The notes under the pieces: model-generated
Database searches by the model: none
What the model was told of the DNA's origin: nothing
What the model saw: the letters and a program-made list of their open reading frames with translations, nothing else
Made by a program: the position numbers and the translations under genes
Assembly: GCA_903878285.1 (NCBI GenBank)
Contig: CAIRHB010000003.1
Coordinates: forward strand, 1 to 34,742
Direction: 5' to 3'
Length of the DNA stretch: 34,742 bases
Origin: Candidatus Adlerbacteria bacterium
GTDB taxonomy: Bacteria > Patescibacteriota > Minisyncoccia > Phycocordibacterales > SBAW01
In this document: positions 1-34,742 of the stretch, in pieces
Layout of the letters: each line of letters starts with the position of its first letter
How positions within the stretch are numbered: the first letter of the stretch is position 1

Positions 1-2
1 AA

Positions 3-131
3 CGCAAGGTATCGTTTGGTTCGCATTCCAAAGAGACCGCAGAGCGGTTGGCGATTCTGCTGTCCGTGTTCATGTCGAAGCGGAGTCAGAATCCACGAGA
101 CTGGTTTGGGGAGCTGCTGCAAGGGGTGTGA
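3..131 (+). CDS. C-terminal fragment of an unknown protein, possibly transposase-like
   Basis: An open frame enters from the left edge and stops at TGA 129-131, giving 42 residues. It is the only frame here that reads like an ordinary protein. The segment FGSHSKETAERLAILLSVF followed by QNPRDWFGELL resembles the tail of IS66-type transposases (an FGS-x-x-x-A-E pattern, then an NP-x-x-W/Y-L-x-x-L pattern). This is a visual similarity only. The start lies outside the window, so it cannot be told whether the gene is intact. It ends 68 bases before a tRNA gene. It could equally be the end of an unrelated hypothetical protein. Confidence 0.4.
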   Translation, partial: RKVSFGSHSKETAERLAILLSVFMSKRSQNPRDWFGELLQGV

Positions 132-199
132 GGGGTTACGCAGGCACAGATGCACATCCTGTGCAGAGTGTGCTATAGTATCCTCGTTCGAGTGCGAGA

Positions 200-270
200 G
201 CGGCCATAGTTTAATGGTATGACGGCTCCTTGCCAAGGAGCAGACGGGAGTTCGATTCTCCCTGGCCGCA
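200..270 (+). tRNA. tRNA-Gly (anticodon GCC)
   Basis: The acceptor stem GCGGCCA (200-206) pairs with TGGCCGC (263-269), with discriminator A at 270. The anticodon stem GCTCC/GGAGC encloses the loop TTGCCAA, giving anticodon GCC. The T arm has the loop TTCGATT. No CCA is encoded (CAA follows), unlike the two other tRNA genes in the window, so CCA must be added afterwards. Confidence 0.95.
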
Positions 271-399
271 CAAAGACAGGAAATAGAAGCAATCAGACAG
301 CGTCTTTTGAGTGGATAATAGGTTTGTTGTAAATTAAGGATATCTTCATAAAAACTGTGGATAACCTTGGGGACATGTGTATTACGGACAGTCCGATAT

Positions 400-789
400 A
401 TGGCAAAAACCGAGAAACGAAGGGTCGGAGATGTTGGTGAGGGGATCGCTTGTACCTACTTGGCAGGGAAGGGTTGGAAGGTGGTTGAGCGAAATTACTG
501 GCGCCCATGGGGCGAAATCGACATTGTCGCCACAGATCCTGACGGTCGGCTGCGCTTCGTCGAGGTTAAATCGATTTGCCGACCCTTAGATGGCTCACGT
601 GAAACATACCGACCGGAGGAGAATATGCATCCACAGAAGCTCCGCCGGCTGTATCGCGTTATTCAGACCTACTTGTTAGAGAAGCGGGTTCGCGAATCGC
701 ATCAGTGGCAGCTCGATCTCGTGTGCGTCTATATGGATTTTGAAAAGCGGCGTGCGCGGGTAACAGTGTTGGAGAATATAGTCGGATAA
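400..789 (+). CDS. yraN: YraN / UPF0102 family nuclease-like protein
   Basis: A predicted soluble protein of 129 residues with a restriction-endonuclease-like fold. The family signature is clear: GDVGEGIACTYLAGKGWKVVERN, then GEIDIVA with the acidic residue, then FVEVKS (the E-x-K of the PD-(D/E)XK-like core), then PEEN...KLRRL. Family members are about 115-130 residues. The start was set at MAKTEKRR because conserved N-termini begin just before the GDxGE segment; an ATG at 367 in the same frame would add 11 unrelated residues. No strong ribosome-binding site is visible for either start. The function of the family is not settled; nucleic-acid processing is assumed. Confidence 0.88.
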   Translation: MAKTEKRRVGDVGEGIACTYLAGKGWKVVERNYWRPWGEIDIVATDPDGRLRFVEVKSICRPLDGSRETYRPEENMHPQKLRRLYRVIQTYLLEKRVRESHQWQLDLVCVYMDFEKRRARVTVLENIVG

Positions 790-858
790 AGGACAGATTG
801 GGGAAATCCGTGATGTCCTTTAGGTAAAATGCAAGAGTATGCTAGAGTGGTAGTGTCA

Positions 859-932
859 CGGGCCGTAGTATACCGGTAGTACACCTGCTTTGGGAGCAGG
901 TTGACCGAGTTCGATTCTCGGCGGCCCGACCA
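859..932 (+). tRNA. tRNA-Pro (anticodon UGG), CCA encoded
   Basis: The acceptor stem CGGGCCG (859-865) pairs with CGGCCCG (922-928), discriminator A 929, and CCA is encoded at 930-932. The anticodon stem CCTGC/GCAGG encloses TTTGGGA, giving anticodon TGG. The T loop is TTCGATT. The C1-G72 pair is usual for proline tRNAs. The next coding sequence begins 11 bases after the CCA, so the two are probably cotranscribed. Confidence 0.95.
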
Positions 933-943
933 GTAAGTTTCAC

Positions 944-1909
944 ATGGAACGTGTAACCCTCATAACGAAGCCAGATAACGATTATTCCTTGCTCGACTCG
1001 GGTAGGGAGCAGAAGCTTGAGCGCTATGGCGACATGGTGCTCGCGCGTCCCGATCCACAAGCATTATGGGAGCAATTATTGCCACCATCAGCATGGAACA
1101 AGGCGGATGGGCGCTATGTGCGTGGTCGTGGGGGTGACAGTGCATCGGGGCAGGGTAGGGGTGGAGATTGGCTCACCAGCAGAGATTTCCCCAGCGAATG
1201 GCAAATCGCATTCGGAGGCTCGCAGTTTCTTATCCGCCCGACCTCCTTCAAACACACTGGCCTCTTCCCTGAGCAACTTTCCAATTGGGATTGGGTGCGA
1301 GATGTTGTAAACGCTTCGCCAGAACTTGCCTCACAAAAGTCCTCGGCGGCTCCCAGACATTTTGTTCGGCAAGATTCTGGCTCTGCTCCTGCTCCCTCCA
1401 TCCTTAACTTGTTTGGTTACACAGGTGGTGCGACACTTGCTGCAGCACAAGCGGGTGCGGAAGTGACGCATGTAGATGCCTCCAAAACAGCTGTGGCGTG
1501 GGCGAGGGAGAATGCCGCGCTCTCGGGGCTCGCTGAAGCGCCAATTCGCTGGATCGTCGAAGACGCGCTATTATTCGTGAAACGCGAGATCAAACGTGGC
1601 AAAAAGTACGATGGCATCATCATGGACCCTCCGGCGTTTGGGCATGGGCCAAAAAACGAGCTGTGGAAGATCGAGGAGGACTTTCTCGAACTATTGCGTC
1701 TCTGCGAGGAGCTTTTGAGCGACCAGCCGCTCTTTGTGCTCGTCAACGGCTATGCTGCGGGCTATTCGCCACTCGCGTTCGCGTATAATCTCGAACGGTT
1801 TGCAAACAAGCATGGCGGTACGATCCAGTATGGCGACCTTGCTATCGAACAAGAGACTTCATCACGTCTTTTGCCCTGCGGCATCTTTGCGCGCTGGAAA
1901 GCCGCGTAA
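944..1909 (+). CDS. Class I SAM-dependent methyltransferase, RlmI-like
   Basis: A 321-residue protein of the COG1092 type (SAM-dependent rRNA cytosine-C5 methyltransferase family). Visible motifs are motif I NLFGYTGGATLAAAQAGA around residue 155, an acidic motif II (THVDAS), a motif with DAL near 208, and motif IV MDPPAFG with KNELWKIEEDF after it, followed by FVLVNGYAAGYS. It lacks an obvious N-terminal PUA domain; the first 70 residues are instead a short domain with a G/R-rich loop (RGRGGDSASGQGRGGD). The likely role is methylation of 23S rRNA, but the exact base cannot be called. It lies 11 nt after tRNA-Pro, so RNase maturation of the tRNA 3' end would leave a very short mRNA leader. No Shine-Dalgarno site is visible. 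Confidence 0.85.
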   Translation: MERVTLITKPDNDYSLLDSGREQKLERYGDMVLARPDPQALWEQLLPPSAWNKADGRYVRGRGGDSASGQGRGGDWLTSRDFPSEWQIAFGGSQFLIRPTSFKHTGLFPEQLSNWDWVRDVVNASPELASQKSSAAPRHFVRQDSGSAPAPSILNLFGYTGGATLAAAQAGAEVTHVDASKTAVAWARENAALSGLAEAPIRWIVEDALLFVKREIKRGKKYDGIIMDPPAFGHGPKNELWKIEEDFLELLRLCEELLSDQPLFVLVNGYAAGYSPLAFAYNLERFANKHGGTIQYGDLAIEQETSSRLLPCGIFARWKAA

Positions 1910-1953
1910 CTCCTCTCTGTCTGGATCTCACACCCAGCCCCCGCGTGTATACG

Positions 1954-3120
1954 TTAGTGCTTTTGTAACACCGCCTCCAATGTTTGTGCCAGTACTGGCG
2001 CGACGCTCGTGTTGAAATCAGACGCTTTTGTGTCAATATCACCCGTTAGCAGCGAGATGATACCTCCTTCGTCGAAAGAAGCGAGGCTGCGATCAATGTG
2101 GCTGAGGGTAACGGCGCGCAGGTCGCGTGATGCGGTGGTGGTTCCTGCGGTGTCGGTTGTAATAATACCAAGCAGCGCGCCGTCAAATGCGCGCACCAGA
2201 GCTCCGCCCGAGGATCCAGCCTGTGAAACGATCGTGCCTCCCGCAGAGACCAGATCGGATCGCTCGGTGTCATTGGTAAACGTATAGATGTTAGTAATCT
2301 TTGTTGTAGCGGATGATGCGTACAAGTTGTCGAGTATTATCTGTCCGGAGAGAAATCCTGCAGGGTAGGAGGCAAGGAGTACCTGCTCGCCTCGCTGGGG
2401 CGGGTCGGTCGTCAGGGGTAGAGTTGAGACATGGGTGGGTAGGGGAGCGTTGTCTGTACGCGAGGTGATCAGCAGGAAGGCGTAATCATTTTCCCCTGTA
2501 CCAGTCCCTTGTCTGGCGATTATTTGGCTGGCATTTGCCTCGACCCATGCGGGCGGCAGGTACAGCAGCTCGGCGTTGTAGGTGTTTTTTGCGGGGCTGC
2601 CGGTCCGTATGGTGCACTGGACGTTGTTTGGGGTGGGGAAGTTGCGTAGCAAAAAATATTGTGCGACGTGTGCGTTGGTGAGTATGACACCGCGCCCATC
2701 GATGATCACGCCGCTTCCGCTGATGGGGCTAAGTGATGTCCCTCCGCCTGTGAGACAAAGAATATTCACGAGTGCAGCACGAGTGCTGGTGTTTACTTCT
2801 CCAATCGGTCGCGGAGCGGTAGTCTGCATGGTTGGAGAGGTTGTTGTTGCAGGCTGTGTAGCTGGTGTCTGTGTTGGCGCAGGCGGCGTGGGGGAGTTTG
2901 GTTGTGCTGCGGTGGATGTTGCCGTGCTGTGTGGCTTGGTTGCCGACACGGTTTGTTTCTGCAGAGATTCGCTAGAGGTAGTGGCTGTGTGTATTGTTGG
3001 GGCAGATGCTGCGGTCTCTCGATGCTGCTGTAGTATAGCGTTGTCAAGCGGGTGCATGAGCCCAGTAATAAAAGCTCCTATGCCGATGATGCCCACAATG
3101 ATATTCGACAGTATATCCAT
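1954..3120 (-). CDS. Membrane-anchored trypsin-like serine protease (S1C-like)
   Basis: A 388-residue protein. Residues 5-22 form a single hydrophobic N-terminal anchor. Residues 35-105 are a Pro/Thr/Ser/Ala-rich linker, so the catalytic domain is held away from the membrane on the outside. The triad is visible: His151 in GVILTNAHV, Asp212 in ENDYAFLLI, and Ser304 in AGSSGGALV. There is no PDZ domain after the protease domain, which separates it from DegP/HtrA. A -10 box TATACT (3133-3128) ends 7 nt before ATG, predicting a leaderless mRNA. It is convergent with the upstream methyltransferase. A role in surface protein quality control or processing is inferred. Confidence 0.85.
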   Translation of the reverse strand: MDILSNIIVGIIGIGAFITGLMHPLDNAILQQHRETAASAPTIHTATTSSESLQKQTVSATKPHSTATSTAAQPNSPTPPAPTQTPATQPATTTSPTMQTTAPRPIGEVNTSTRAALVNILCLTGGGTSLSPISGSGVIIDGRGVILTNAHVAQYFLLRNFPTPNNVQCTIRTGSPAKNTYNAELLYLPPAWVEANASQIIARQGTGTGENDYAFLLITSRTDNAPLPTHVSTLPLTTDPPQRGEQVLLASYPAGFLSGQIILDNLYASSATTKITNIYTFTNDTERSDLVSAGGTIVSQAGSSGGALVRAFDGALLGIITTDTAGTTTASRDLRAVTLSHIDRSLASFDEGGIISLLTGDIDTKASDFNTSVAPVLAQTLEAVLQKH

Positions 3121-3199
3121 TGAGTATAGTATAGCGTGCCCCGCGTTTGGTTGCAGTCGCCTCTGTTGCTTGGTACGCTGAGATTGTTCGTAAGCAAAG

Positions 3200-3273
3200 G
3201 CGGGATTAGTTTATTGGTAAAACATCAGTTTTCCAAACTGAGGTGGGGAGTTCGATTCTCCCATCCCGCACCA
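3200..3273 (+). tRNA. tRNA-Gly (anticodon UCC), CCA encoded
   Basis: The acceptor stem GCGGGAT (3200-3206) pairs with ATCCCGC (3263-3269), discriminator A 3270, and CCA is encoded at 3271-3273. The anticodon stem TCAGT/ACTGA encloses TTTCCAA, giving anticodon TCC. The T loop is TTCGATT. This is the second glycine tRNA of the window. Confidence 0.95.
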
Positions 3274-3299
3274 CATCGGTTTACCTGCGAGTATACGCT

Positions 3300-4574
3300 C
3301 TATTTCGGCGTTACTTTGTAAATCCGATTGTCGGCGACGGTGTTGCTATTCTCGAGCACAACCAATTCAAACACATACCCGTGTTCGTGCATCGCTGCCT
3401 CAAGTAGCGATAGGTTCTCAGTGTCTTTGTTGGAAAAACCAACATAGAGCACGCCGCCCAGGGCAAGGTACTCCTTTGCCGATTGTAGAAAACGCACCAA
3501 TATACTGGCTTCTTTGCGCTGTGTCTTAAACGCGTAGGCTAATGGTGTCTGAGTCTTCGCAACCGTCTCGGCATGAAACGGCGGATTAAAGAATATGATG
3601 TCGAAGTGGTGCTTGTAGATACTGGGTATCCGCTCGAACAAGTCGCTTTCAAATACCACCCCTTTTGTCTTATGCGGTGAGCCTCTAAGGTTATACCGCG
3701 CGTTTTCAACGGCGGTTGTGTTGAGGTCGCTCATCACCACCTCGGTCGCGCCTGCGTCGAGAGCAACTAGACCCATTGCGCCATGTCCGCAGGCGATGTC
3801 GGCAATCTTCTTGCCCATAGACAGAGCTCGTACCAGTTTTGCAAACAGTCTCGATGATCGAAATCGGTTTGATGGGTACACGTTGGGGAACACTGTCATA
3901 CACAATCCCTCGAACAAGATTCGGTACGGGTTGGTATTTTGCGATATGTGCGTATATATTGCTGTCGTATTGAGCGCGGGGTAGTAGATAGGCGGAACAT
4001 ATTCCTTTCGTACCAGATTGGTAAGATAAGCAACCGCAATAGCTGCTGCCTCGTACCCGTCTCTTGCGTAGTACAGCGTCGTCTTGTCTGTATGCATCAA
4101 TCCTTCTTGCGCGAACGACTCGATAAGATTTCTATACCGCGCAAAATAGGCGCCTACTAAGATAATCGGCTTGTTGATTTCGCCAAGAATATTCAAGATG
4201 TGTACCTCCAGAACCTCGTGAAAGGTGCCGACTGCGCCAGGGAGCGCGATGTATATATCACCCAGCTCTATAAGCCGCCGTTGGCGTTCGTAATGATGCG
4301 TATACCCTTCGTACTCCGTTAGGTGCTGGTTGGGGAGCGGTTCATAGTCTGCAAGAGCAATACCGTACATACTGCCGTTGTTTTCATATACGGTCTTTGC
4401 GACGGTGCCCATCAGGCCGGTTGCACTCCCGCCGTTGTTAACTCCGAAGCCAGCGCGAGAAATACCCTCCGCAACAACAACCGCGTCCCGCAGGTAGGTG
4501 GCATCCTCGGTGTCGTTTCTGCTCGAGAATATGGTTGCACGAGGTGTGTACCCCTTTTTCGTTTTTGTATCCAT
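3300..4574 (-). CDS. LOG-family nucleotide hydrolase fused to a class I methyltransferase
   Basis: A 424-residue two-domain protein. Residues 12-190 are a LOG / TIGR00730-like Rossmann domain with NNGGSATGLMG (46-56) and LPGAVGTFHEVLE (111-123), a variant of the PGGxGTxxE motif of cytokinin riboside 5'-monophosphate phosphoribohydrolases and related nucleotide hydrolases. Residues 215-424 are a small-MTase domain with SAM motif I DIACGHGAMG (259-268), acidic MSDLN (281-285) and the catalytic-type FNPPF (329-333) found in N-methyltransferases of the RsmC/PrmC/TrmN6 group. One open frame spans both, with no frameshift. The substrate is unknown; a nucleotide or RNA base is likely. The promoter is shared back to back with the TrmB gene at 4733. 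Confidence 0.82.
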   Translation of the reverse strand: MDTKTKKGYTPRATIFSSRNDTEDATYLRDAVVVAEGISRAGFGVNNGGSATGLMGTVAKTVYENNGSMYGIALADYEPLPNQHLTEYEGYTHHYERQRRLIELGDIYIALPGAVGTFHEVLEVHILNILGEINKPIILVGAYFARYRNLIESFAQEGLMHTDKTTLYYARDGYEAAAIAVAYLTNLVRKEYVPPIYYPALNTTAIYTHISQNTNPYRILFEGLCMTVFPNVYPSNRFRSSRLFAKLVRALSMGKKIADIACGHGAMGLVALDAGATEVVMSDLNTTAVENARYNLRGSPHKTKGVVFESDLFERIPSIYKHHFDIIFFNPPFHAETVAKTQTPLAYAFKTQRKEASILVRFLQSAKEYLALGGVLYVGFSNKDTENLSLLEAAMHEHGYVFELVVLENSNTVADNRIYKVTPK

Positions 4575-4684
4575 AGATGTTGCGATTTGTCTGCAAGATT
4601 TGCTTTGTGTAGAGAGAGGATCTGCTCGCCACGGCTTGACTTATGTTTGTAATACTGTCCTAAAGATAGGTACGTGTCAATATG

Positions 4685-4726
4685 TGTCAAGACATGATTG
4701 ACAACAGGGGTGCGCGCGCATAGTAT
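4685..4726. promoter_or_regulatory. Divergent promoters with inverted -35 boxes (LOG-MTase / TrmB 1)
   Basis: On the plus strand TTGACA (4698-4703), a 17-nt spacer and TAGTAT (4721-4726) lie 6 nt before the GTG start at 4733. On the minus strand TTGACA (4690-4685) has a possible -10 TATCTT about 16 nt further on (4668-4663). The two -35 boxes form an inverted repeat, TGTCAA-N7-TTGACA. A regulator bound here could control both genes; autoregulation by the TrmB protein is an inference. Confidence 0.7.
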
Positions 4727-4732
4727 GAGTCG

Positions 4733-5497
4733 GTGGACATACAAAATACTCTTGAACAGCTTGGGTTTACCGATAAAGAAATACAAGTGTATCTGGCGGT
4801 ATTGCGGTTTGGTAAGATCACGCCAGCAAAGGTGGCAGCGTACACCAAGATGCGTAGGCCAAACGTATACAATGTCGCCAGCAGCCTCGTCTCAAAAGGG
4901 GTAATCGCCGAAGATGTCGCTGACAAGACGATGCACTTGCTCGCACTGCCTCCTACCAGCCTCGCTGCATCGGTTAATCGAGCGAAAGCAGACATACAGA
5001 AAAGAGAGGCGCTTGTGGGTGTTGCCGTTGAACAACTCACTCAGTTGGTGTCAGAAAAGACCTACCCTGTCCCAAGACTACGCTTTGTTGAGGAGGGTGA
5101 GCTGCGAGACTATCTGTTTCAGAATGCCGACAAGTGGCACAGGAGCGTTATACATGCTGACAAAGTGTGGTGGGGGTTTCAGGACCACAGTTTTGTCGAG
5201 CAGTACAAGGAGTGGATTGAGTGGGCGGGGAAGCGTTTTGCAGAGTCATCCTATACCGTTAAATTGCTGAGTAATGTTTCGAGCGCAGAACAGAATATGC
5301 ACGGGAAGATCGCAGCGCGCGACGTTCGTTTTTTGGAAGATACGGCGCAGTTTACTTCGACCACTTGGGTTGCTGGCGAGTATATCGTCATGATTTCTAA
5401 CAGAAAAAGACCTTTTTATCTAATCGAAATACACGATGCGCTGATGGCGCAAAATATGCGCGAAATGTTTAAAAAGATGTGGATACTCACCCAATAA
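4733..5497 (+). CDS. TrmB-family transcriptional regulator (paralogue 1)
   Basis: A 254-residue protein with an N-terminal winged helix of the TrmB type: LEQLGFTDKEIQVYLAVL, then KVAAYTKMRRPNVYNVASSLVSKGVI as the helix-turn-helix and recognition helix. A sensor-like C-terminal region of about 170 residues follows, without a recognisable sugar-binding motif. The start is GTG at 4733: a consensus promoter ends 6 nt upstream, so transcription should begin at or next to the GTG. It is divergent from the LOG-methyltransferase gene and ends at a strong terminator. The ligand is unknown. Confidence 0.85.
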   Translation: MDIQNTLEQLGFTDKEIQVYLAVLRFGKITPAKVAAYTKMRRPNVYNVASSLVSKGVIAEDVADKTMHLLALPPTSLAASVNRAKADIQKREALVGVAVEQLTQLVSEKTYPVPRLRFVEEGELRDYLFQNADKWHRSVIHADKVWWGFQDHSFVEQYKEWIEWAGKRFAESSYTVKLLSNVSSAEQNMHGKIAARDVRFLEDTAQFTSTTWVAGEYIVMISNRKRPFYLIEIHDALMAQNMREMFKKMWILTQ

Positions 5498-5500
5498 CAC

Positions 5501-5529
5501 AAAAAACCACCCAACCTGGGTGGTTTTTT
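5501..5529. terminator. Bidirectional intrinsic terminator
   Basis: A perfect stem of 13 bases, starting with an A run (5501-5506), ACCACCCA, loop ACC, then TGGGTGGT and a T run (5524-5529). It serves TrmB 1 on the plus strand and HU (ends 5551) on the minus strand. Confidence 0.93.
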
Positions 5530-5550
5530 GGTGAGAACGCTGCTGTGTGA

Positions 5551-5823
5551 CTATTTGACTGCCTCCTTGAGCGCCTTTGCTGCCTGGAACTTCGGCACGT
5601 TCATCGCCGGGACATGGACGGTCTCGCCGGTGCGTGGGTTGCGTGCTGCGCGAGCGGCACGCTTCTTTGTCTTAAAAATACCCAGACCTGCGATCGACAC
5701 CTCACCGTGCTTCTTGAGCTCGCCCACGATCGCCTCGACGACGGTCTCGACTGCGCGCTCTGCGTCTGCTTTGGTCGAACCAAGGACGCCCTGCACCTTC
5801 TCTGCGATATCCTGCTTGTTCAT
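5551..5823 (-). CDS. hup: HU/IHF-family DNA-binding protein
   Basis: A 90-residue protein from MNKQDIAEKVQGVLGSTKADAERAVE. It has the HU core VEAIVGELKKHGEVSIAGLGIFKTKKRAARAARNPRTGETV, the beta-arm segment with the conserved RNPxTG motif, and the closing FQAAKALKEAVK. The length equals the family norm. The start was chosen at MNKQDIA; a longer frame reaches 5862 but adds 13 residues not found in the family. A weak -10 (TTTATA, 5835-5830) lies 6 nt before the ATG. It compacts the nucleoid and assists DNA bending. Confidence 0.95.
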   Translation of the reverse strand: MNKQDIAEKVQGVLGSTKADAERAVETVVEAIVGELKKHGEVSIAGLGIFKTKKRAARAARNPRTGETVHVPAMNVPKFQAAKALKEAVK

Positions 5824-5965
5824 ATGCTCTATAAATGTTGGCCTATAAATGGGAGAACGCACGCTGCTACCCTGTGTCGCTAGTATACCCTCTCCAAAAA
5901 ACCGCGCAATAGAGCCACGGGGATAGCGCAGTTTGACTAAAATAGATACTATTTCATAATTTTAT

Positions 5966-5973
5966 GCTATAAT
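5966..5973 (+). promoter_or_regulatory. -10 TATAAT with TG-N extension, leaderless start
   Basis: TGCTATAAT (5965-5973) is an extended -10. It ends 7 nt before the ATG at 5981 and overlaps a second ATG at 5972, which therefore cannot be the start of the transcript's reading frame. Confidence 0.8.
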
Positions 5974-5980
5974 GTGCGAC

Positions 5981-6613
5981 ATGTCTATAAAAACAAACAG
6001 TATCTCACCCGCCGCAGTGTCGAAGAAGCAGAAAAACGTTGCTATTATTGGACTTTCTGGCGTGCCCGGAAGCTTTTCTGAACAGGCGGCGCGCACCTTT
6101 GCCGAAAAAGCGAAGCGAGAAAACCCGCAGTTTTCCTACCTAGTCTCGGTCGAGAACGTGCTTGCTGCGCTCGAGGCGGGGGATATCACCATTGGCATCT
6201 TTCCTATCGAGAACTCAAACGGCGGTGTGGTGATCGAGGCGGTGTATGCGATGGCAAAGCACCGATTTGTCGTCAAAAAGTTGTTTGAGGTCGACGTGCA
6301 CCACTGCCTGTTGGTGCAAAAAGGCGTTCGGTCGGATGAGATTAAAACAATCACCTCGCACGACCAAGCGATCAAACAGTGCCGGATGTACCTACGCCGC
6401 CGCTGGCCCAAGGTCAAGGTCGTCGAGTATGCCGACACCGCCAAAGCTGCTGCCGACCTCGCCGTGGGCACTCTGCCGCGCACGACGGCGGTCATCGCCT
6501 CTGCCGCTGCCGCCCGCCGCTACAAGCTTGATATTCTCGAAGAGTCGATCCAAGACCTCAAGTTTAACTACACCAACTTCGTTGTCGCGCTGCCGTTCCC
6601 CGTTGCAAAATAA
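5981..6613 (+). CDS. Prephenate dehydratase-like protein (PDT domain only)
   Basis: A 210-residue protein consisting of one PDT domain. Family motifs are GVPGSFSEQAA, IFPIENSNGGVV, ITSHDQAIKQCRMYL and LEESIQDLKFNYTNF. The last corresponds to the catalytic TRF motif; the Thr is kept and the Arg is Asn. There is no ACT regulatory domain and no chorismate mutase domain. Prephenate dehydratase makes phenylpyruvate for phenylalanine synthesis, yet no other aromatic gene is nearby. It may be an active stand-alone enzyme or a repurposed ligand-binding domain. It is convergent with a TrmB gene whose stop is 13 nt away. Confidence 0.82.
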   Translation: MSIKTNSISPAAVSKKQKNVAIIGLSGVPGSFSEQAARTFAEKAKRENPQFSYLVSVENVLAALEAGDITIGIFPIENSNGGVVIEAVYAMAKHRFVVKKLFEVDVHHCLLVQKGVRSDEIKTITSHDQAIKQCRMYLRRRWPKVKVVEYADTAKAAADLAVGTLPRTTAVIASAAAARRYKLDILEESIQDLKFNYTNFVVALPFPVAK

Positions 6614-6626
6614 CGCTTTCCAAGGG

Positions 6627-7400
6627 TTACCCTTGGATAGATGTGTGTGGTGCACTATCCCACAACGCTTCGAGGATTTTGCGCAGGGCGTCGGCGGCAT
6701 TTTTGTTATCGATAATAGTGGCGTGGAGGTGTTTGGCATCATCGATGCGGATAAAGTCATTGCCCACTTCGAAGGAGATATTACCCGGAAACCCTTCTAC
6801 TGCAACGCTTTTCATCTCGATGCTTTCTTGTTCGGTGGGCGAAAGGTGCTTAAGATCGATAAGAAAGCCGCCAACCGCGCTGCTTTCGCGCAAGATTTTA
6901 AATCTGATATCCGCGTTGACCGCCTGCGCGTCCCAGCGTGAGTAGAGCTCGGTGACGCGCGGGTCGGAGTCGGTGAGCGTGCCATAAAACGAGACGAAGG
7001 TCTTGCCGCGCATCTGCTCGAGCTTGTGCTGCAGCGCCTCTTGCATGCCTGCGATGCCGCTATAAAAATACACATTTGCCCCTGGTACGGTGCGCAGTTG
7101 CTCGAACTGTGGCAGAAGTTGTTCGACTGTTCGTACTTTTGCGCGCTGCTCCTCGACGTACTCGCGAATATTCTTTGCCGAAAAGAGCGCCTTTTTTGCA
7201 TGTGGCACCTTGAGCGCCAACCCTTTCTTGCGCAGGTCGTCTAAAGTCACATACACCGTCGGGCGTTTGATCCCGCAACGCTCGGCGACCCGATACGCCG
7301 TCGCGCTCTCGAGTGATAGGAGTGCCAAATATACCCGTGCCTCCTTGTCGGAGAGCCCAATCTCCTCCAGCGAGCGCAACAGTGCCGAGTCAAATTCCAT
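6627..7400 (-). CDS. TrmB-family transcriptional regulator (paralogue 2)
   Basis: A 257-residue protein starting MEFDSALLRSLEEIGLSDKEARVYLALL. The winged helix contains YRVAERCGIKRPTVYVTLDDLRKKGLAL, then a helical region YVEEQRAKVRTVEQLLPQFEQL and a C-terminal sensor region with VYFYSGIAGMQEAL. The same VYF-x-G-I-x-G segment is seen in the paralogue at 28829. The start was set at 7400 because TTGACT (7436-7431), a 17-nt spacer and TAGCAT (7413-7408) lie 7 nt upstream. An in-frame ATG at 7436 lies inside that promoter and is rejected. Confidence 0.85.
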   Translation of the reverse strand: MEFDSALLRSLEEIGLSDKEARVYLALLSLESATAYRVAERCGIKRPTVYVTLDDLRKKGLALKVPHAKKALFSAKNIREYVEEQRAKVRTVEQLLPQFEQLRTVPGANVYFYSGIAGMQEALQHKLEQMRGKTFVSFYGTLTDSDPRVTELYSRWDAQAVNADIRFKILRESSAVGGFLIDLKHLSPTEQESIEMKSVAVEGFPGNISFEVGNDFIRIDDAKHLHATIIDNKNAADALRKILEALWDSAPHTSIQG

Positions 7401-7407
7401 ATCGCAC

Positions 7408-7436
7408 ATGCTATGTCCAAATATAAAAAGAGTCAA
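7408..7436 (-). promoter_or_regulatory. Sigma70-type promoter of TrmB 2, leaderless
   Basis: On the minus strand, -35 TTGACT, exactly 17 nt spacer, -10 TAGCAT, then 7 nt to ATG at 7400. Confidence 0.75.
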
Positions 7437-7503
7437 TAAAAGTGACTACTCTATAAATGTTTTTGATACTAAGTGCATTTCATGGACATACAATTGGCAT
7501 CGA

Positions 7504-7533
7504 TTGACTATTGTTCTGGTACGTTCATATTTA
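7504..7533 (+). promoter_or_regulatory. Possible promoter of the small membrane protein gene
   Basis: TTGACT (7504-7509), an 18-nt spacer and TATTTA (7528-7533). It would give a leader of about 40 nt containing a GGTGGAG ribosome-binding site before the ATG at 7583. Confidence 0.45.
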
Positions 7534-7582
7534 GTCGCGGAATCGCTAGGCGTGGTGCTTAGTGATGGGTGGAGCAAAAGTT

Positions 7583-7912
7583 ATGACAAATCGAGATATT
7601 GCTGACATTGTTTTCACAGTGGTAGCCCTGCCGCTGTGTGCTGGCGCAGGCATCTTTCTGGCGTATGCAAGACGAGCCGTCAACACGCCCAGAGAGGAGG
7701 GGTTGCTGCGAGCGTTGACGCTATTTGCTTTTTCCCTCGCCGGATGGTTTGTCGTCGCGGGGGTAACGTTCTCCTCGCTCGCTATTGGCATCAAGTACTT
7801 GTTACAGCAGGAATGTGTTGGTCTTGCTCCCTTGTACGGTCTTGTTGGATTCGTTTTGCTTCTTGCCACCAACGCTTGGTGGGAGAGGAGAATGGAAAAA
7901 AAGGAGGGATAA
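7583..7912 (+). CDS. Small membrane protein, three transmembrane segments
   Basis: A 109-residue protein of no recognised family. Hydrophobic segments are IADIVFTVVALPLCAGAGIFLA, ALTLFAFSLAGWFVVAGVTF and APLYGLVGFVLLLATNAWW, with a charged tail WERRMEKKEG that should be cytoplasmic. The start at 7583 was chosen because GGTGGAG lies 9-10 nt upstream; GTG/ATG codons at 7562/7565 overlap that site. It has its own strong terminator. Unlike most neighbours it appears to have a leader and a Shine-Dalgarno site. Confidence 0.65.
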   Translation: MTNRDIADIVFTVVALPLCAGAGIFLAYARRAVNTPREEGLLRALTLFAFSLAGWFVVAGVTFSSLAIGIKYLLQQECVGLAPLYGLVGFVLLLATNAWWERRMEKKEG

Positions 7913-7916
7913 CAAC

Positions 7917-7955
7917 GCGCCGCCGAGGTTAAACCTCGGCGGCGCAACTGTTTTT
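7917..7955 (+). terminator. Intrinsic terminator
   Basis: A 13-14 bp GC-rich stem (7917-7930 with 7932-7945) followed after AACTG by five T. It ends the small membrane protein transcript and lies directly upstream of the NYN gene promoter. Confidence 0.85.
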
Positions 7956-7974
7956 CAGGGTGTATTATGTGGTA

Positions 7975-8478
7975 ATGGTGTACAACATAGCTTTTGTTGA
8001 TGGACAGAACCTGCATCTCGGCACGAGAGGGGATGGGTGGTCTATCGACCATAGAAAGTTTAGGATATACCTCGCAGAAAAGTATCACGTACAAGAAGCG
8101 TACTACTTCCTTGGGTTTGTGTCCGATGACGAGCAGGACTTGTACGACAAACTCCAAAAGGCAGGATTTATCCTTTGTTTTCGTGAGTATTCATCTGCTC
8201 TTCGGGGGAGCAAGAAGGGGAACGTAGACAGCGACATAATCTTCAGTGTTATGAAAAAGATTGCGGATGGTGATTCTTTCGGTAAAATCTTCCTTGTTTC
8301 AGGTGATGGTGATTATAAGAAGTTGGTGGACTATCTGGTCAAGAAAGGGAGATTCGGGAAGATGTTGTTTCCAAACCGCAAGTTTGCCTCGTCTTTGTAT
8401 CGAACGCTTGGTGGAGAATACTTTGATTATCTCAACACAGAGGATGTGCGAGCAAAGATAGCGTATAGCCGAAAATGA
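7975..8478 (+). CDS. NYN-domain (LabA/DUF88-like, PIN-fold) protein
   Basis: A 167-residue protein made of a single NYN domain, a PIN-like fold often with RNase activity. The acidic active-site positions are visible: Asp9 in IAFVDGQNL, Asp85 and Asp87 in KGNVDSDIIFSVM, and Asp111 and Asp113 in LVSGDGDYKKLV, followed by the conserved G-x-x-LFPN strand. The start ATG at 7975 is preceded by TATTAT (7963-7968) with a 6-nt gap, so the mRNA should be leaderless. A GTG at 7960 in the same frame lies upstream of the -10 box and is not used. The likely role is RNA cleavage or turnover; the target is unknown. Confidence 0.85.
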   Translation: MVYNIAFVDGQNLHLGTRGDGWSIDHRKFRIYLAEKYHVQEAYYFLGFVSDDEQDLYDKLQKAGFILCFREYSSALRGSKKGNVDSDIIFSVMKKIADGDSFGKIFLVSGDGDYKKLVDYLVKKGRFGKMLFPNRKFASSLYRTLGGEYFDYLNTEDVRAKIAYSRK

Positions 8479-8498
8479 AAAATGCCCCTTAGGCATTT
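8479..8498. terminator. Terminator hairpin between convergent NYN gene and rny
   Basis: AAATGCC (8480-8486) and GGCATTT (8492-8498) close a 5-nt loop. On the minus strand it is followed by a T-rich tract, so it mainly ends the rny transcript. Confidence 0.7.
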
Positions 8499-8545
8499 CG
8501 CCGTTTGGGTCCTTTTTCGTATTGATACGTCAACAGTATACACTA

Positions 8546-10075
8546 CTACCGTGCAAACTCAATGGCGCGGGTTTCGCGGATGACGGCGACTTTGATTTCG
8601 CCCGGATACTTCAGCTCGTTCTCAATTCGCAGGGCGATGTTGCGCGCTACGTCGCGCGCGGCGAAGTCGCTCATGTCCTCGGGGCGGACAAAAACACGCA
8701 CCTCGCGCCCAGCGGAGATAGCGTAGCACTTCTCGACACCGGGGAAGGACATCGCGATCTCCTCGATATCTGCCAAGCGTTTGAGATACTGCTCGACCGA
8801 GTCGCGCCGTGCGCCGGGGCGGCCGCCCGAGATCGCGTCGGCGACCTGGACGATGACCGACTCGACCGTTTCATACGGATATTCTTCGTGGTGCGCCTGC
8901 ATGGCCTTGACCACTTCGTCGGAGACATTAAACTTTTGCAAAATGCGGCGGCCGATCTCGACATGGGTGCCCTGCACCTCGTGGTCGAGTGCCTTGCCGA
9001 TGTCGTGCAGGAGCGCGCCTGCGCGAGCGACCTGCGGGTTGGCGCCAACCTCCTCGGCGATCATGCCCGCGATGTGCGCCATCTCGAGCGAGTGCTGCAG
9101 CACCGATTGCCCGTAGGATGTGCGGAAGTGCAGCCGACCGAGGATCATCAGCAGGCGCGGGTCTAGGTTGAGCACCCCTGCCTCAAACGCTGCTGCCTCG
9201 GCCTTTTCTTTAATAATCTTATTGACCTCGGCTTTTGCCTTCTCGACATGTTCCTCGATCTTGGCAGGCTGGATGCGGCCGTCGAGAATAAGGTTCTCGA
9301 GTGCCACACGAGCAATCGCGCGACGCATCGGGTCGAACGACGAAAGCAAGATAGAGCCCGGCGTGTCGTCGATAATCACCTCGACGCCCGACGCCCGCTC
9401 AAACGCTTTGATATTGCGGCCTTCTTTGCCGATAATCTTGCCCTTGAGCTCATCGTTCGGAATCGTAATCGCAGTCGCCATCGTGTCAGACGCGACCGAG
9501 TTGCCGAGGCGGTGTATCGCGGTGGTCAGAATCTCCTTCGCGCGGCGCTCAAGTTTTTCCATCCCGTCGCGCTCCAGCTTGGCAACACGCATCATCAAGT
9601 CTTCGTCCGACTCGCGCCCCAGCTCGGCAAAGAGCTGCTCTTTTGCCTGCTCCATACTCAAACCGGCGACCTTGGCGAGCTCTTTTGATCGCTCGGCGAG
9701 CAACGCATCTGCCTTTTCTTTAATCGCTTTTACCTCCTCGATGCGCGCTTTGACAGCAGTAACCTCGGCGTCGAGCTCTCCCTGCTTTTTGTCGAGCGAC
9801 TCCTCGCGCTTAAAGATACGATCCTCGGCGCGGGTAATCTTCTCCTCCTTATCATGCAAATCGCCCTCGGCGATGAGGAGTTTTTGACGTGCCTCCTCCT
9901 CGGCCCGCTCGGTAATCTGCTTGGCATCCTCCCGCGCGGTCAGGAGAATCTCTTTAATCTCAATCTCGATTGACCCCTTACGCGCAAGGAGCAGCAGCCA
10001 GCGGAACACGTAGCCAATGATGGCGCCCCCCAGCGTCGCCAGCGCGAGGAGTAGAAACACAAGTTTTAATGACAT
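8546..10075 (-). CDS. rny: Ribonuclease Y
   Basis: A 509-residue endoribonuclease that starts bulk mRNA decay at the membrane. Domain order is standard: N-terminal transmembrane helix (LKLVFLLLALATLGGAIIGYV), a long charged coiled coil, a KH domain with IGKEGRNIKAFERASGVEVIIDDTPG, then an HD domain with LLHDIGKALDHE and a conserved C-terminus (YPGEIKVAVIRE). Length matches the family (about 510-520). The start at 10075 (MSLKLVF) was preferred; an in-frame start at 10108 adds 11 residues before the membrane helix. It lies 63 nt downstream of clpP and is probably cotranscribed with it. Confidence 0.96.
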   Translation of the reverse strand: MSLKLVFLLLALATLGGAIIGYVFRWLLLLARKGSIEIEIKEILLTAREDAKQITERAEEEARQKLLIAEGDLHDKEEKITRAEDRIFKREESLDKKQGELDAEVTAVKARIEEVKAIKEKADALLAERSKELAKVAGLSMEQAKEQLFAELGRESDEDLMMRVAKLERDGMEKLERRAKEILTTAIHRLGNSVASDTMATAITIPNDELKGKIIGKEGRNIKAFERASGVEVIIDDTPGSILLSSFDPMRRAIARVALENLILDGRIQPAKIEEHVEKAKAEVNKIIKEKAEAAAFEAGVLNLDPRLLMILGRLHFRTSYGQSVLQHSLEMAHIAGMIAEEVGANPQVARAGALLHDIGKALDHEVQGTHVEIGRRILQKFNVSDEVVKAMQAHHEEYPYETVESVIVQVADAISGGRPGARRDSVEQYLKRLADIEEIAMSFPGVEKCYAISAGREVRVFVRPEDMSDFAARDVARNIALRIENELKYPGEIKVAVIRETRAIEFAR

Positions 10076-10138
10076 AAAAGTAGTACATAGGGAATATAAG
10101 AGGAACATCCCTACGATACCAAAAAAAACAGTATTCGG

Positions 10139-10771
10139 CTACTTTTTGCCGCCGTTTGCAAGGATAGTGCCCTTGTGGCCGAAGATTTCATCGACGATGC
10201 CGTACTTCTTTGCCTCCTCTGCGCTCATAAAGTAGTCGCGCTCGACATCCTGCTCGATCTTCGACAGCGGCTGGCCGGTCGCCTTGGAAAGGATTTTGTT
10301 TAAACGATCGCGTGTGGCGATGATGTGCTTGGCAGTGATCTCGATGTCGGTCGCCTGACCTTGTGCCCCGCCCCACGGCTGGTGGATCATCACCTCGGCG
10401 TTTGGCAGAGTAAAACGCTTACCCTTCGCGCCGCAGGCAAGAAGAATCGCCGCCGCAGACGCCGCCATTCCGACGCAGATTGTCGCGACGTCGGGCTTGA
10501 TATAGGACATAGTGTCGAGCATCGCGAGCGCTGAGGTCACCGATCCGCCGGGCGAGTTGATATAGAGCTGGATATCCTTCTTGGGGTCTTCCATAGCCAA
10601 AAAGAGGAGCTGCGCGATGACAATATTTGCCATGTGGTCGTCGATCGGCCCGCCGAGGAAAATAATGCGGTCTTTGAGCAGTCGCGAGTAAATGTCGAAC
10701 GCTCTTTCTCCGTAGGGCGTCTTCTCCACGACCATCGGCACGAGCTGGTTGTAGGTTGTGTTGTCTTGCAT
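10139..10771 (-). CDS. clpP: ATP-dependent Clp protease proteolytic subunit
   Basis: A 210-residue serine peptidase that forms the tetradecameric Clp chamber with an AAA+ partner not in this window. The catalytic triad is Ser105 ([14 protein letters not shown]), His130 ([11 protein letters not shown]) and Asp179 ([11 protein letters not shown]). The oligomer-contact segment [18 protein letters not shown] is present. Residues [22 protein letters not shown] match the usual N-terminus. A -10 TAGTAT (10783-10778) lies 6 nt before ATG, with TTGCAC about 16 nt further up, so the mRNA is predicted leaderless. The promoter is divergent from that of the gene at 10850. Confidence 0.97.
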
Positions 10772-10777
10772 CTGCCT

Positions 10778-10842
10778 ATACTACCAAATTGTCCGCGAGG
10801 TGCAATTTCAATTTCTCCCACACCCACTTTCCGCGGTAGTAT
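10778..10842. promoter_or_regulatory. Divergent leaderless promoters (clpP / large unknown gene)
   Basis: On the minus strand TTGCAC-16 nt-TAGTAT, then 6 nt to the clpP ATG. On the plus strand TAGTAT (10837-10842), then 7 nt to ATG 10850; no good -35 is seen for the plus side. Confidence 0.65.
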
Positions 10843-10849
10843 AGAGGGT

Positions 10850-13345
10850 ATGAAAGGACCGAAGGGGCCAGGAAGTGCAGCAAGTCTGAGGGTGTCGCTT
10901 GCAGAGAAACACGTTCCTAACCAAGAGCCTGTGGTAGAGTCACCAAATACTATTGAGAAAATGGTTAGCGTCCTTAGTAGTCAAGACGCACAACGTGTAT
11001 TAGATGCACAGAATAAAATTCGTGAAACCATTCGTTGTGGAGGTGACAAGCGCAACGAGTGTCTCGAGTCCTTCGAGTTTGCAATGTCTGCAGCGTTACA
11101 AGAGGGAATGCTTCTAACGCCAGACCTTATGTTATTTCTTTCAGAAACCGCACATGCAGCAGAAGTGTCTCTTTTTGGAAGACGTCTAACCCTTTCTGTG
11201 TACTCTAGTCAGCTTGCCCCTGGGTTTTCTGATGAGATATCTCGTCTAGAGCAGTCAGAGGATTCGTCCGCAATTGTTAAACTACATAAATTGATTGATG
11301 CATATCAAACACTACAAGCATCGTTTTTAGATATCAATCCAGATGACCCAGAATGGCAGGACAGTAGACTGTCCCGCGGTCCGTTGCAGGACGTCATGGA
11401 TGCCAAACTGAGTAGTGTGGTGCGAATGCAACAGAATTACTTACTGCGCGAACATGCAAGAGAAAGTTTTGAGGGCGCAGATTTGTATGGAGACAGCGGT
11501 ACCACAGTAAAGAAAGGAGGCATGTCAGGCACGCCTGGTGGTATGCAAGATTCCTTTATTTTTTCGCACGAAGTGTTGCAGGCATCAAACACCCTTCGTC
11601 GGCAGTTGGGCGTTTGGGAGGGCTATCCGGTGGCGCAAGAATTAGTGCCACTTGCGCCTGGTTATGTCGGCTTTTACTCGCACGGTCGATTGGAAAAAGT
11701 ATATGCAGCGCCGATTGAAGTTGTTAACACTGACAAAGAAGACCAAGCTCTTGTTGCTCAAAACAACACCACGCACGACTGGATATATGGTTCGTTAAAC
11801 CGGCCACTGTCACCCTACGCCCGTTCTTCTTTAGGACTCAATAAATTGCGTGATTACTGGAATCTCATCAAACAACTGGGGGATGAACAGTTTTACTTTG
11901 ATCTTGATCGCATTGATCTCGGAGCGCTTCATCCAATGGTGCGTACAACCATACTGGAACATAACGCTTATATCTTACAAAGACTGCATTCTTTGGATCC
12001 GAAGCCTGCGCCTGTGTCAGAGGCAGAAGTGGACGAGAAATTGTTTCTCGGGGATGCTACCGACGATCGAAAGTATTTGTATAAATATTTTTCAAGTTAT
12101 GGAATGCGTCGAAAAGTAGAAAATGATTTTGGCGTATCAATAGCATCTCTGCACTTTGCAGAACAAATGGAGTTTATGGATTTGCTAAACAGTGCGGATA
12201 CAGAAAACTTTGCCCAATATCAAGAATTCTGTTCGCTTTATGGGGTAGATGCGTTGCGAACTTTCTTAGTAACAAATAAAGACTCTGTGCTACGCGATAA
12301 GGTGTTTGAGTTCGCGCGTGCAACAACGCCCGAGCAGGCGCGTGCTGTGTTTGCTGCATACGGCTCGCTGGTCGAGTCGATTGACCACATGGGTGAGTAT
12401 CTGCGCGAGTCGTTTGGTGCGCAGGACACAGGCGCCGTGGGTGCGGTAGTCGAGCGACAACTTAACCGCGCACGCAAGCTGCTTGCTGATGCGCACACGT
12501 ACAAAGACGAACCCGAGCGGTTGGTGGCGCTCGCGCAGTCGGTGCAGGCCGATATTGCGCTGTTTACCGACGCATGTCGTGTGCTCAAAACACGCAATCA
12601 ATTGTCGCTCGAGCAGGTGCGGGACGGCACACTCGAGAGTGTCAACGCAGCGCAGCTCCAAGAGGTCGACTGTACAAACATGCGGGACATTTGGGAATAT
12701 CGCTACGCGGGGAAGTATGGCGCGGAGTTGGAGCACGAGTTGCGAACACAATTTGAAAAGGCGCTCGCGAGTGAGCAGACCACGTTCTATATTTATCGCT
12801 ATAAAGGTCAGATTGCGTGCTACTTTTCTGCAGAGCACATTGGCATCAGCGAAGACGAACTCCCTAAGAAGCATCTCGCCTCGTTTCTCACGAGCCAGTC
12901 GTTTGAGGGTGGCATGCTCGGTCAGGCGGTGATGGAGCAAGGCATCGACCAAGAACAAAAAGGCTCGGTATTGGTCGCGGAGTCGGACGTCGACATTGCA
13001 CGCACCCCTATCGTGAGCAAATACTTCGAGGACTACAACTTCTACGCCACGCACCGCTTTGAAGACCAAGGTGAACCAACACTTGCTTTAGAGCGACGCG
13101 AGGGAGATCTATTTGCTACCAAGCACTTGAGCAAAAAGGATGTCCAGGCACGTGCGCATCATGGTGAGTCGTCGATGCTGGCTCAATTTGTAGAGAGCGA
13201 CACTGTGCCCAACTTCGACCACTATCTCCAAAGAAATATGGTGTTGACCCGGTATTTTGTTGCCAAAGATGCGCAAGGGGCGCAAAAATACTACGCGGTG
13301 TTCGAACGATTGTCACTTTCGCCAGCGCTTGCTTTAGCTGCATGA
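10850..13345 (+). CDS. Large protein of unknown function (831 residues)
   Basis: No family is recognised. It has no signal peptide or membrane segment and appears soluble. The first part is rich in helices (IEKMVSVLSSQDAQRVLDAQNKIRE; ISRLEQSEDSSAIVKLHKLID). A middle part contains a G-rich loop TVKKGGMSGTPGGMQDSF. The last 200 residues have an alternating beta pattern (FYIYRYKGQIACYFSAEHIG; GSVLVAESDVDI; NFYATHRFED) faintly like a GNAT acetyltransferase, without a clear acetyl-CoA loop. The start at 10850 follows TAGTAT by 7 nt; a frame open to 10634 crosses clpP. Base composition changes inside the gene: AT-rich codons up to about 12.25 kb, GC-rich after. Its 3' end overlaps the convergent TrmB gene by 55 bp. 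Confidence 0.75.
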   Translation: MKGPKGPGSAASLRVSLAEKHVPNQEPVVESPNTIEKMVSVLSSQDAQRVLDAQNKIRETIRCGGDKRNECLESFEFAMSAALQEGMLLTPDLMLFLSETAHAAEVSLFGRRLTLSVYSSQLAPGFSDEISRLEQSEDSSAIVKLHKLIDAYQTLQASFLDINPDDPEWQDSRLSRGPLQDVMDAKLSSVVRMQQNYLLREHARESFEGADLYGDSGTTVKKGGMSGTPGGMQDSFIFSHEVLQASNTLRRQLGVWEGYPVAQELVPLAPGYVGFYSHGRLEKVYAAPIEVVNTDKEDQALVAQNNTTHDWIYGSLNRPLSPYARSSLGLNKLRDYWNLIKQLGDEQFYFDLDRIDLGALHPMVRTTILEHNAYILQRLHSLDPKPAPVSEAEVDEKLFLGDATDDRKYLYKYFSSYGMRRKVENDFGVSIASLHFAEQMEFMDLLNSADTENFAQYQEFCSLYGVDALRTFLVTNKDSVLRDKVFEFARATTPEQARAVFAAYGSLVESIDHMGEYLRESFGAQDTGAVGAVVERQLNRARKLLADAHTYKDEPERLVALAQSVQADIALFTDACRVLKTRNQLSLEQVRDGTLESVNAAQLQEVDCTNMRDIWEYRYAGKYGAELEHELRTQFEKALASEQTTFYIYRYKGQIACYFSAEHIGISEDELPKKHLASFLTSQSFEGGMLGQAVMEQGIDQEQKGSVLVAESDVDIARTPIVSKYFEDYNFYATHRFEDQGEPTLALERREGDLFATKHLSKKDVQARAHHGESSMLAQFVESDTVPNFDHYLQRNMVLTRYFVAKDAQGAQKYYAVFERLSLSPALALAA

Positions 13346-14130
13346 GTCTTGGGTACATATGCGCTCGGATGACTCCACGCCAACTCAAACAGCCCGCGAT
13401 GCATGGCAGCGATTGCGGGATCGTTGACGATGACACCAATCTTCTGGGCGCCGAATGTGAGATATGACACGCGGTCGTCATATATCTGCGTCGAGACACC
13501 GAATGTGGGTGTTGACCACGGGATAAGCCGCTCTTCCGTAAGGTCGTTGAGATACCCTTGGTCGACGAGTGCTCGGTTAGCGGGTGTGTCGACGGCGATG
13601 TTGCGCTTGTGGAGGCCTCGTTTTTTGCGAGCGATACCAAACGCTCTGCTTGCCTCACTCATCTCGCGCTCCACCGTCTCGATGTCTATATAGGCGAGTA
13701 TTTCGGTCTTTGCGGTGAGTGCGTCGTTGAGCACCTCACGTACACCATCTGCGCCTTCGTAAAACCGTATGCCCGGCTTGCCTGACACAAGGTTGAAGTC
13801 GGATATGAGCCGCGAGATCGCGCCTTTGAGCGAGGACTTTGCATTTTGAGCATTTTCGAAGCGTTTTTCGACCAATTCCTGCAACTTCAGCGGGTGCGCA
13901 GGGGCAAATACGGCGACTTTGCCCGGTTCGTCGCGTTTTTCGACCAAGCCGGATGCCTCGAGACTGCCCAGTACCTTATATACCAGTGGGCGGGAGAGGG
14001 GGACGTGCCTTTTGAGCACCCCAGCCTGCAAGGGGCCGCGCAGTACGAGCGTCTCGTAGACGAGCGCCTCGTCTTTCGTCAAACCTGCTTCGACCAAGCT
14101 CTGACCATAGGAAAGTTCTTTGGTGTCCAT
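13291..14130 (-). CDS. TrmB-family transcriptional regulator (paralogue 3)
   Basis: A 279-residue protein. The winged helix reads LVEAGLTKDEALVYETLVLRGPLQAG, then VLKRHVPLSRPLVYKVLGSLEASGLV and a wing with KVAVFAPAHP. The linker helix LVEKRFENAQNAKSSLKGAISRL is followed by a sensor region with IRFYEGADGVREVLNDAL, the same position as in paralogues 2 and 4. The Ala/Ser-rich tail is longer than in the others. The start is supported by TTGACA (14164-14159), a 16-nt spacer and TATACT (14142-14137), 6 nt before ATG. It overlaps the convergent 831-residue gene at its 3' end. Confidence 0.85.
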   Translation of the reverse strand: MDTKELSYGQSLVEAGLTKDEALVYETLVLRGPLQAGVLKRHVPLSRPLVYKVLGSLEASGLVEKRDEPGKVAVFAPAHPLKLQELVEKRFENAQNAKSSLKGAISRLISDFNLVSGKPGIRFYEGADGVREVLNDALTAKTEILAYIDIETVEREMSEASRAFGIARKKRGLHKRNIAVDTPANRALVDQGYLNDLTEERLIPWSTPTFGVSTQIYDDRVSYLTFGAQKIGVIVNDPAIAAMHRGLFELAWSHPSAYVPKTHAAKASAGESDNRSNTA

Positions 14131-14136
14131 ACTGCC

Positions 14137-14164
14137 AGTATAGTCGCAGAGGACAATTTGTCAA
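14137..14164 (-). promoter_or_regulatory. Promoter of TrmB 3, leaderless
   Basis: On the minus strand TTGACA, 16 nt spacer, TATACT, 6 nt to ATG 14130. Confidence 0.75.
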
Positions 14165-14258
14165 GCTTCCGTGACAGAAAAAACCTTATTTCACATAAAA
14201 TACATACAAATCAAGGGTATTTTGCGTGACACGAGCACGATTATTTGCCACGCATAGC

Positions 14259-14287
14259 TTGACACTTGGCAACCAAGATGCTACGAT
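14259..14287 (+). promoter_or_regulatory. Consensus promoter of the GC-rich RNA element
   Basis: TTGACA (14259-14264), exactly 17 nt spacer, TACGAT (14282-14287). Transcription should begin near 14294. No start codon follows closely, unlike the leaderless promoters of the chromosomal genes. The spacer contains ACCAAGATG, whose complement CATCTTGGT recurs at 14370-14378. Confidence 0.75.
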
Positions 14288-14293
14288 GTTGTC

Positions 14294-14689
14294 AGAACCA
14301 AGGGGCTTCACCCCAAGGCAAGTTCATCACAAACGGGAGGTTTCATTCGAATCGTCCCCCACCTCTAGTCCCGACTGCCATCTTGGTATAGGGGAGGTAC
14401 TACGGCCATCCTGAGAGTAATCAAAGGACTAAGCGTAGAAAGAGGAGAGGGTGGGGATGAGAGACGGCTCGAAGAAAATCTACATTTGCAGATATGGTCT
14501 CTTGGGTATGGCGCCTCCGCAAATGGGCTCCCAGCCGTGAGAGTAGGGCGAGAAGCCGGCCGTATCGACCGAGTGCTAACGCAAGTTAGGACATCGTTTG
14601 GAGAGAAAGACCTAAACCAGCTTTATCTCCAAGAATGTCTTCGCTGCCAAAGGGGTGTGGTGCCCCGAGTAGGAGAGAGAAGATGATCG
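14294..14689 (+). ncRNA. Structured RNA of unknown class at the head of the element
   Basis: About 400 bases after a strong promoter with no convincing reading frame. It folds locally. One hairpin is CTAAC-GCAA-GTTAG (14576-14589), a GNRA tetraloop stem extended by GT/AC. A long stem pairs TTGGAGAGAAAG (14598-14609) with CTTTATCTCCAA (14621-14632), one mismatch, enclosed by GACAT/ATGTC (14590-14594 with 14635-14639). CATTTGC pairs with GCAAATG, inside ACGGCT/AGCCGT, near 14.46-14.54 kb. A short hairpin GGGGCTTCACCCC lies near the 5' end. It does not show the conserved cores of RNase P RNA, tmRNA, SRP RNA or 6S RNA. A 5' untranslated region for the ORFs behind it is an alternative to a separate RNA. 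Confidence 0.55.
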
Positions 14690-14763
14690 TTGACAATTGA
14701 ATAGGAAGAATAGGTAGTAACGTGAAAAAACTTTCTGCGAGAGCAGATAATCACAGTGTTATT

Positions 14764-14837
14764 CCTCTTCTCCGGCAATAGATGTGAATTTAGTGCCGGA
14801 AAGAGGGGTCGCAACATCCGTCGCTTTGGCGAGGATG
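14764..14837 (+). promoter_or_regulatory. Structured leader motif, copy 1
   Basis: A long stem CCTCTT-CT-CCGGCA (14764-14777) with TGCCGG-A-AAGAGG (14794-14806) is followed by GGTCGCA and a second hairpin CATCC-G-TCGC-TTTG-GCGA-GGATG (14815-14837) with a bulged G. The 3' part, from the GGAAAGAGG end of the long stem to the end of the second hairpin, is nearly identical in copy 2 at 15.7 kb, while the apical half of the long stem differs but still pairs. A TTGACA at 14690-14695 lies upstream without a good -10. It precedes ORF A by 120 nt. Possible roles are a riboswitch, a protein-binding site or a packaging signal. Confidence 0.65.
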
Positions 14838-14956
14838 GGTGATTCCTAAAGGGGCAGACACCGCGAACGCGAGAGCTAGTAGCCCTGTCCCTTGTAACGG
14901 CCCAGATCGGGCCAACCGACCGGCGCGGTATCGCCGAGAGCTCTAGGAGAGCGAAG

Positions 14957-15460
14957 ATGGAGATTCAGTTCGAGACTATGATTTCGGTCGGCGAACAGCC
15001 GACCGACCTCGTGGACTTTTTCCGGCAGATGTTGCCGGAATTCGAGGCGGCGGAATGGAACGGGGCTATGCCCCGTCTCTTCCAGCGGGGCATTCCCACC
15101 TGGCGGTGGGATGAAATCCTCGCGGACGGTGTCCGCGAGGTGTCTGAAGGGGAGGCCGAGCGCCTCGGCCTCACCACGTTGAATGGAGACCTGGCGTGGC
15201 GCACTGCCACGTCCGGGTACCTCTATGCCCCGGGGACGATCCGGGACGATCCGGAGCTTCCCGGTGTTCGTTGGTGCCGGTGGGAGTACCACGGCGCCCG
15301 CCGTGGTTTCGGCAGCCAGAGATGGCTGCCACCCGAGTGCGTGCCCGACCCGCAGGCTGCGGGTCGCCTCCGGGTCACGGAAGTGACCGGTACGTACGGC
15401 CGCGCCGAGCGGCTTCGGCGGCGTGAGCCACCACTTCCGCCGGAGGTGTTGCCCGAGTAG
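14957..15460 (+). CDS. ORF A of the GC-rich element, unknown protein rich in perfect mRNA hairpins
   Basis: A 167-residue predicted soluble protein of no recognised family. It is rich in Trp, Arg, Pro and Glu (PTWRWDEIL; VRWCRWEYHGARRGF). The ribosome-binding site GGAGAG (14946-14951) is 5 nt before ATG; the same site precedes ORFs B and C. Third codon positions are strongly GC, a sign of coding, and far above the flanks. The coding strand holds at least eleven perfect stems of 6-11 bp with short loops, for example 15118-15140 (10 bp), 15152-15172 (9 bp), 15311-15330 (8 bp, GAGA loop), 15346-15366 (9 bp), and 15444-15470 (11 bp) whose loop contains the stop codon. The RNA structure seems to be selected together with the protein. 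Confidence 0.65.
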   Translation: MEIQFETMISVGEQPTDLVDFFRQMLPEFEAAEWNGAMPRLFQRGIPTWRWDEILADGVREVSEGEAERLGLTTLNGDLAWRTATSGYLYAPGTIRDDPELPGVRWCRWEYHGARRGFGSQRWLPPECVPDPQAAGRLRVTEVTGTYGRAERLRRREPPLPPEVLPE

Positions 15461-15470
15461 GGCAACACCT

Positions 15471-15690
15471 CAAACCCCTCCGTATGGGGATATTTCTTTT
15501 GTTCGTGCGAGCGCTGACACGGCAGCGTTCGCAACAGGCCGGGGAGTGCCTGGGTACAAACTCTCCAAACCCGAGGCGAGCGCATCTGGAACATGTCGCT
15601 CGTCCTCCTACTTGAAGCCAGTATCCGATGACTCACTATGAGCTAATCGAATAGCGGTTTCAAACGAGGAGAAAGGAAATCCACCCATGT
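15471..15690 (+). other. Structured spacer between ORFs A and B
   Basis: There is no gene in the 392 bases between the ORFs. The hairpin pattern continues: GCGAGCGCTG (15507-15516) with CAGCGTTCGC (15523-15532), ten pairs including one G-U, and a stem of about ten pairs with one bulge around 15575-15610 (GCGAGCG-CAT with ATG-T-CGCTCGT). A short CCCC/GGGG hairpin near 15475 followed by a T-rich stretch could be a weak terminator or attenuator after ORF A. Confidence 0.5.
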
Positions 15691-15693
15691 GAT

Positions 15694-15797
15694 CCCTCTT
15701 TTCCGCACTATGCCGGTATGCGAGCAGCACAAATATGTTTGCGCTCGCCCCATCGTGCTGGAAAGAGGGGTCGCATATCCGTCGCTTTGGCGAGGAT
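15694..15797 (+). promoter_or_regulatory. Structured leader motif, copy 2
   Basis: CCCTCTTTTCCGCAC (15694-15707) pairs with GTGC-T-GGAAAGAGGG (15755-15769). The apical part differs from copy 1 and holds its own hairpin GCGAGC/GCTCGC. The shared 3' part GGAAAGAGGGGTCGCA leads into ATCC-G-TCGC-TTTG-GCGA-GGAT (15777-15797), with the same bulged G and TTTG loop as copy 1. The changes CCGGCA/TGCCGG versus CCGCAC/GTGCTGG keep pairing, which argues for a conserved RNA fold. The start of ORF B is 55 nt downstream, after a GGCCGCACATGCGGCC palindrome. Confidence 0.65.
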
Positions 15798-15852
15798 GAG
15801 TGATACCCTACGTTCACAACGGCCGCACATGCGGCCAAATATGGAGAGTAAA

Positions 15853-16470
15853 ATGAAAATCGTGTTCACGACGACGTCGACTTTTTCTTTTGACACGCTC
15901 ATCGCGTTGACGAACGTGGAAGGGGTCGGCTACGACCCCAACTTCGGCTGCACAGCCGAGGTGGCGACCTGCCTGAAAGGGCAGGTCAAACTCTATCAGA
16001 AGGGGGCACTGGTGCAGGAAGCCCCGGCGGAGGGGTTCCGTTGGAAAGAGGTCGTCGTCGACGACCTCAAGGGCATGAAGGCGACATGGGTGACCCACGC
16101 GGGGCACACTTACGGCCTCCTGGGCGACCAGCCTGACGGCAGGGTCGCCTGGGTGTACAACGGCCCCGACCGAGGTTTCCTCCATCAGGTGTTACTGCCT
16201 GCTCTGGAGGACCCACGGGTTCTGTGGGTCGAGGGTTCCTATGGGCGATACGAGGGTCCCGACGCCCTCGAGGCCTACCGCCGTCGCAAGACGGCGTGGG
16301 TTAAAATGTTTGACCCACTGCGGCGGGCGAAGGAGCTCGACGGTCGCCCGTCGAGCTTCGATGTTGGCCGGGTTGCGGCCGCCGCCTACGTGGCGGCCGT
16401 GACCGAAGACCAGGAGACTCACCCGCCATACTGGCAGGAGATCCTGTCCTGCCTGGAACGGCTGGGTTAA
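15853..16470 (+). CDS. ORF B of the GC-rich element, unknown protein rich in perfect mRNA hairpins
   Basis: A 205-residue predicted soluble protein of no recognised family, with a beta-rich first half (MKIVFTTTSTFSFDTLIAL; KATWVTHAGHTYGLLGDQP) and a helical second half (ALEAYRRRKTAWVKMFDPLRRAKEL). The start was set at ATG 15853 because GGAGAG (15843-15848) is 4 nt upstream; a frame open to 15718 runs through the leader motif. The coding strand holds at least eleven perfect stems of 6-10 bp, for example 15966-15987 (8 bp), 16048-16068 (9 bp), 16279-16296 (7 bp, GCAA loop), 16334-16357 (10 bp) and 16376-16399 (8 bp). No sequence similarity to ORF A is apparent. Confidence 0.65.
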   Translation: MKIVFTTTSTFSFDTLIALTNVEGVGYDPNFGCTAEVATCLKGQVKLYQKGALVQEAPAEGFRWKEVVVDDLKGMKATWVTHAGHTYGLLGDQPDGRVAWVYNGPDRGFLHQVLLPALEDPRVLWVEGSYGRYEGPDALEAYRRRKTAWVKMFDPLRRAKELDGRPSSFDVGRVAAAAYVAAVTEDQETHPPYWQEILSCLERLG

Positions 16471-16531
16471 TTCTTCTCGTTCGGTGTGTGTTTTGCCCGC
16501 ACACCGGACGTCTGGCTAGGCAACACTTGGC

Positions 16532-16559
16532 GCGGGCGGTGGTTGGTTCCACCGCTCGC
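16532..16559 (+). other. Eleven-bp hairpin between ORFs B and C
   Basis: GCGGGCGGTGG (16532-16542) pairs with CCACCGCTCGC (16549-16559), eleven pairs with one G-U and a 6-nt loop. A 7-bp stem CGGTGTG/CACACCG (16482-16506) precedes it. No T run follows, so it is not a terminator. Confidence 0.6.
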
Positions 16560-16669
16560 ATCTTGGTCCCGACAATGCTTTGGTTAGCAACGTCAGGTCC
16601 TTCTTTGAGGACATAACTGCGCGGCTCATGGTGAGCCTCGGGTGGTGTCTTCAAACAGAGGAGAGACTG

Positions 16670-16927
16670 TTGGTCAAAAAGAAAGAACCCGAGATCATTA
16701 ATCTCGACAACACCATGCTCTCGGCGGACACCGTCGCGGCGTGGCGTGCTGTCGCCGAGCGTATCGGCCCGGCGTTTTTGCAGATTAGGATTCGCCCAAG
16801 CGACATCCCCGACGAGCGGGCGCGGGTCGAGCTCGACGGTGCGTTGACGATTTTCGTCACGCTGCCGGGCGGCAGGGGCGAGATCAGTTTGCGTGTACCA
16901 GCTGAGCACTGGTTGCGCAAGCAGTAG
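16670..16927 (+). CDS. ORF C of the GC-rich element, unknown 85-residue protein
   Basis: TTG at 16670 is chosen as start because the element's common ribosome-binding site GGAGAG (16660-16665) lies 4 nt upstream, exactly as for ORF B. The frame is open further upstream to 16580, but without a comparable site. The protein starts with a Lys-rich end (VKKKEPEIINLDNTML), then a helix (SADTVAAWRAVAERIG) and a beta segment (VELDGALTIFVTL, EISLRVPAEHWL). No family is recognised. Hairpins inside the coding sequence are fewer than in ORFs A and B. The stop is followed at once by a run of hairpins and the ribozyme. Confidence 0.55.
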   Translation: MVKKKEPEIINLDNTMLSADTVAAWRAVAERIGPAFLQIRIRPSDIPDERARVELDGALTIFVTLPGGRGEISLRVPAEHWLRKQ

Positions 16928-16928
16928 G

Positions 16929-17015
16929 GGCGGGAGACAACCCGCCTAGCAACAGAAGCAGCCCGCCACCTTGGTGGTCGGCTGCAAAAATCCCGCGCAG
17001 TTCGACTCTGCGCGG
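16929..17015 (+). other. Three consecutive hairpins, the last with a tRNA-like T arm
   Basis: The stems are GGCGGG/CCCGCC just after the ORF C stop, then GCAGCC/GGCTGC (16957-16985) with an inner CCACC/GGTGG, then CCGCGCAG (16993-17000) with CTGCGCGG (17008-17015). The last loop is TTCGACT, the sequence of a tRNA T loop on an extended stem. No full tRNA or tmRNA can be built around it. Confidence 0.6.
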
Positions 17016-17106
17016 TTCCGTCTCGGGATGGTGTCCCGACTGATGAGTCCCCCCTCGTCCCTCGATATGCTCGGGACTACGAAGGGCAAGTTAGGACGAA
17101 ACGGAA
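17016..17106 (+). ncRNA. Type III hammerhead ribozyme
   Basis: All core elements are present in order. Stem III is TTCCGT (17016-17021) with ACGGAA (17101-17106). The cleavage base is C17022, after the GUC triplet. Stem I is TCGGGA (17023-17028) with TCCCGA (17034-17039), loop TGGTG. The core CUGAUGA is at 17040-17046. Stem II begins GTCC (17047-17050) and closes GGAC (17094-17097), with a branched interior of about 43 nt that includes GTCCC/GGGAC. GAAA is at 17098-17101. The open helix is III, so it is type III. Predicted self-cleavage falls between 17022 and 17023, on the same strand as ORFs A-C. Downstream TTGCCC (17118-17123) could compete for GGGCAA in stem II. Confidence 0.9.
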
Positions 17107-17130
17107 GAATAAAAAAATTGCCCCTCCGGC

Positions 17131-17195
17131 GTTGCGGGTGAGTGGTGCGTTGAGCTTTCGCTCCGCACTAGCTAATACTACGCGAGCGAGACCTC
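17131..17195 (+). other. Intergenic hairpin right of the element
   Basis: GTGCG-TT-GAGC-TTTC-GCTC-CGCAC forms a 9-bp stem with a 2-nt bulge near 17145-17170. No gene is seen between the ribozyme and the toxin gene. Confidence 0.45.
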
Positions 17196-17246
17196 AAAAT
17201 CTCTCTCCTCGCGCATCAATCGCGCCCGCAGCGCCGGGGGTGTATC
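17196..17246. repeat. Direct repeat copy A, flanking the toxin-antitoxin pair
   Basis: A 51-bp sequence beginning AAAATCTCTCTCCTCGCGC and ending GGGGGTGTATC. Copy B at 17813-17861 has the same sequence except one CT deletion and one C/T change. Copy A ends 1 nt before the toxin stop codon. Confidence 0.9.
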
Positions 17247-17247
17247 T

Positions 17248-17580
17248 CTATATCGTCGTGATTGCGCGCAACAGCTTGTTGATGCTTCGCGTTGTTTTGG
17301 TATCGAGCGTGCCGATAGTCTTGATAATCCGTCGTGCATCAATCGCTCGCAGTTGGAAGATGAGCGCGATTGAGGTTGTGGACAATCCATTTTCTTTGCT
17401 AGGCGAAATCGGGAGAGTCGAGGTAAAGCGCAAAGATGCCGAGTTTGAGGTGAGTGGAATAAGTAATGCGATACCGTTTTGTACCGAGACGATAATGCCA
17501 GGACGCAATCCAACTTGCTCATGTCCGAAGGGTGTAGCGCCAAGGTCGACCATGACGACAGAACCGGCAGCATGTTTCAT
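17248..17580 (-). CDS. MazF/PemK-family toxin
   Basis: A 110-residue predicted mRNA endoribonuclease. Motifs of the MazF fold are GSVVMVDLG at the N-terminus, then QVGLRPGIIVS with the conserved R-P (catalytic Arg region), VPLTS-like IPLTSNSASLRF, GLSTTSIALIFQLRAIDARRI with the conserved Ser/Thr and the D-x-R-R segment, and IGTLDTKTTRSINKLLRAI at the end. The start is the ATG at 17580, which overlaps the antitoxin stop (ATGA), typical of coupled toxin-antitoxin pairs. It lies directly between two 50-bp direct repeats. Confidence 0.88.
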   Translation of the reverse strand: MKHAAGSVVMVDLGATPFGHEQVGLRPGIIVSVQNGIALLIPLTSNSASLRFTSTLPISPSKENGLSTTSIALIFQLRAIDARRIIKTIGTLDTKTTRSINKLLRAITTI

Positions 17581-17786
17581 GCGCGCTGTTTGTGTGACCA
17601 ATGGGAAAAGTCGGCGGTCGAGGCAGCGTCCCACATCCCGAGCTCTTCTTGTAGTTGGGTATCTAGCTGCAAGAGTTGGTTGTAGTGTGTGAGTGCATTG
17701 TGCACGTACTCCTGCTCGGAGATATTAAGTCGCGCACGATTGCTCGCAACCTGTTTTTTTGCTGTTTGCGAGATGGTGAGTTTCAT
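17577..17786 (-). CDS. Antitoxin of the MazF-type pair
   Basis: A 69-residue protein MKLTISQTAKKQVASNRARLNISEQEYVHNALTHYNQLLQ, with a ribbon-helix-helix-like N-terminus and an acidic, Trp-containing C-terminus (LGMWDAASTADFSHW) suited to wrap a toxin. The start was set at 17786: TATACT with a TG-C extension (17799-17794) lies 7 nt upstream, so the operon mRNA is leaderless. A longer frame to 17870 would translate repeat B and is rejected. It overlaps the toxin start by 4 nt. Confidence 0.8.
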   Translation of the reverse strand: MKLTISQTAKKQVASNRARLNISEQEYVHNALTHYNQLLQLDTQLQEELGMWDAASTADFSHWSHKQRA

Positions 17787-17812
17787 GTCAGACAGTATAG
17801 CATAGTGCGCCA

Positions 17813-17861
17813 AAAATCTCTCCTCGCGCATCAATCGCGCCCGCAGCGCTGGGGGTGTATC
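17813..17861. repeat. Direct repeat copy B, upstream of the toxin-antitoxin pair
   Basis: 49 bp, nearly identical to 17196-17246. It lies just upstream of the antitoxin -10 box, so the repeat edge supplies the -35 region. Confidence 0.9.
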
Positions 17862-17875
17862 CTGTTTCATGCATC

Positions 17876-17911
17876 AAAAAACCACCGACTCGGTATGAGC
17901 GGTGGTCTTTT
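17876..17911 (-). terminator. Intrinsic terminator of the nusA-ppa-tig group
   Basis: ACCACCG (17881-17887) pairs with CGGTGGT (17900-17906). On the minus strand the stem is followed by six T (complement of 17875-17880); on the plus strand by CTTTT, so it may work both ways. Confidence 0.85.
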
Positions 17912-17949
17912 GCGTGTGTTGTGATGCGGGGAAGGGAACAGTTGCAACG

Positions 17950-19113
17950 TTATTCGTGTGAGTGTCCTTCGTGGTCGCTGTGGTCATGTCCCTCATGTGC
18001 ATCTGGTTTCGCAGATGCGGGAGTGGAAATATCTTCGCCCTCAAGGAGTTTGAGGACACGCTCGTTGCGCAGGACGGTTTCGATATGGACGCGGACCAAC
18101 TCGGGGCGCGCGTCGGGGAAGTGCTCGAGCGCATGTTTGAGTTCTTCATCAACCTGCGCGGTGTCAGCCTCGACTTTTTGCTCGACGGCGAGCTTGTTGA
18201 GTGCCAACTGGAGCTTTGCGCGTTTGCGTGCCTGCTCGCGGAAGTCGTCGCGGATCTCGTCATCGGTCTTTTTGACCTGCTTGAGGTACTCGTCGAACGA
18301 CAACCCAAAGCGCGCGATATCTTCCTTCATCTGCTCGATAATCTTCTCGAGCTCGCTTTCGACAAAGACGCGCGGAACAGCGACGTCGGTCTGCTCGAGT
18401 AATGCGTCGACGATTTTGCCGCGTCGCGTGTCTTTCGCTTTCTGCACCTTTTCCTGCTGCATATTCTCGCGCAGTTTGGTCTTGAGGTCGCTCAGGTCGG
18501 CAAATTGTCCCAACGATTGTGCAAAGGCGTCATCGAGCGCAGGGAGGGCGGTCTTCTTTTCTGTTGTCTCTGTCGCACTATCAGTCGCCGTCTCGGTGCT
18601 TGCGTCAACTGCCTGTGTTTCGTCCTTTGCGGCGCGTGCTTTGCGGATCTGCTCGAGCGCTTCGTCGATCTCCGAATCGAGCACGTCGGGTACGGTGTCG
18701 ACGGCGACCTTGCCGGCGATCTCCTGCCAGTCCTTGGGGAGCGTCACGAGGGGGTAGACTGCTGCAACAACGGTGATGCCAACGGGGTTGCCGGGAGCTA
18801 ACTTGGTGATCTTTACATCTGGTCGGCCGACCGCGTCCACCTTGTGTTCATCAAGTAAAACGGGGTAGAGGTCGCGCATGTACAGCTCGACCGCCTCCTC
18901 GAGGAGCGCGACCTCACCAACGCGCTGTCGCACCATAGCCTCTGGCACGTGTCCTTTGCGAAACCCGGGCATCTCGACGTCTTCGGTAATCGACGCGAGC
19001 GCACGCGTGCTGTACACGGTCAGCTCGGCCGCAGGAATCTCGCCCGAGAGCTCGACCTCAGAGTCGGGCAGCTCTTTTTTAGTAAACGTCTTTGCAATAT
19101 CAGTGAGAGCCAT
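17950..19113 (-). CDS. tig: Trigger factor lacking the PPIase domain, His-rich tail
   Basis: A 387-residue ribosome-bound chaperone. The N-terminal ribosome-binding domain has the signature MPGFRKGHVPEAMVRQRVGE (48-67). After the conserved YPLVTLPKDWQEI segment and a helix (EIDEALEQIRKARAAKDE), the FKBP-like PPIase domain is absent. A Thr/Glu-rich linker of about 25 residues leads directly to ALPALDDAFAQSLGQF, the start of the C-terminal chaperone arms. The end of the protein is a His/Asp/Glu tail, DAHEGHDHSDHEGHSHE, which could bind metal. It is 60 nt downstream of ppa and is followed by a terminator. Confidence 0.92.
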   Translation of the reverse strand: MALTDIAKTFTKKELPDSEVELSGEIPAAELTVYSTRALASITEDVEMPGFRKGHVPEAMVRQRVGEVALLEEAVELYMRDLYPVLLDEHKVDAVGRPDVKITKLAPGNPVGITVVAAVYPLVTLPKDWQEIAGKVAVDTVPDVLDSEIDEALEQIRKARAAKDETQAVDASTETATDSATETTEKKTALPALDDAFAQSLGQFADLSDLKTKLRENMQQEKVQKAKDTRRGKIVDALLEQTDVAVPRVFVESELEKIIEQMKEDIARFGLSFDEYLKQVKKTDDEIRDDFREQARKRAKLQLALNKLAVEQKVEADTAQVDEELKHALEHFPDARPELVRVHIETVLRNERVLKLLEGEDISTPASAKPDAHEGHDHSDHEGHSHE

Positions 19114-19173
19114 GTGATGGGATAGTTTGCGAGTAGTTTTTTGTAAGTGTGCGAGTAGGGAAGTGATAGCTGC

Positions 19174-19707
19174 CTATTTTTTGCTGTACTTGTCGGCGTA
19201 GAGCTTGATGCTCTTCTCAAACGCAGCAACTGCCGCGTCGGCGTCCTGTGCCTCGCCGACCTCCACCGGCGCTGGCTTGCCCTTGAGCATCTTGTACGTC
19301 TCGAAGAAGTGGCGAAACTCTTTGATCGTGTGCTTGTTTATGTCGGCGAGCGAACGCACGTCATCCCAGCGCTTGTCCTCGGTCGGAACGGCGATAATCT
19401 TATAGTCCGACTCGCCGCTGTCGATCATCGGTAGCACCGCGACCGGGCGCACCGTGACCAAGATGCCGGGCGCGAGCGGGTAGGTGGTGAGCACGACCAC
19501 GTCGAGCGGGTCGCCGTCGTCCCAGAGTGTCTGCGGCACAAAGCCGTAGTCGAACGGATACGCAGCGGCCGAGTAGTTTGCACGGTCGAGCTTAATCAAG
19601 CCTGTTTTTTTATCGAGCTCGTACTTGTTGTTTGATCCGCGAGGGATCTCGATGATTACGTTCATCTCCTGTGCGCTGCCCGGCTCGATATCTTGCCAAA
19701 GATTCAT
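19174..19707 (-). CDS. ppa: Inorganic pyrophosphatase (family I)
   Basis: A 177-residue soluble enzyme hydrolysing pyrophosphate. Motifs are VIIEIPRGSNNKYELDKKTG, then YPFDYGFVPQT, the metal-binding signature DDGDPLDVVV, and EDKRWDDVRSLADI near the end. Length is normal for bacterial family I enzymes (about 175). It lies 73 nt downstream of nusA and 60 nt upstream of tig on the same strand, so one operon is likely. Confidence 0.96.
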   Translation of the reverse strand: MNLWQDIEPGSAQEMNVIIEIPRGSNNKYELDKKTGLIKLDRANYSAAAYPFDYGFVPQTLWDDGDPLDVVVLTTYPLAPGILVTVRPVAVLPMIDSGESDYKIIAVPTEDKRWDDVRSLADINKHTIKEFRHFFETYKMLKGKPAPVEVGEAQDADAAVAAFEKSIKLYADKYSKK

Positions 19708-19780
19708 GTGTTTTTTCAGATTAGTTTTGTAAGTAGTGAGTATGTACTACTGAATACTAGTTCATACGCGAGCAGTATTG

Positions 19781-20950
19781 CTACTGTGCGTGTACCTCGC
19801 CTGTTGCGTCCGTTGCAGCGACCGTCTCGCCGCGAGTCGACTGGATGTCGATGCGCCAGCCGGTCAACTTTGCGGCGAGGCGTACATTTTGTCCACCGCG
19901 ACCAATCGCCAACGACTGCTGGTCCTCGGCGACCTTGATCGACGCCTTGTGCTCTGCCTCGTCGAGCTCGACCGACGTGATGCGTGCGGGCGAGAGCGCC
20001 TCTTCGATAAACTGCTTTGGGTTTTCGTTCCACTCGATGATGTCGATTTTCTCGCCGCCGAGCTCGGAGGTCACGGTCGAGACGCGCACGCCGCGCTGTC
20101 CGACCAAGGAACCGACTGGGTCGACATGCGGGTCGGTCGAAGCGACGGCGACCTTTGACCGGCTGCCAGCCTCGCGCGCGATCGCCTTAAATACCACAGT
20201 GCCATGTGCTGCCTCGGGTGCCTCCATCTCGAAGAGTTTTGCGAGGAAGTTCGGATGTGCGCGGGAGAGGCGTAGGTAGATGCCGCGCGGGCTGTCCTCG
20301 ACTTGGTAGAGCAGGCCGCGAATACGCTCGCCTTGGCGGTAGCGCTCGCCAGGGATCTGCTCGTCGTAGGGGAGGATGCCGGTTGCGCGGCCGAGGTCGA
20401 CAAAAATATTACCGCGCTCCATACGTTGCACGGTGCCAGAAACAATCTCGCCCTGGCGTTTGCCAAACTCGGCAACAACGGAGACCTTCTCTGCTTCGCG
20501 GATCTTTTGGATAATCACCTGCTTGGCGGTCTGTGCGGCGATGCGGCCATAATCATCCTTTGCCTCGAGCGGGAAGACGAGCTCGTCGCCCACCTTCGCA
20601 TCGCGCTTGATAAATTTGGCGTCCGCAAGCGGGATATGCTGCTCGGCGTTAAAGCGCGGCAGAGTGTCTTCCTCTTCATCTTCCTTGTCCTCCGTAGCTT
20701 CAGCGGAAGAGGAGTCCGAGTCGCTAAAGCGCACGGTGCTTTCGTCGACAACTTCTTTGACCTGCTGGAACTCGGTTGTGCCTGCGGCTAAGTCGATCTG
20801 CGCACGGATAATCTGCCCGCGCTTGGCGTACTCCTTTTTATATGCGGTCGCGAGCGCCGCCTCGATTGCCTCGACAACTTTGGCGCGCGGAATACCGCGC
20901 TCGTCCTCCAACTCGCCGAGCACCGAATTGATAACTTTAAGATCAAACAT
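19781..20950 (-). CDS. nusA: Transcription elongation/termination factor NusA
   Basis: A 389-residue protein. The N-terminal RNA polymerase-binding domain (INSVLGELEDERGIPRAKVVEAIEAALATAYKKEY) is interrupted by a Ser/Glu/Asp-rich insertion (SDSDSSSAEATEDKEDEEED). Then come the S1 domain (GEIVSGTVQRMERGNIFVDLGRATGILP), KH1 (DPVGSLVGQRGVRVSTVTSELGGEKIDIIEW) and KH2 (LAIGRGGQNVRLAAKLTGWRIDI). There is no acidic C-terminal repeat, as usual outside gamma-proteobacteria. It opens the minus-strand group nusA-ppa-tig. Confidence 0.95.
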   Translation of the reverse strand: MFDLKVINSVLGELEDERGIPRAKVVEAIEAALATAYKKEYAKRGQIIRAQIDLAAGTTEFQQVKEVVDESTVRFSDSDSSSAEATEDKEDEEEDTLPRFNAEQHIPLADAKFIKRDAKVGDELVFPLEAKDDYGRIAAQTAKQVIIQKIREAEKVSVVAEFGKRQGEIVSGTVQRMERGNIFVDLGRATGILPYDEQIPGERYRQGERIRGLLYQVEDSPRGIYLRLSRAHPNFLAKLFEMEAPEAAHGTVVFKAIAREAGSRSKVAVASTDPHVDPVGSLVGQRGVRVSTVTSELGGEKIDIIEWNENPKQFIEEALSPARITSVELDEAEHKASIKVAEDQQSLAIGRGGQNVRLAAKLTGWRIDIQSTRGETVAATDATGEVHAQ

Positions 20951-21013
20951 GGTGTATAAAATTAGTGAATAGTAAGCCCATTTCGCCCTTCTGGCAGCAC
21001 CTCTGGTACTCCT

Positions 21014-21046
21014 GAGAAAAGAACGACCGCCCTCTCGGGGCGGTTA
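21014..21046 (-). terminator. Probable terminator of the dioxygenase-NUDIX transcript
   Basis: ACCGCCC (21026-21032) pairs with GGGCGGT (21038-21044). On the minus strand it is followed by CGTTCTTTTC. Confidence 0.6.
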
Positions 21047-21125
21047 CCAGACACATCCACTATATATGGAGCGGGTGGGGAAGTCAACTCGCGCAAGCGA
21101 CTCCTGTCTTGGTTTAAATAGGGTT

Positions 21126-21157
21126 AATGCCGCACCAGACAAGGTACGGCATTTTTT
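21126..21157 (+). terminator. Intrinsic terminator on the plus strand without an upstream gene
   Basis: AATGCCG (21126-21132) pairs with CGGCATT (21047+100 to 21153), with an inner ACC/GGT, followed by a run of six T. The only gene nearby on the plus strand ends far upstream, so it could close a short unannotated transcript. Confidence 0.6.
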
Positions 21158-21160
21158 AGA

Positions 21161-21622
21161 TCAGAAGGTTTCCTCGTACTGTCTCGCTCCTGTTCTGGCG
21201 ACCCTCGCCACGTTCTCCATAGACCCAACTGAATCTATAGGGCACCACGTCATTTCTGCGATTTCTGCATCTCGATCAGTTCCAATGCAGTTAATCACAG
21301 CGAGGAATATCTGCACGGTGTCCCTTTTCCCTTCTCCTTCTGTGTAGTATTTTCCTAGTTCTCGTAGTGAAAGGGCTTCACATCCGAGTTCTTCTCGTAA
21401 CTCACGTTGGATTGCGGTCTCGGGCGTTTCTTTCCTTGGGTTGTACTTTCCTCCTGGAAGATTCCAGAGTGATTTGTCGCCGTAAGTGTGCCGCACCAAG
21501 AGAATGTTGCCAATCTCTCTCTCGAGTACTACAACCGCTTTAACGCCGAATGTTTTTGGACGGAACAGTTTCCAATAGATTCGGACCAGCGGCATAAGTG
21601 CTTTTAGTATTAGCGCTTTCAT
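21161..21622 (-). CDS. NUDIX hydrolase 1
   Basis: A 153-residue protein. The Nudix box GGKYNPRKETPETAIQREL-REELG has the usual E-x7-RE-x-x-EE-x-G part, but six rather than five residues between the leading G and the first E. The N-terminus KALILKALMPLVRIYWKLF is hydrophobic and basic and may touch the membrane. The start is 1 nt after the dioxygenase stop, with GAGG about 9 nt upstream, so translation is coupled. The substrate (a nucleoside diphosphate derivative) is unknown. Base composition is lower in GC than the neighbouring operon. Confidence 0.85.
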   Translation of the reverse strand: MKALILKALMPLVRIYWKLFRPKTFGVKAVVVLEREIGNILLVRHTYGDKSLWNLPGGKYNPRKETPETAIQRELREELGCEALSLRELGKYYTEGEGKRDTVQIFLAVINCIGTDRDAEIAEMTWCPIDSVGSMENVARVARTGARQYEETF

Positions 21623-21623
21623 A

Positions 21624-22334
21624 TTAGTACCTCACGGAGATGTTCAGGGGATCATCGAAACGCACGCGCACCAATACCCTCCTTCCTTTATAGGGCATTC
21701 TTCCGTGCAGGGTAATTTTATTGTTGATCAACAATATATCACCCCGCTGCCATCTGTGCCTAACCAAGAGGCTCCTTTCAAGGATGGTGTCGACTGTTTT
21801 GTACAAGTCTGCATCCTGGATACCGCGTCCTTGATGCCGAATATAGTTTTCAGGCACCTGGCCTCTGTATCTTAGGCTGCTTCTGTTGCACAACGGATGA
21901 ACAGCGTTTTCCCTTGGGTATGCCCTGCTGAAGTACTCGATTTCGGTGCAGGCAATTTCAGGGTGGTCGCGTTCTATAATTGCGCAAGCTTGTTTGCCGT
22001 TATAAACACTGGTCTCTCCCCCTGTTTCTGCTGGAACAACACAACCAAGAGCAAAATAGGGAGTGATTCCAGCTGTTGCATACACGCTTTCTGAGTGGAT
22101 TGCCAAGGGTTTGTCGTCTCCGCACCCTTCTAGGGTGACATATGCGGCCGATTTCGAAATCGTTCTGCCAAGAAGCACCATTGCAATGGTGAGGTATCTT
22201 TCCAGCTCTGCCGTATCTGTAGGCAGAGAAACCGGTCGAATTAAGACATAACCCTGCTCCTCTAGCTGTTGCATTGCGGAGTTTCTCGCTACCTCTGTTG
22301 AGGTGTCAAGCATTACAGGCTTAAGACTAGCCAT
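21624..22334 (-). CDS. TauD/TfdA-like Fe(II)/2-oxoglutarate dioxygenase
   Basis: A 236-residue enzyme starting MASLKPVML; GGAGG lies 6 nt before the start, a clear Shine-Dalgarno site. The iron site is H-x-E in PLAIHSESVYA (H-x-D/E is accepted in the family), with the distal His in NNKITLHGRMPYKGRRVLVRVRF, which also holds the Arg that binds 2-oxoglutarate. The Thr in GGETSVYNG fits the family pattern. The substrate is unknown; hydroxylation of a small molecule or free amino acid is possible. It forms a two-gene unit with NUDIX 1. Lower GC content and the Shine-Dalgarno start suggest acquisition. Confidence 0.75.
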   Translation of the reverse strand: MASLKPVMLDTSTEVARNSAMQQLEEQGYVLIRPVSLPTDTAELERYLTIAMVLLGRTISKSAAYVTLEGCGDDKPLAIHSESVYATAGITPYFALGCVVPAETGGETSVYNGKQACAIIERDHPEIACTEIEYFSRAYPRENAVHPLCNRSSLRYRGQVPENYIRHQGRGIQDADLYKTVDTILERSLLVRHRWQRGDILLINNKITLHGRMPYKGRRVLVRVRFDDPLNISVRY

Positions 22335-22428
22335 CTTCAACCTCCAATTGCAAGAGTTCTTCCAAATGGAAATATAGCAGGCTTTTCTCGTCTCGTCCCG
22401 TCACTTATGCCCGCCCTTTGCCGCGGTT

Positions 22429-23127
22429 TCAAGAAAAAACGTCTACATGTTTCTCGCAAAAAGCTCTCGTAGACCCTCTGCGGAAGTGTGCAAAATAGAG
22501 CGTATCGGTATGGGGAACGGTGTCTCGATATGCCCCAAGTTTAAAATAGGCTTCTACCGCGTCGTCAGGATGGCCGATGAATCCCTCAAAAGACGCAAAT
22601 GATGTCCCGTTAAGAAACGCCTCTGTGCGTCCTTGATGATTTGCAGCAATGCGATAGTGCACCATAAACCGCTGCCAGCTACCGAGCTCGATAGGTGGTG
22701 CTTTAAAGGTAAGCCTCTCTTCTTTTGATTGGATGATGAATATAACGTTGCCGTTTTTATAGCGAAGCGCTAATGCTGGGCGTCTATTGCCGACTTGTTT
22801 CCAACTCGCGAACAAAAGGCGGTTGTTGATTACGACAAAATCCTTGGGTATATACACGGAAAATGCATACCAGACGTCCGTACCAGCGGGGAGTATAACC
22901 TCTTTTCTTTCGGACAATTCTGAACGCTCTGTACCGTTGCCATCGCCTCCTATTTCAGGAAGATCGCCTTGATGCACGGTGACTTTTAGTGCTGGTCCTG
23001 CTGTGCCGTCAACATCGTGCACCATCTCAAAACGATCCTCCCTAATCCTTTTCAAGTTCCAGAATGATGTGTCTATCTCGGCAGATACAAAGTCATCTGA
23101 ATATTCGATACCTCCTGTCTCCATCAT
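22429..23127 (-). CDS. Polysaccharide lyase-like protein (heparin lyase I / PL20-like fold)
   Basis: A 232-residue protein starting MMETGGIEYSDDF. The middle shows the beta-jelly-roll pattern of PF14099-type lyases: DVWYAFSVYIPKDFVVINNRLLFASWKQV, then PALALRYKNGNVIFIIQS, then LGSWQRFMVHYRIAANHQGRTEAFLNG and YFKLGAYRD. No signal peptide is seen, which is unusual for such enzymes. The start follows TATAAT (23140-23135) by 7 nt; a frame open to 23628 crosses the pilB-like gene and is rejected. Activity and substrate are not proven; a carbohydrate-binding role without lysis is possible. Confidence 0.65.
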   Translation of the reverse strand: MMETGGIEYSDDFVSAEIDTSFWNLKRIREDRFEMVHDVDGTAGPALKVTVHQGDLPEIGGDGNGTERSELSERKEVILPAGTDVWYAFSVYIPKDFVVINNRLLFASWKQVGNRRPALALRYKNGNVIFIIQSKEERLTFKAPPIELGSWQRFMVHYRIAANHQGRTEAFLNGTSFASFEGFIGHPDDAVEAYFKLGAYRDTVPHTDTLYFAHFRRGSTRAFCEKHVDVFS

Positions 23128-23134
23128 GAGTGTA

Positions 23135-23190
23135 ATTATACACTTTTCTTTTGCACTCTCACGCTCGATTGCGCGCGAGTGCGGTATACT
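23135..23190. promoter_or_regulatory. Divergent leaderless promoters (lyase-like gene / pilB-like gene)
   Basis: On the minus strand TATAAT (23140-23135), 7 nt before ATG 23127. On the plus strand TATACT (23185-23190), 6 nt before ATG 23197. Clear -35 boxes are not seen. Confidence 0.65.
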
Positions 23191-23196
23191 AGAGAC

Positions 23197-24996
23197 ATGA
23201 TTGCTGATGGGGAACAGCTTGGAGTGTTCTTGGTGGATGCGGGGTTTGTGACACGCTCGCAGTTGCGTGCTGCACAAGAAGTGGCTGCGCGGTCGGGTGA
23301 GTCGCTTGCAGCTGCGATTGTGTCGCAGGGCATGCTCGACGAGGACGAGTTGCGTCGCGGGATGGCGGCGGCGTTTGGTGTGCCGTTTGTGACGCTCGCG
23401 CGCGAGGATGTGTCGACCGAGGCGCTGCAGCATATCCCCGAGCCGTTTTCTCGCACGCACAATATCGTCGCCTTTCGGCAGACGGGCGACTCGCTCGAGA
23501 TCGCCCTCTTCGACCTCGCTGACTTGGAAAAAATCGAGCAGCTGCAACACAAATTGCGCTTCCGTATCCTGCCACGGCTCACCAACCGCGCGTCGATGCG
23601 CACCGCGCTCGTCGAGTATCAAAAGCATCTTAAAAAGCGTTTTGGCGACGCGATTGTCGAGGAGGCAAACGTGCTCGCCGAGCGCCTACAGAAGTTTGCC
23701 CGATCTGACGAAACCGATACTTCCACATCTGATGCTGCAGAAGATATAACGCTAACGCTCGCCGACCAACAAGCAGCAGCGCGGCTGACCGACCTTTTGG
23801 TGCAGCATGCGCTGACGAGCCAAGCATCGCATGTACACATCGACCCGACGGAGCGCGGCGCGTTGGTGCGCTACCGCATCGGCGGCATGTTGCACGAAGC
23901 GATGCAGATCCCGCTCCACGCGGGCAAGGCGCTGGTCGCACGGCTGCGTCAGCTCGCGGGGCTTTCTGCTGCGGTCGGCGACACAACACAGGAAGTATCA
24001 CAGGAGGGGCGATTTAAAGTGTCGCTCAACGCGGCGTCCGAGGACGAGTACGCTGTGCGCGTATACGGCGCTCATGCGACAGAGCATGGTCGCGTGACGC
24101 TGCATATTGTGCCGACGCGTTCGGGGCGGCGTGGCTTTACGCCCGAGTCGCTCGGGCTGCATGGCCAGGAGCTTGAGGAGTTGCACCGGCTTGCGCGCGT
24201 GAGTTCTGGGTTGGTGCTTGTGTGCGGCCCCGCCGACTCGGGTAGGACAACGCTGCTCTATACGTTACTTGATATGCTTGGCGGCGTGTCGCGCACCGTT
24301 GGCACGGTCGAGAACACGATTGAGCATCGCGTGCCGCTTGCGCAGCAATCGCAGGCAGGTTCGGGGCAGGGAATATCCACTGCCGCGCGGCTGCGTACAT
24401 TACTTTTGCAGGATACCGATGTGATTATGTTGGCAAACATTGCCGACCGTGAGACAGCCGCGCTCGCGGTGTCGGCGGCAAATCGTGGCGTGTTGGTGCT
24501 CGCGGGGGTGTCGGGCAACAGTGCCGCTGCGGGTATTGATACACTGCGGCGTTTTGGCGTTTCACCGAATATCCTTGCGTCATCGCTCCAACTGGTGATC
24601 GCGACACGTCTGGTCCGCCGTCTGTGTTCCAGACACGAGACACATCGGCTGTCGCGGCTTGAGGCAGACACACTAGAAGAAAAGGCAGAGTTTAGCCGCG
24701 TCCTCGCGGCGCTTAAGGAGGAAGGTTTTGCGGACTCCAATGCACAGTGGAAGGATGTGACGTTTTCGCGGCCCGAACCGTGCGGCGAGTGTCGCGGCGG
24801 CTACCAAGGGCGGCTTGGTGTGCAGGAGGTCGCTCCGGTGTCGCGAGTACTGCGTGACGCGATCATCCGTGGCGGCGATCTTGCGGATATCGAGCGTCTG
24901 CTCGCCGAGGAAGGGGTGCTGAATCTCGTCGAAGATGGACTATACAAGGCGGCTCGGGGGCAGACCAGTGTCGAAGAGATTTTGAAAGTGGCGTGA
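23197..24996 (+). CDS. GspE/PilB-type secretion ATPase with degenerate catalytic motifs
   Basis: A 599-residue protein with the full architecture of type IV pilus assembly ATPases: MshEN-type N-terminal domain (1-145), then the Asp-box region ASHVHIDPTERGALVRYRIGG (210-230) and the ATPase core. The catalytic motifs are altered. Walker A is GPADSGRTT (344-352), with Arg in place of the essential Lys. The Walker B region is DTDVIMLANIADRETA where active enzymes have GEIRD. The His box is GVLVLAGVSGNSA, without its histidines. The zinc site keeps CGEC but has lost part of the first pair (CSRH). It is likely an inactive paralogue or structural subunit. It leads tpiA and pgk. Confidence 0.85.
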   Translation: MIADGEQLGVFLVDAGFVTRSQLRAAQEVAARSGESLAAAIVSQGMLDEDELRRGMAAAFGVPFVTLAREDVSTEALQHIPEPFSRTHNIVAFRQTGDSLEIALFDLADLEKIEQLQHKLRFRILPRLTNRASMRTALVEYQKHLKKRFGDAIVEEANVLAERLQKFARSDETDTSTSDAAEDITLTLADQQAAARLTDLLVQHALTSQASHVHIDPTERGALVRYRIGGMLHEAMQIPLHAGKALVARLRQLAGLSAAVGDTTQEVSQEGRFKVSLNAASEDEYAVRVYGAHATEHGRVTLHIVPTRSGRRGFTPESLGLHGQELEELHRLARVSSGLVLVCGPADSGRTTLLYTLLDMLGGVSRTVGTVENTIEHRVPLAQQSQAGSGQGISTAARLRTLLLQDTDVIMLANIADRETAALAVSAANRGVLVLAGVSGNSAAAGIDTLRRFGVSPNILASSLQLVIATRLVRRLCSRHETHRLSRLEADTLEEKAEFSRVLAALKEEGFADSNAQWKDVTFSRPEPCGECRGGYQGRLGVQEVAPVSRVLRDAIIRGGDLADIERLLAEEGVLNLVEDGLYKAARGQTSVEEILKVA

Positions 24997-25023
24997 GTCT
25001 CACCGAGCGGGTACTATAGATAC

Positions 25024-25800
25024 ATGATAGCAACAAAAAAGTCGCCTGCTAAAAAGCCGCTGGTAATTGCAAACTGGAAGGCGTATCTTACGCGCCCCGA
25101 GGAGGTGCAGCGCTTCGCGCTCGCGTATACGCGCATCGCTAAAAAATATTCCCACGTCGATCTCTTGATTGCGCCACCGTTTGTTCTGTTGCCAGCAACA
25201 ATCGCAGCGTTTAGGAAAGCAGGCGTGCGGATTGCCGCGCAGAGTGTGTCGCCCTTTGTTGACGAAAAGCAGACCGGCGAGGTCGAGGCGTCGATGCTTA
25301 AATCACTCGGTGTCTCGCAGGTTATTGTCGGGCACTCGGAGCGGCGGCAGTATGAGAGCAACGACGTGGTGCGCGCGCAGGTTGCCGCTGCGGCAAAAGC
25401 AGGCCTCTCTATCATCTTGTGTGTCGGCGAACAGGAGCGCGACGCGGCAGGCGGACATTTTTCTGTTATTGCATCGCAACTCACCACCGCTCTAGAGAAA
25501 ACAACAATACCTGCAACAAAGATTATCGTTGCATACGAGCCCGTGTGGGCAATCGGCAAAAGTGCCAAGGATGCGATGCAGCCAGATGATGCGCACGAGA
25601 CGGTTATTTTTATACGCAAAAATCTCGCCGATATTCTCGGGCGCGCAGCGGGGGTCAAGGTGCCGATCCTCTATGGCGGCTCGGTCGAGGCAGAGAACGC
25701 GAGAGATCTGCTCGTCTCTGGGGGCGTGTCGGGATTTTTGGTCGGACATGCAAGCACCAAGGTGGATTTGCTCACGGCGCTGCTTGCTGCGATTCAGTAA
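25024..25800 (+). CDS. tpiA: Triosephosphate isomerase
   Basis: A 258-residue glycolytic enzyme interconverting dihydroxyacetone phosphate and glyceraldehyde 3-phosphate. Catalytic residues are present: Asn/Lys in VIANWKAYL, His in VIVGHSERRQYE, Glu in VAYEPVWAIGK, and the phosphate-binding PILYGGSVEAENA. The N-terminal MIATKKSPAKKP is a short extension. TACTAT (25012-25017) lies 6 nt before ATG. It is 27 nt after the pilB-like gene and 50 nt before pgk. Confidence 0.96.
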   Translation: MIATKKSPAKKPLVIANWKAYLTRPEEVQRFALAYTRIAKKYSHVDLLIAPPFVLLPATIAAFRKAGVRIAAQSVSPFVDEKQTGEVEASMLKSLGVSQVIVGHSERRQYESNDVVRAQVAAAAKAGLSIILCVGEQERDAAGGHFSVIASQLTTALEKTTIPATKIIVAYEPVWAIGKSAKDAMQPDDAHETVIFIRKNLADILGRAAGVKVPILYGGSVEAENARDLLVSGGVSGFLVGHASTKVDLLTALLAAIQ

Positions 25801-25850
25801 CAGCCTCTATTCCTGCAGACCTTCTTATTTACTCAAGACGTATCTACTCT

Positions 25851-27014
25851 ATGTATAGCTTCGCAACCATCACCGACGCAATCAACTTGCAGTGTATTAA
25901 ACCAGGCACGCGCGTCCTGTTGCGCACGAGTCTTAATGTACCTGTTGCTGCCGATGGCTCCATTGGTGATATGTTCCGGCTCACGCGCTCACTGCCAACG
26001 ATCAAGTTGTTGATGGAGAAAAAAGCAAAGGTGATCATTGTGGGTTACATCGGCCGCCAAGGCGACACACTGCGCCCCGTGCATGCGGCACTGCAAACGT
26101 TGCTGCCTGATACAAAAATATCTTTTTTTGATGGAAAGATAGGTGATGCGCGAGCGGTTGTTGATCAGCTAGCAGAAGGGGAGTGTGTGATGCTCGAGAA
26201 TATCCGTCGCGAGAAGGGCGAGGAGGATCCTGTATCTGCCGACGGCGCACAACTAGTGGCCGACCTGGCAGCACTCGCTGATATGTTTGTCGACGACGCG
26301 TTTGCCGAGGCGCATCGCGCGTATGCGTCCAATTGTGGCGTCACGAGCAAGCTGCCGTCCTACGCAGGGCTCTTGTTTACCGAAGAGGTAGAGAAATTGT
26401 CCGAAGCACTGACACCAACAGGGAAGTCGCTCGCGATTATCGGTGGTGCCAAGTTTGAAACAAAAGAGCCGCTGTTGATAAAACTCCTAGACACATACGA
26501 GGCGGTGCTCCTTGGCGGCGCGCTTGCCGACGATGTGTTGCGCGCGCGTGGCAACCCTGTTGGATCCTCGCTCATCTCGGGAGAGCCGATTCCGGTTTCT
26601 ATCGCCAGCAACAGCACACTGGTGGTCCCAACTGATGTGGTAGTGGTCGAGGAGGGGGTGAGCGCCGAACGCGAGTGTACTGTCAACGATGTCCGCGCGA
26701 CTGAGCACATTGTCGACATTGGTGCAGCAACGTCGAGGGCATGGGCGGAAAAGATCTCGCAGGCAGCGTTTGTATTGTGGAACGGCCCGATGGGCGTCTA
26801 TGAACAAGGGTTCGAGGACGGCACCGATGCGCTCGTCGAAGCAATCTCGCGCTCGACGTGCCATGCAGTCATCGGCGGCGGCGACACGGCAGCAGCAATA
26901 GCCAAGTTCCCGCTCGACCCGTCACGGGTCTTTATCTCCACCGGCGGCGGCGCAATGCTCCAATTCCTCGCCGACGGCACGCTGCCTGCGATCGACGCGC
27001 TTTCTAAAAAGTAA
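25851..27014 (+). CDS. pgk: Phosphoglycerate kinase, divergent
   Basis: A 387-residue enzyme of glycolysis that transfers phosphate from 1,3-bisphosphoglycerate to ADP. Recognised by LENIRREKGEE, FAEAHRAYAS, AIIGGAKFETK, FVLWNGPMGVYEQ and VIGGGDTAAAIAKF with STGGGAML. Two substrate-site motifs differ from the norm: R-x-D-x-N is RTSLN (25-29; Asp is Ser), and SHLGRP is GYIGRQ (65-70; His is Tyr). The nucleotide side is well kept. It may have weaker activity or altered substrate geometry; a lineage-specific variant is the simplest view. Confidence 0.92.
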   Translation: MYSFATITDAINLQCIKPGTRVLLRTSLNVPVAADGSIGDMFRLTRSLPTIKLLMEKKAKVIIVGYIGRQGDTLRPVHAALQTLLPDTKISFFDGKIGDARAVVDQLAEGECVMLENIRREKGEEDPVSADGAQLVADLAALADMFVDDAFAEAHRAYASNCGVTSKLPSYAGLLFTEEVEKLSEALTPTGKSLAIIGGAKFETKEPLLIKLLDTYEAVLLGGALADDVLRARGNPVGSSLISGEPIPVSIASNSTLVVPTDVVVVEEGVSAERECTVNDVRATEHIVDIGAATSRAWAEKISQAAFVLWNGPMGVYEQGFEDGTDALVEAISRSTCHAVIGGGDTAAAIAKFPLDPSRVFISTGGGAMLQFLADGTLPAIDALSKK

Positions 27015-27024
27015 CATTGGCGAG

Positions 27025-27052
27025 TTGACGTGGCTACAGAACTGTGTATACT
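27025..27052 (+). promoter_or_regulatory. Promoter between pgk and NUDIX 2
   Basis: TTGACG (27025-27030), 16 nt spacer, TATACT (27047-27052). The start should be near 27059, about 95 nt before the NUDIX gene. Confidence 0.65.
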
Positions 27053-27065
27053 TTGTAATACAGCT

Positions 27066-27116
27066 ATGCAAAGAGAAGCGTCGTACCCTCGCGCACTCGC
27101 TCTGGCAGCAGGATAA
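27066..27116 (+). CDS. Possible 16-residue leader peptide
   Basis: ATG 27066 to TAA 27114-27116 encodes MQREASYPRALALAAG. It begins about 7 nt after the predicted transcription start, the same geometry as the leaderless genes of this window, and lies wholly in the leader of NUDIX 2. It could regulate the gene behind it or be chance. Confidence 0.3.
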   Translation: MQREASYPRALALAAG

Positions 27117-27152
27117 GAAAGTGGAGTAAACAGGCGGCAAGTACCTCTAACT

Positions 27153-27659
27153 ATGGAAATCACATCAACGCTCACCAACACATCTGGGCAAGAGGTACAC
27201 ATCACCTATCGCAATATCGAGAGCGAGCTTGATATTGTAGGCAAAAAAGTTTCTGCGGTGCATGCGTTTTGTTTCTCAAAAGACCAGCTTGTTATTGTGC
27301 ATGATGCGGCAAAAAGGTCTTGGACTCCTCCCGGAGGGAGCGTGGAAGAAGGCGAAAGCGTGAGCGACGCGATACAAAGAGAGGTTCGCGAAGAGACGAA
27401 TATGAAAGTCGTGTGCCAAAAGGTTATTGGCTGCCAAGACATAACCACGCTCGCAGGAACCACCTCGCAGATACGGTCGGCATGTATCGTCGAGCCGTAT
27501 GGAGATTTTATCGCCGACCCCGACAACGACGTGACCGAGATACAACTCATCGACCCAAAAGACTATAAAAAGTATTTTGATTGGGGCGCGATCGGCGACC
27601 GACTAATGGAACGAGCACTGGAAGCAAAAGCACACCTGCAAGCAGAATTGGATAAGTAA
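27153..27659 (+). CDS. NUDIX hydrolase 2
   Basis: A 168-residue protein. The Nudix box GGSVEEGESVSDAIQREVR-EETN matches G-x5-E-x7-RE-x-x-EE. Flanking segments SAVHAFCFSKDQLVIVHD and SWTPPGGS are typical of the fold. A C-terminal helix DRLMERALEAKAHLQAELDK follows. The substrate is unknown. It has a separate promoter with a leader of about 95 nt and no good Shine-Dalgarno site. Confidence 0.85.
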   Translation: MEITSTLTNTSGQEVHITYRNIESELDIVGKKVSAVHAFCFSKDQLVIVHDAAKRSWTPPGGSVEEGESVSDAIQREVREETNMKVVCQKVIGCQDITTLAGTTSQIRSACIVEPYGDFIADPDNDVTEIQLIDPKDYKKYFDWGAIGDRLMERALEAKAHLQAELDK

Positions 27660-27697
27660 AAGGCGACCATTGCTGGCCGCCCCGCATTAAACCGCAA

Positions 27698-27973
27698 CTA
27701 CGACACGATGATTTCGGTTACTGTTTGTATCTCCTCAAGAGAGTAACCTTTCCAAAGGAGCCACCCCCTATACTCACTTCCGCATTCAGCGTCATTCCAA
27801 GCCTGCTCAAAGTTGCCACGAACTATGGCAAGTTGCGCAGCTGGCTCAGTGGTCCAGAATGAATCGTAAGTGTAGCGCTTCGCTTCCTCAATGTTTTTGC
27901 TTACCATACAAAACACATCGCAGTGATACACAACCGAGCCGTCGGGGAGGATATACTTGATGATGTACTTCAT
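27698..27973 (-). CDS. Small protein of unknown function
   Basis: A 91-residue protein, MKYIIKYILPDGSVVYHCDVF, with a beta-hairpin N-terminus, two Cys (CDVFC) and a Trp-rich second half (SFWTTEP, RGWLLWKGYSLEEIQ). AGGAG lies 6 nt before ATG and overlaps the stop codon of the microprotein upstream, so translation is coupled. It is the last gene of a three-gene minus-strand unit with the microprotein and the receiver-like gene. No family is recognised. Confidence 0.65.
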   Translation of the reverse strand: MKYIIKYILPDGSVVYHCDVFCMVSKNIEEAKRYTYDSFWTTEPAAQLAIVRGNFEQAWNDAECGSEYRGWLLWKGYSLEEIQTVTEIIVS

Positions 27974-27982
27974 GGCGAACTC

Positions 27983-28084
27983 CTACTGTATTGAGCAGTA
28001 CTGCTCATTGTTGAAGAACTTTCTCGAAGAAACCGCGAGCGAGTCGTGGCTTCTATAGAGGGGAGAAGGACCAACTTCTCCCAT
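27983..28084 (-). CDS. Microprotein of 33 residues
   Basis: ATG at 28084 follows a full Shine-Dalgarno sequence AAGGAGG with 5 nt spacing, the best site in the window. The product is MGEVGPSPLYRSHDSLAVSS and 13 more residues ending NNEQYCSIQ, polar and without a membrane segment. The stop TAG overlaps the ribosome-binding site of the next gene. It is 31 nt downstream of the receiver-like gene. Confidence 0.6.
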   Translation of the reverse strand: MGEVGPSPLYRSHDSLAVSSRKFFNNEQYCSIQ

Positions 28085-28115
28085 GTAAACCTCCTTTCTG
28101 TTGTCTCGGAGCGGA

Positions 28116-28592
28116 CTATTCCGCGCCGATCTTGGCAGCTTGTGCCTTGAGCTGCTCCAGGCCTTTCGACCAGTCCTTCTCCTTGGCTTCTGCCTCGGAG
28201 TCGTCCTGGTCGAAATGATCAACCAGATACTCGTTATGCCACAGGTCAAGCACCGTCAAGACGCTTGTGGCCTGGTTGTATTTCGTACCATGGTGATACC
28301 CTGCAGTCACAATGACGCATGGAATACCGAGCGATTGGCACTTCATCAGTACGACCAACCCCAAAGGAGCCAACTCGCCAGAAGAGTCGTTCTTAGATAC
28401 TGGAAAGAACAGGTCCGTCAGGACCCCGAACTCCCCAGGCTTACAGCCCCACCCCTTAAGACCCTTCAAGAAATCCTCAAGGTTACCAAAAAGACTGAGG
28501 CGACGCACCACTCTGTAATCCTTGAGGGACTTAATAGCTCCCTCCTGATGGTCATAAGAGTCTTCAACGACGAGCACTTGCCTGAGTTCCAT
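28116..28592 (-). CDS. Receiver (CheY-like) domain protein
   Basis: A 158-residue single-domain protein beginning MELRQVLVVEDSYDHQEGAI. It shows the acidic pair (ED) after the first beta strand, the likely phospho-acceptor Asp in FGVLTDLFFPVS, and the Thr in IPCVIVTAGYHHG. The Lys expected near the end of the fold is not evident. A charged C-terminal extension (DQDDSEAEAKEKDWSKGLEQL) follows. The start at 28592 was chosen because GGAG lies 7-8 nt upstream; the frame is open to 28694. No sensor kinase is nearby. It leads an operon with a microprotein and a 91-residue protein. Confidence 0.65.
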   Translation of the reverse strand: MELRQVLVVEDSYDHQEGAIKSLKDYRVVRRLSLFGNLEDFLKGLKGWGCKPGEFGVLTDLFFPVSKNDSSGELAPLGLVVLMKCQSLGIPCVIVTAGYHHGTKYNQATSVLTVLDLWHNEYLVDHFDQDDSEAEAKEKDWSKGLEQLKAQAAKIGAE

Positions 28593-28772
28593 AACCATTC
28601 TCCACCCCAGAACCCCGAGGTGCGGGTGCGCCGTGGCGCAGGTTTTCGACGAACTGTCTGCAACCAGTAAATCACTCTGTGTCAATACTGACAAAGAGTG
28701 TGTCTGGTGCTGGTGGTAAAAATGGCTCTGTGGAATGGCTTTTTGTGTATAAGTATCCTGTTGTCAAAGATA

Positions 28773-28801
28773 TTGACAGCGCAGGCGGTTTCGGATACCA
28801 T
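28773..28801 (+). promoter_or_regulatory. Promoter of TrmB 4
   Basis: TTGACA (28773-28778), 17 nt spacer, TACCAT (28796-28801). Transcription should start near 28808, leaving a short leader of about 20 nt before ATG 28829. Confidence 0.7.
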
Positions 28802-28828
28802 ATATATGCGTTATATCGCTACATCTAT

Positions 28829-29557
28829 ATGAACAATCCGACACAAACACTCGCGAAGTTGGGATTATCGGACAAGGAGGCGGCTGTTTACTTCGCTTTG
28901 CTCAAGTTGGGACAGGGGTCGGCTCAGGCTATTGCTCGTATATCGGGGCTCAAGCGGCCGACGACGTATGTGATTTTGGAGGAGCTGCGCCGAAAGGGGT
29001 TGGCACTGAAGGCTCCAGGGTCGGCGAAGCAGATGTTTAGCGCTCTGTCACCTGAGGAGTTGGTGCGCGAGATGCGAAAGAACGTCGCAGAGACCGAGCA
29101 CCTGCTGCCGGAGCTGATGCGGCTCTACCAGGGGAGCACCGCGCGGATCAAGACGGTGTACTTTGAGGGCATCGAGGGCATCAAGCAGGTGATGGACTAT
29201 AAGCTGGGGGACGGGCAGGAGCTGGTAGCCTTTTGGGCTATCGAGCAGAATGTCCCGAAGGAACTCTCACGCTACTTTATCGACTGGGCGGAGAAGCTGA
29301 AGCAAAAAAAGATTACCATGCGCGGCATCGTACCCGAGCATCCGACGCTCAAGAAGTATCGCGCCGCCGACGCAGCGTATGGGCGGGACATCAAGACAGT
29401 GCCATTCGAGCAGTTCTCGTCCGAAGTGGCAATCGACACGTCGGGAGACATTGTGCGCATCCATGACTACAAAAACCTGCAGGGGATTGTGATTGAAAAC
29501 GCCGACGTGGCAAAGACGGTGCGCGAGATATTTGAGATGCTGTGGACTCGGGTGTAG
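28829..29557 (+). CDS. TrmB-family transcriptional regulator (paralogue 4)
   Basis: A 242-residue protein from MNNPTQTLAKLGLSDKEAAVYFALLKLG. The winged helix contains AQAIARISGLKRPTTYVILEELRRKGLAL and a wing KQMFSALSPEELV. A helix of about 30 residues (MRKNVAETEHLLPELMRLYQ) and a sensor region with VYFEGIEGIKQVMDYKL follow. It is closest in this window to paralogue 2 (same KRPTxYV motif, DLRKKGLALK versus ELRRKGLALK). A frame open to 28679 would include the promoter and is rejected. It ends 20 nt before the DksA-like gene. Confidence 0.87.
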   Translation: MNNPTQTLAKLGLSDKEAAVYFALLKLGQGSAQAIARISGLKRPTTYVILEELRRKGLALKAPGSAKQMFSALSPEELVREMRKNVAETEHLLPELMRLYQGSTARIKTVYFEGIEGIKQVMDYKLGDGQELVAFWAIEQNVPKELSRYFIDWAEKLKQKKITMRGIVPEHPTLKKYRAADAAYGRDIKTVPFEQFSSEVAIDTSGDIVRIHDYKNLQGIVIENADVAKTVREIFEMLWTRV

Positions 29558-29577
29558 AAAATGGTACACTCGGGGGT

Positions 29578-29964
29578 ATGAATACAGAACAGCTGGCGCA
29601 TTTTAAGAGCAAATTAACAGAGGAGCTGGAGGCAACCGAGGTGGAGCTGACGTCGCTTGGCTGGGAGAACCCCGAGACCGGCGAGTGGGACGCGACGGCG
29701 CGCGACATGGATATCGCGTCGCCCTTGGCGGACGCCAACGAGGCGGGGGATGAGATCGAGGAGCTGGAGGAGCACAGCGAGGAGATCGACGCGATCCAAA
29801 CCCACTGGCGCAATATCAAGCGCGCGCTCACTAATATCGAGGAGGGTGCATACGGCATCTGCGAGATTTGTAGTAACGAGATCGAGAAAGAGCGGCTTGA
29901 GGTTATCCCCTCGGCCCGCACTTGTGAAGCTGACAAAGAGGAGGAGGTAGATCTCTTACCCTAG
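29578..29964 (+). CDS. DksA/TraR-family zinc-finger protein with three of four cysteines
   Basis: A 128-residue protein with a helical N-terminal hairpin (MNTEQLAHFKSKLTEELEATEVEL; DEIEELEEHSEEIDAIQTHWRNIKRAL) and the C-terminal finger YGICEICSNEIEKERLEVIPSARTC-EAD. The last ligand of C-x2-C-x17-C-x2-C is Asp in place of Cys. Members bind the secondary channel of RNA polymerase and alter initiation. The start at 29578 follows TACACT (29565-29570) by 7 nt; an upstream in-frame codon at 29542 lies before the -10 box. Confidence 0.85.
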   Translation: MNTEQLAHFKSKLTEELEATEVELTSLGWENPETGEWDATARDMDIASPLADANEAGDEIEELEEHSEEIDAIQTHWRNIKRALTNIEEGAYGICEICSNEIEKERLEVIPSARTCEADKEEEVDLLP

Positions 29965-30088
29965 CATTGCAGACGTTCAAGGGTACGAAATTTTCCTGCT
30001 GAAAAATTTCTCAGTTCTCGCGCCGTCGCGCTCGAAAGCCCCTTTCACATCTCAATGCTGGGTTTTATTTTAGGTGTACAATGTGTGC

Positions 30089-31678
30089 ATGCAGTACGCA
30101 CGGGTGTACGGCGCGCAAACGTCACTGCTCACGCCGTATTTAATTTCTATCGAGACCGACCTGTCGCGCGGGTTGCACGCGTTTACCGTCGTGGGGCTGC
30201 CCGACAAGGCGGTCGAGGAGAGTCGCGACCGCGTGGCAGCCGCCATCAAGCACGCCGGGTTTGAGTCGCCCAAGAGCCGCAATCAGAAGATTGTGATCTC
30301 GCTCGCGCCCGCGGATGTTAAAAAAGAAGGGCCGATGTTTGACCTGCCGATTGCCCTGTCCTACCTGCTCGCGGCAGATGATATCCGCTTTGACCCCGAG
30401 CCGTATGTGTTTATCGGTGAGCTGGCACTCGACGGCTCCTTGCGCGCGGTGCGCGGCATCCTGCCACTCGTCGCCGAGGCGAAGCGCGCGGGCAAGACGG
30501 CGATTTTTGTACCAAAAGAAAACGAGAAAGAGGCAGCGCTCGTCGGCGACATCGACGTCTATGGTGTCACCTCGCTGCAAGAAGTGCTGGCGCATCTTAA
30601 TGAAAAGCGAACACGAGCGGATATACAAACCTCGTCGCGAGGAGACACCTCCCCCGACCGAGGAGTCACCTCTCGACTCACTCCTGCGCCGCAAACAAAA
30701 ATTAGTGCGACCACGGTCGAAACACAATTTGCATTCGAGGATATCCGCGGGCAAGAAGGCGCCAAGCGTGCCGCGATTATCGCCGCCGCAGGCGGGCACA
30801 ACCTCGGGCTGTCGGGCCCACCAGGGACAGGCAAGACGATGCTGGCGCGAGCACTCGCATCCATCCTGCCGCCACTTTCCTTCGACGAGATGCTCGAGGT
30901 CAACGGCATCCACTCGGTCGCGGGGGCGCTGCGCGGCGAGCTCATCACCACGCCGCCGTTTCGCGCACCACATCACACCTCGTCGTATGTTTCGATTGTC
31001 GGCGGCGGCGCGACCCCGCGCCCGGGCGAGGCAACCTTAGCCCATCGTGGCCTACTTTTTCTTGACGAGTTCCCCGAGTTCGATAGACGAGTAATCGAGG
31101 CGCTGCGCCAACCGCTCGAAGACAGGGTGATCGCGGTCGCACGCGCGAAGGGAACGGCATATTTCCCCGCACGGTTTACCCTCGTCGCCGCGATGAACCC
31201 CTGCCCCTGCGGCAACTATGGCCACCCCGAGATCGCCTGCACCTGCACACCGCTGTCGCTCGAGAAGTATCGCCGAAAAATATCAGGACCGATTGCCGAC
31301 CGCATCGACCTGTGGACCACGATGGGCCCCGTCGACCTCACCGAGCTCGGCAAAAAGTCGCCGCGCGGCACCCAAACACAGGCAGCGCGACAGCAGGTGG
31401 CACGTGCACGCGCGCGGCAAACAGAGCGATTTGCAACAAGAGAGAAAGGTACGGGAGTAAACAGCGACCTTTCACCTCGTGAGCTGGAGGACCTCGTGCC
31501 ACTCACCGTGTCCGCCCGCACCACGCTCGAGAAAGCAGGGCAGCGGCTGGCGCTGTCGCCACGCGCATTCCACCGCGTAATTAAAGTCGCGCGCACCATC
31601 GCCGACCTCGACGACAGCCCGGACGTTAACGACTCGCACATCCTCGAAGCGCTGCAGTATCGAGAGCGAAAGTCGTAA
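30089..31678 (+). CDS. comM: ComM/YifB-family AAA+ protein (Mg chelatase-like)
   Basis: A 529-residue protein. The N-terminal LonC-like fold has VVGLPDKAVEESRDRVAAAIKHAGF and the LAPADVKKEGPMFDLPIAL segment. The AAA+ core has Walker A LSGPPGTGKTMLARALASILPPL, Walker B GLLFLDEFPEFDR and the zinc-like MNPCPCGNYGHPEIACTCTP. The C-terminal Mg-chelatase domain has LSPRAFHRVIKVARTIADLD. ComM helicases help branch migration during natural transformation. The start follows TACAAT (30077-30082) by 6 nt; an upstream ATG at 30074 precedes the -10 box. Confidence 0.95.
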   Translation: MQYARVYGAQTSLLTPYLISIETDLSRGLHAFTVVGLPDKAVEESRDRVAAAIKHAGFESPKSRNQKIVISLAPADVKKEGPMFDLPIALSYLLAADDIRFDPEPYVFIGELALDGSLRAVRGILPLVAEAKRAGKTAIFVPKENEKEAALVGDIDVYGVTSLQEVLAHLNEKRTRADIQTSSRGDTSPDRGVTSRLTPAPQTKISATTVETQFAFEDIRGQEGAKRAAIIAAAGGHNLGLSGPPGTGKTMLARALASILPPLSFDEMLEVNGIHSVAGALRGELITTPPFRAPHHTSSYVSIVGGGATPRPGEATLAHRGLLFLDEFPEFDRRVIEALRQPLEDRVIAVARAKGTAYFPARFTLVAAMNPCPCGNYGHPEIACTCTPLSLEKYRRKISGPIADRIDLWTTMGPVDLTELGKKSPRGTQTQAARQQVARARARQTERFATREKGTGVNSDLSPRELEDLVPLTVSARTTLEKAGQRLALSPRAFHRVIKVARTIADLDDSPDVNDSHILEALQYRERKS

Positions 31679-31745
31679 CAGTGAGCAACAAAATAGAGAT
31701 TTCCTTGTGCTGTACAAAAAGGTTATCTTTAGATACACTTGATGT

Positions 31746-32006
31746 ATGAGCAAAAGCGTCACTCGAACAGCAAAAAAGGCTGGTATTGTCGGGCTCAAGG
31801 AGCTGCGTACCGACATGGAACACTACATCGCGCGCATCGACCGCGGCGAGTCGTTTACGGTTGTTCGAAGATCACAACCAATATTTCGCCTAACGCCAGT
31901 TGACGACGAAGCTGGGTGGGAAACCGTGGTCGACCTTACCAAAGTGCACTCGCGAGGTGTGCCTGCACAAACAGTGCTCGACGCACTGCGCACTATGCGC
32001 ACATAA
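31746..32006 (+). CDS. Phd/YefM-type antitoxin
   Basis: An 86-residue protein. GLKELRTDMEHYIARIDRGESFTVVRRSQPIFRLTPV is the Phd/YefM DNA-binding fold, and the C-terminal part (GWETVVDLTKVHSRGVPAQTVLDALRTM) should bind the toxin. TACACT (31734-31739) lies 6 nt before ATG, so the transcript is leaderless. The toxin gene starts 8 nt after its stop. Confidence 0.85.
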   Translation: MSKSVTRTAKKAGIVGLKELRTDMEHYIARIDRGESFTVVRRSQPIFRLTPVDDEAGWETVVDLTKVHSRGVPAQTVLDALRTMRT

Positions 32007-32014
32007 GAGACTGC

Positions 32015-32257
32015 ATGGACAAGCTAACCAAGTTTCTACACCATCTCACACCAAAAGAACGCATGGTGGTAGAGGTGGGCATCATTCGTATCTTGTCACA
32101 AAAGACGAGCGGACTTGATATCAAAAAACTGCGCGGACAAGCAGACATATTTCGACTTCGTATCGGCAGTGTCCGCATCATCTACCAACAAGACTCCACT
32201 AATACGCATCTCTTGTATATCGGCCGACGCAGCGACACTACGTACCGCGACTTTTAG
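32015..32257 (+). CDS. RelE/ParE-family toxin
   Basis: An 80-residue protein, MDKLTKFLHHLTPKERMVVEVG, with the RelE-like beta sheet KKLRGQADIFRLRIGSVRIIYQQD and HLLYIGRRSDTTYRDF. The core Arg of FRLRIGSVRIIY matches ribosome-dependent mRNA interferases. The start at 32015 is chosen since conserved toxins begin shortly before this helix. It is paired with the antitoxin just upstream, and its stop overlaps that of the convergent PAP2-like gene. Confidence 0.85.
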   Translation: MDKLTKFLHHLTPKERMVVEVGIIRILSQKTSGLDIKKLRGQADIFRLRIGSVRIIYQQDSTNTHLLYIGRRSDTTYRDF

Positions 32258-32880
32258 TTTTGCACACTCGCGCGCACCCAATCATGTTTAAAGAACACTT
32301 TGGCAATGCAGAAGATTGAGTAGGTGATAAAGAACGCCGAGGCGACGTCGATGGAGTAGTGTAGATGCCCAAGCAAGACGACGACACCAAAGAGTAGCGA
32401 GAACGCGAGAAAGAGGTAGCGCCAGAGCGGATACTCCCACAGGATGAGCGCAAGCAGGAAGGGGAGGCCAGTGTGCCCAGAGAAGAATAAATCGCTACCA
32501 GTAAAAATGTTGGGGAACGCGGAAGTGAAAATGTTTGACCCGATAATCACATGCGTCGGGTAGGGGCTGATGTGCGTGAGCGATATAAAAAACGAGCGGA
32601 TGAGTGTAAACAGGCCGATTGCTTTGAGCGCGAACGGTGCGCGGTGCACTTGGATACTCAGCGCGAGCGCGATGCACGCTACCAACAGCACCGCGCCGTA
32701 GACGAAGACCCAGTCGACGGTGTAGACGCGCGTATTACTCAAGACAATGTCAGTGACAGGATTGCTGATGTTTTGGTTGGCATAGTTGACTGCATAGCCG
32801 TTGATCAACAAACTACCCCACACCATAGACCCGCCGAGCAGTAGCGACAGGAGAAAACTGCTTTGTTTAAACAGCCGCAT
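32254..32880 (-). CDS. PAP2-superfamily membrane protein (PAP2_C / sphingomyelin-synthase-like)
   Basis: A 208-residue protein with about six hydrophobic segments (FLLSLLLGGSMVWGSLLI; VDWVFVYGAVLLVACIALAL; ALKAIGLFTLIRSFFISL; LPFLLALILWEYPLW; YLFLAFSLLFGVVVLLGHL; AFFITYSIFCIAKVFF). The catalytic motifs are GSDLFFSGHTG and HLHYSIDVASAFF, with the two His and Asp of the PAP2_C group. It is likely a lipid phosphatase or phosphotransferase in the cytoplasmic membrane. The start at 32880 follows TATACT by 8 nt; a frame open to 33051 overlaps the next gene. Confidence 0.8.
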   Translation of the reverse strand: MRLFKQSSFLLSLLLGGSMVWGSLLINGYAVNYANQNISNPVTDIVLSNTRVYTVDWVFVYGAVLLVACIALALSIQVHRAPFALKAIGLFTLIRSFFISLTHISPYPTHVIIGSNIFTSAFPNIFTGSDLFFSGHTGLPFLLALILWEYPLWRYLFLAFSLLFGVVVLLGHLHYSIDVASAFFITYSIFCIAKVFFKHDWVRASVQN

Positions 32881-32944
32881 ATACGTGCAGTATAGCGCAA
32901 ATTTTCTTACACCAAAGAAACAAGTTGTTAGACCCGAGTAGAAA

Positions 32945-34183
32945 TTAGTCGCCCTCGCCAACAGAAAGATCACCGAACGGGTTCTTGGCACCACGTACTT
33001 CAAAGTGTAGGTGCGGGCCGGTCGCCTCGCCAGTCGCTCCCACGAGCGCAATCGTCTCGCCCTGCGTCACCGTGTCACCCTCTGACACGAGCAGCCGGCT
33101 GGCGTGTGCGTAGAGTGTCTGTGTACCGTTGCTGTGCTGGATAACGATGTAGTTGCCGTAACCACCGTTCCATCCGTTACCACCACGGGCGATAATCACC
33201 GTGCCCGCGGCTGCAGCGTAGATGTCAGTGCCCTTTGCCGCACCAATATCGACCGCGTCGAAGCCGTGTAGCCCTTGCGTGATGTTGCCGCCATCAAGCG
33301 GCCACGCGTAGTAGTCGCCAAGATCGGGACCATTTGCACCATGCAGCGGGGCGGTCTGTTTGCCCTCGCGTGCAAGTTCCAGCATCGACGGCTTCGATTT
33401 ACTCTTCGATTTAGTAACTTTAGTCGTCTTATTCTTTGTTGCTGTCACCTTCGTTGTATCATTCGACGACGCACCTGCCGACGCAACACTTGCCTCCGCC
33501 GACGGAATGATAATTGTGTTGCCAACCGTGAGCGAGTCGCTGTCGGAAAGACTGTTGTACTGCGCAATATCATGCGCGTCGGACTGGTACACCTTGGCGA
33601 GAGAGGCGAGCGTCTCACCTTTGGCAACGACGTGCTGGATCCCGGTAATCGGGAGAATCGCGAGCGTCTGCCCTGGTTTGATGATACCGCCTTTGATATC
33701 GTTTGCCCAAATAATGGTGTTCTGCGTCACTTTAAACATCGAGGCGATACCGCTGAGGGTATCGCCTGGGCGCACAACATAGGTGCTGATCTGCGAAGTA
33801 GACGGCTGGTTGATCACATCTGCTACCGTCCCGGCAGGGCCATCTTGTGGCAGGAGCGCCGACCCACCAACAAGCGCAATGTCGCCGCCGACTGCGGGGC
33901 TCGGGTTGATATTGTTCGCCGGAGTCAGGAGCGGCATCGTCTGCGAGTTCTGCGAGCCGCTGTCAGCACTGCTCACCGAGGCGGTATCGCTCAACAAGCT
34001 GGAAAGAAAGCTCGCCTCAACAATAATCGGGGTCAGGAACGCCAAAGAGGCCGTGCCGAGCACTAGACCTAGAAACAACGGTTTTTTTGCCTTCCCCGAG
34101 TGCAGCTGCGCAGTCAACGAGGAAGCGATTTTTGAGTCTTTTTCGATAAGCCAATTGGGCGCTCGCCCTGCCGTCTCAATCAT
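32945..34183 (-). CDS. Membrane-anchored LysM-LysM-M23 peptidase
   Basis: A 412-residue protein with one membrane segment near residues 34-57 (KKPLFLGLVLGTASLAFLTPIIV), then a Ser/Gly-rich spacer and two LysM domains (TYVVRPGDTLSGIASMFKVTQ; QHVVAKGETLASLAKVYQSD). A Lys/Thr/Ser-rich linker (KVTKSKSKSKPS) and a C-terminal M23 domain follow, with GLHGFDAVDIGAAKGTDIYAAAAGTV and GPHLHFEVRG (zinc ligands). It should bind and cut, or modulate cutting of, peptidoglycan outside the cell. A promoter lies 50-80 nt upstream, with a 22-bp palindrome next to the ATG. Confidence 0.92.
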   Translation of the reverse strand: MIETAGRAPNWLIEKDSKIASSLTAQLHSGKAKKPLFLGLVLGTASLAFLTPIIVEASFLSSLLSDTASVSSADSGSQNSQTMPLLTPANNINPSPAVGGDIALVGGSALLPQDGPAGTVADVINQPSTSQISTYVVRPGDTLSGIASMFKVTQNTIIWANDIKGGIIKPGQTLAILPITGIQHVVAKGETLASLAKVYQSDAHDIAQYNSLSDSDSLTVGNTIIIPSAEASVASAGASSNDTTKVTATKNKTTKVTKSKSKSKPSMLELAREGKQTAPLHGANGPDLGDYYAWPLDGGNITQGLHGFDAVDIGAAKGTDIYAAAAGTVIIARGGNGWNGGYGNYIVIQHSNGTQTLYAHASRLLVSEGDTVTQGETIALVGATGEATGPHLHFEVRGAKNPFGDLSVGEGD

Positions 34184-34184
34184 A

Positions 34185-34206
34185 AAATGGCTTAACTAAG
34201 CCATTT
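34185..34206. promoter_or_regulatory. Perfect 22-bp palindrome abutting the M23 start codon
   Basis: AAATGGCTTA (34185-34194), AC, TAAGCCATTT (34197-34206). It ends 1 nt before the ATG (minus strand) and lies in the leader. It could be an operator or an mRNA hairpin blocking ribosome entry. Confidence 0.65.
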
Positions 34207-34234
34207 GTATACGAACACCATCCAGTACCTCTCC

Positions 34235-34262
34235 ACTATAGACCCCTCAAAAAGGGAGTCAA
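34235..34262 (-). promoter_or_regulatory. Promoter of the LysM-M23 gene
   Basis: On the minus strand TTGACT (34262-34257), 16 nt spacer, TATAGT (34240-34235). It gives a leader of about 45 nt. A second -10-like TATACA (34211-34206) touches the palindrome. Confidence 0.6.
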
Positions 34263-34389
34263 CTTCACACGCATCTCATTTTCGTGGCGTGGCACAATCG
34301 AGCCTGAAATACAGCCACCCATAACACCCGCAGGGTGTGGATAACTTCACACTTATCCCATAGCTACATAATGGTGTATAATGCAGCTT

Positions 34390-34596
34390 ATGAAAATGAA
34401 ATTTGCTGGTATCGGCTTGGTTATTGGAGGTGTTCTTTTTCTCTGGGCTAGCTGGTCGGGTGGTGTTTACTTAAACAACTGGAGTACAGCCGAGTTGGTC
34501 GGACGCAATTTTGGAACTGTGTTTGGAACTGTGTTATGGACTGCGGTTAGTTTCTACATGATCTACTTAGGTTCAAAAAAAGCTATCGGTAAATAA
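34390..34596 (+). CDS. Small membrane protein, two transmembrane segments
   Basis: A 68-residue protein, MKMKFAGIGLVIGGVLFLWASWSGG, with a second segment FGTVFGTVLWTAVSFYMIYLG and a basic tail SKKAIGK. No family is recognised. TATAAT (34377-34382) lies 7 nt before ATG, so it is leaderless; an ATG at 34381 overlaps the -10 box. Confidence 0.65.
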   Translation: MKMKFAGIGLVIGGVLFLWASWSGGVYLNNWSTAELVGRNFGTVFGTVLWTAVSFYMIYLGSKKAIGK

Positions 34597-34628
34597 AATA
34601 TACCGTGAATCTCAAAATTCACCTCTCC

Positions 34629-34742
34629 TTACACAGAGCCATAATTTGATACGACAACAGAATCCGCAGGTAGTGGAGCATATACCCAGCCACTGACCGC
34701 GGGAACGACGATACCAAGTGCATATGTTCCTTCAGGTAATCA
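34629..34742 (-). other. Open minus-strand segment at the right edge, probable gene fragment
   Basis: A frame ending at TAA 34631-34629 encodes LPEGTYALGIVVPAVSGWVY and 16 more residues, protein-like and of exported type. It meets an in-frame TGA at 34742-34740, exactly at the window edge, and has no start codon inside. It is either the end of a broken gene, a frameshifted gene, or chance. Confidence 0.3.

Follow-up and report, generated by a model that had tools for sequence, protein, structure and literature searches.

A family of gene blocks in Paceibacteria with constant RNA parts, a hammerhead ribozyme and exchanged protein genes

The window analysed here is a stretch of 34,742 nucleotides on a chromosomal contig (G000:C3) of a Candidatus Adlerbacteria bacterium, and housekeeping genes adjoin the element that it carries. 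A sequence-only reading had placed the element at 14259-17125. These limits are too narrow, as the gene for a TrmB-family regulator (13291-14130) and a 3' hairpin reaching about 17250 are also part of the unit, which is larger than first drawn and covers about 13.29-17.25 kb. It consists, in order, of the divergent regulator, a promoter, a 5' RNA, a boxA-like motif, two leader hairpins, three ORFs on the plus strand each led by a Shine-Dalgarno (SD) site, a hammerhead ribozyme (HHR) and the 3' hairpin:

13291..14130, minus strand: gene for a 279-aa transcriptional regulator of the TrmB family, oriented away from the element promoter (Pfam TrmB, E 2.3e-12)
14259..14287, plus strand: sigma-70-type promoter, TTGACA-17-TACGAT (10/12 consensus matches)
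14294..14690, plus strand: 5' RNA domain, conserved in the relative G027 (83-84% up to 14571)
14690..14704, plus strand: boxA-like motif TTGACAATTGAATAG, without the first CU of CUUUGA, resembling the pre-leader motif of other elements
14753..14815, plus strand: leader hairpin copy a (covariance model R1, 57.5 bits; a seed member)
14957..15460, plus strand: ORF1, 167 aa, unrecognised; SD GGAGAG; coding region highly structured
15471..15777, plus strand: RNA module between the ORFs, with leader copy b at 15684-15777 (R1, 68.6 bits); 88% identical to G027 over 309 nt
15853..16470, plus strand: ORF2, 205 aa, unrecognised; SD GGAGAG; coding region highly structured
16670..16927, plus strand: ORF3, 85 aa, TTG start; ribosome-binding site (RBS) GAGGAGAGA (16658-16666) complementary to the 3' loop; weakly structured
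17015-17107, plus strand: type III hammerhead ribozyme with an enlarged stem II (RF00008 covariance match)
17113..17250, plus strand: long irregular 3' hairpin whose apical loop AAAATCTCTCTCCTC (17196-17210) is unpaired; z -7.2; homologous hairpins in G005 (93%) and G027 (80%)

The sequence-only reading did not include the divergent TrmB gene, the boxA-like motif, the 3' hairpin and the complementarity of its loop, or the exchange of cargo genes. The consensus promoter that it had noted is present, and promoter-like sequence lies at the matching place in G005, G006, G114 and G027.

GC2 is lowest and GC3 highest in all three ORFs, and their codon adaptation is 0.63-0.69 against 0.64 in the neighbouring TrmB gene; on this pattern ORF1-3 look like coding sequences. 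The same values do not clearly mark the codon use as foreign, as had been proposed, and the supposed GC contrast with the flanks is weak, the 0.60-0.63 of the element being matched elsewhere in the window (around 24 and 31 kb it is 0.61). The proteins, unrecognised at the outset, stay so: none of the three has an above-chance Pfam or PHROGs family or anything in PADLOC, and ORF1 and ORF2 have no PDB match and gave unusable AlphaFold2 models (mean pLDDT 37 and 40). Pfam searches of the window ORFs found no MoxR ATPase or vWA domains, and ORF1 has no homologue among the other family elements examined. A weak match to ORF protein P0001 in G033 (45%, E 2.8e-4) was rejected, the region, close to a copper-type ATPase gene, being unrelated.

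The hammerhead had been described as complete, of type III and at the 3' end of the element, and this is upheld. It is genuine as judged from its sequence, and self-cleavage is predicted between 17022 and 17023. The match to Rfam RF00008 scores 41.0 bits (with E 8.9e-7 when 3 kb are scanned and 6.1e-8 over the genome), below the gathering score of 48.5 bits, which is an annotation rule and not biology; a 42-nt insertion in stem II falls within the match. The covariance model aligns over its full length (1-54), the core CUGAUGA ... GAAA and an NUH cleavage site (here GUC) are present, stem III is open with stems I and II closed, and the open-catalytic-core fold lies 0.6 kcal/mol above the MFE.

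The other RNA parts are conserved to differing degrees. The 0.4-kb 5' RNA, which had been described as structured, is conserved in G027, but its folding is not unusual (z -1.3 to +0.3). It contains two purine motifs, GAGGAGAGGG at 14442-14451 and AGGAGAGAGA at 14671-14680, both complementary to the 3' loop. The duplicated leader was correctly read; its stem is conserved in sequence, with covariation no greater than in shuffles. The inter-ORF module is matched in G027 although the ORFs on either side differ there.

This gene-block family was previously uncharacterised, and its RNA parts are constant while its protein genes are exchanged. Hammerheads occur in 37 of 197 genomes of the order, 30 of 380 of the phylum and none of 14 control genomes, and the covariance model finds leader R1 in 19 of the 197 relatives. 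Of 42 HHR groups, 15 have a TrmB gene no more than 3.5 kb upstream (divergent in 13) and one has it downstream, against one match in 185 kb of control DNA, a rate obtained with queries drawn from the elements themselves. The motif CUUU[GA][AC] follows the hammerhead within 30 nt in 22 of 54 cases, compared with 52 of 1015 background windows. Similar sequences (CTTTGACAACTGCATA and CTTTGACAACAGAATA) stand upstream of 16S in the rRNA leaders of related genomes, most of the eight leaders examined having a boxA-like motif; the 57 nt examined of the rRNA leader in the window's own genome hold none. The boxA of other elements matches that of rRNA leaders, and the window copy is imperfect.

The order of promoter and 5' RNA, leader, ORF, hammerhead and 3' hairpin recurs elsewhere, and homologues are not confined to separate ordinary genes lacking ribozyme or leader. 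Relatives in Paceibacteria retain the RNA parts and the regulator with other genes (MoxR-vWA, exonuclease-like or unrecognised), and the chassis is kept while the ORFs differ between the window and both G027 and G005. Positions 13238-14571, spanning the TrmB gene and the 5' RNA, are 84% identical to G027, which has the chassis but no recognisable HHR, so that the family can do without the ribozyme. Where relatives have several hammerheads, each lies between cistrons, often with a boxA after it. A candidate processing motif from G027 and G018 was not reproduced in other elements, and pattern matches in contigs of Thermodesulfovibrionales, Halorubrum, Marinobacterium and Prevotellaceae have no hammerhead and are due to chance.

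The dense hairpins reported earlier are confirmed by 150-nt tiles, whose mean z is -2.9 inside the element and -0.3 outside, on both strands; they are local hairpins, not one rod. With codon-preserving shuffles, ORF1 reaches z -5.65, ORF2 -5.16 and ORF3 -1.5, compared with +1.1 to -2.2 for the other genes of the window. Cargo ORFs of other elements behave in the same way (mean z -4.85, 25 of 27 below -2), control genes averaging -0.57, and the elements' own TrmB genes lie at about 0. Folding beyond that of codon-preserving shuffles shows that synonymous sites in the coding regions are selected to keep it. The earlier view of the locus as centred on RNA is well founded, as RNA modules, hammerhead and synonymous-site structure recur across Paceibacteria and the proteins change.

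The 3' hairpin has counterparts in other element families, where the same loop is borne on different stems; the 3' hairpins of 11 elements have z values of -2.2 to -9.4. Sites complementary to the loop number six in 2.85 kb of the element and 18 in 61 kb outside it. As about half of the six are ordinary SD sequences or resemble them, the complementarity may partly reflect SD composition, and it is not accompanied by covariation. The loop pattern alone gives 14 hits in 397 genomes, about as many as a reversed control, so the loop counts only together with its hairpin. One alternative is that the element is mainly a regulatory RNA locus, in which the hammerhead would free a 3' small RNA, the long hairpin with loop CUCUCUCCUC, that pairs with GGAGAG SD-like sites, in its own message or in others, and turns translation off, the structured ORFs being secondary. 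The constancy of the loop while the stem sequence varies would fit, as would the 9-nt perfect match at the ORF3 RBS, the matches of 10 nt at 14671 and, with one G-U, at 14442, and those of 13-14 nt found close to the start of G114 and G006 elements. It is nevertheless an unlikely account, for it leaves unexplained both the synonymous-site structure over many kb and the chassis members that have no HHR.

Housekeeping genes surround the members of the family, which have a promoter and regulator of their own. At least five congeners have such a unit beside tig. In eight congeners tig and clpP are 12-54 bp apart, and inserts with an HHR or chassis occupy this spot in G005, G018, G020 and G027. Cargo is common to different loci, G027 and G171 having MoxR 65% and VWA 55% identical and G107 and G141 an exonuclease-like protein 67% identical. 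Presence and absence at one locus together with shared cargo suggest mobility, with no mechanism visible in the sequence. The identity of the chassis DNA between G000 and G027 (84%) is not by itself proof of transfer, because it resembles that of RNase Y (83% aa); an argument from tig alone (53% aa) was dropped for this reason.

One way of moving would be as RNA, the folded, ribozyme-trimmed transcript being the transmitted form as in obelisks, retrozymes and RNA viruses with ordered structure. Such an RNA-level mobile or packaged element would account for the type III hammerhead, the coding regions selected for folding, the presence and absence at one locus and the cargo common across families, but we consider it very improbable. 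The element is chromosomal, with a bacterial promoter, SD sites, TrmB regulator and boxA; it has no polymerase, RT or capsid match; its structure is one of local hairpins; and phage, plasmid and IMG/VR sequences contain no match to it. A packaged RNA, which the sequence-only reading allowed for, or a self-replicating one is unsupported. Three IMG/VR leader matches (L204-L206), which lie among the genes of one phage with only 20 bits to R1, look like a single chance match, and the viral-contig matches to HHR plus loop (L076, L077) are due to chance. Obelisks (PMC11922315, PMC12226432) also combine a self-cleaving ribozyme with strongly folded coding RNA in bacteria. However, they are circular RNA agents of ~1 kb encoding Oblins, with a rod fold and no DNA copy, whereas the element is part of the chromosomal DNA, has bacterial signals and encodes other proteins, which vary between elements. 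Retrozymes or retroelements would have direct-repeat hammerheads at both ends, or an RT; Pfam finds no RT domain in the window ORFs, and the only HHR of the window stands at the 3' end, so that no unit-length circle is expected.

The hammerheads might instead be carried passively in what is left of a prophage, satellite or defence island. The same has been suggested of other bacterial hammerheads, which often flank small non-conserved ORFs and are persistently associated with phage genomes (PMC6155905). Some of the cargo is indeed conflict-like (bpMoxR PF20030, E 4e-13, with a VWA match in G114; MoxR/VWA-like in G027 and G171 too), and a MazF-like toxin gene adjoins the element. This reading is quite unlikely, given that the element has no significant PHROG or PADLOC match, no phage or plasmid DNA match, and no phage structural, integrase or replication genes that would make it a prophage or phage satellite, and given the housekeeping surroundings, promoter and regulator of the family.

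The explanation that we prefer, and to which we give about an even chance, is a Paceibacteria family of chromosomal, regulated, cargo-exchanging operons that share a constant RNA chassis and whose mRNA is produced in the manner of a stable RNA, with its end processed by a ribozyme. The divergently encoded TrmB-family protein would probably control the element promoter, and the transcript would probably be handled as a stable-RNA precursor. The boxA-like motif, akin to those of host-group rRNA leaders, would load antitermination factors, allowing polymerase to cross the long folded RNA with its conserved leader hairpins ahead of the ORFs and its folded coding regions. The hammerhead near the 3' end would then cut the transcript, giving an mRNA whose end is blocked by a 2',3'-cyclic phosphate, together with a released 5'-OH RNA, mainly the long hairpin. 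Given the complementarity of the loop CUCUCUCCUC to RBSs and to purine sites near the 5' end, the hairpin, released or still tethered, would probably dock there, stabilising or throttling the message. Where a relative has several hammerheads, their position between cistrons, often with a boxA following, fits the cutting of a polycistronic RNA into separate stable messages, for which the synthetic insulator RiboJ offers a comparison; the protein genes would be interchangeable cargo.

A broader proposal, which we hold tentatively and at somewhat less than even confidence, is that their RNA defines these elements as a new class, encoded in DNA and exchanging cargo. What is conserved, and perhaps also mobile, would be the chassis of boxA, leader hairpin, folded cargo, hammerhead and complementary-loop hairpin, with messages produced and matured as stable RNAs by ribozymes and proteins, partly of conflict systems, as passengers.

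Known systems share parts of this arrangement. Other bacterial type III hammerhead loci (RF00008; PMC6155905) have a canonical core, an open stem III, small non-conserved ORFs close by and, in some genomes, several HHRs per locus. Here, by contrast, the ribozyme goes together with TrmB and boxA, and with a conserved leader, a constant-loop 3' hairpin and synonymous-site folding, and no phage link was found. No report linking hammerheads with Patescibacteria was found in the open-access literature. The synthetic insulator RiboJ (PMC6206723) likewise places a ribozyme and then structured RNA before an ORF, with a predicted 5'-OH end; in E. coli it raises transcript about twofold and protein 2-10-fold, which suggests a gain of both. 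RiboJ is engineered and 5' only, whereas the ribozyme of the element is natural, 3'-terminal or between cistrons, and accompanied by boxA. Leaders of rRNA operons (PMC4807359, PMC10250234) have a CUUUGACAAC-nn-GAAUA-like motif and long folded RNA downstream, but the element carries protein genes and a ribozyme and no rRNA. The cargo of G114, and the MoxR/VWA-like cargo of G027 and G171, look like MoxR-vWA ternary conflict systems (PMC7159879), which are not the cargo of the window; in the parts of that account available to us, no RNA chassis is reported for them.

The role of bacterial hammerheads has been called an open question (PMC6155905). An architecture that recurs, and whose partners (TrmB, boxA, leader, 3' loop and synonymous-site folding) can be measured, makes that question directly testable. 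If the preferred explanation is right, Patescibacteria (CPR), with their tiny genomes, use ribozymes and rRNA-type antitermination for long-lived protein messages, and possibly for exchangeable gene cargo too, conflict-type systems included.

The hammerhead that the sequence-only reading had placed at the element's 3' end was recovered with Rfam RF00008 (41 bits; E 8.9e-7 in a 3-kb scan and 6.1e-8 genome-wide), although the score lies under the gathering score and a 42-nt stem II insertion falls inside the match. A fold with an open core lies 0.6 kcal/mol from the MFE. The consensus promoter, duplicated leader and dense hairpins of that reading were likewise confirmed. Its contrast with the flanks in GC content and codon use proved weak, and the supposedly structured 5' RNA, the first 0.4 kb, has no exceptional folding. 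The genomes compared are metagenome-assembled; the window's own, 930 kb in size and 97.6% complete, has it as contig C3.

Comparison with the relative G027 shows window positions 13238-14571, with the entire TrmB-family gene, to be 84% identical, and three further segments are common to both.

Further window segments common to G027
14701-14776, reaching into the first leader hairpin, 91% identity
15471-15777, ending with the second leader hairpin, 88% identity
17113-17239, within the 3' hairpin, 80% identity

None of ORF1, ORF2 and ORF3 is common to the two in this comparison. Sharing of the RNA parts and TrmB gene, and not of the ORFs, points to an RNA chassis plus regulator as the conserved entity, with the protein genes as cargo. 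A TrmB-family gene lies within 3.5 kb upstream in 15 of 42 hammerhead groups (divergent in 13 of the 15) and downstream in one; the control gave one match in 185 kb, a rate biased downward by its element-derived queries. A second TrmB-family gene (window 28679-29557, +) stands beside a divergent minus-strand ORF, upstream of which is a leader, GCGCACCCGCACCTCGGGGTTCTGGGGTGG (minus strand), resembling those of G018 and G020. Folding z is -5.5 at window 28651, and the region 28100-28900 may be a further cassette of this type, smaller than the first.

Cargo can recur in different surroundings. MoxR and VWA proteins are 65% and 55% identical between G027 and G171, which differ in family and locus, and an exonuclease-like protein is 67% identical between G107 and G141. 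Cargo of G114 matches bpMoxR (E 4e-13) and VWA_2, families linked to conflict systems (PMC7159879). A G018 cargo protein (L066 6734-7126), with relatives in G104 and G141, has a weak STIV B116-like match (Pfam E 0.008). The 16S rRNA gene of G141 (G141:C17:795-4000) matches in separate pieces, as though interrupted by insertions.

Shuffles that preserve the protein and its codon content give z of -5.65 for ORF1, -5.16 for ORF2 and just -1.5 for ORF3, against +1.1 to -2.2 for ten other window genes; the folding of ORF1 and ORF2 is therefore no effect of composition. Under such shuffles, 27 cargo ORFs of relatives average -4.85 (25 below -2) and control genes -0.57. Since the elements' TrmB genes, on a separate transcript, give z of about 0, selection for folding goes with the ribozyme-bearing transcript. 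Folding is raised over the ~1 kb upstream of relatives' hammerheads (tile means -1.8 to -2.9) and weaker at 2 kb or more (about -0.6 to -0.9).

RF00008 matches occur in 37 of 197 related genomes, none of 14 control genomes and 30 of 380 genomes of the phylum. A subset of relatives' hammerhead regions follows the window's order, which runs from a promoter and the purine motif GAGGAGAGAG, close to the start, through leader and ORFs to hammerhead and 3' hairpin. The hammerhead is a frequent but not obligatory part, as chassis members such as G027 lack a recognisable copy. At its position in G027, directly before the 3' hairpin, is a motif, CUGUCUACUGGGG-hairpin-CUCAAGAGACAG, common to L138/L179 (G027:C12) and L140 (G018), which could be another processing motif. 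Tandem hammerheads, mostly 0.3-1 kb apart, lie between small ORFs, often with boxA downstream, in L033 and L036 (G056), L035 (G062) and L030 (G129). Homologous small CxxC proteins immediately follow a hammerhead in L041 (5660-5960; G093) and L033 (835-1140).

The leader hairpin (AUGUUAUUCCUCUU ... AAGAGGGGUCGCAU) was built into a covariance model, R1, which matches 26 sites spread over 19 of the 197 related genomes. Its stem pairs in 90% of cells and, being conserved in sequence, gains no added support from covariation. Often upstream is the motif (C)UUUGACAA-nn-GAAUAG. Most of eight rRNA leaders examined from these genomes also have it, 134-388 nt ahead of 16S; its core CUUU[GA][AC] follows 22 of 54 hammerheads within 30 nt, compared with a 5% rate in background windows. 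We read the motif before leaders and after hammerheads as boxA, with a presumed function in the elements.

The 3' hairpins (z -2.2 to -9.4 in 11 elements) vary in stem sequence and retain the loop AA(A)(C/U)(U)CUCUCCUC. In G006 this loop is complementary to the 5' motif over 14 nt, and the window element has six loop-complementary sites in 2.85 kb, the ORF3 RBS among them, against 18 in 61 kb elsewhere. This complementarity to 5' and RBS sites is suggestive only, because some sites are SD sequences.

A mechanism can be proposed around the observed motifs, conservation, association, synonymous-site folding and cargo differences of the family. TrmB would control the element promoter, and boxA would take the polymerase across the folded RNA. 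The hammerhead would then trim the message, leaving a 2',3'-cyclic phosphate end and freeing a 5'-OH hairpin RNA. Folding and blocked ends may prolong message life, and the 3' loop may dock onto 5' and RBS sites. There is a precedent in RiboJ, where a self-cleaving ribozyme upstream gives more transcript and protein (PMC6206723).

By the criteria and searches applied, the window element is not an obelisk, a retrozyme, a prophage or a plasmid. The nearest precedent is the remark that bacterial hammerheads, of unknown role and suspected phage link, are often beside small non-conserved ORFs (PMC6155905). The hammerheads of this family likewise flank such ORFs, but within a defined architecture and with no phage link in the collections searched. 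Against the open-access literature, there is a real chance that the family is a class of its own.

Chassis elements adjoin tig in G005, G018, G020 and G027, as does that of the window, with a MazF-like gene between; clpP follows tig by 12-54 bp in eight congeners. Since RNase Y is also nearby in these tig-locus genomes, the neighbourhood is a single syntenic hotspot in which elements are present or absent and cargo turns over. The intervening window gene is MazF/PemK-like (Pfam E 1.4e-17) and is preceded by a small ORF (17251-17634 and 17580-17870, -). R1 leaders also lie ~4.5-5 kb upstream of tig in L187-L190, L184 and L185 (G004, G012, G001, G015, G033, G029), where they precede varied small ORFs; several of the six congeners have them close to tpiA.

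Follow-up and report, generated by a model that had tools for sequence, protein, structure and literature searches.

The genus that comprises Candidatus Adlerbacteria and allies (Patescibacteria) carries a paralogue of the PilB/GspE assembly ATPases, here named PilBc, whose reading frame is open and whose active site is defective in 34 of 35 genomes. We consider it probable, at roughly 0.6, that PilBc is a clade-wide maintained pseudo-ATPase which now acts either as an oligomeric scaffold that does not cycle or as a regulator responsive to nucleotide, and which meets non-pilus partners via its N-domain. The dead motor probably has some job other than pilus drive. The protein was found in the window, i.e. 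the whole stretch of 34,742 nucleotides that was analysed, which belongs to a genome (G000) of 930 kb that is 97.6% complete.

Domain structure and active-site motifs of PilBc

The frame at positions 23179-24996 of the forward strand is open throughout and, with the ATG at 23197, encodes 599 amino acids. The Pfam domain T2SSE is matched at full length (214 bits, cut-off 24.9) and is preceded by an MshEN domain (49 bits). This confirms the view of a preliminary description that the protein is full-length and free of frameshifts. Membership in the PilB/GspE family by descent follows from the T2SSE match above the curated cut-off together with MshEN, and from tree and synteny with intact orthologues. 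The motifs were read by alignment to both intact paralogues of the same genome, while residue roles and the Geobacter PilB numbering were taken from the literature (PMC5424180).

23197..24996, + strand: PilBc, dead PilB paralogue, 599 aa, with MshEN N-domain, N2D and RecA-like C-domain
24226..24252, + strand: degenerate Walker A motif GPADSGRTT, Lys to Arg at residue 350
24310..24315, + strand: Asp box, E372 kept, adjacent residue changed from Asp to Asn
24433..24447, + strand: degenerate Walker B/catalytic Glu motif ANIAD (for GEIRD), Glu to Asn at residue 414
24484..24522, + strand: degenerate His box RGVLVLAGVSGNS with V432/S439 and no His; PilB T411 to Arg, H413 to Val, H420 to Ser

The residues expected of an active motor, namely the Walker A Lys, the Glu of GEIRD and the His-box histidines, are replaced by R350, N414 and V432/S439, and the alignment thereby agrees with the three altered motifs described earlier. 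In Geobacter PilB numbering, Asn stands in place of the catalytic E395, Arg of T411, Val of H413 and Ser of H420. The Asp-box Glu, the Mg-coordinating residue of PilB (PMC5424180), is present as E372, and both arginine fingers are retained. Mutations in the altered motifs are reported to disrupt activity in the PilB/GspE family (PMC5424180).

Loss of catalytic residues throughout the genus

Loss of active-site motifs in related genomes, named in the preliminary description as a check, was found in 34 of 34 orthologues of the genus. Named loci such as MEWX01000025.1 and CAIJFH010000008.1 assign the genus to Candidatus Adlerbacteria. None of the orthologues has an internal stop. Both His-box histidines are absent from all 34, and the catalytic Glu is absent from 30 and kept in four. 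The exchange of the Walker A Lys for Arg holds for the window protein but is no general trait, as the Lys is kept in 23/34; the loss that every orthologue shares is that of both His-box histidines. Nine members, including the window protein, lack the Walker A Lys, the catalytic Glu and the His-box histidines together. Both Walker A glycines are kept in all 34 proteins, the Asp-box Glu in 31 and the first arginine finger in 26. Furthermore, T411 is replaced by Arg in 30/34, and the position of H420 is acidic in about half of the orthologues.

The only one of the 35 genomes lacking PilBc is G026 (83% complete), where its absence is probably due to genome incompleteness. Gene loss had also been considered for G004 and G024, which gave weak single-sequence matches; this proved wrong, as open, shortened frames are present at the same locus.

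Beyond the genus almost all orthologues inspected are intact, among them the 19 that were aligned, which represent 19 other genera, and 74 named Patescibacteria loci. In a quick tree the dead proteins form one clade (support 100), and its sister is the intact orthologue of a sister genus of the same family (G035). Among 240 positions conserved in the intact orthologues, the dead clade has kept 75 and partly kept 87, while 47 are lost and 31 have switched to another residue. New lineage-specific residues have become fixed, R487 and K519 each in 30/30 sequences. Many dead orthologues also carry a variable C-x2-[HC]...CxxC pattern that resembles the tetracysteine zinc motif CxxC...CxxC of PilB/GspE (PilBc residues 477-532, window positions 24625-24792) and is mostly absent from intact ones.

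A dead PilBc was also found in another family of the order. Here G189 has a full-length protein of 587 amino acids beside tpiA, with neither GEIRD nor a His box and 38% identical to its relatives, and one PilC. Two members of the same family (G062 and G140) have an intact PilBc with pilC downstream of it and two PilC. To judge from these sequences the conversion arose twice, with a putative second, independent origin in the single genome G189.

Selection, predicted fold and promoter

In both closest pairs of genomes dN/dS of PilBc is 0.09 (dS 0.99 and 1.55), compared to 0.10-0.20 for tpiA and 0.10-0.15 for pgk. Outside these two pairs dS is near saturation, which makes omega approximate, and tree-wide codon models were used. 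For 17 species they gave an omega of 0.11 for PilBc, 0.10 and 0.09 for the two other PilB/GspE proteins of the genus (the C5 PilB and GspE, see below), 0.16 for tpiA and 0.13 for pgk. For 30 PilBc sequences omega was 0.14 versus 0.06 for the intact orthologues (MG model; the GY value for the latter is distorted by saturation). Thus PilBc is under purifying selection: with dN/dS of about 0.1 and tree-wide values of 0.11-0.14, near those of tpiA and pgk, the relaxed selection that would have spoken against its maintenance is not indicated. Sequence divergence of PilBc has outpaced that of the other PilB copies (mean identity 0.43 vs. 0.72 for the C5 PilB), though by tree length its divergence is only about 1.4 times that of tpiA.

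An AF2 model of PilBc has a mean pLDDT of 90.3. It aligns to PilB, PilF and GspE at Z 32-34 in VIA-align, run on the 1000 chains ranked highest by Foldseek, and shows the PilB fold; its MshEN domain matches MshE at Z 17. The Z values are used since Foldseek TM values are low owing to a different domain orientation.

23185..23190, + strand: -10-like box TATACT, six bases before the pilBc ATG, predicted leaderless start

A TATAMT-like box lies 4-9 bases before the pilBc start codon in 26 of 30 genus genomes, while shuffling predicts 0.67. This suggests that pilBc transcripts may be leaderless in most members of the genus. Such boxes near start codons were seen at window positions 23185-23197 and at several other genus loci (L056-L060, L066-L068). 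They also precede the start of tpiA (window positions 25012-25024), with strict matches in 9/30 genomes and 0.8 expected.

Motif loss in 34 orthologues, low dN/dS, a confident fold and the -10 box together bear out the earlier claim that a protein without its catalytic residues is being maintained. Neither chance nor a recent pseudogene can account for open frames in 34 of 35 genomes, the shared loss in 34 orthologues, dN/dS near 0.1 and the confident fold.

History of the locus

19781..20950, - strand: nusA, conserved divergent upstream neighbour of pilBc
25024..25800, + strand: tpiA (triosephosphate isomerase), neighbour of pilBc since pilC and the pilin genes were lost
25851..27014, + strand: pgk (phosphoglycerate kinase)

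In other families the gene order is trigger factor, divergent nusA, pilB, pilC, pilin-like genes, tpiA and pgk. At this locus the genus has tpiA and pgk after pilB, while pilC and the pilins are missing. This explains why pilBc stands before tpiA and pgk, away from pilus genes as described earlier: the locus is what remains of the nusA/pilB-pilC-pilin-tpiA-pgk region after deletion of pilC and the pilins. The dedicated PilC platform and pilins of an active motor are thus absent from the genus locus, and the PilC copy number is reduced: genomes of other genera typically give four PilC domain matches, equal to two PilC, and genus members give two, equal to one PilC. In most genus genomes pilBc lies directly ahead of tpiA with a short gap; in several, tpiA is 0.5-4.3 kb away and the pilBc frame is still open. 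Loss of pilC from the locus does not always give a dead PilBc, as G048 has an intact PilBc beside tpiA, no pilC at the locus and two PilC elsewhere.

Between nusA and pilBc the minus strand of the window holds a TauD-like dioxygenase frame (21624-22340) and a polysaccharide-lyase-like frame (22429-23628), the 5' part of which overlaps pilBc and is probably an over-extended start. The gap next to nusA measures 2.2 kb in the window genome and 0.6 kb in its closest relative (G005). A frame of 903 amino acids at 10634-13345 (+ strand) has no Pfam match.

Other motors of the genome and a species without detectable pili

The preliminary description had suggested looking for an active PilB elsewhere in the genome, and two further PilB/GspE genes with intact motifs were indeed found. 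One encodes a PilB on contig C5, beside pilT and pilC, the other a GspE-like protein on contig C42, between ruvB and a tsaE-like gene (names read from sequence). For each of them 20 genus genomes were sampled, and Walker A and His-box motifs are intact in every one; the exact string VGEIRD is present in all sampled proteins except three GspE members. Extra GspE genes paired with PilC occur in some genus members (G026, G011, G028, G020, G027, and also G007 and G012; loci L157, L158, L159, L160, L161, L165) and are apparently separate systems of patchy distribution.

One genome of the genus (G030), a metagenome-assembled genome of about 60 contigs rated 100% complete, gave no PilC match, no type IV pilin N-methyl motifs, no prepilin peptidase, no PilM above cut-off, no PilT and no PilB of the C5 type. 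It retains PilBc (frame of 585 aa) and the C42-type GspE (L058, L205). Its PilBc has not diverged faster: identity to the window protein is 0.46, compared to 0.47 for a piliated relative (G006). Since PilBc is kept in the absence of detectable pili, a role in a pilus motor cannot be the sole reason for its retention, unless the assembly misleads. The earlier proposal that PilBc regulates pilus motors or joins them in a mixed hexamer is therefore unsupported as stated. Presence of the intact GspE in this genome suggests that this protein, too, works without PilC. As the other family member left there, the C42 GspE is a candidate partner of PilBc. Rate covariation of PilBc with PilB or GspE gave no signal (31 branches, five genes; low power).

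Discussion

According to the reading we prefer, PilBc would descend from a working motor that served assembly in a second type IV pilus or pseudopilus system, encoded by an operon (pilB-pilC-pilins) located between nusA and tpiA. Deletion of pilC and the pilin genes would date back to the genus ancestor. The motor protein may then have been kept for a non-catalytic job, with its fold and a promoter of its own preserved, while the chemistry that was no longer required disappeared. The biochemical function we infer, comprising nucleotide binding, oligomerisation and a regulatory output, is drawn from conserved and lost residues. Most members would still be expected to bind nucleotide, because the Walker A glycines and the Asp-box Glu are kept (and the Lys in 23/34). 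Coupling of hydrolysis between subunits would be expected to fail, because the His-box histidines are gone in all and the catalytic Glu in most. PilBc would then serve as a scaffold or regulator whose partners lie outside the pilus and are reached through the N-domain. Sensing of c-di-GMP by MshEN is unlikely, as GGDEF is missing in 33 of the 35 genus genomes, G000 included, and this input is unavailable in most members. A bolder version, which we put forward tentatively and think rather less probable than the reading above, is that the intact PilBc of the order was already bifunctional, with an ATPase-independent non-pilus role, and that after loss of pilC and the pilins (at least twice) this role alone would preserve a free-standing regulatory pseudo-ATPase able to outlive all type IV pili.

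PilBc might instead be a non-hydrolysing subunit or inhibitor in hexamers of the C5 PilB or C42 GspE and tune pilus extension. The genus keeps both of these intact genes, motors of this family can cooperate, as PilT/PilU and PilB/TfpB do (PMC6762196, PMC11656802), and both the fold and, in 26/34, the first arginine finger are kept. Nevertheless, residues of the nucleotide interface between subunits are changed (T411 to Arg, His box), branch rates of PilBc track neither PilB nor GspE, albeit at low power, and in the species without C5 PilB, PilT, PilC and pilins only the C42 GspE is left to join, which makes this arrangement unlikely in our view. The reading that PilBc has retained ATP hydrolysis, with a changed chemistry, and drives some process could draw on the Walker A Lys (23/34), the Asp-box Glu (31/34), the conserved new Arg (30/34) and the acidic residue at the H420 position in about half of the members, and weak ATPase activity is possible in some of them to judge from the four that keep the catalytic Glu and the 23 that keep the Lys. 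For the family as a whole, however, we give this very little credence: the His-box histidines are absent from 34/34 and the catalytic Glu from 30/34, nine members including the window protein lack all three, and motif mutations are reported to disrupt activity in PilB/GspE proteins (PMC5424180).

The position directly ahead of tpiA in most genomes, with short gaps, and a divergence faster than that of other PilB copies would also fit a slowly dying gene that stays open only because the essential tpiA-pgk unit begins with it (through polarity, a promoter or translational coupling). Against this, low dN/dS indicates selection on amino acids, the frame is open even where tpiA is 0.5-4.3 kb off, and the gap before some tpiA genes holds a separate -10-like box for them (9/30 vs. 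0.8 expected). A confidently predicted PilB fold and new invariant residues are likewise not expected of decay, and such an operon-leader artefact is largely rejected as highly improbable.

We found no natural, long-maintained, clade-wide dead PilB/GspE pseudo-ATPase in the open-licence literature. The case offers a clear before and after, with intact orthologues next to pilC and pilins in most families and, throughout one genus, dead orthologues that lack these neighbours, and adds a separate second case and a species without detectable pili. Whether pilus motors have functions apart from pilus drive would become directly testable, and PilBc would show what of a motor protein remains when only its non-pilus function is selected. 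Furthermore, PilB gene counts in Patescibacteria overestimate their pili.

With the PilB/GspE assembly ATPases of type IV pili and type II secretion (PF00437 plus MshEN) PilBc shares descent, domain order, predicted fold, the Asp-box Glu and the Walker A glycines. It differs in lacking the catalytic Glu, the His box and, in the window protein, the Walker A Lys, in having no pilC or pilin genes at its locus and in being kept in one genome without a detectable pilus. FlaH/ArlH is a KaiC-like protein and is not known to descend from PilB, whereas PilBc is a degenerate motor paralogue. FlaH/ArlH binds ATP and partners FlaI, the ATPase of the archaellum (PMC6011876). It resembles PilBc only as a functional analogue, since both could, as nucleotide-binding proteins, stimulate or organise a PilB/GspE-type motor. 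PilU, an active ATPase that acts on pili together with PilT, and TfpB, which is described as a second motor for extension (PMC6762196, PMC8213720), are likewise second motor copies retained alongside a main motor; PilBc, however, lacks the catalytic residues and persists in one genome without detectable pili. In Myxococcus xanthus, PilB K327A, whose Walker A is inactive, has no ATPase activity and gives no motility but still signals for EPS production without pili; this regulation by an ATPase-inactive PilB is the likeness to PilBc and a precedent for the role we prefer (PMC5544727). The Myxococcus mutant was engineered from a working motor that carries motifs for c-di-GMP binding, whereas PilBc is natural, genus-wide and found in genomes mostly without GGDEF proteins.
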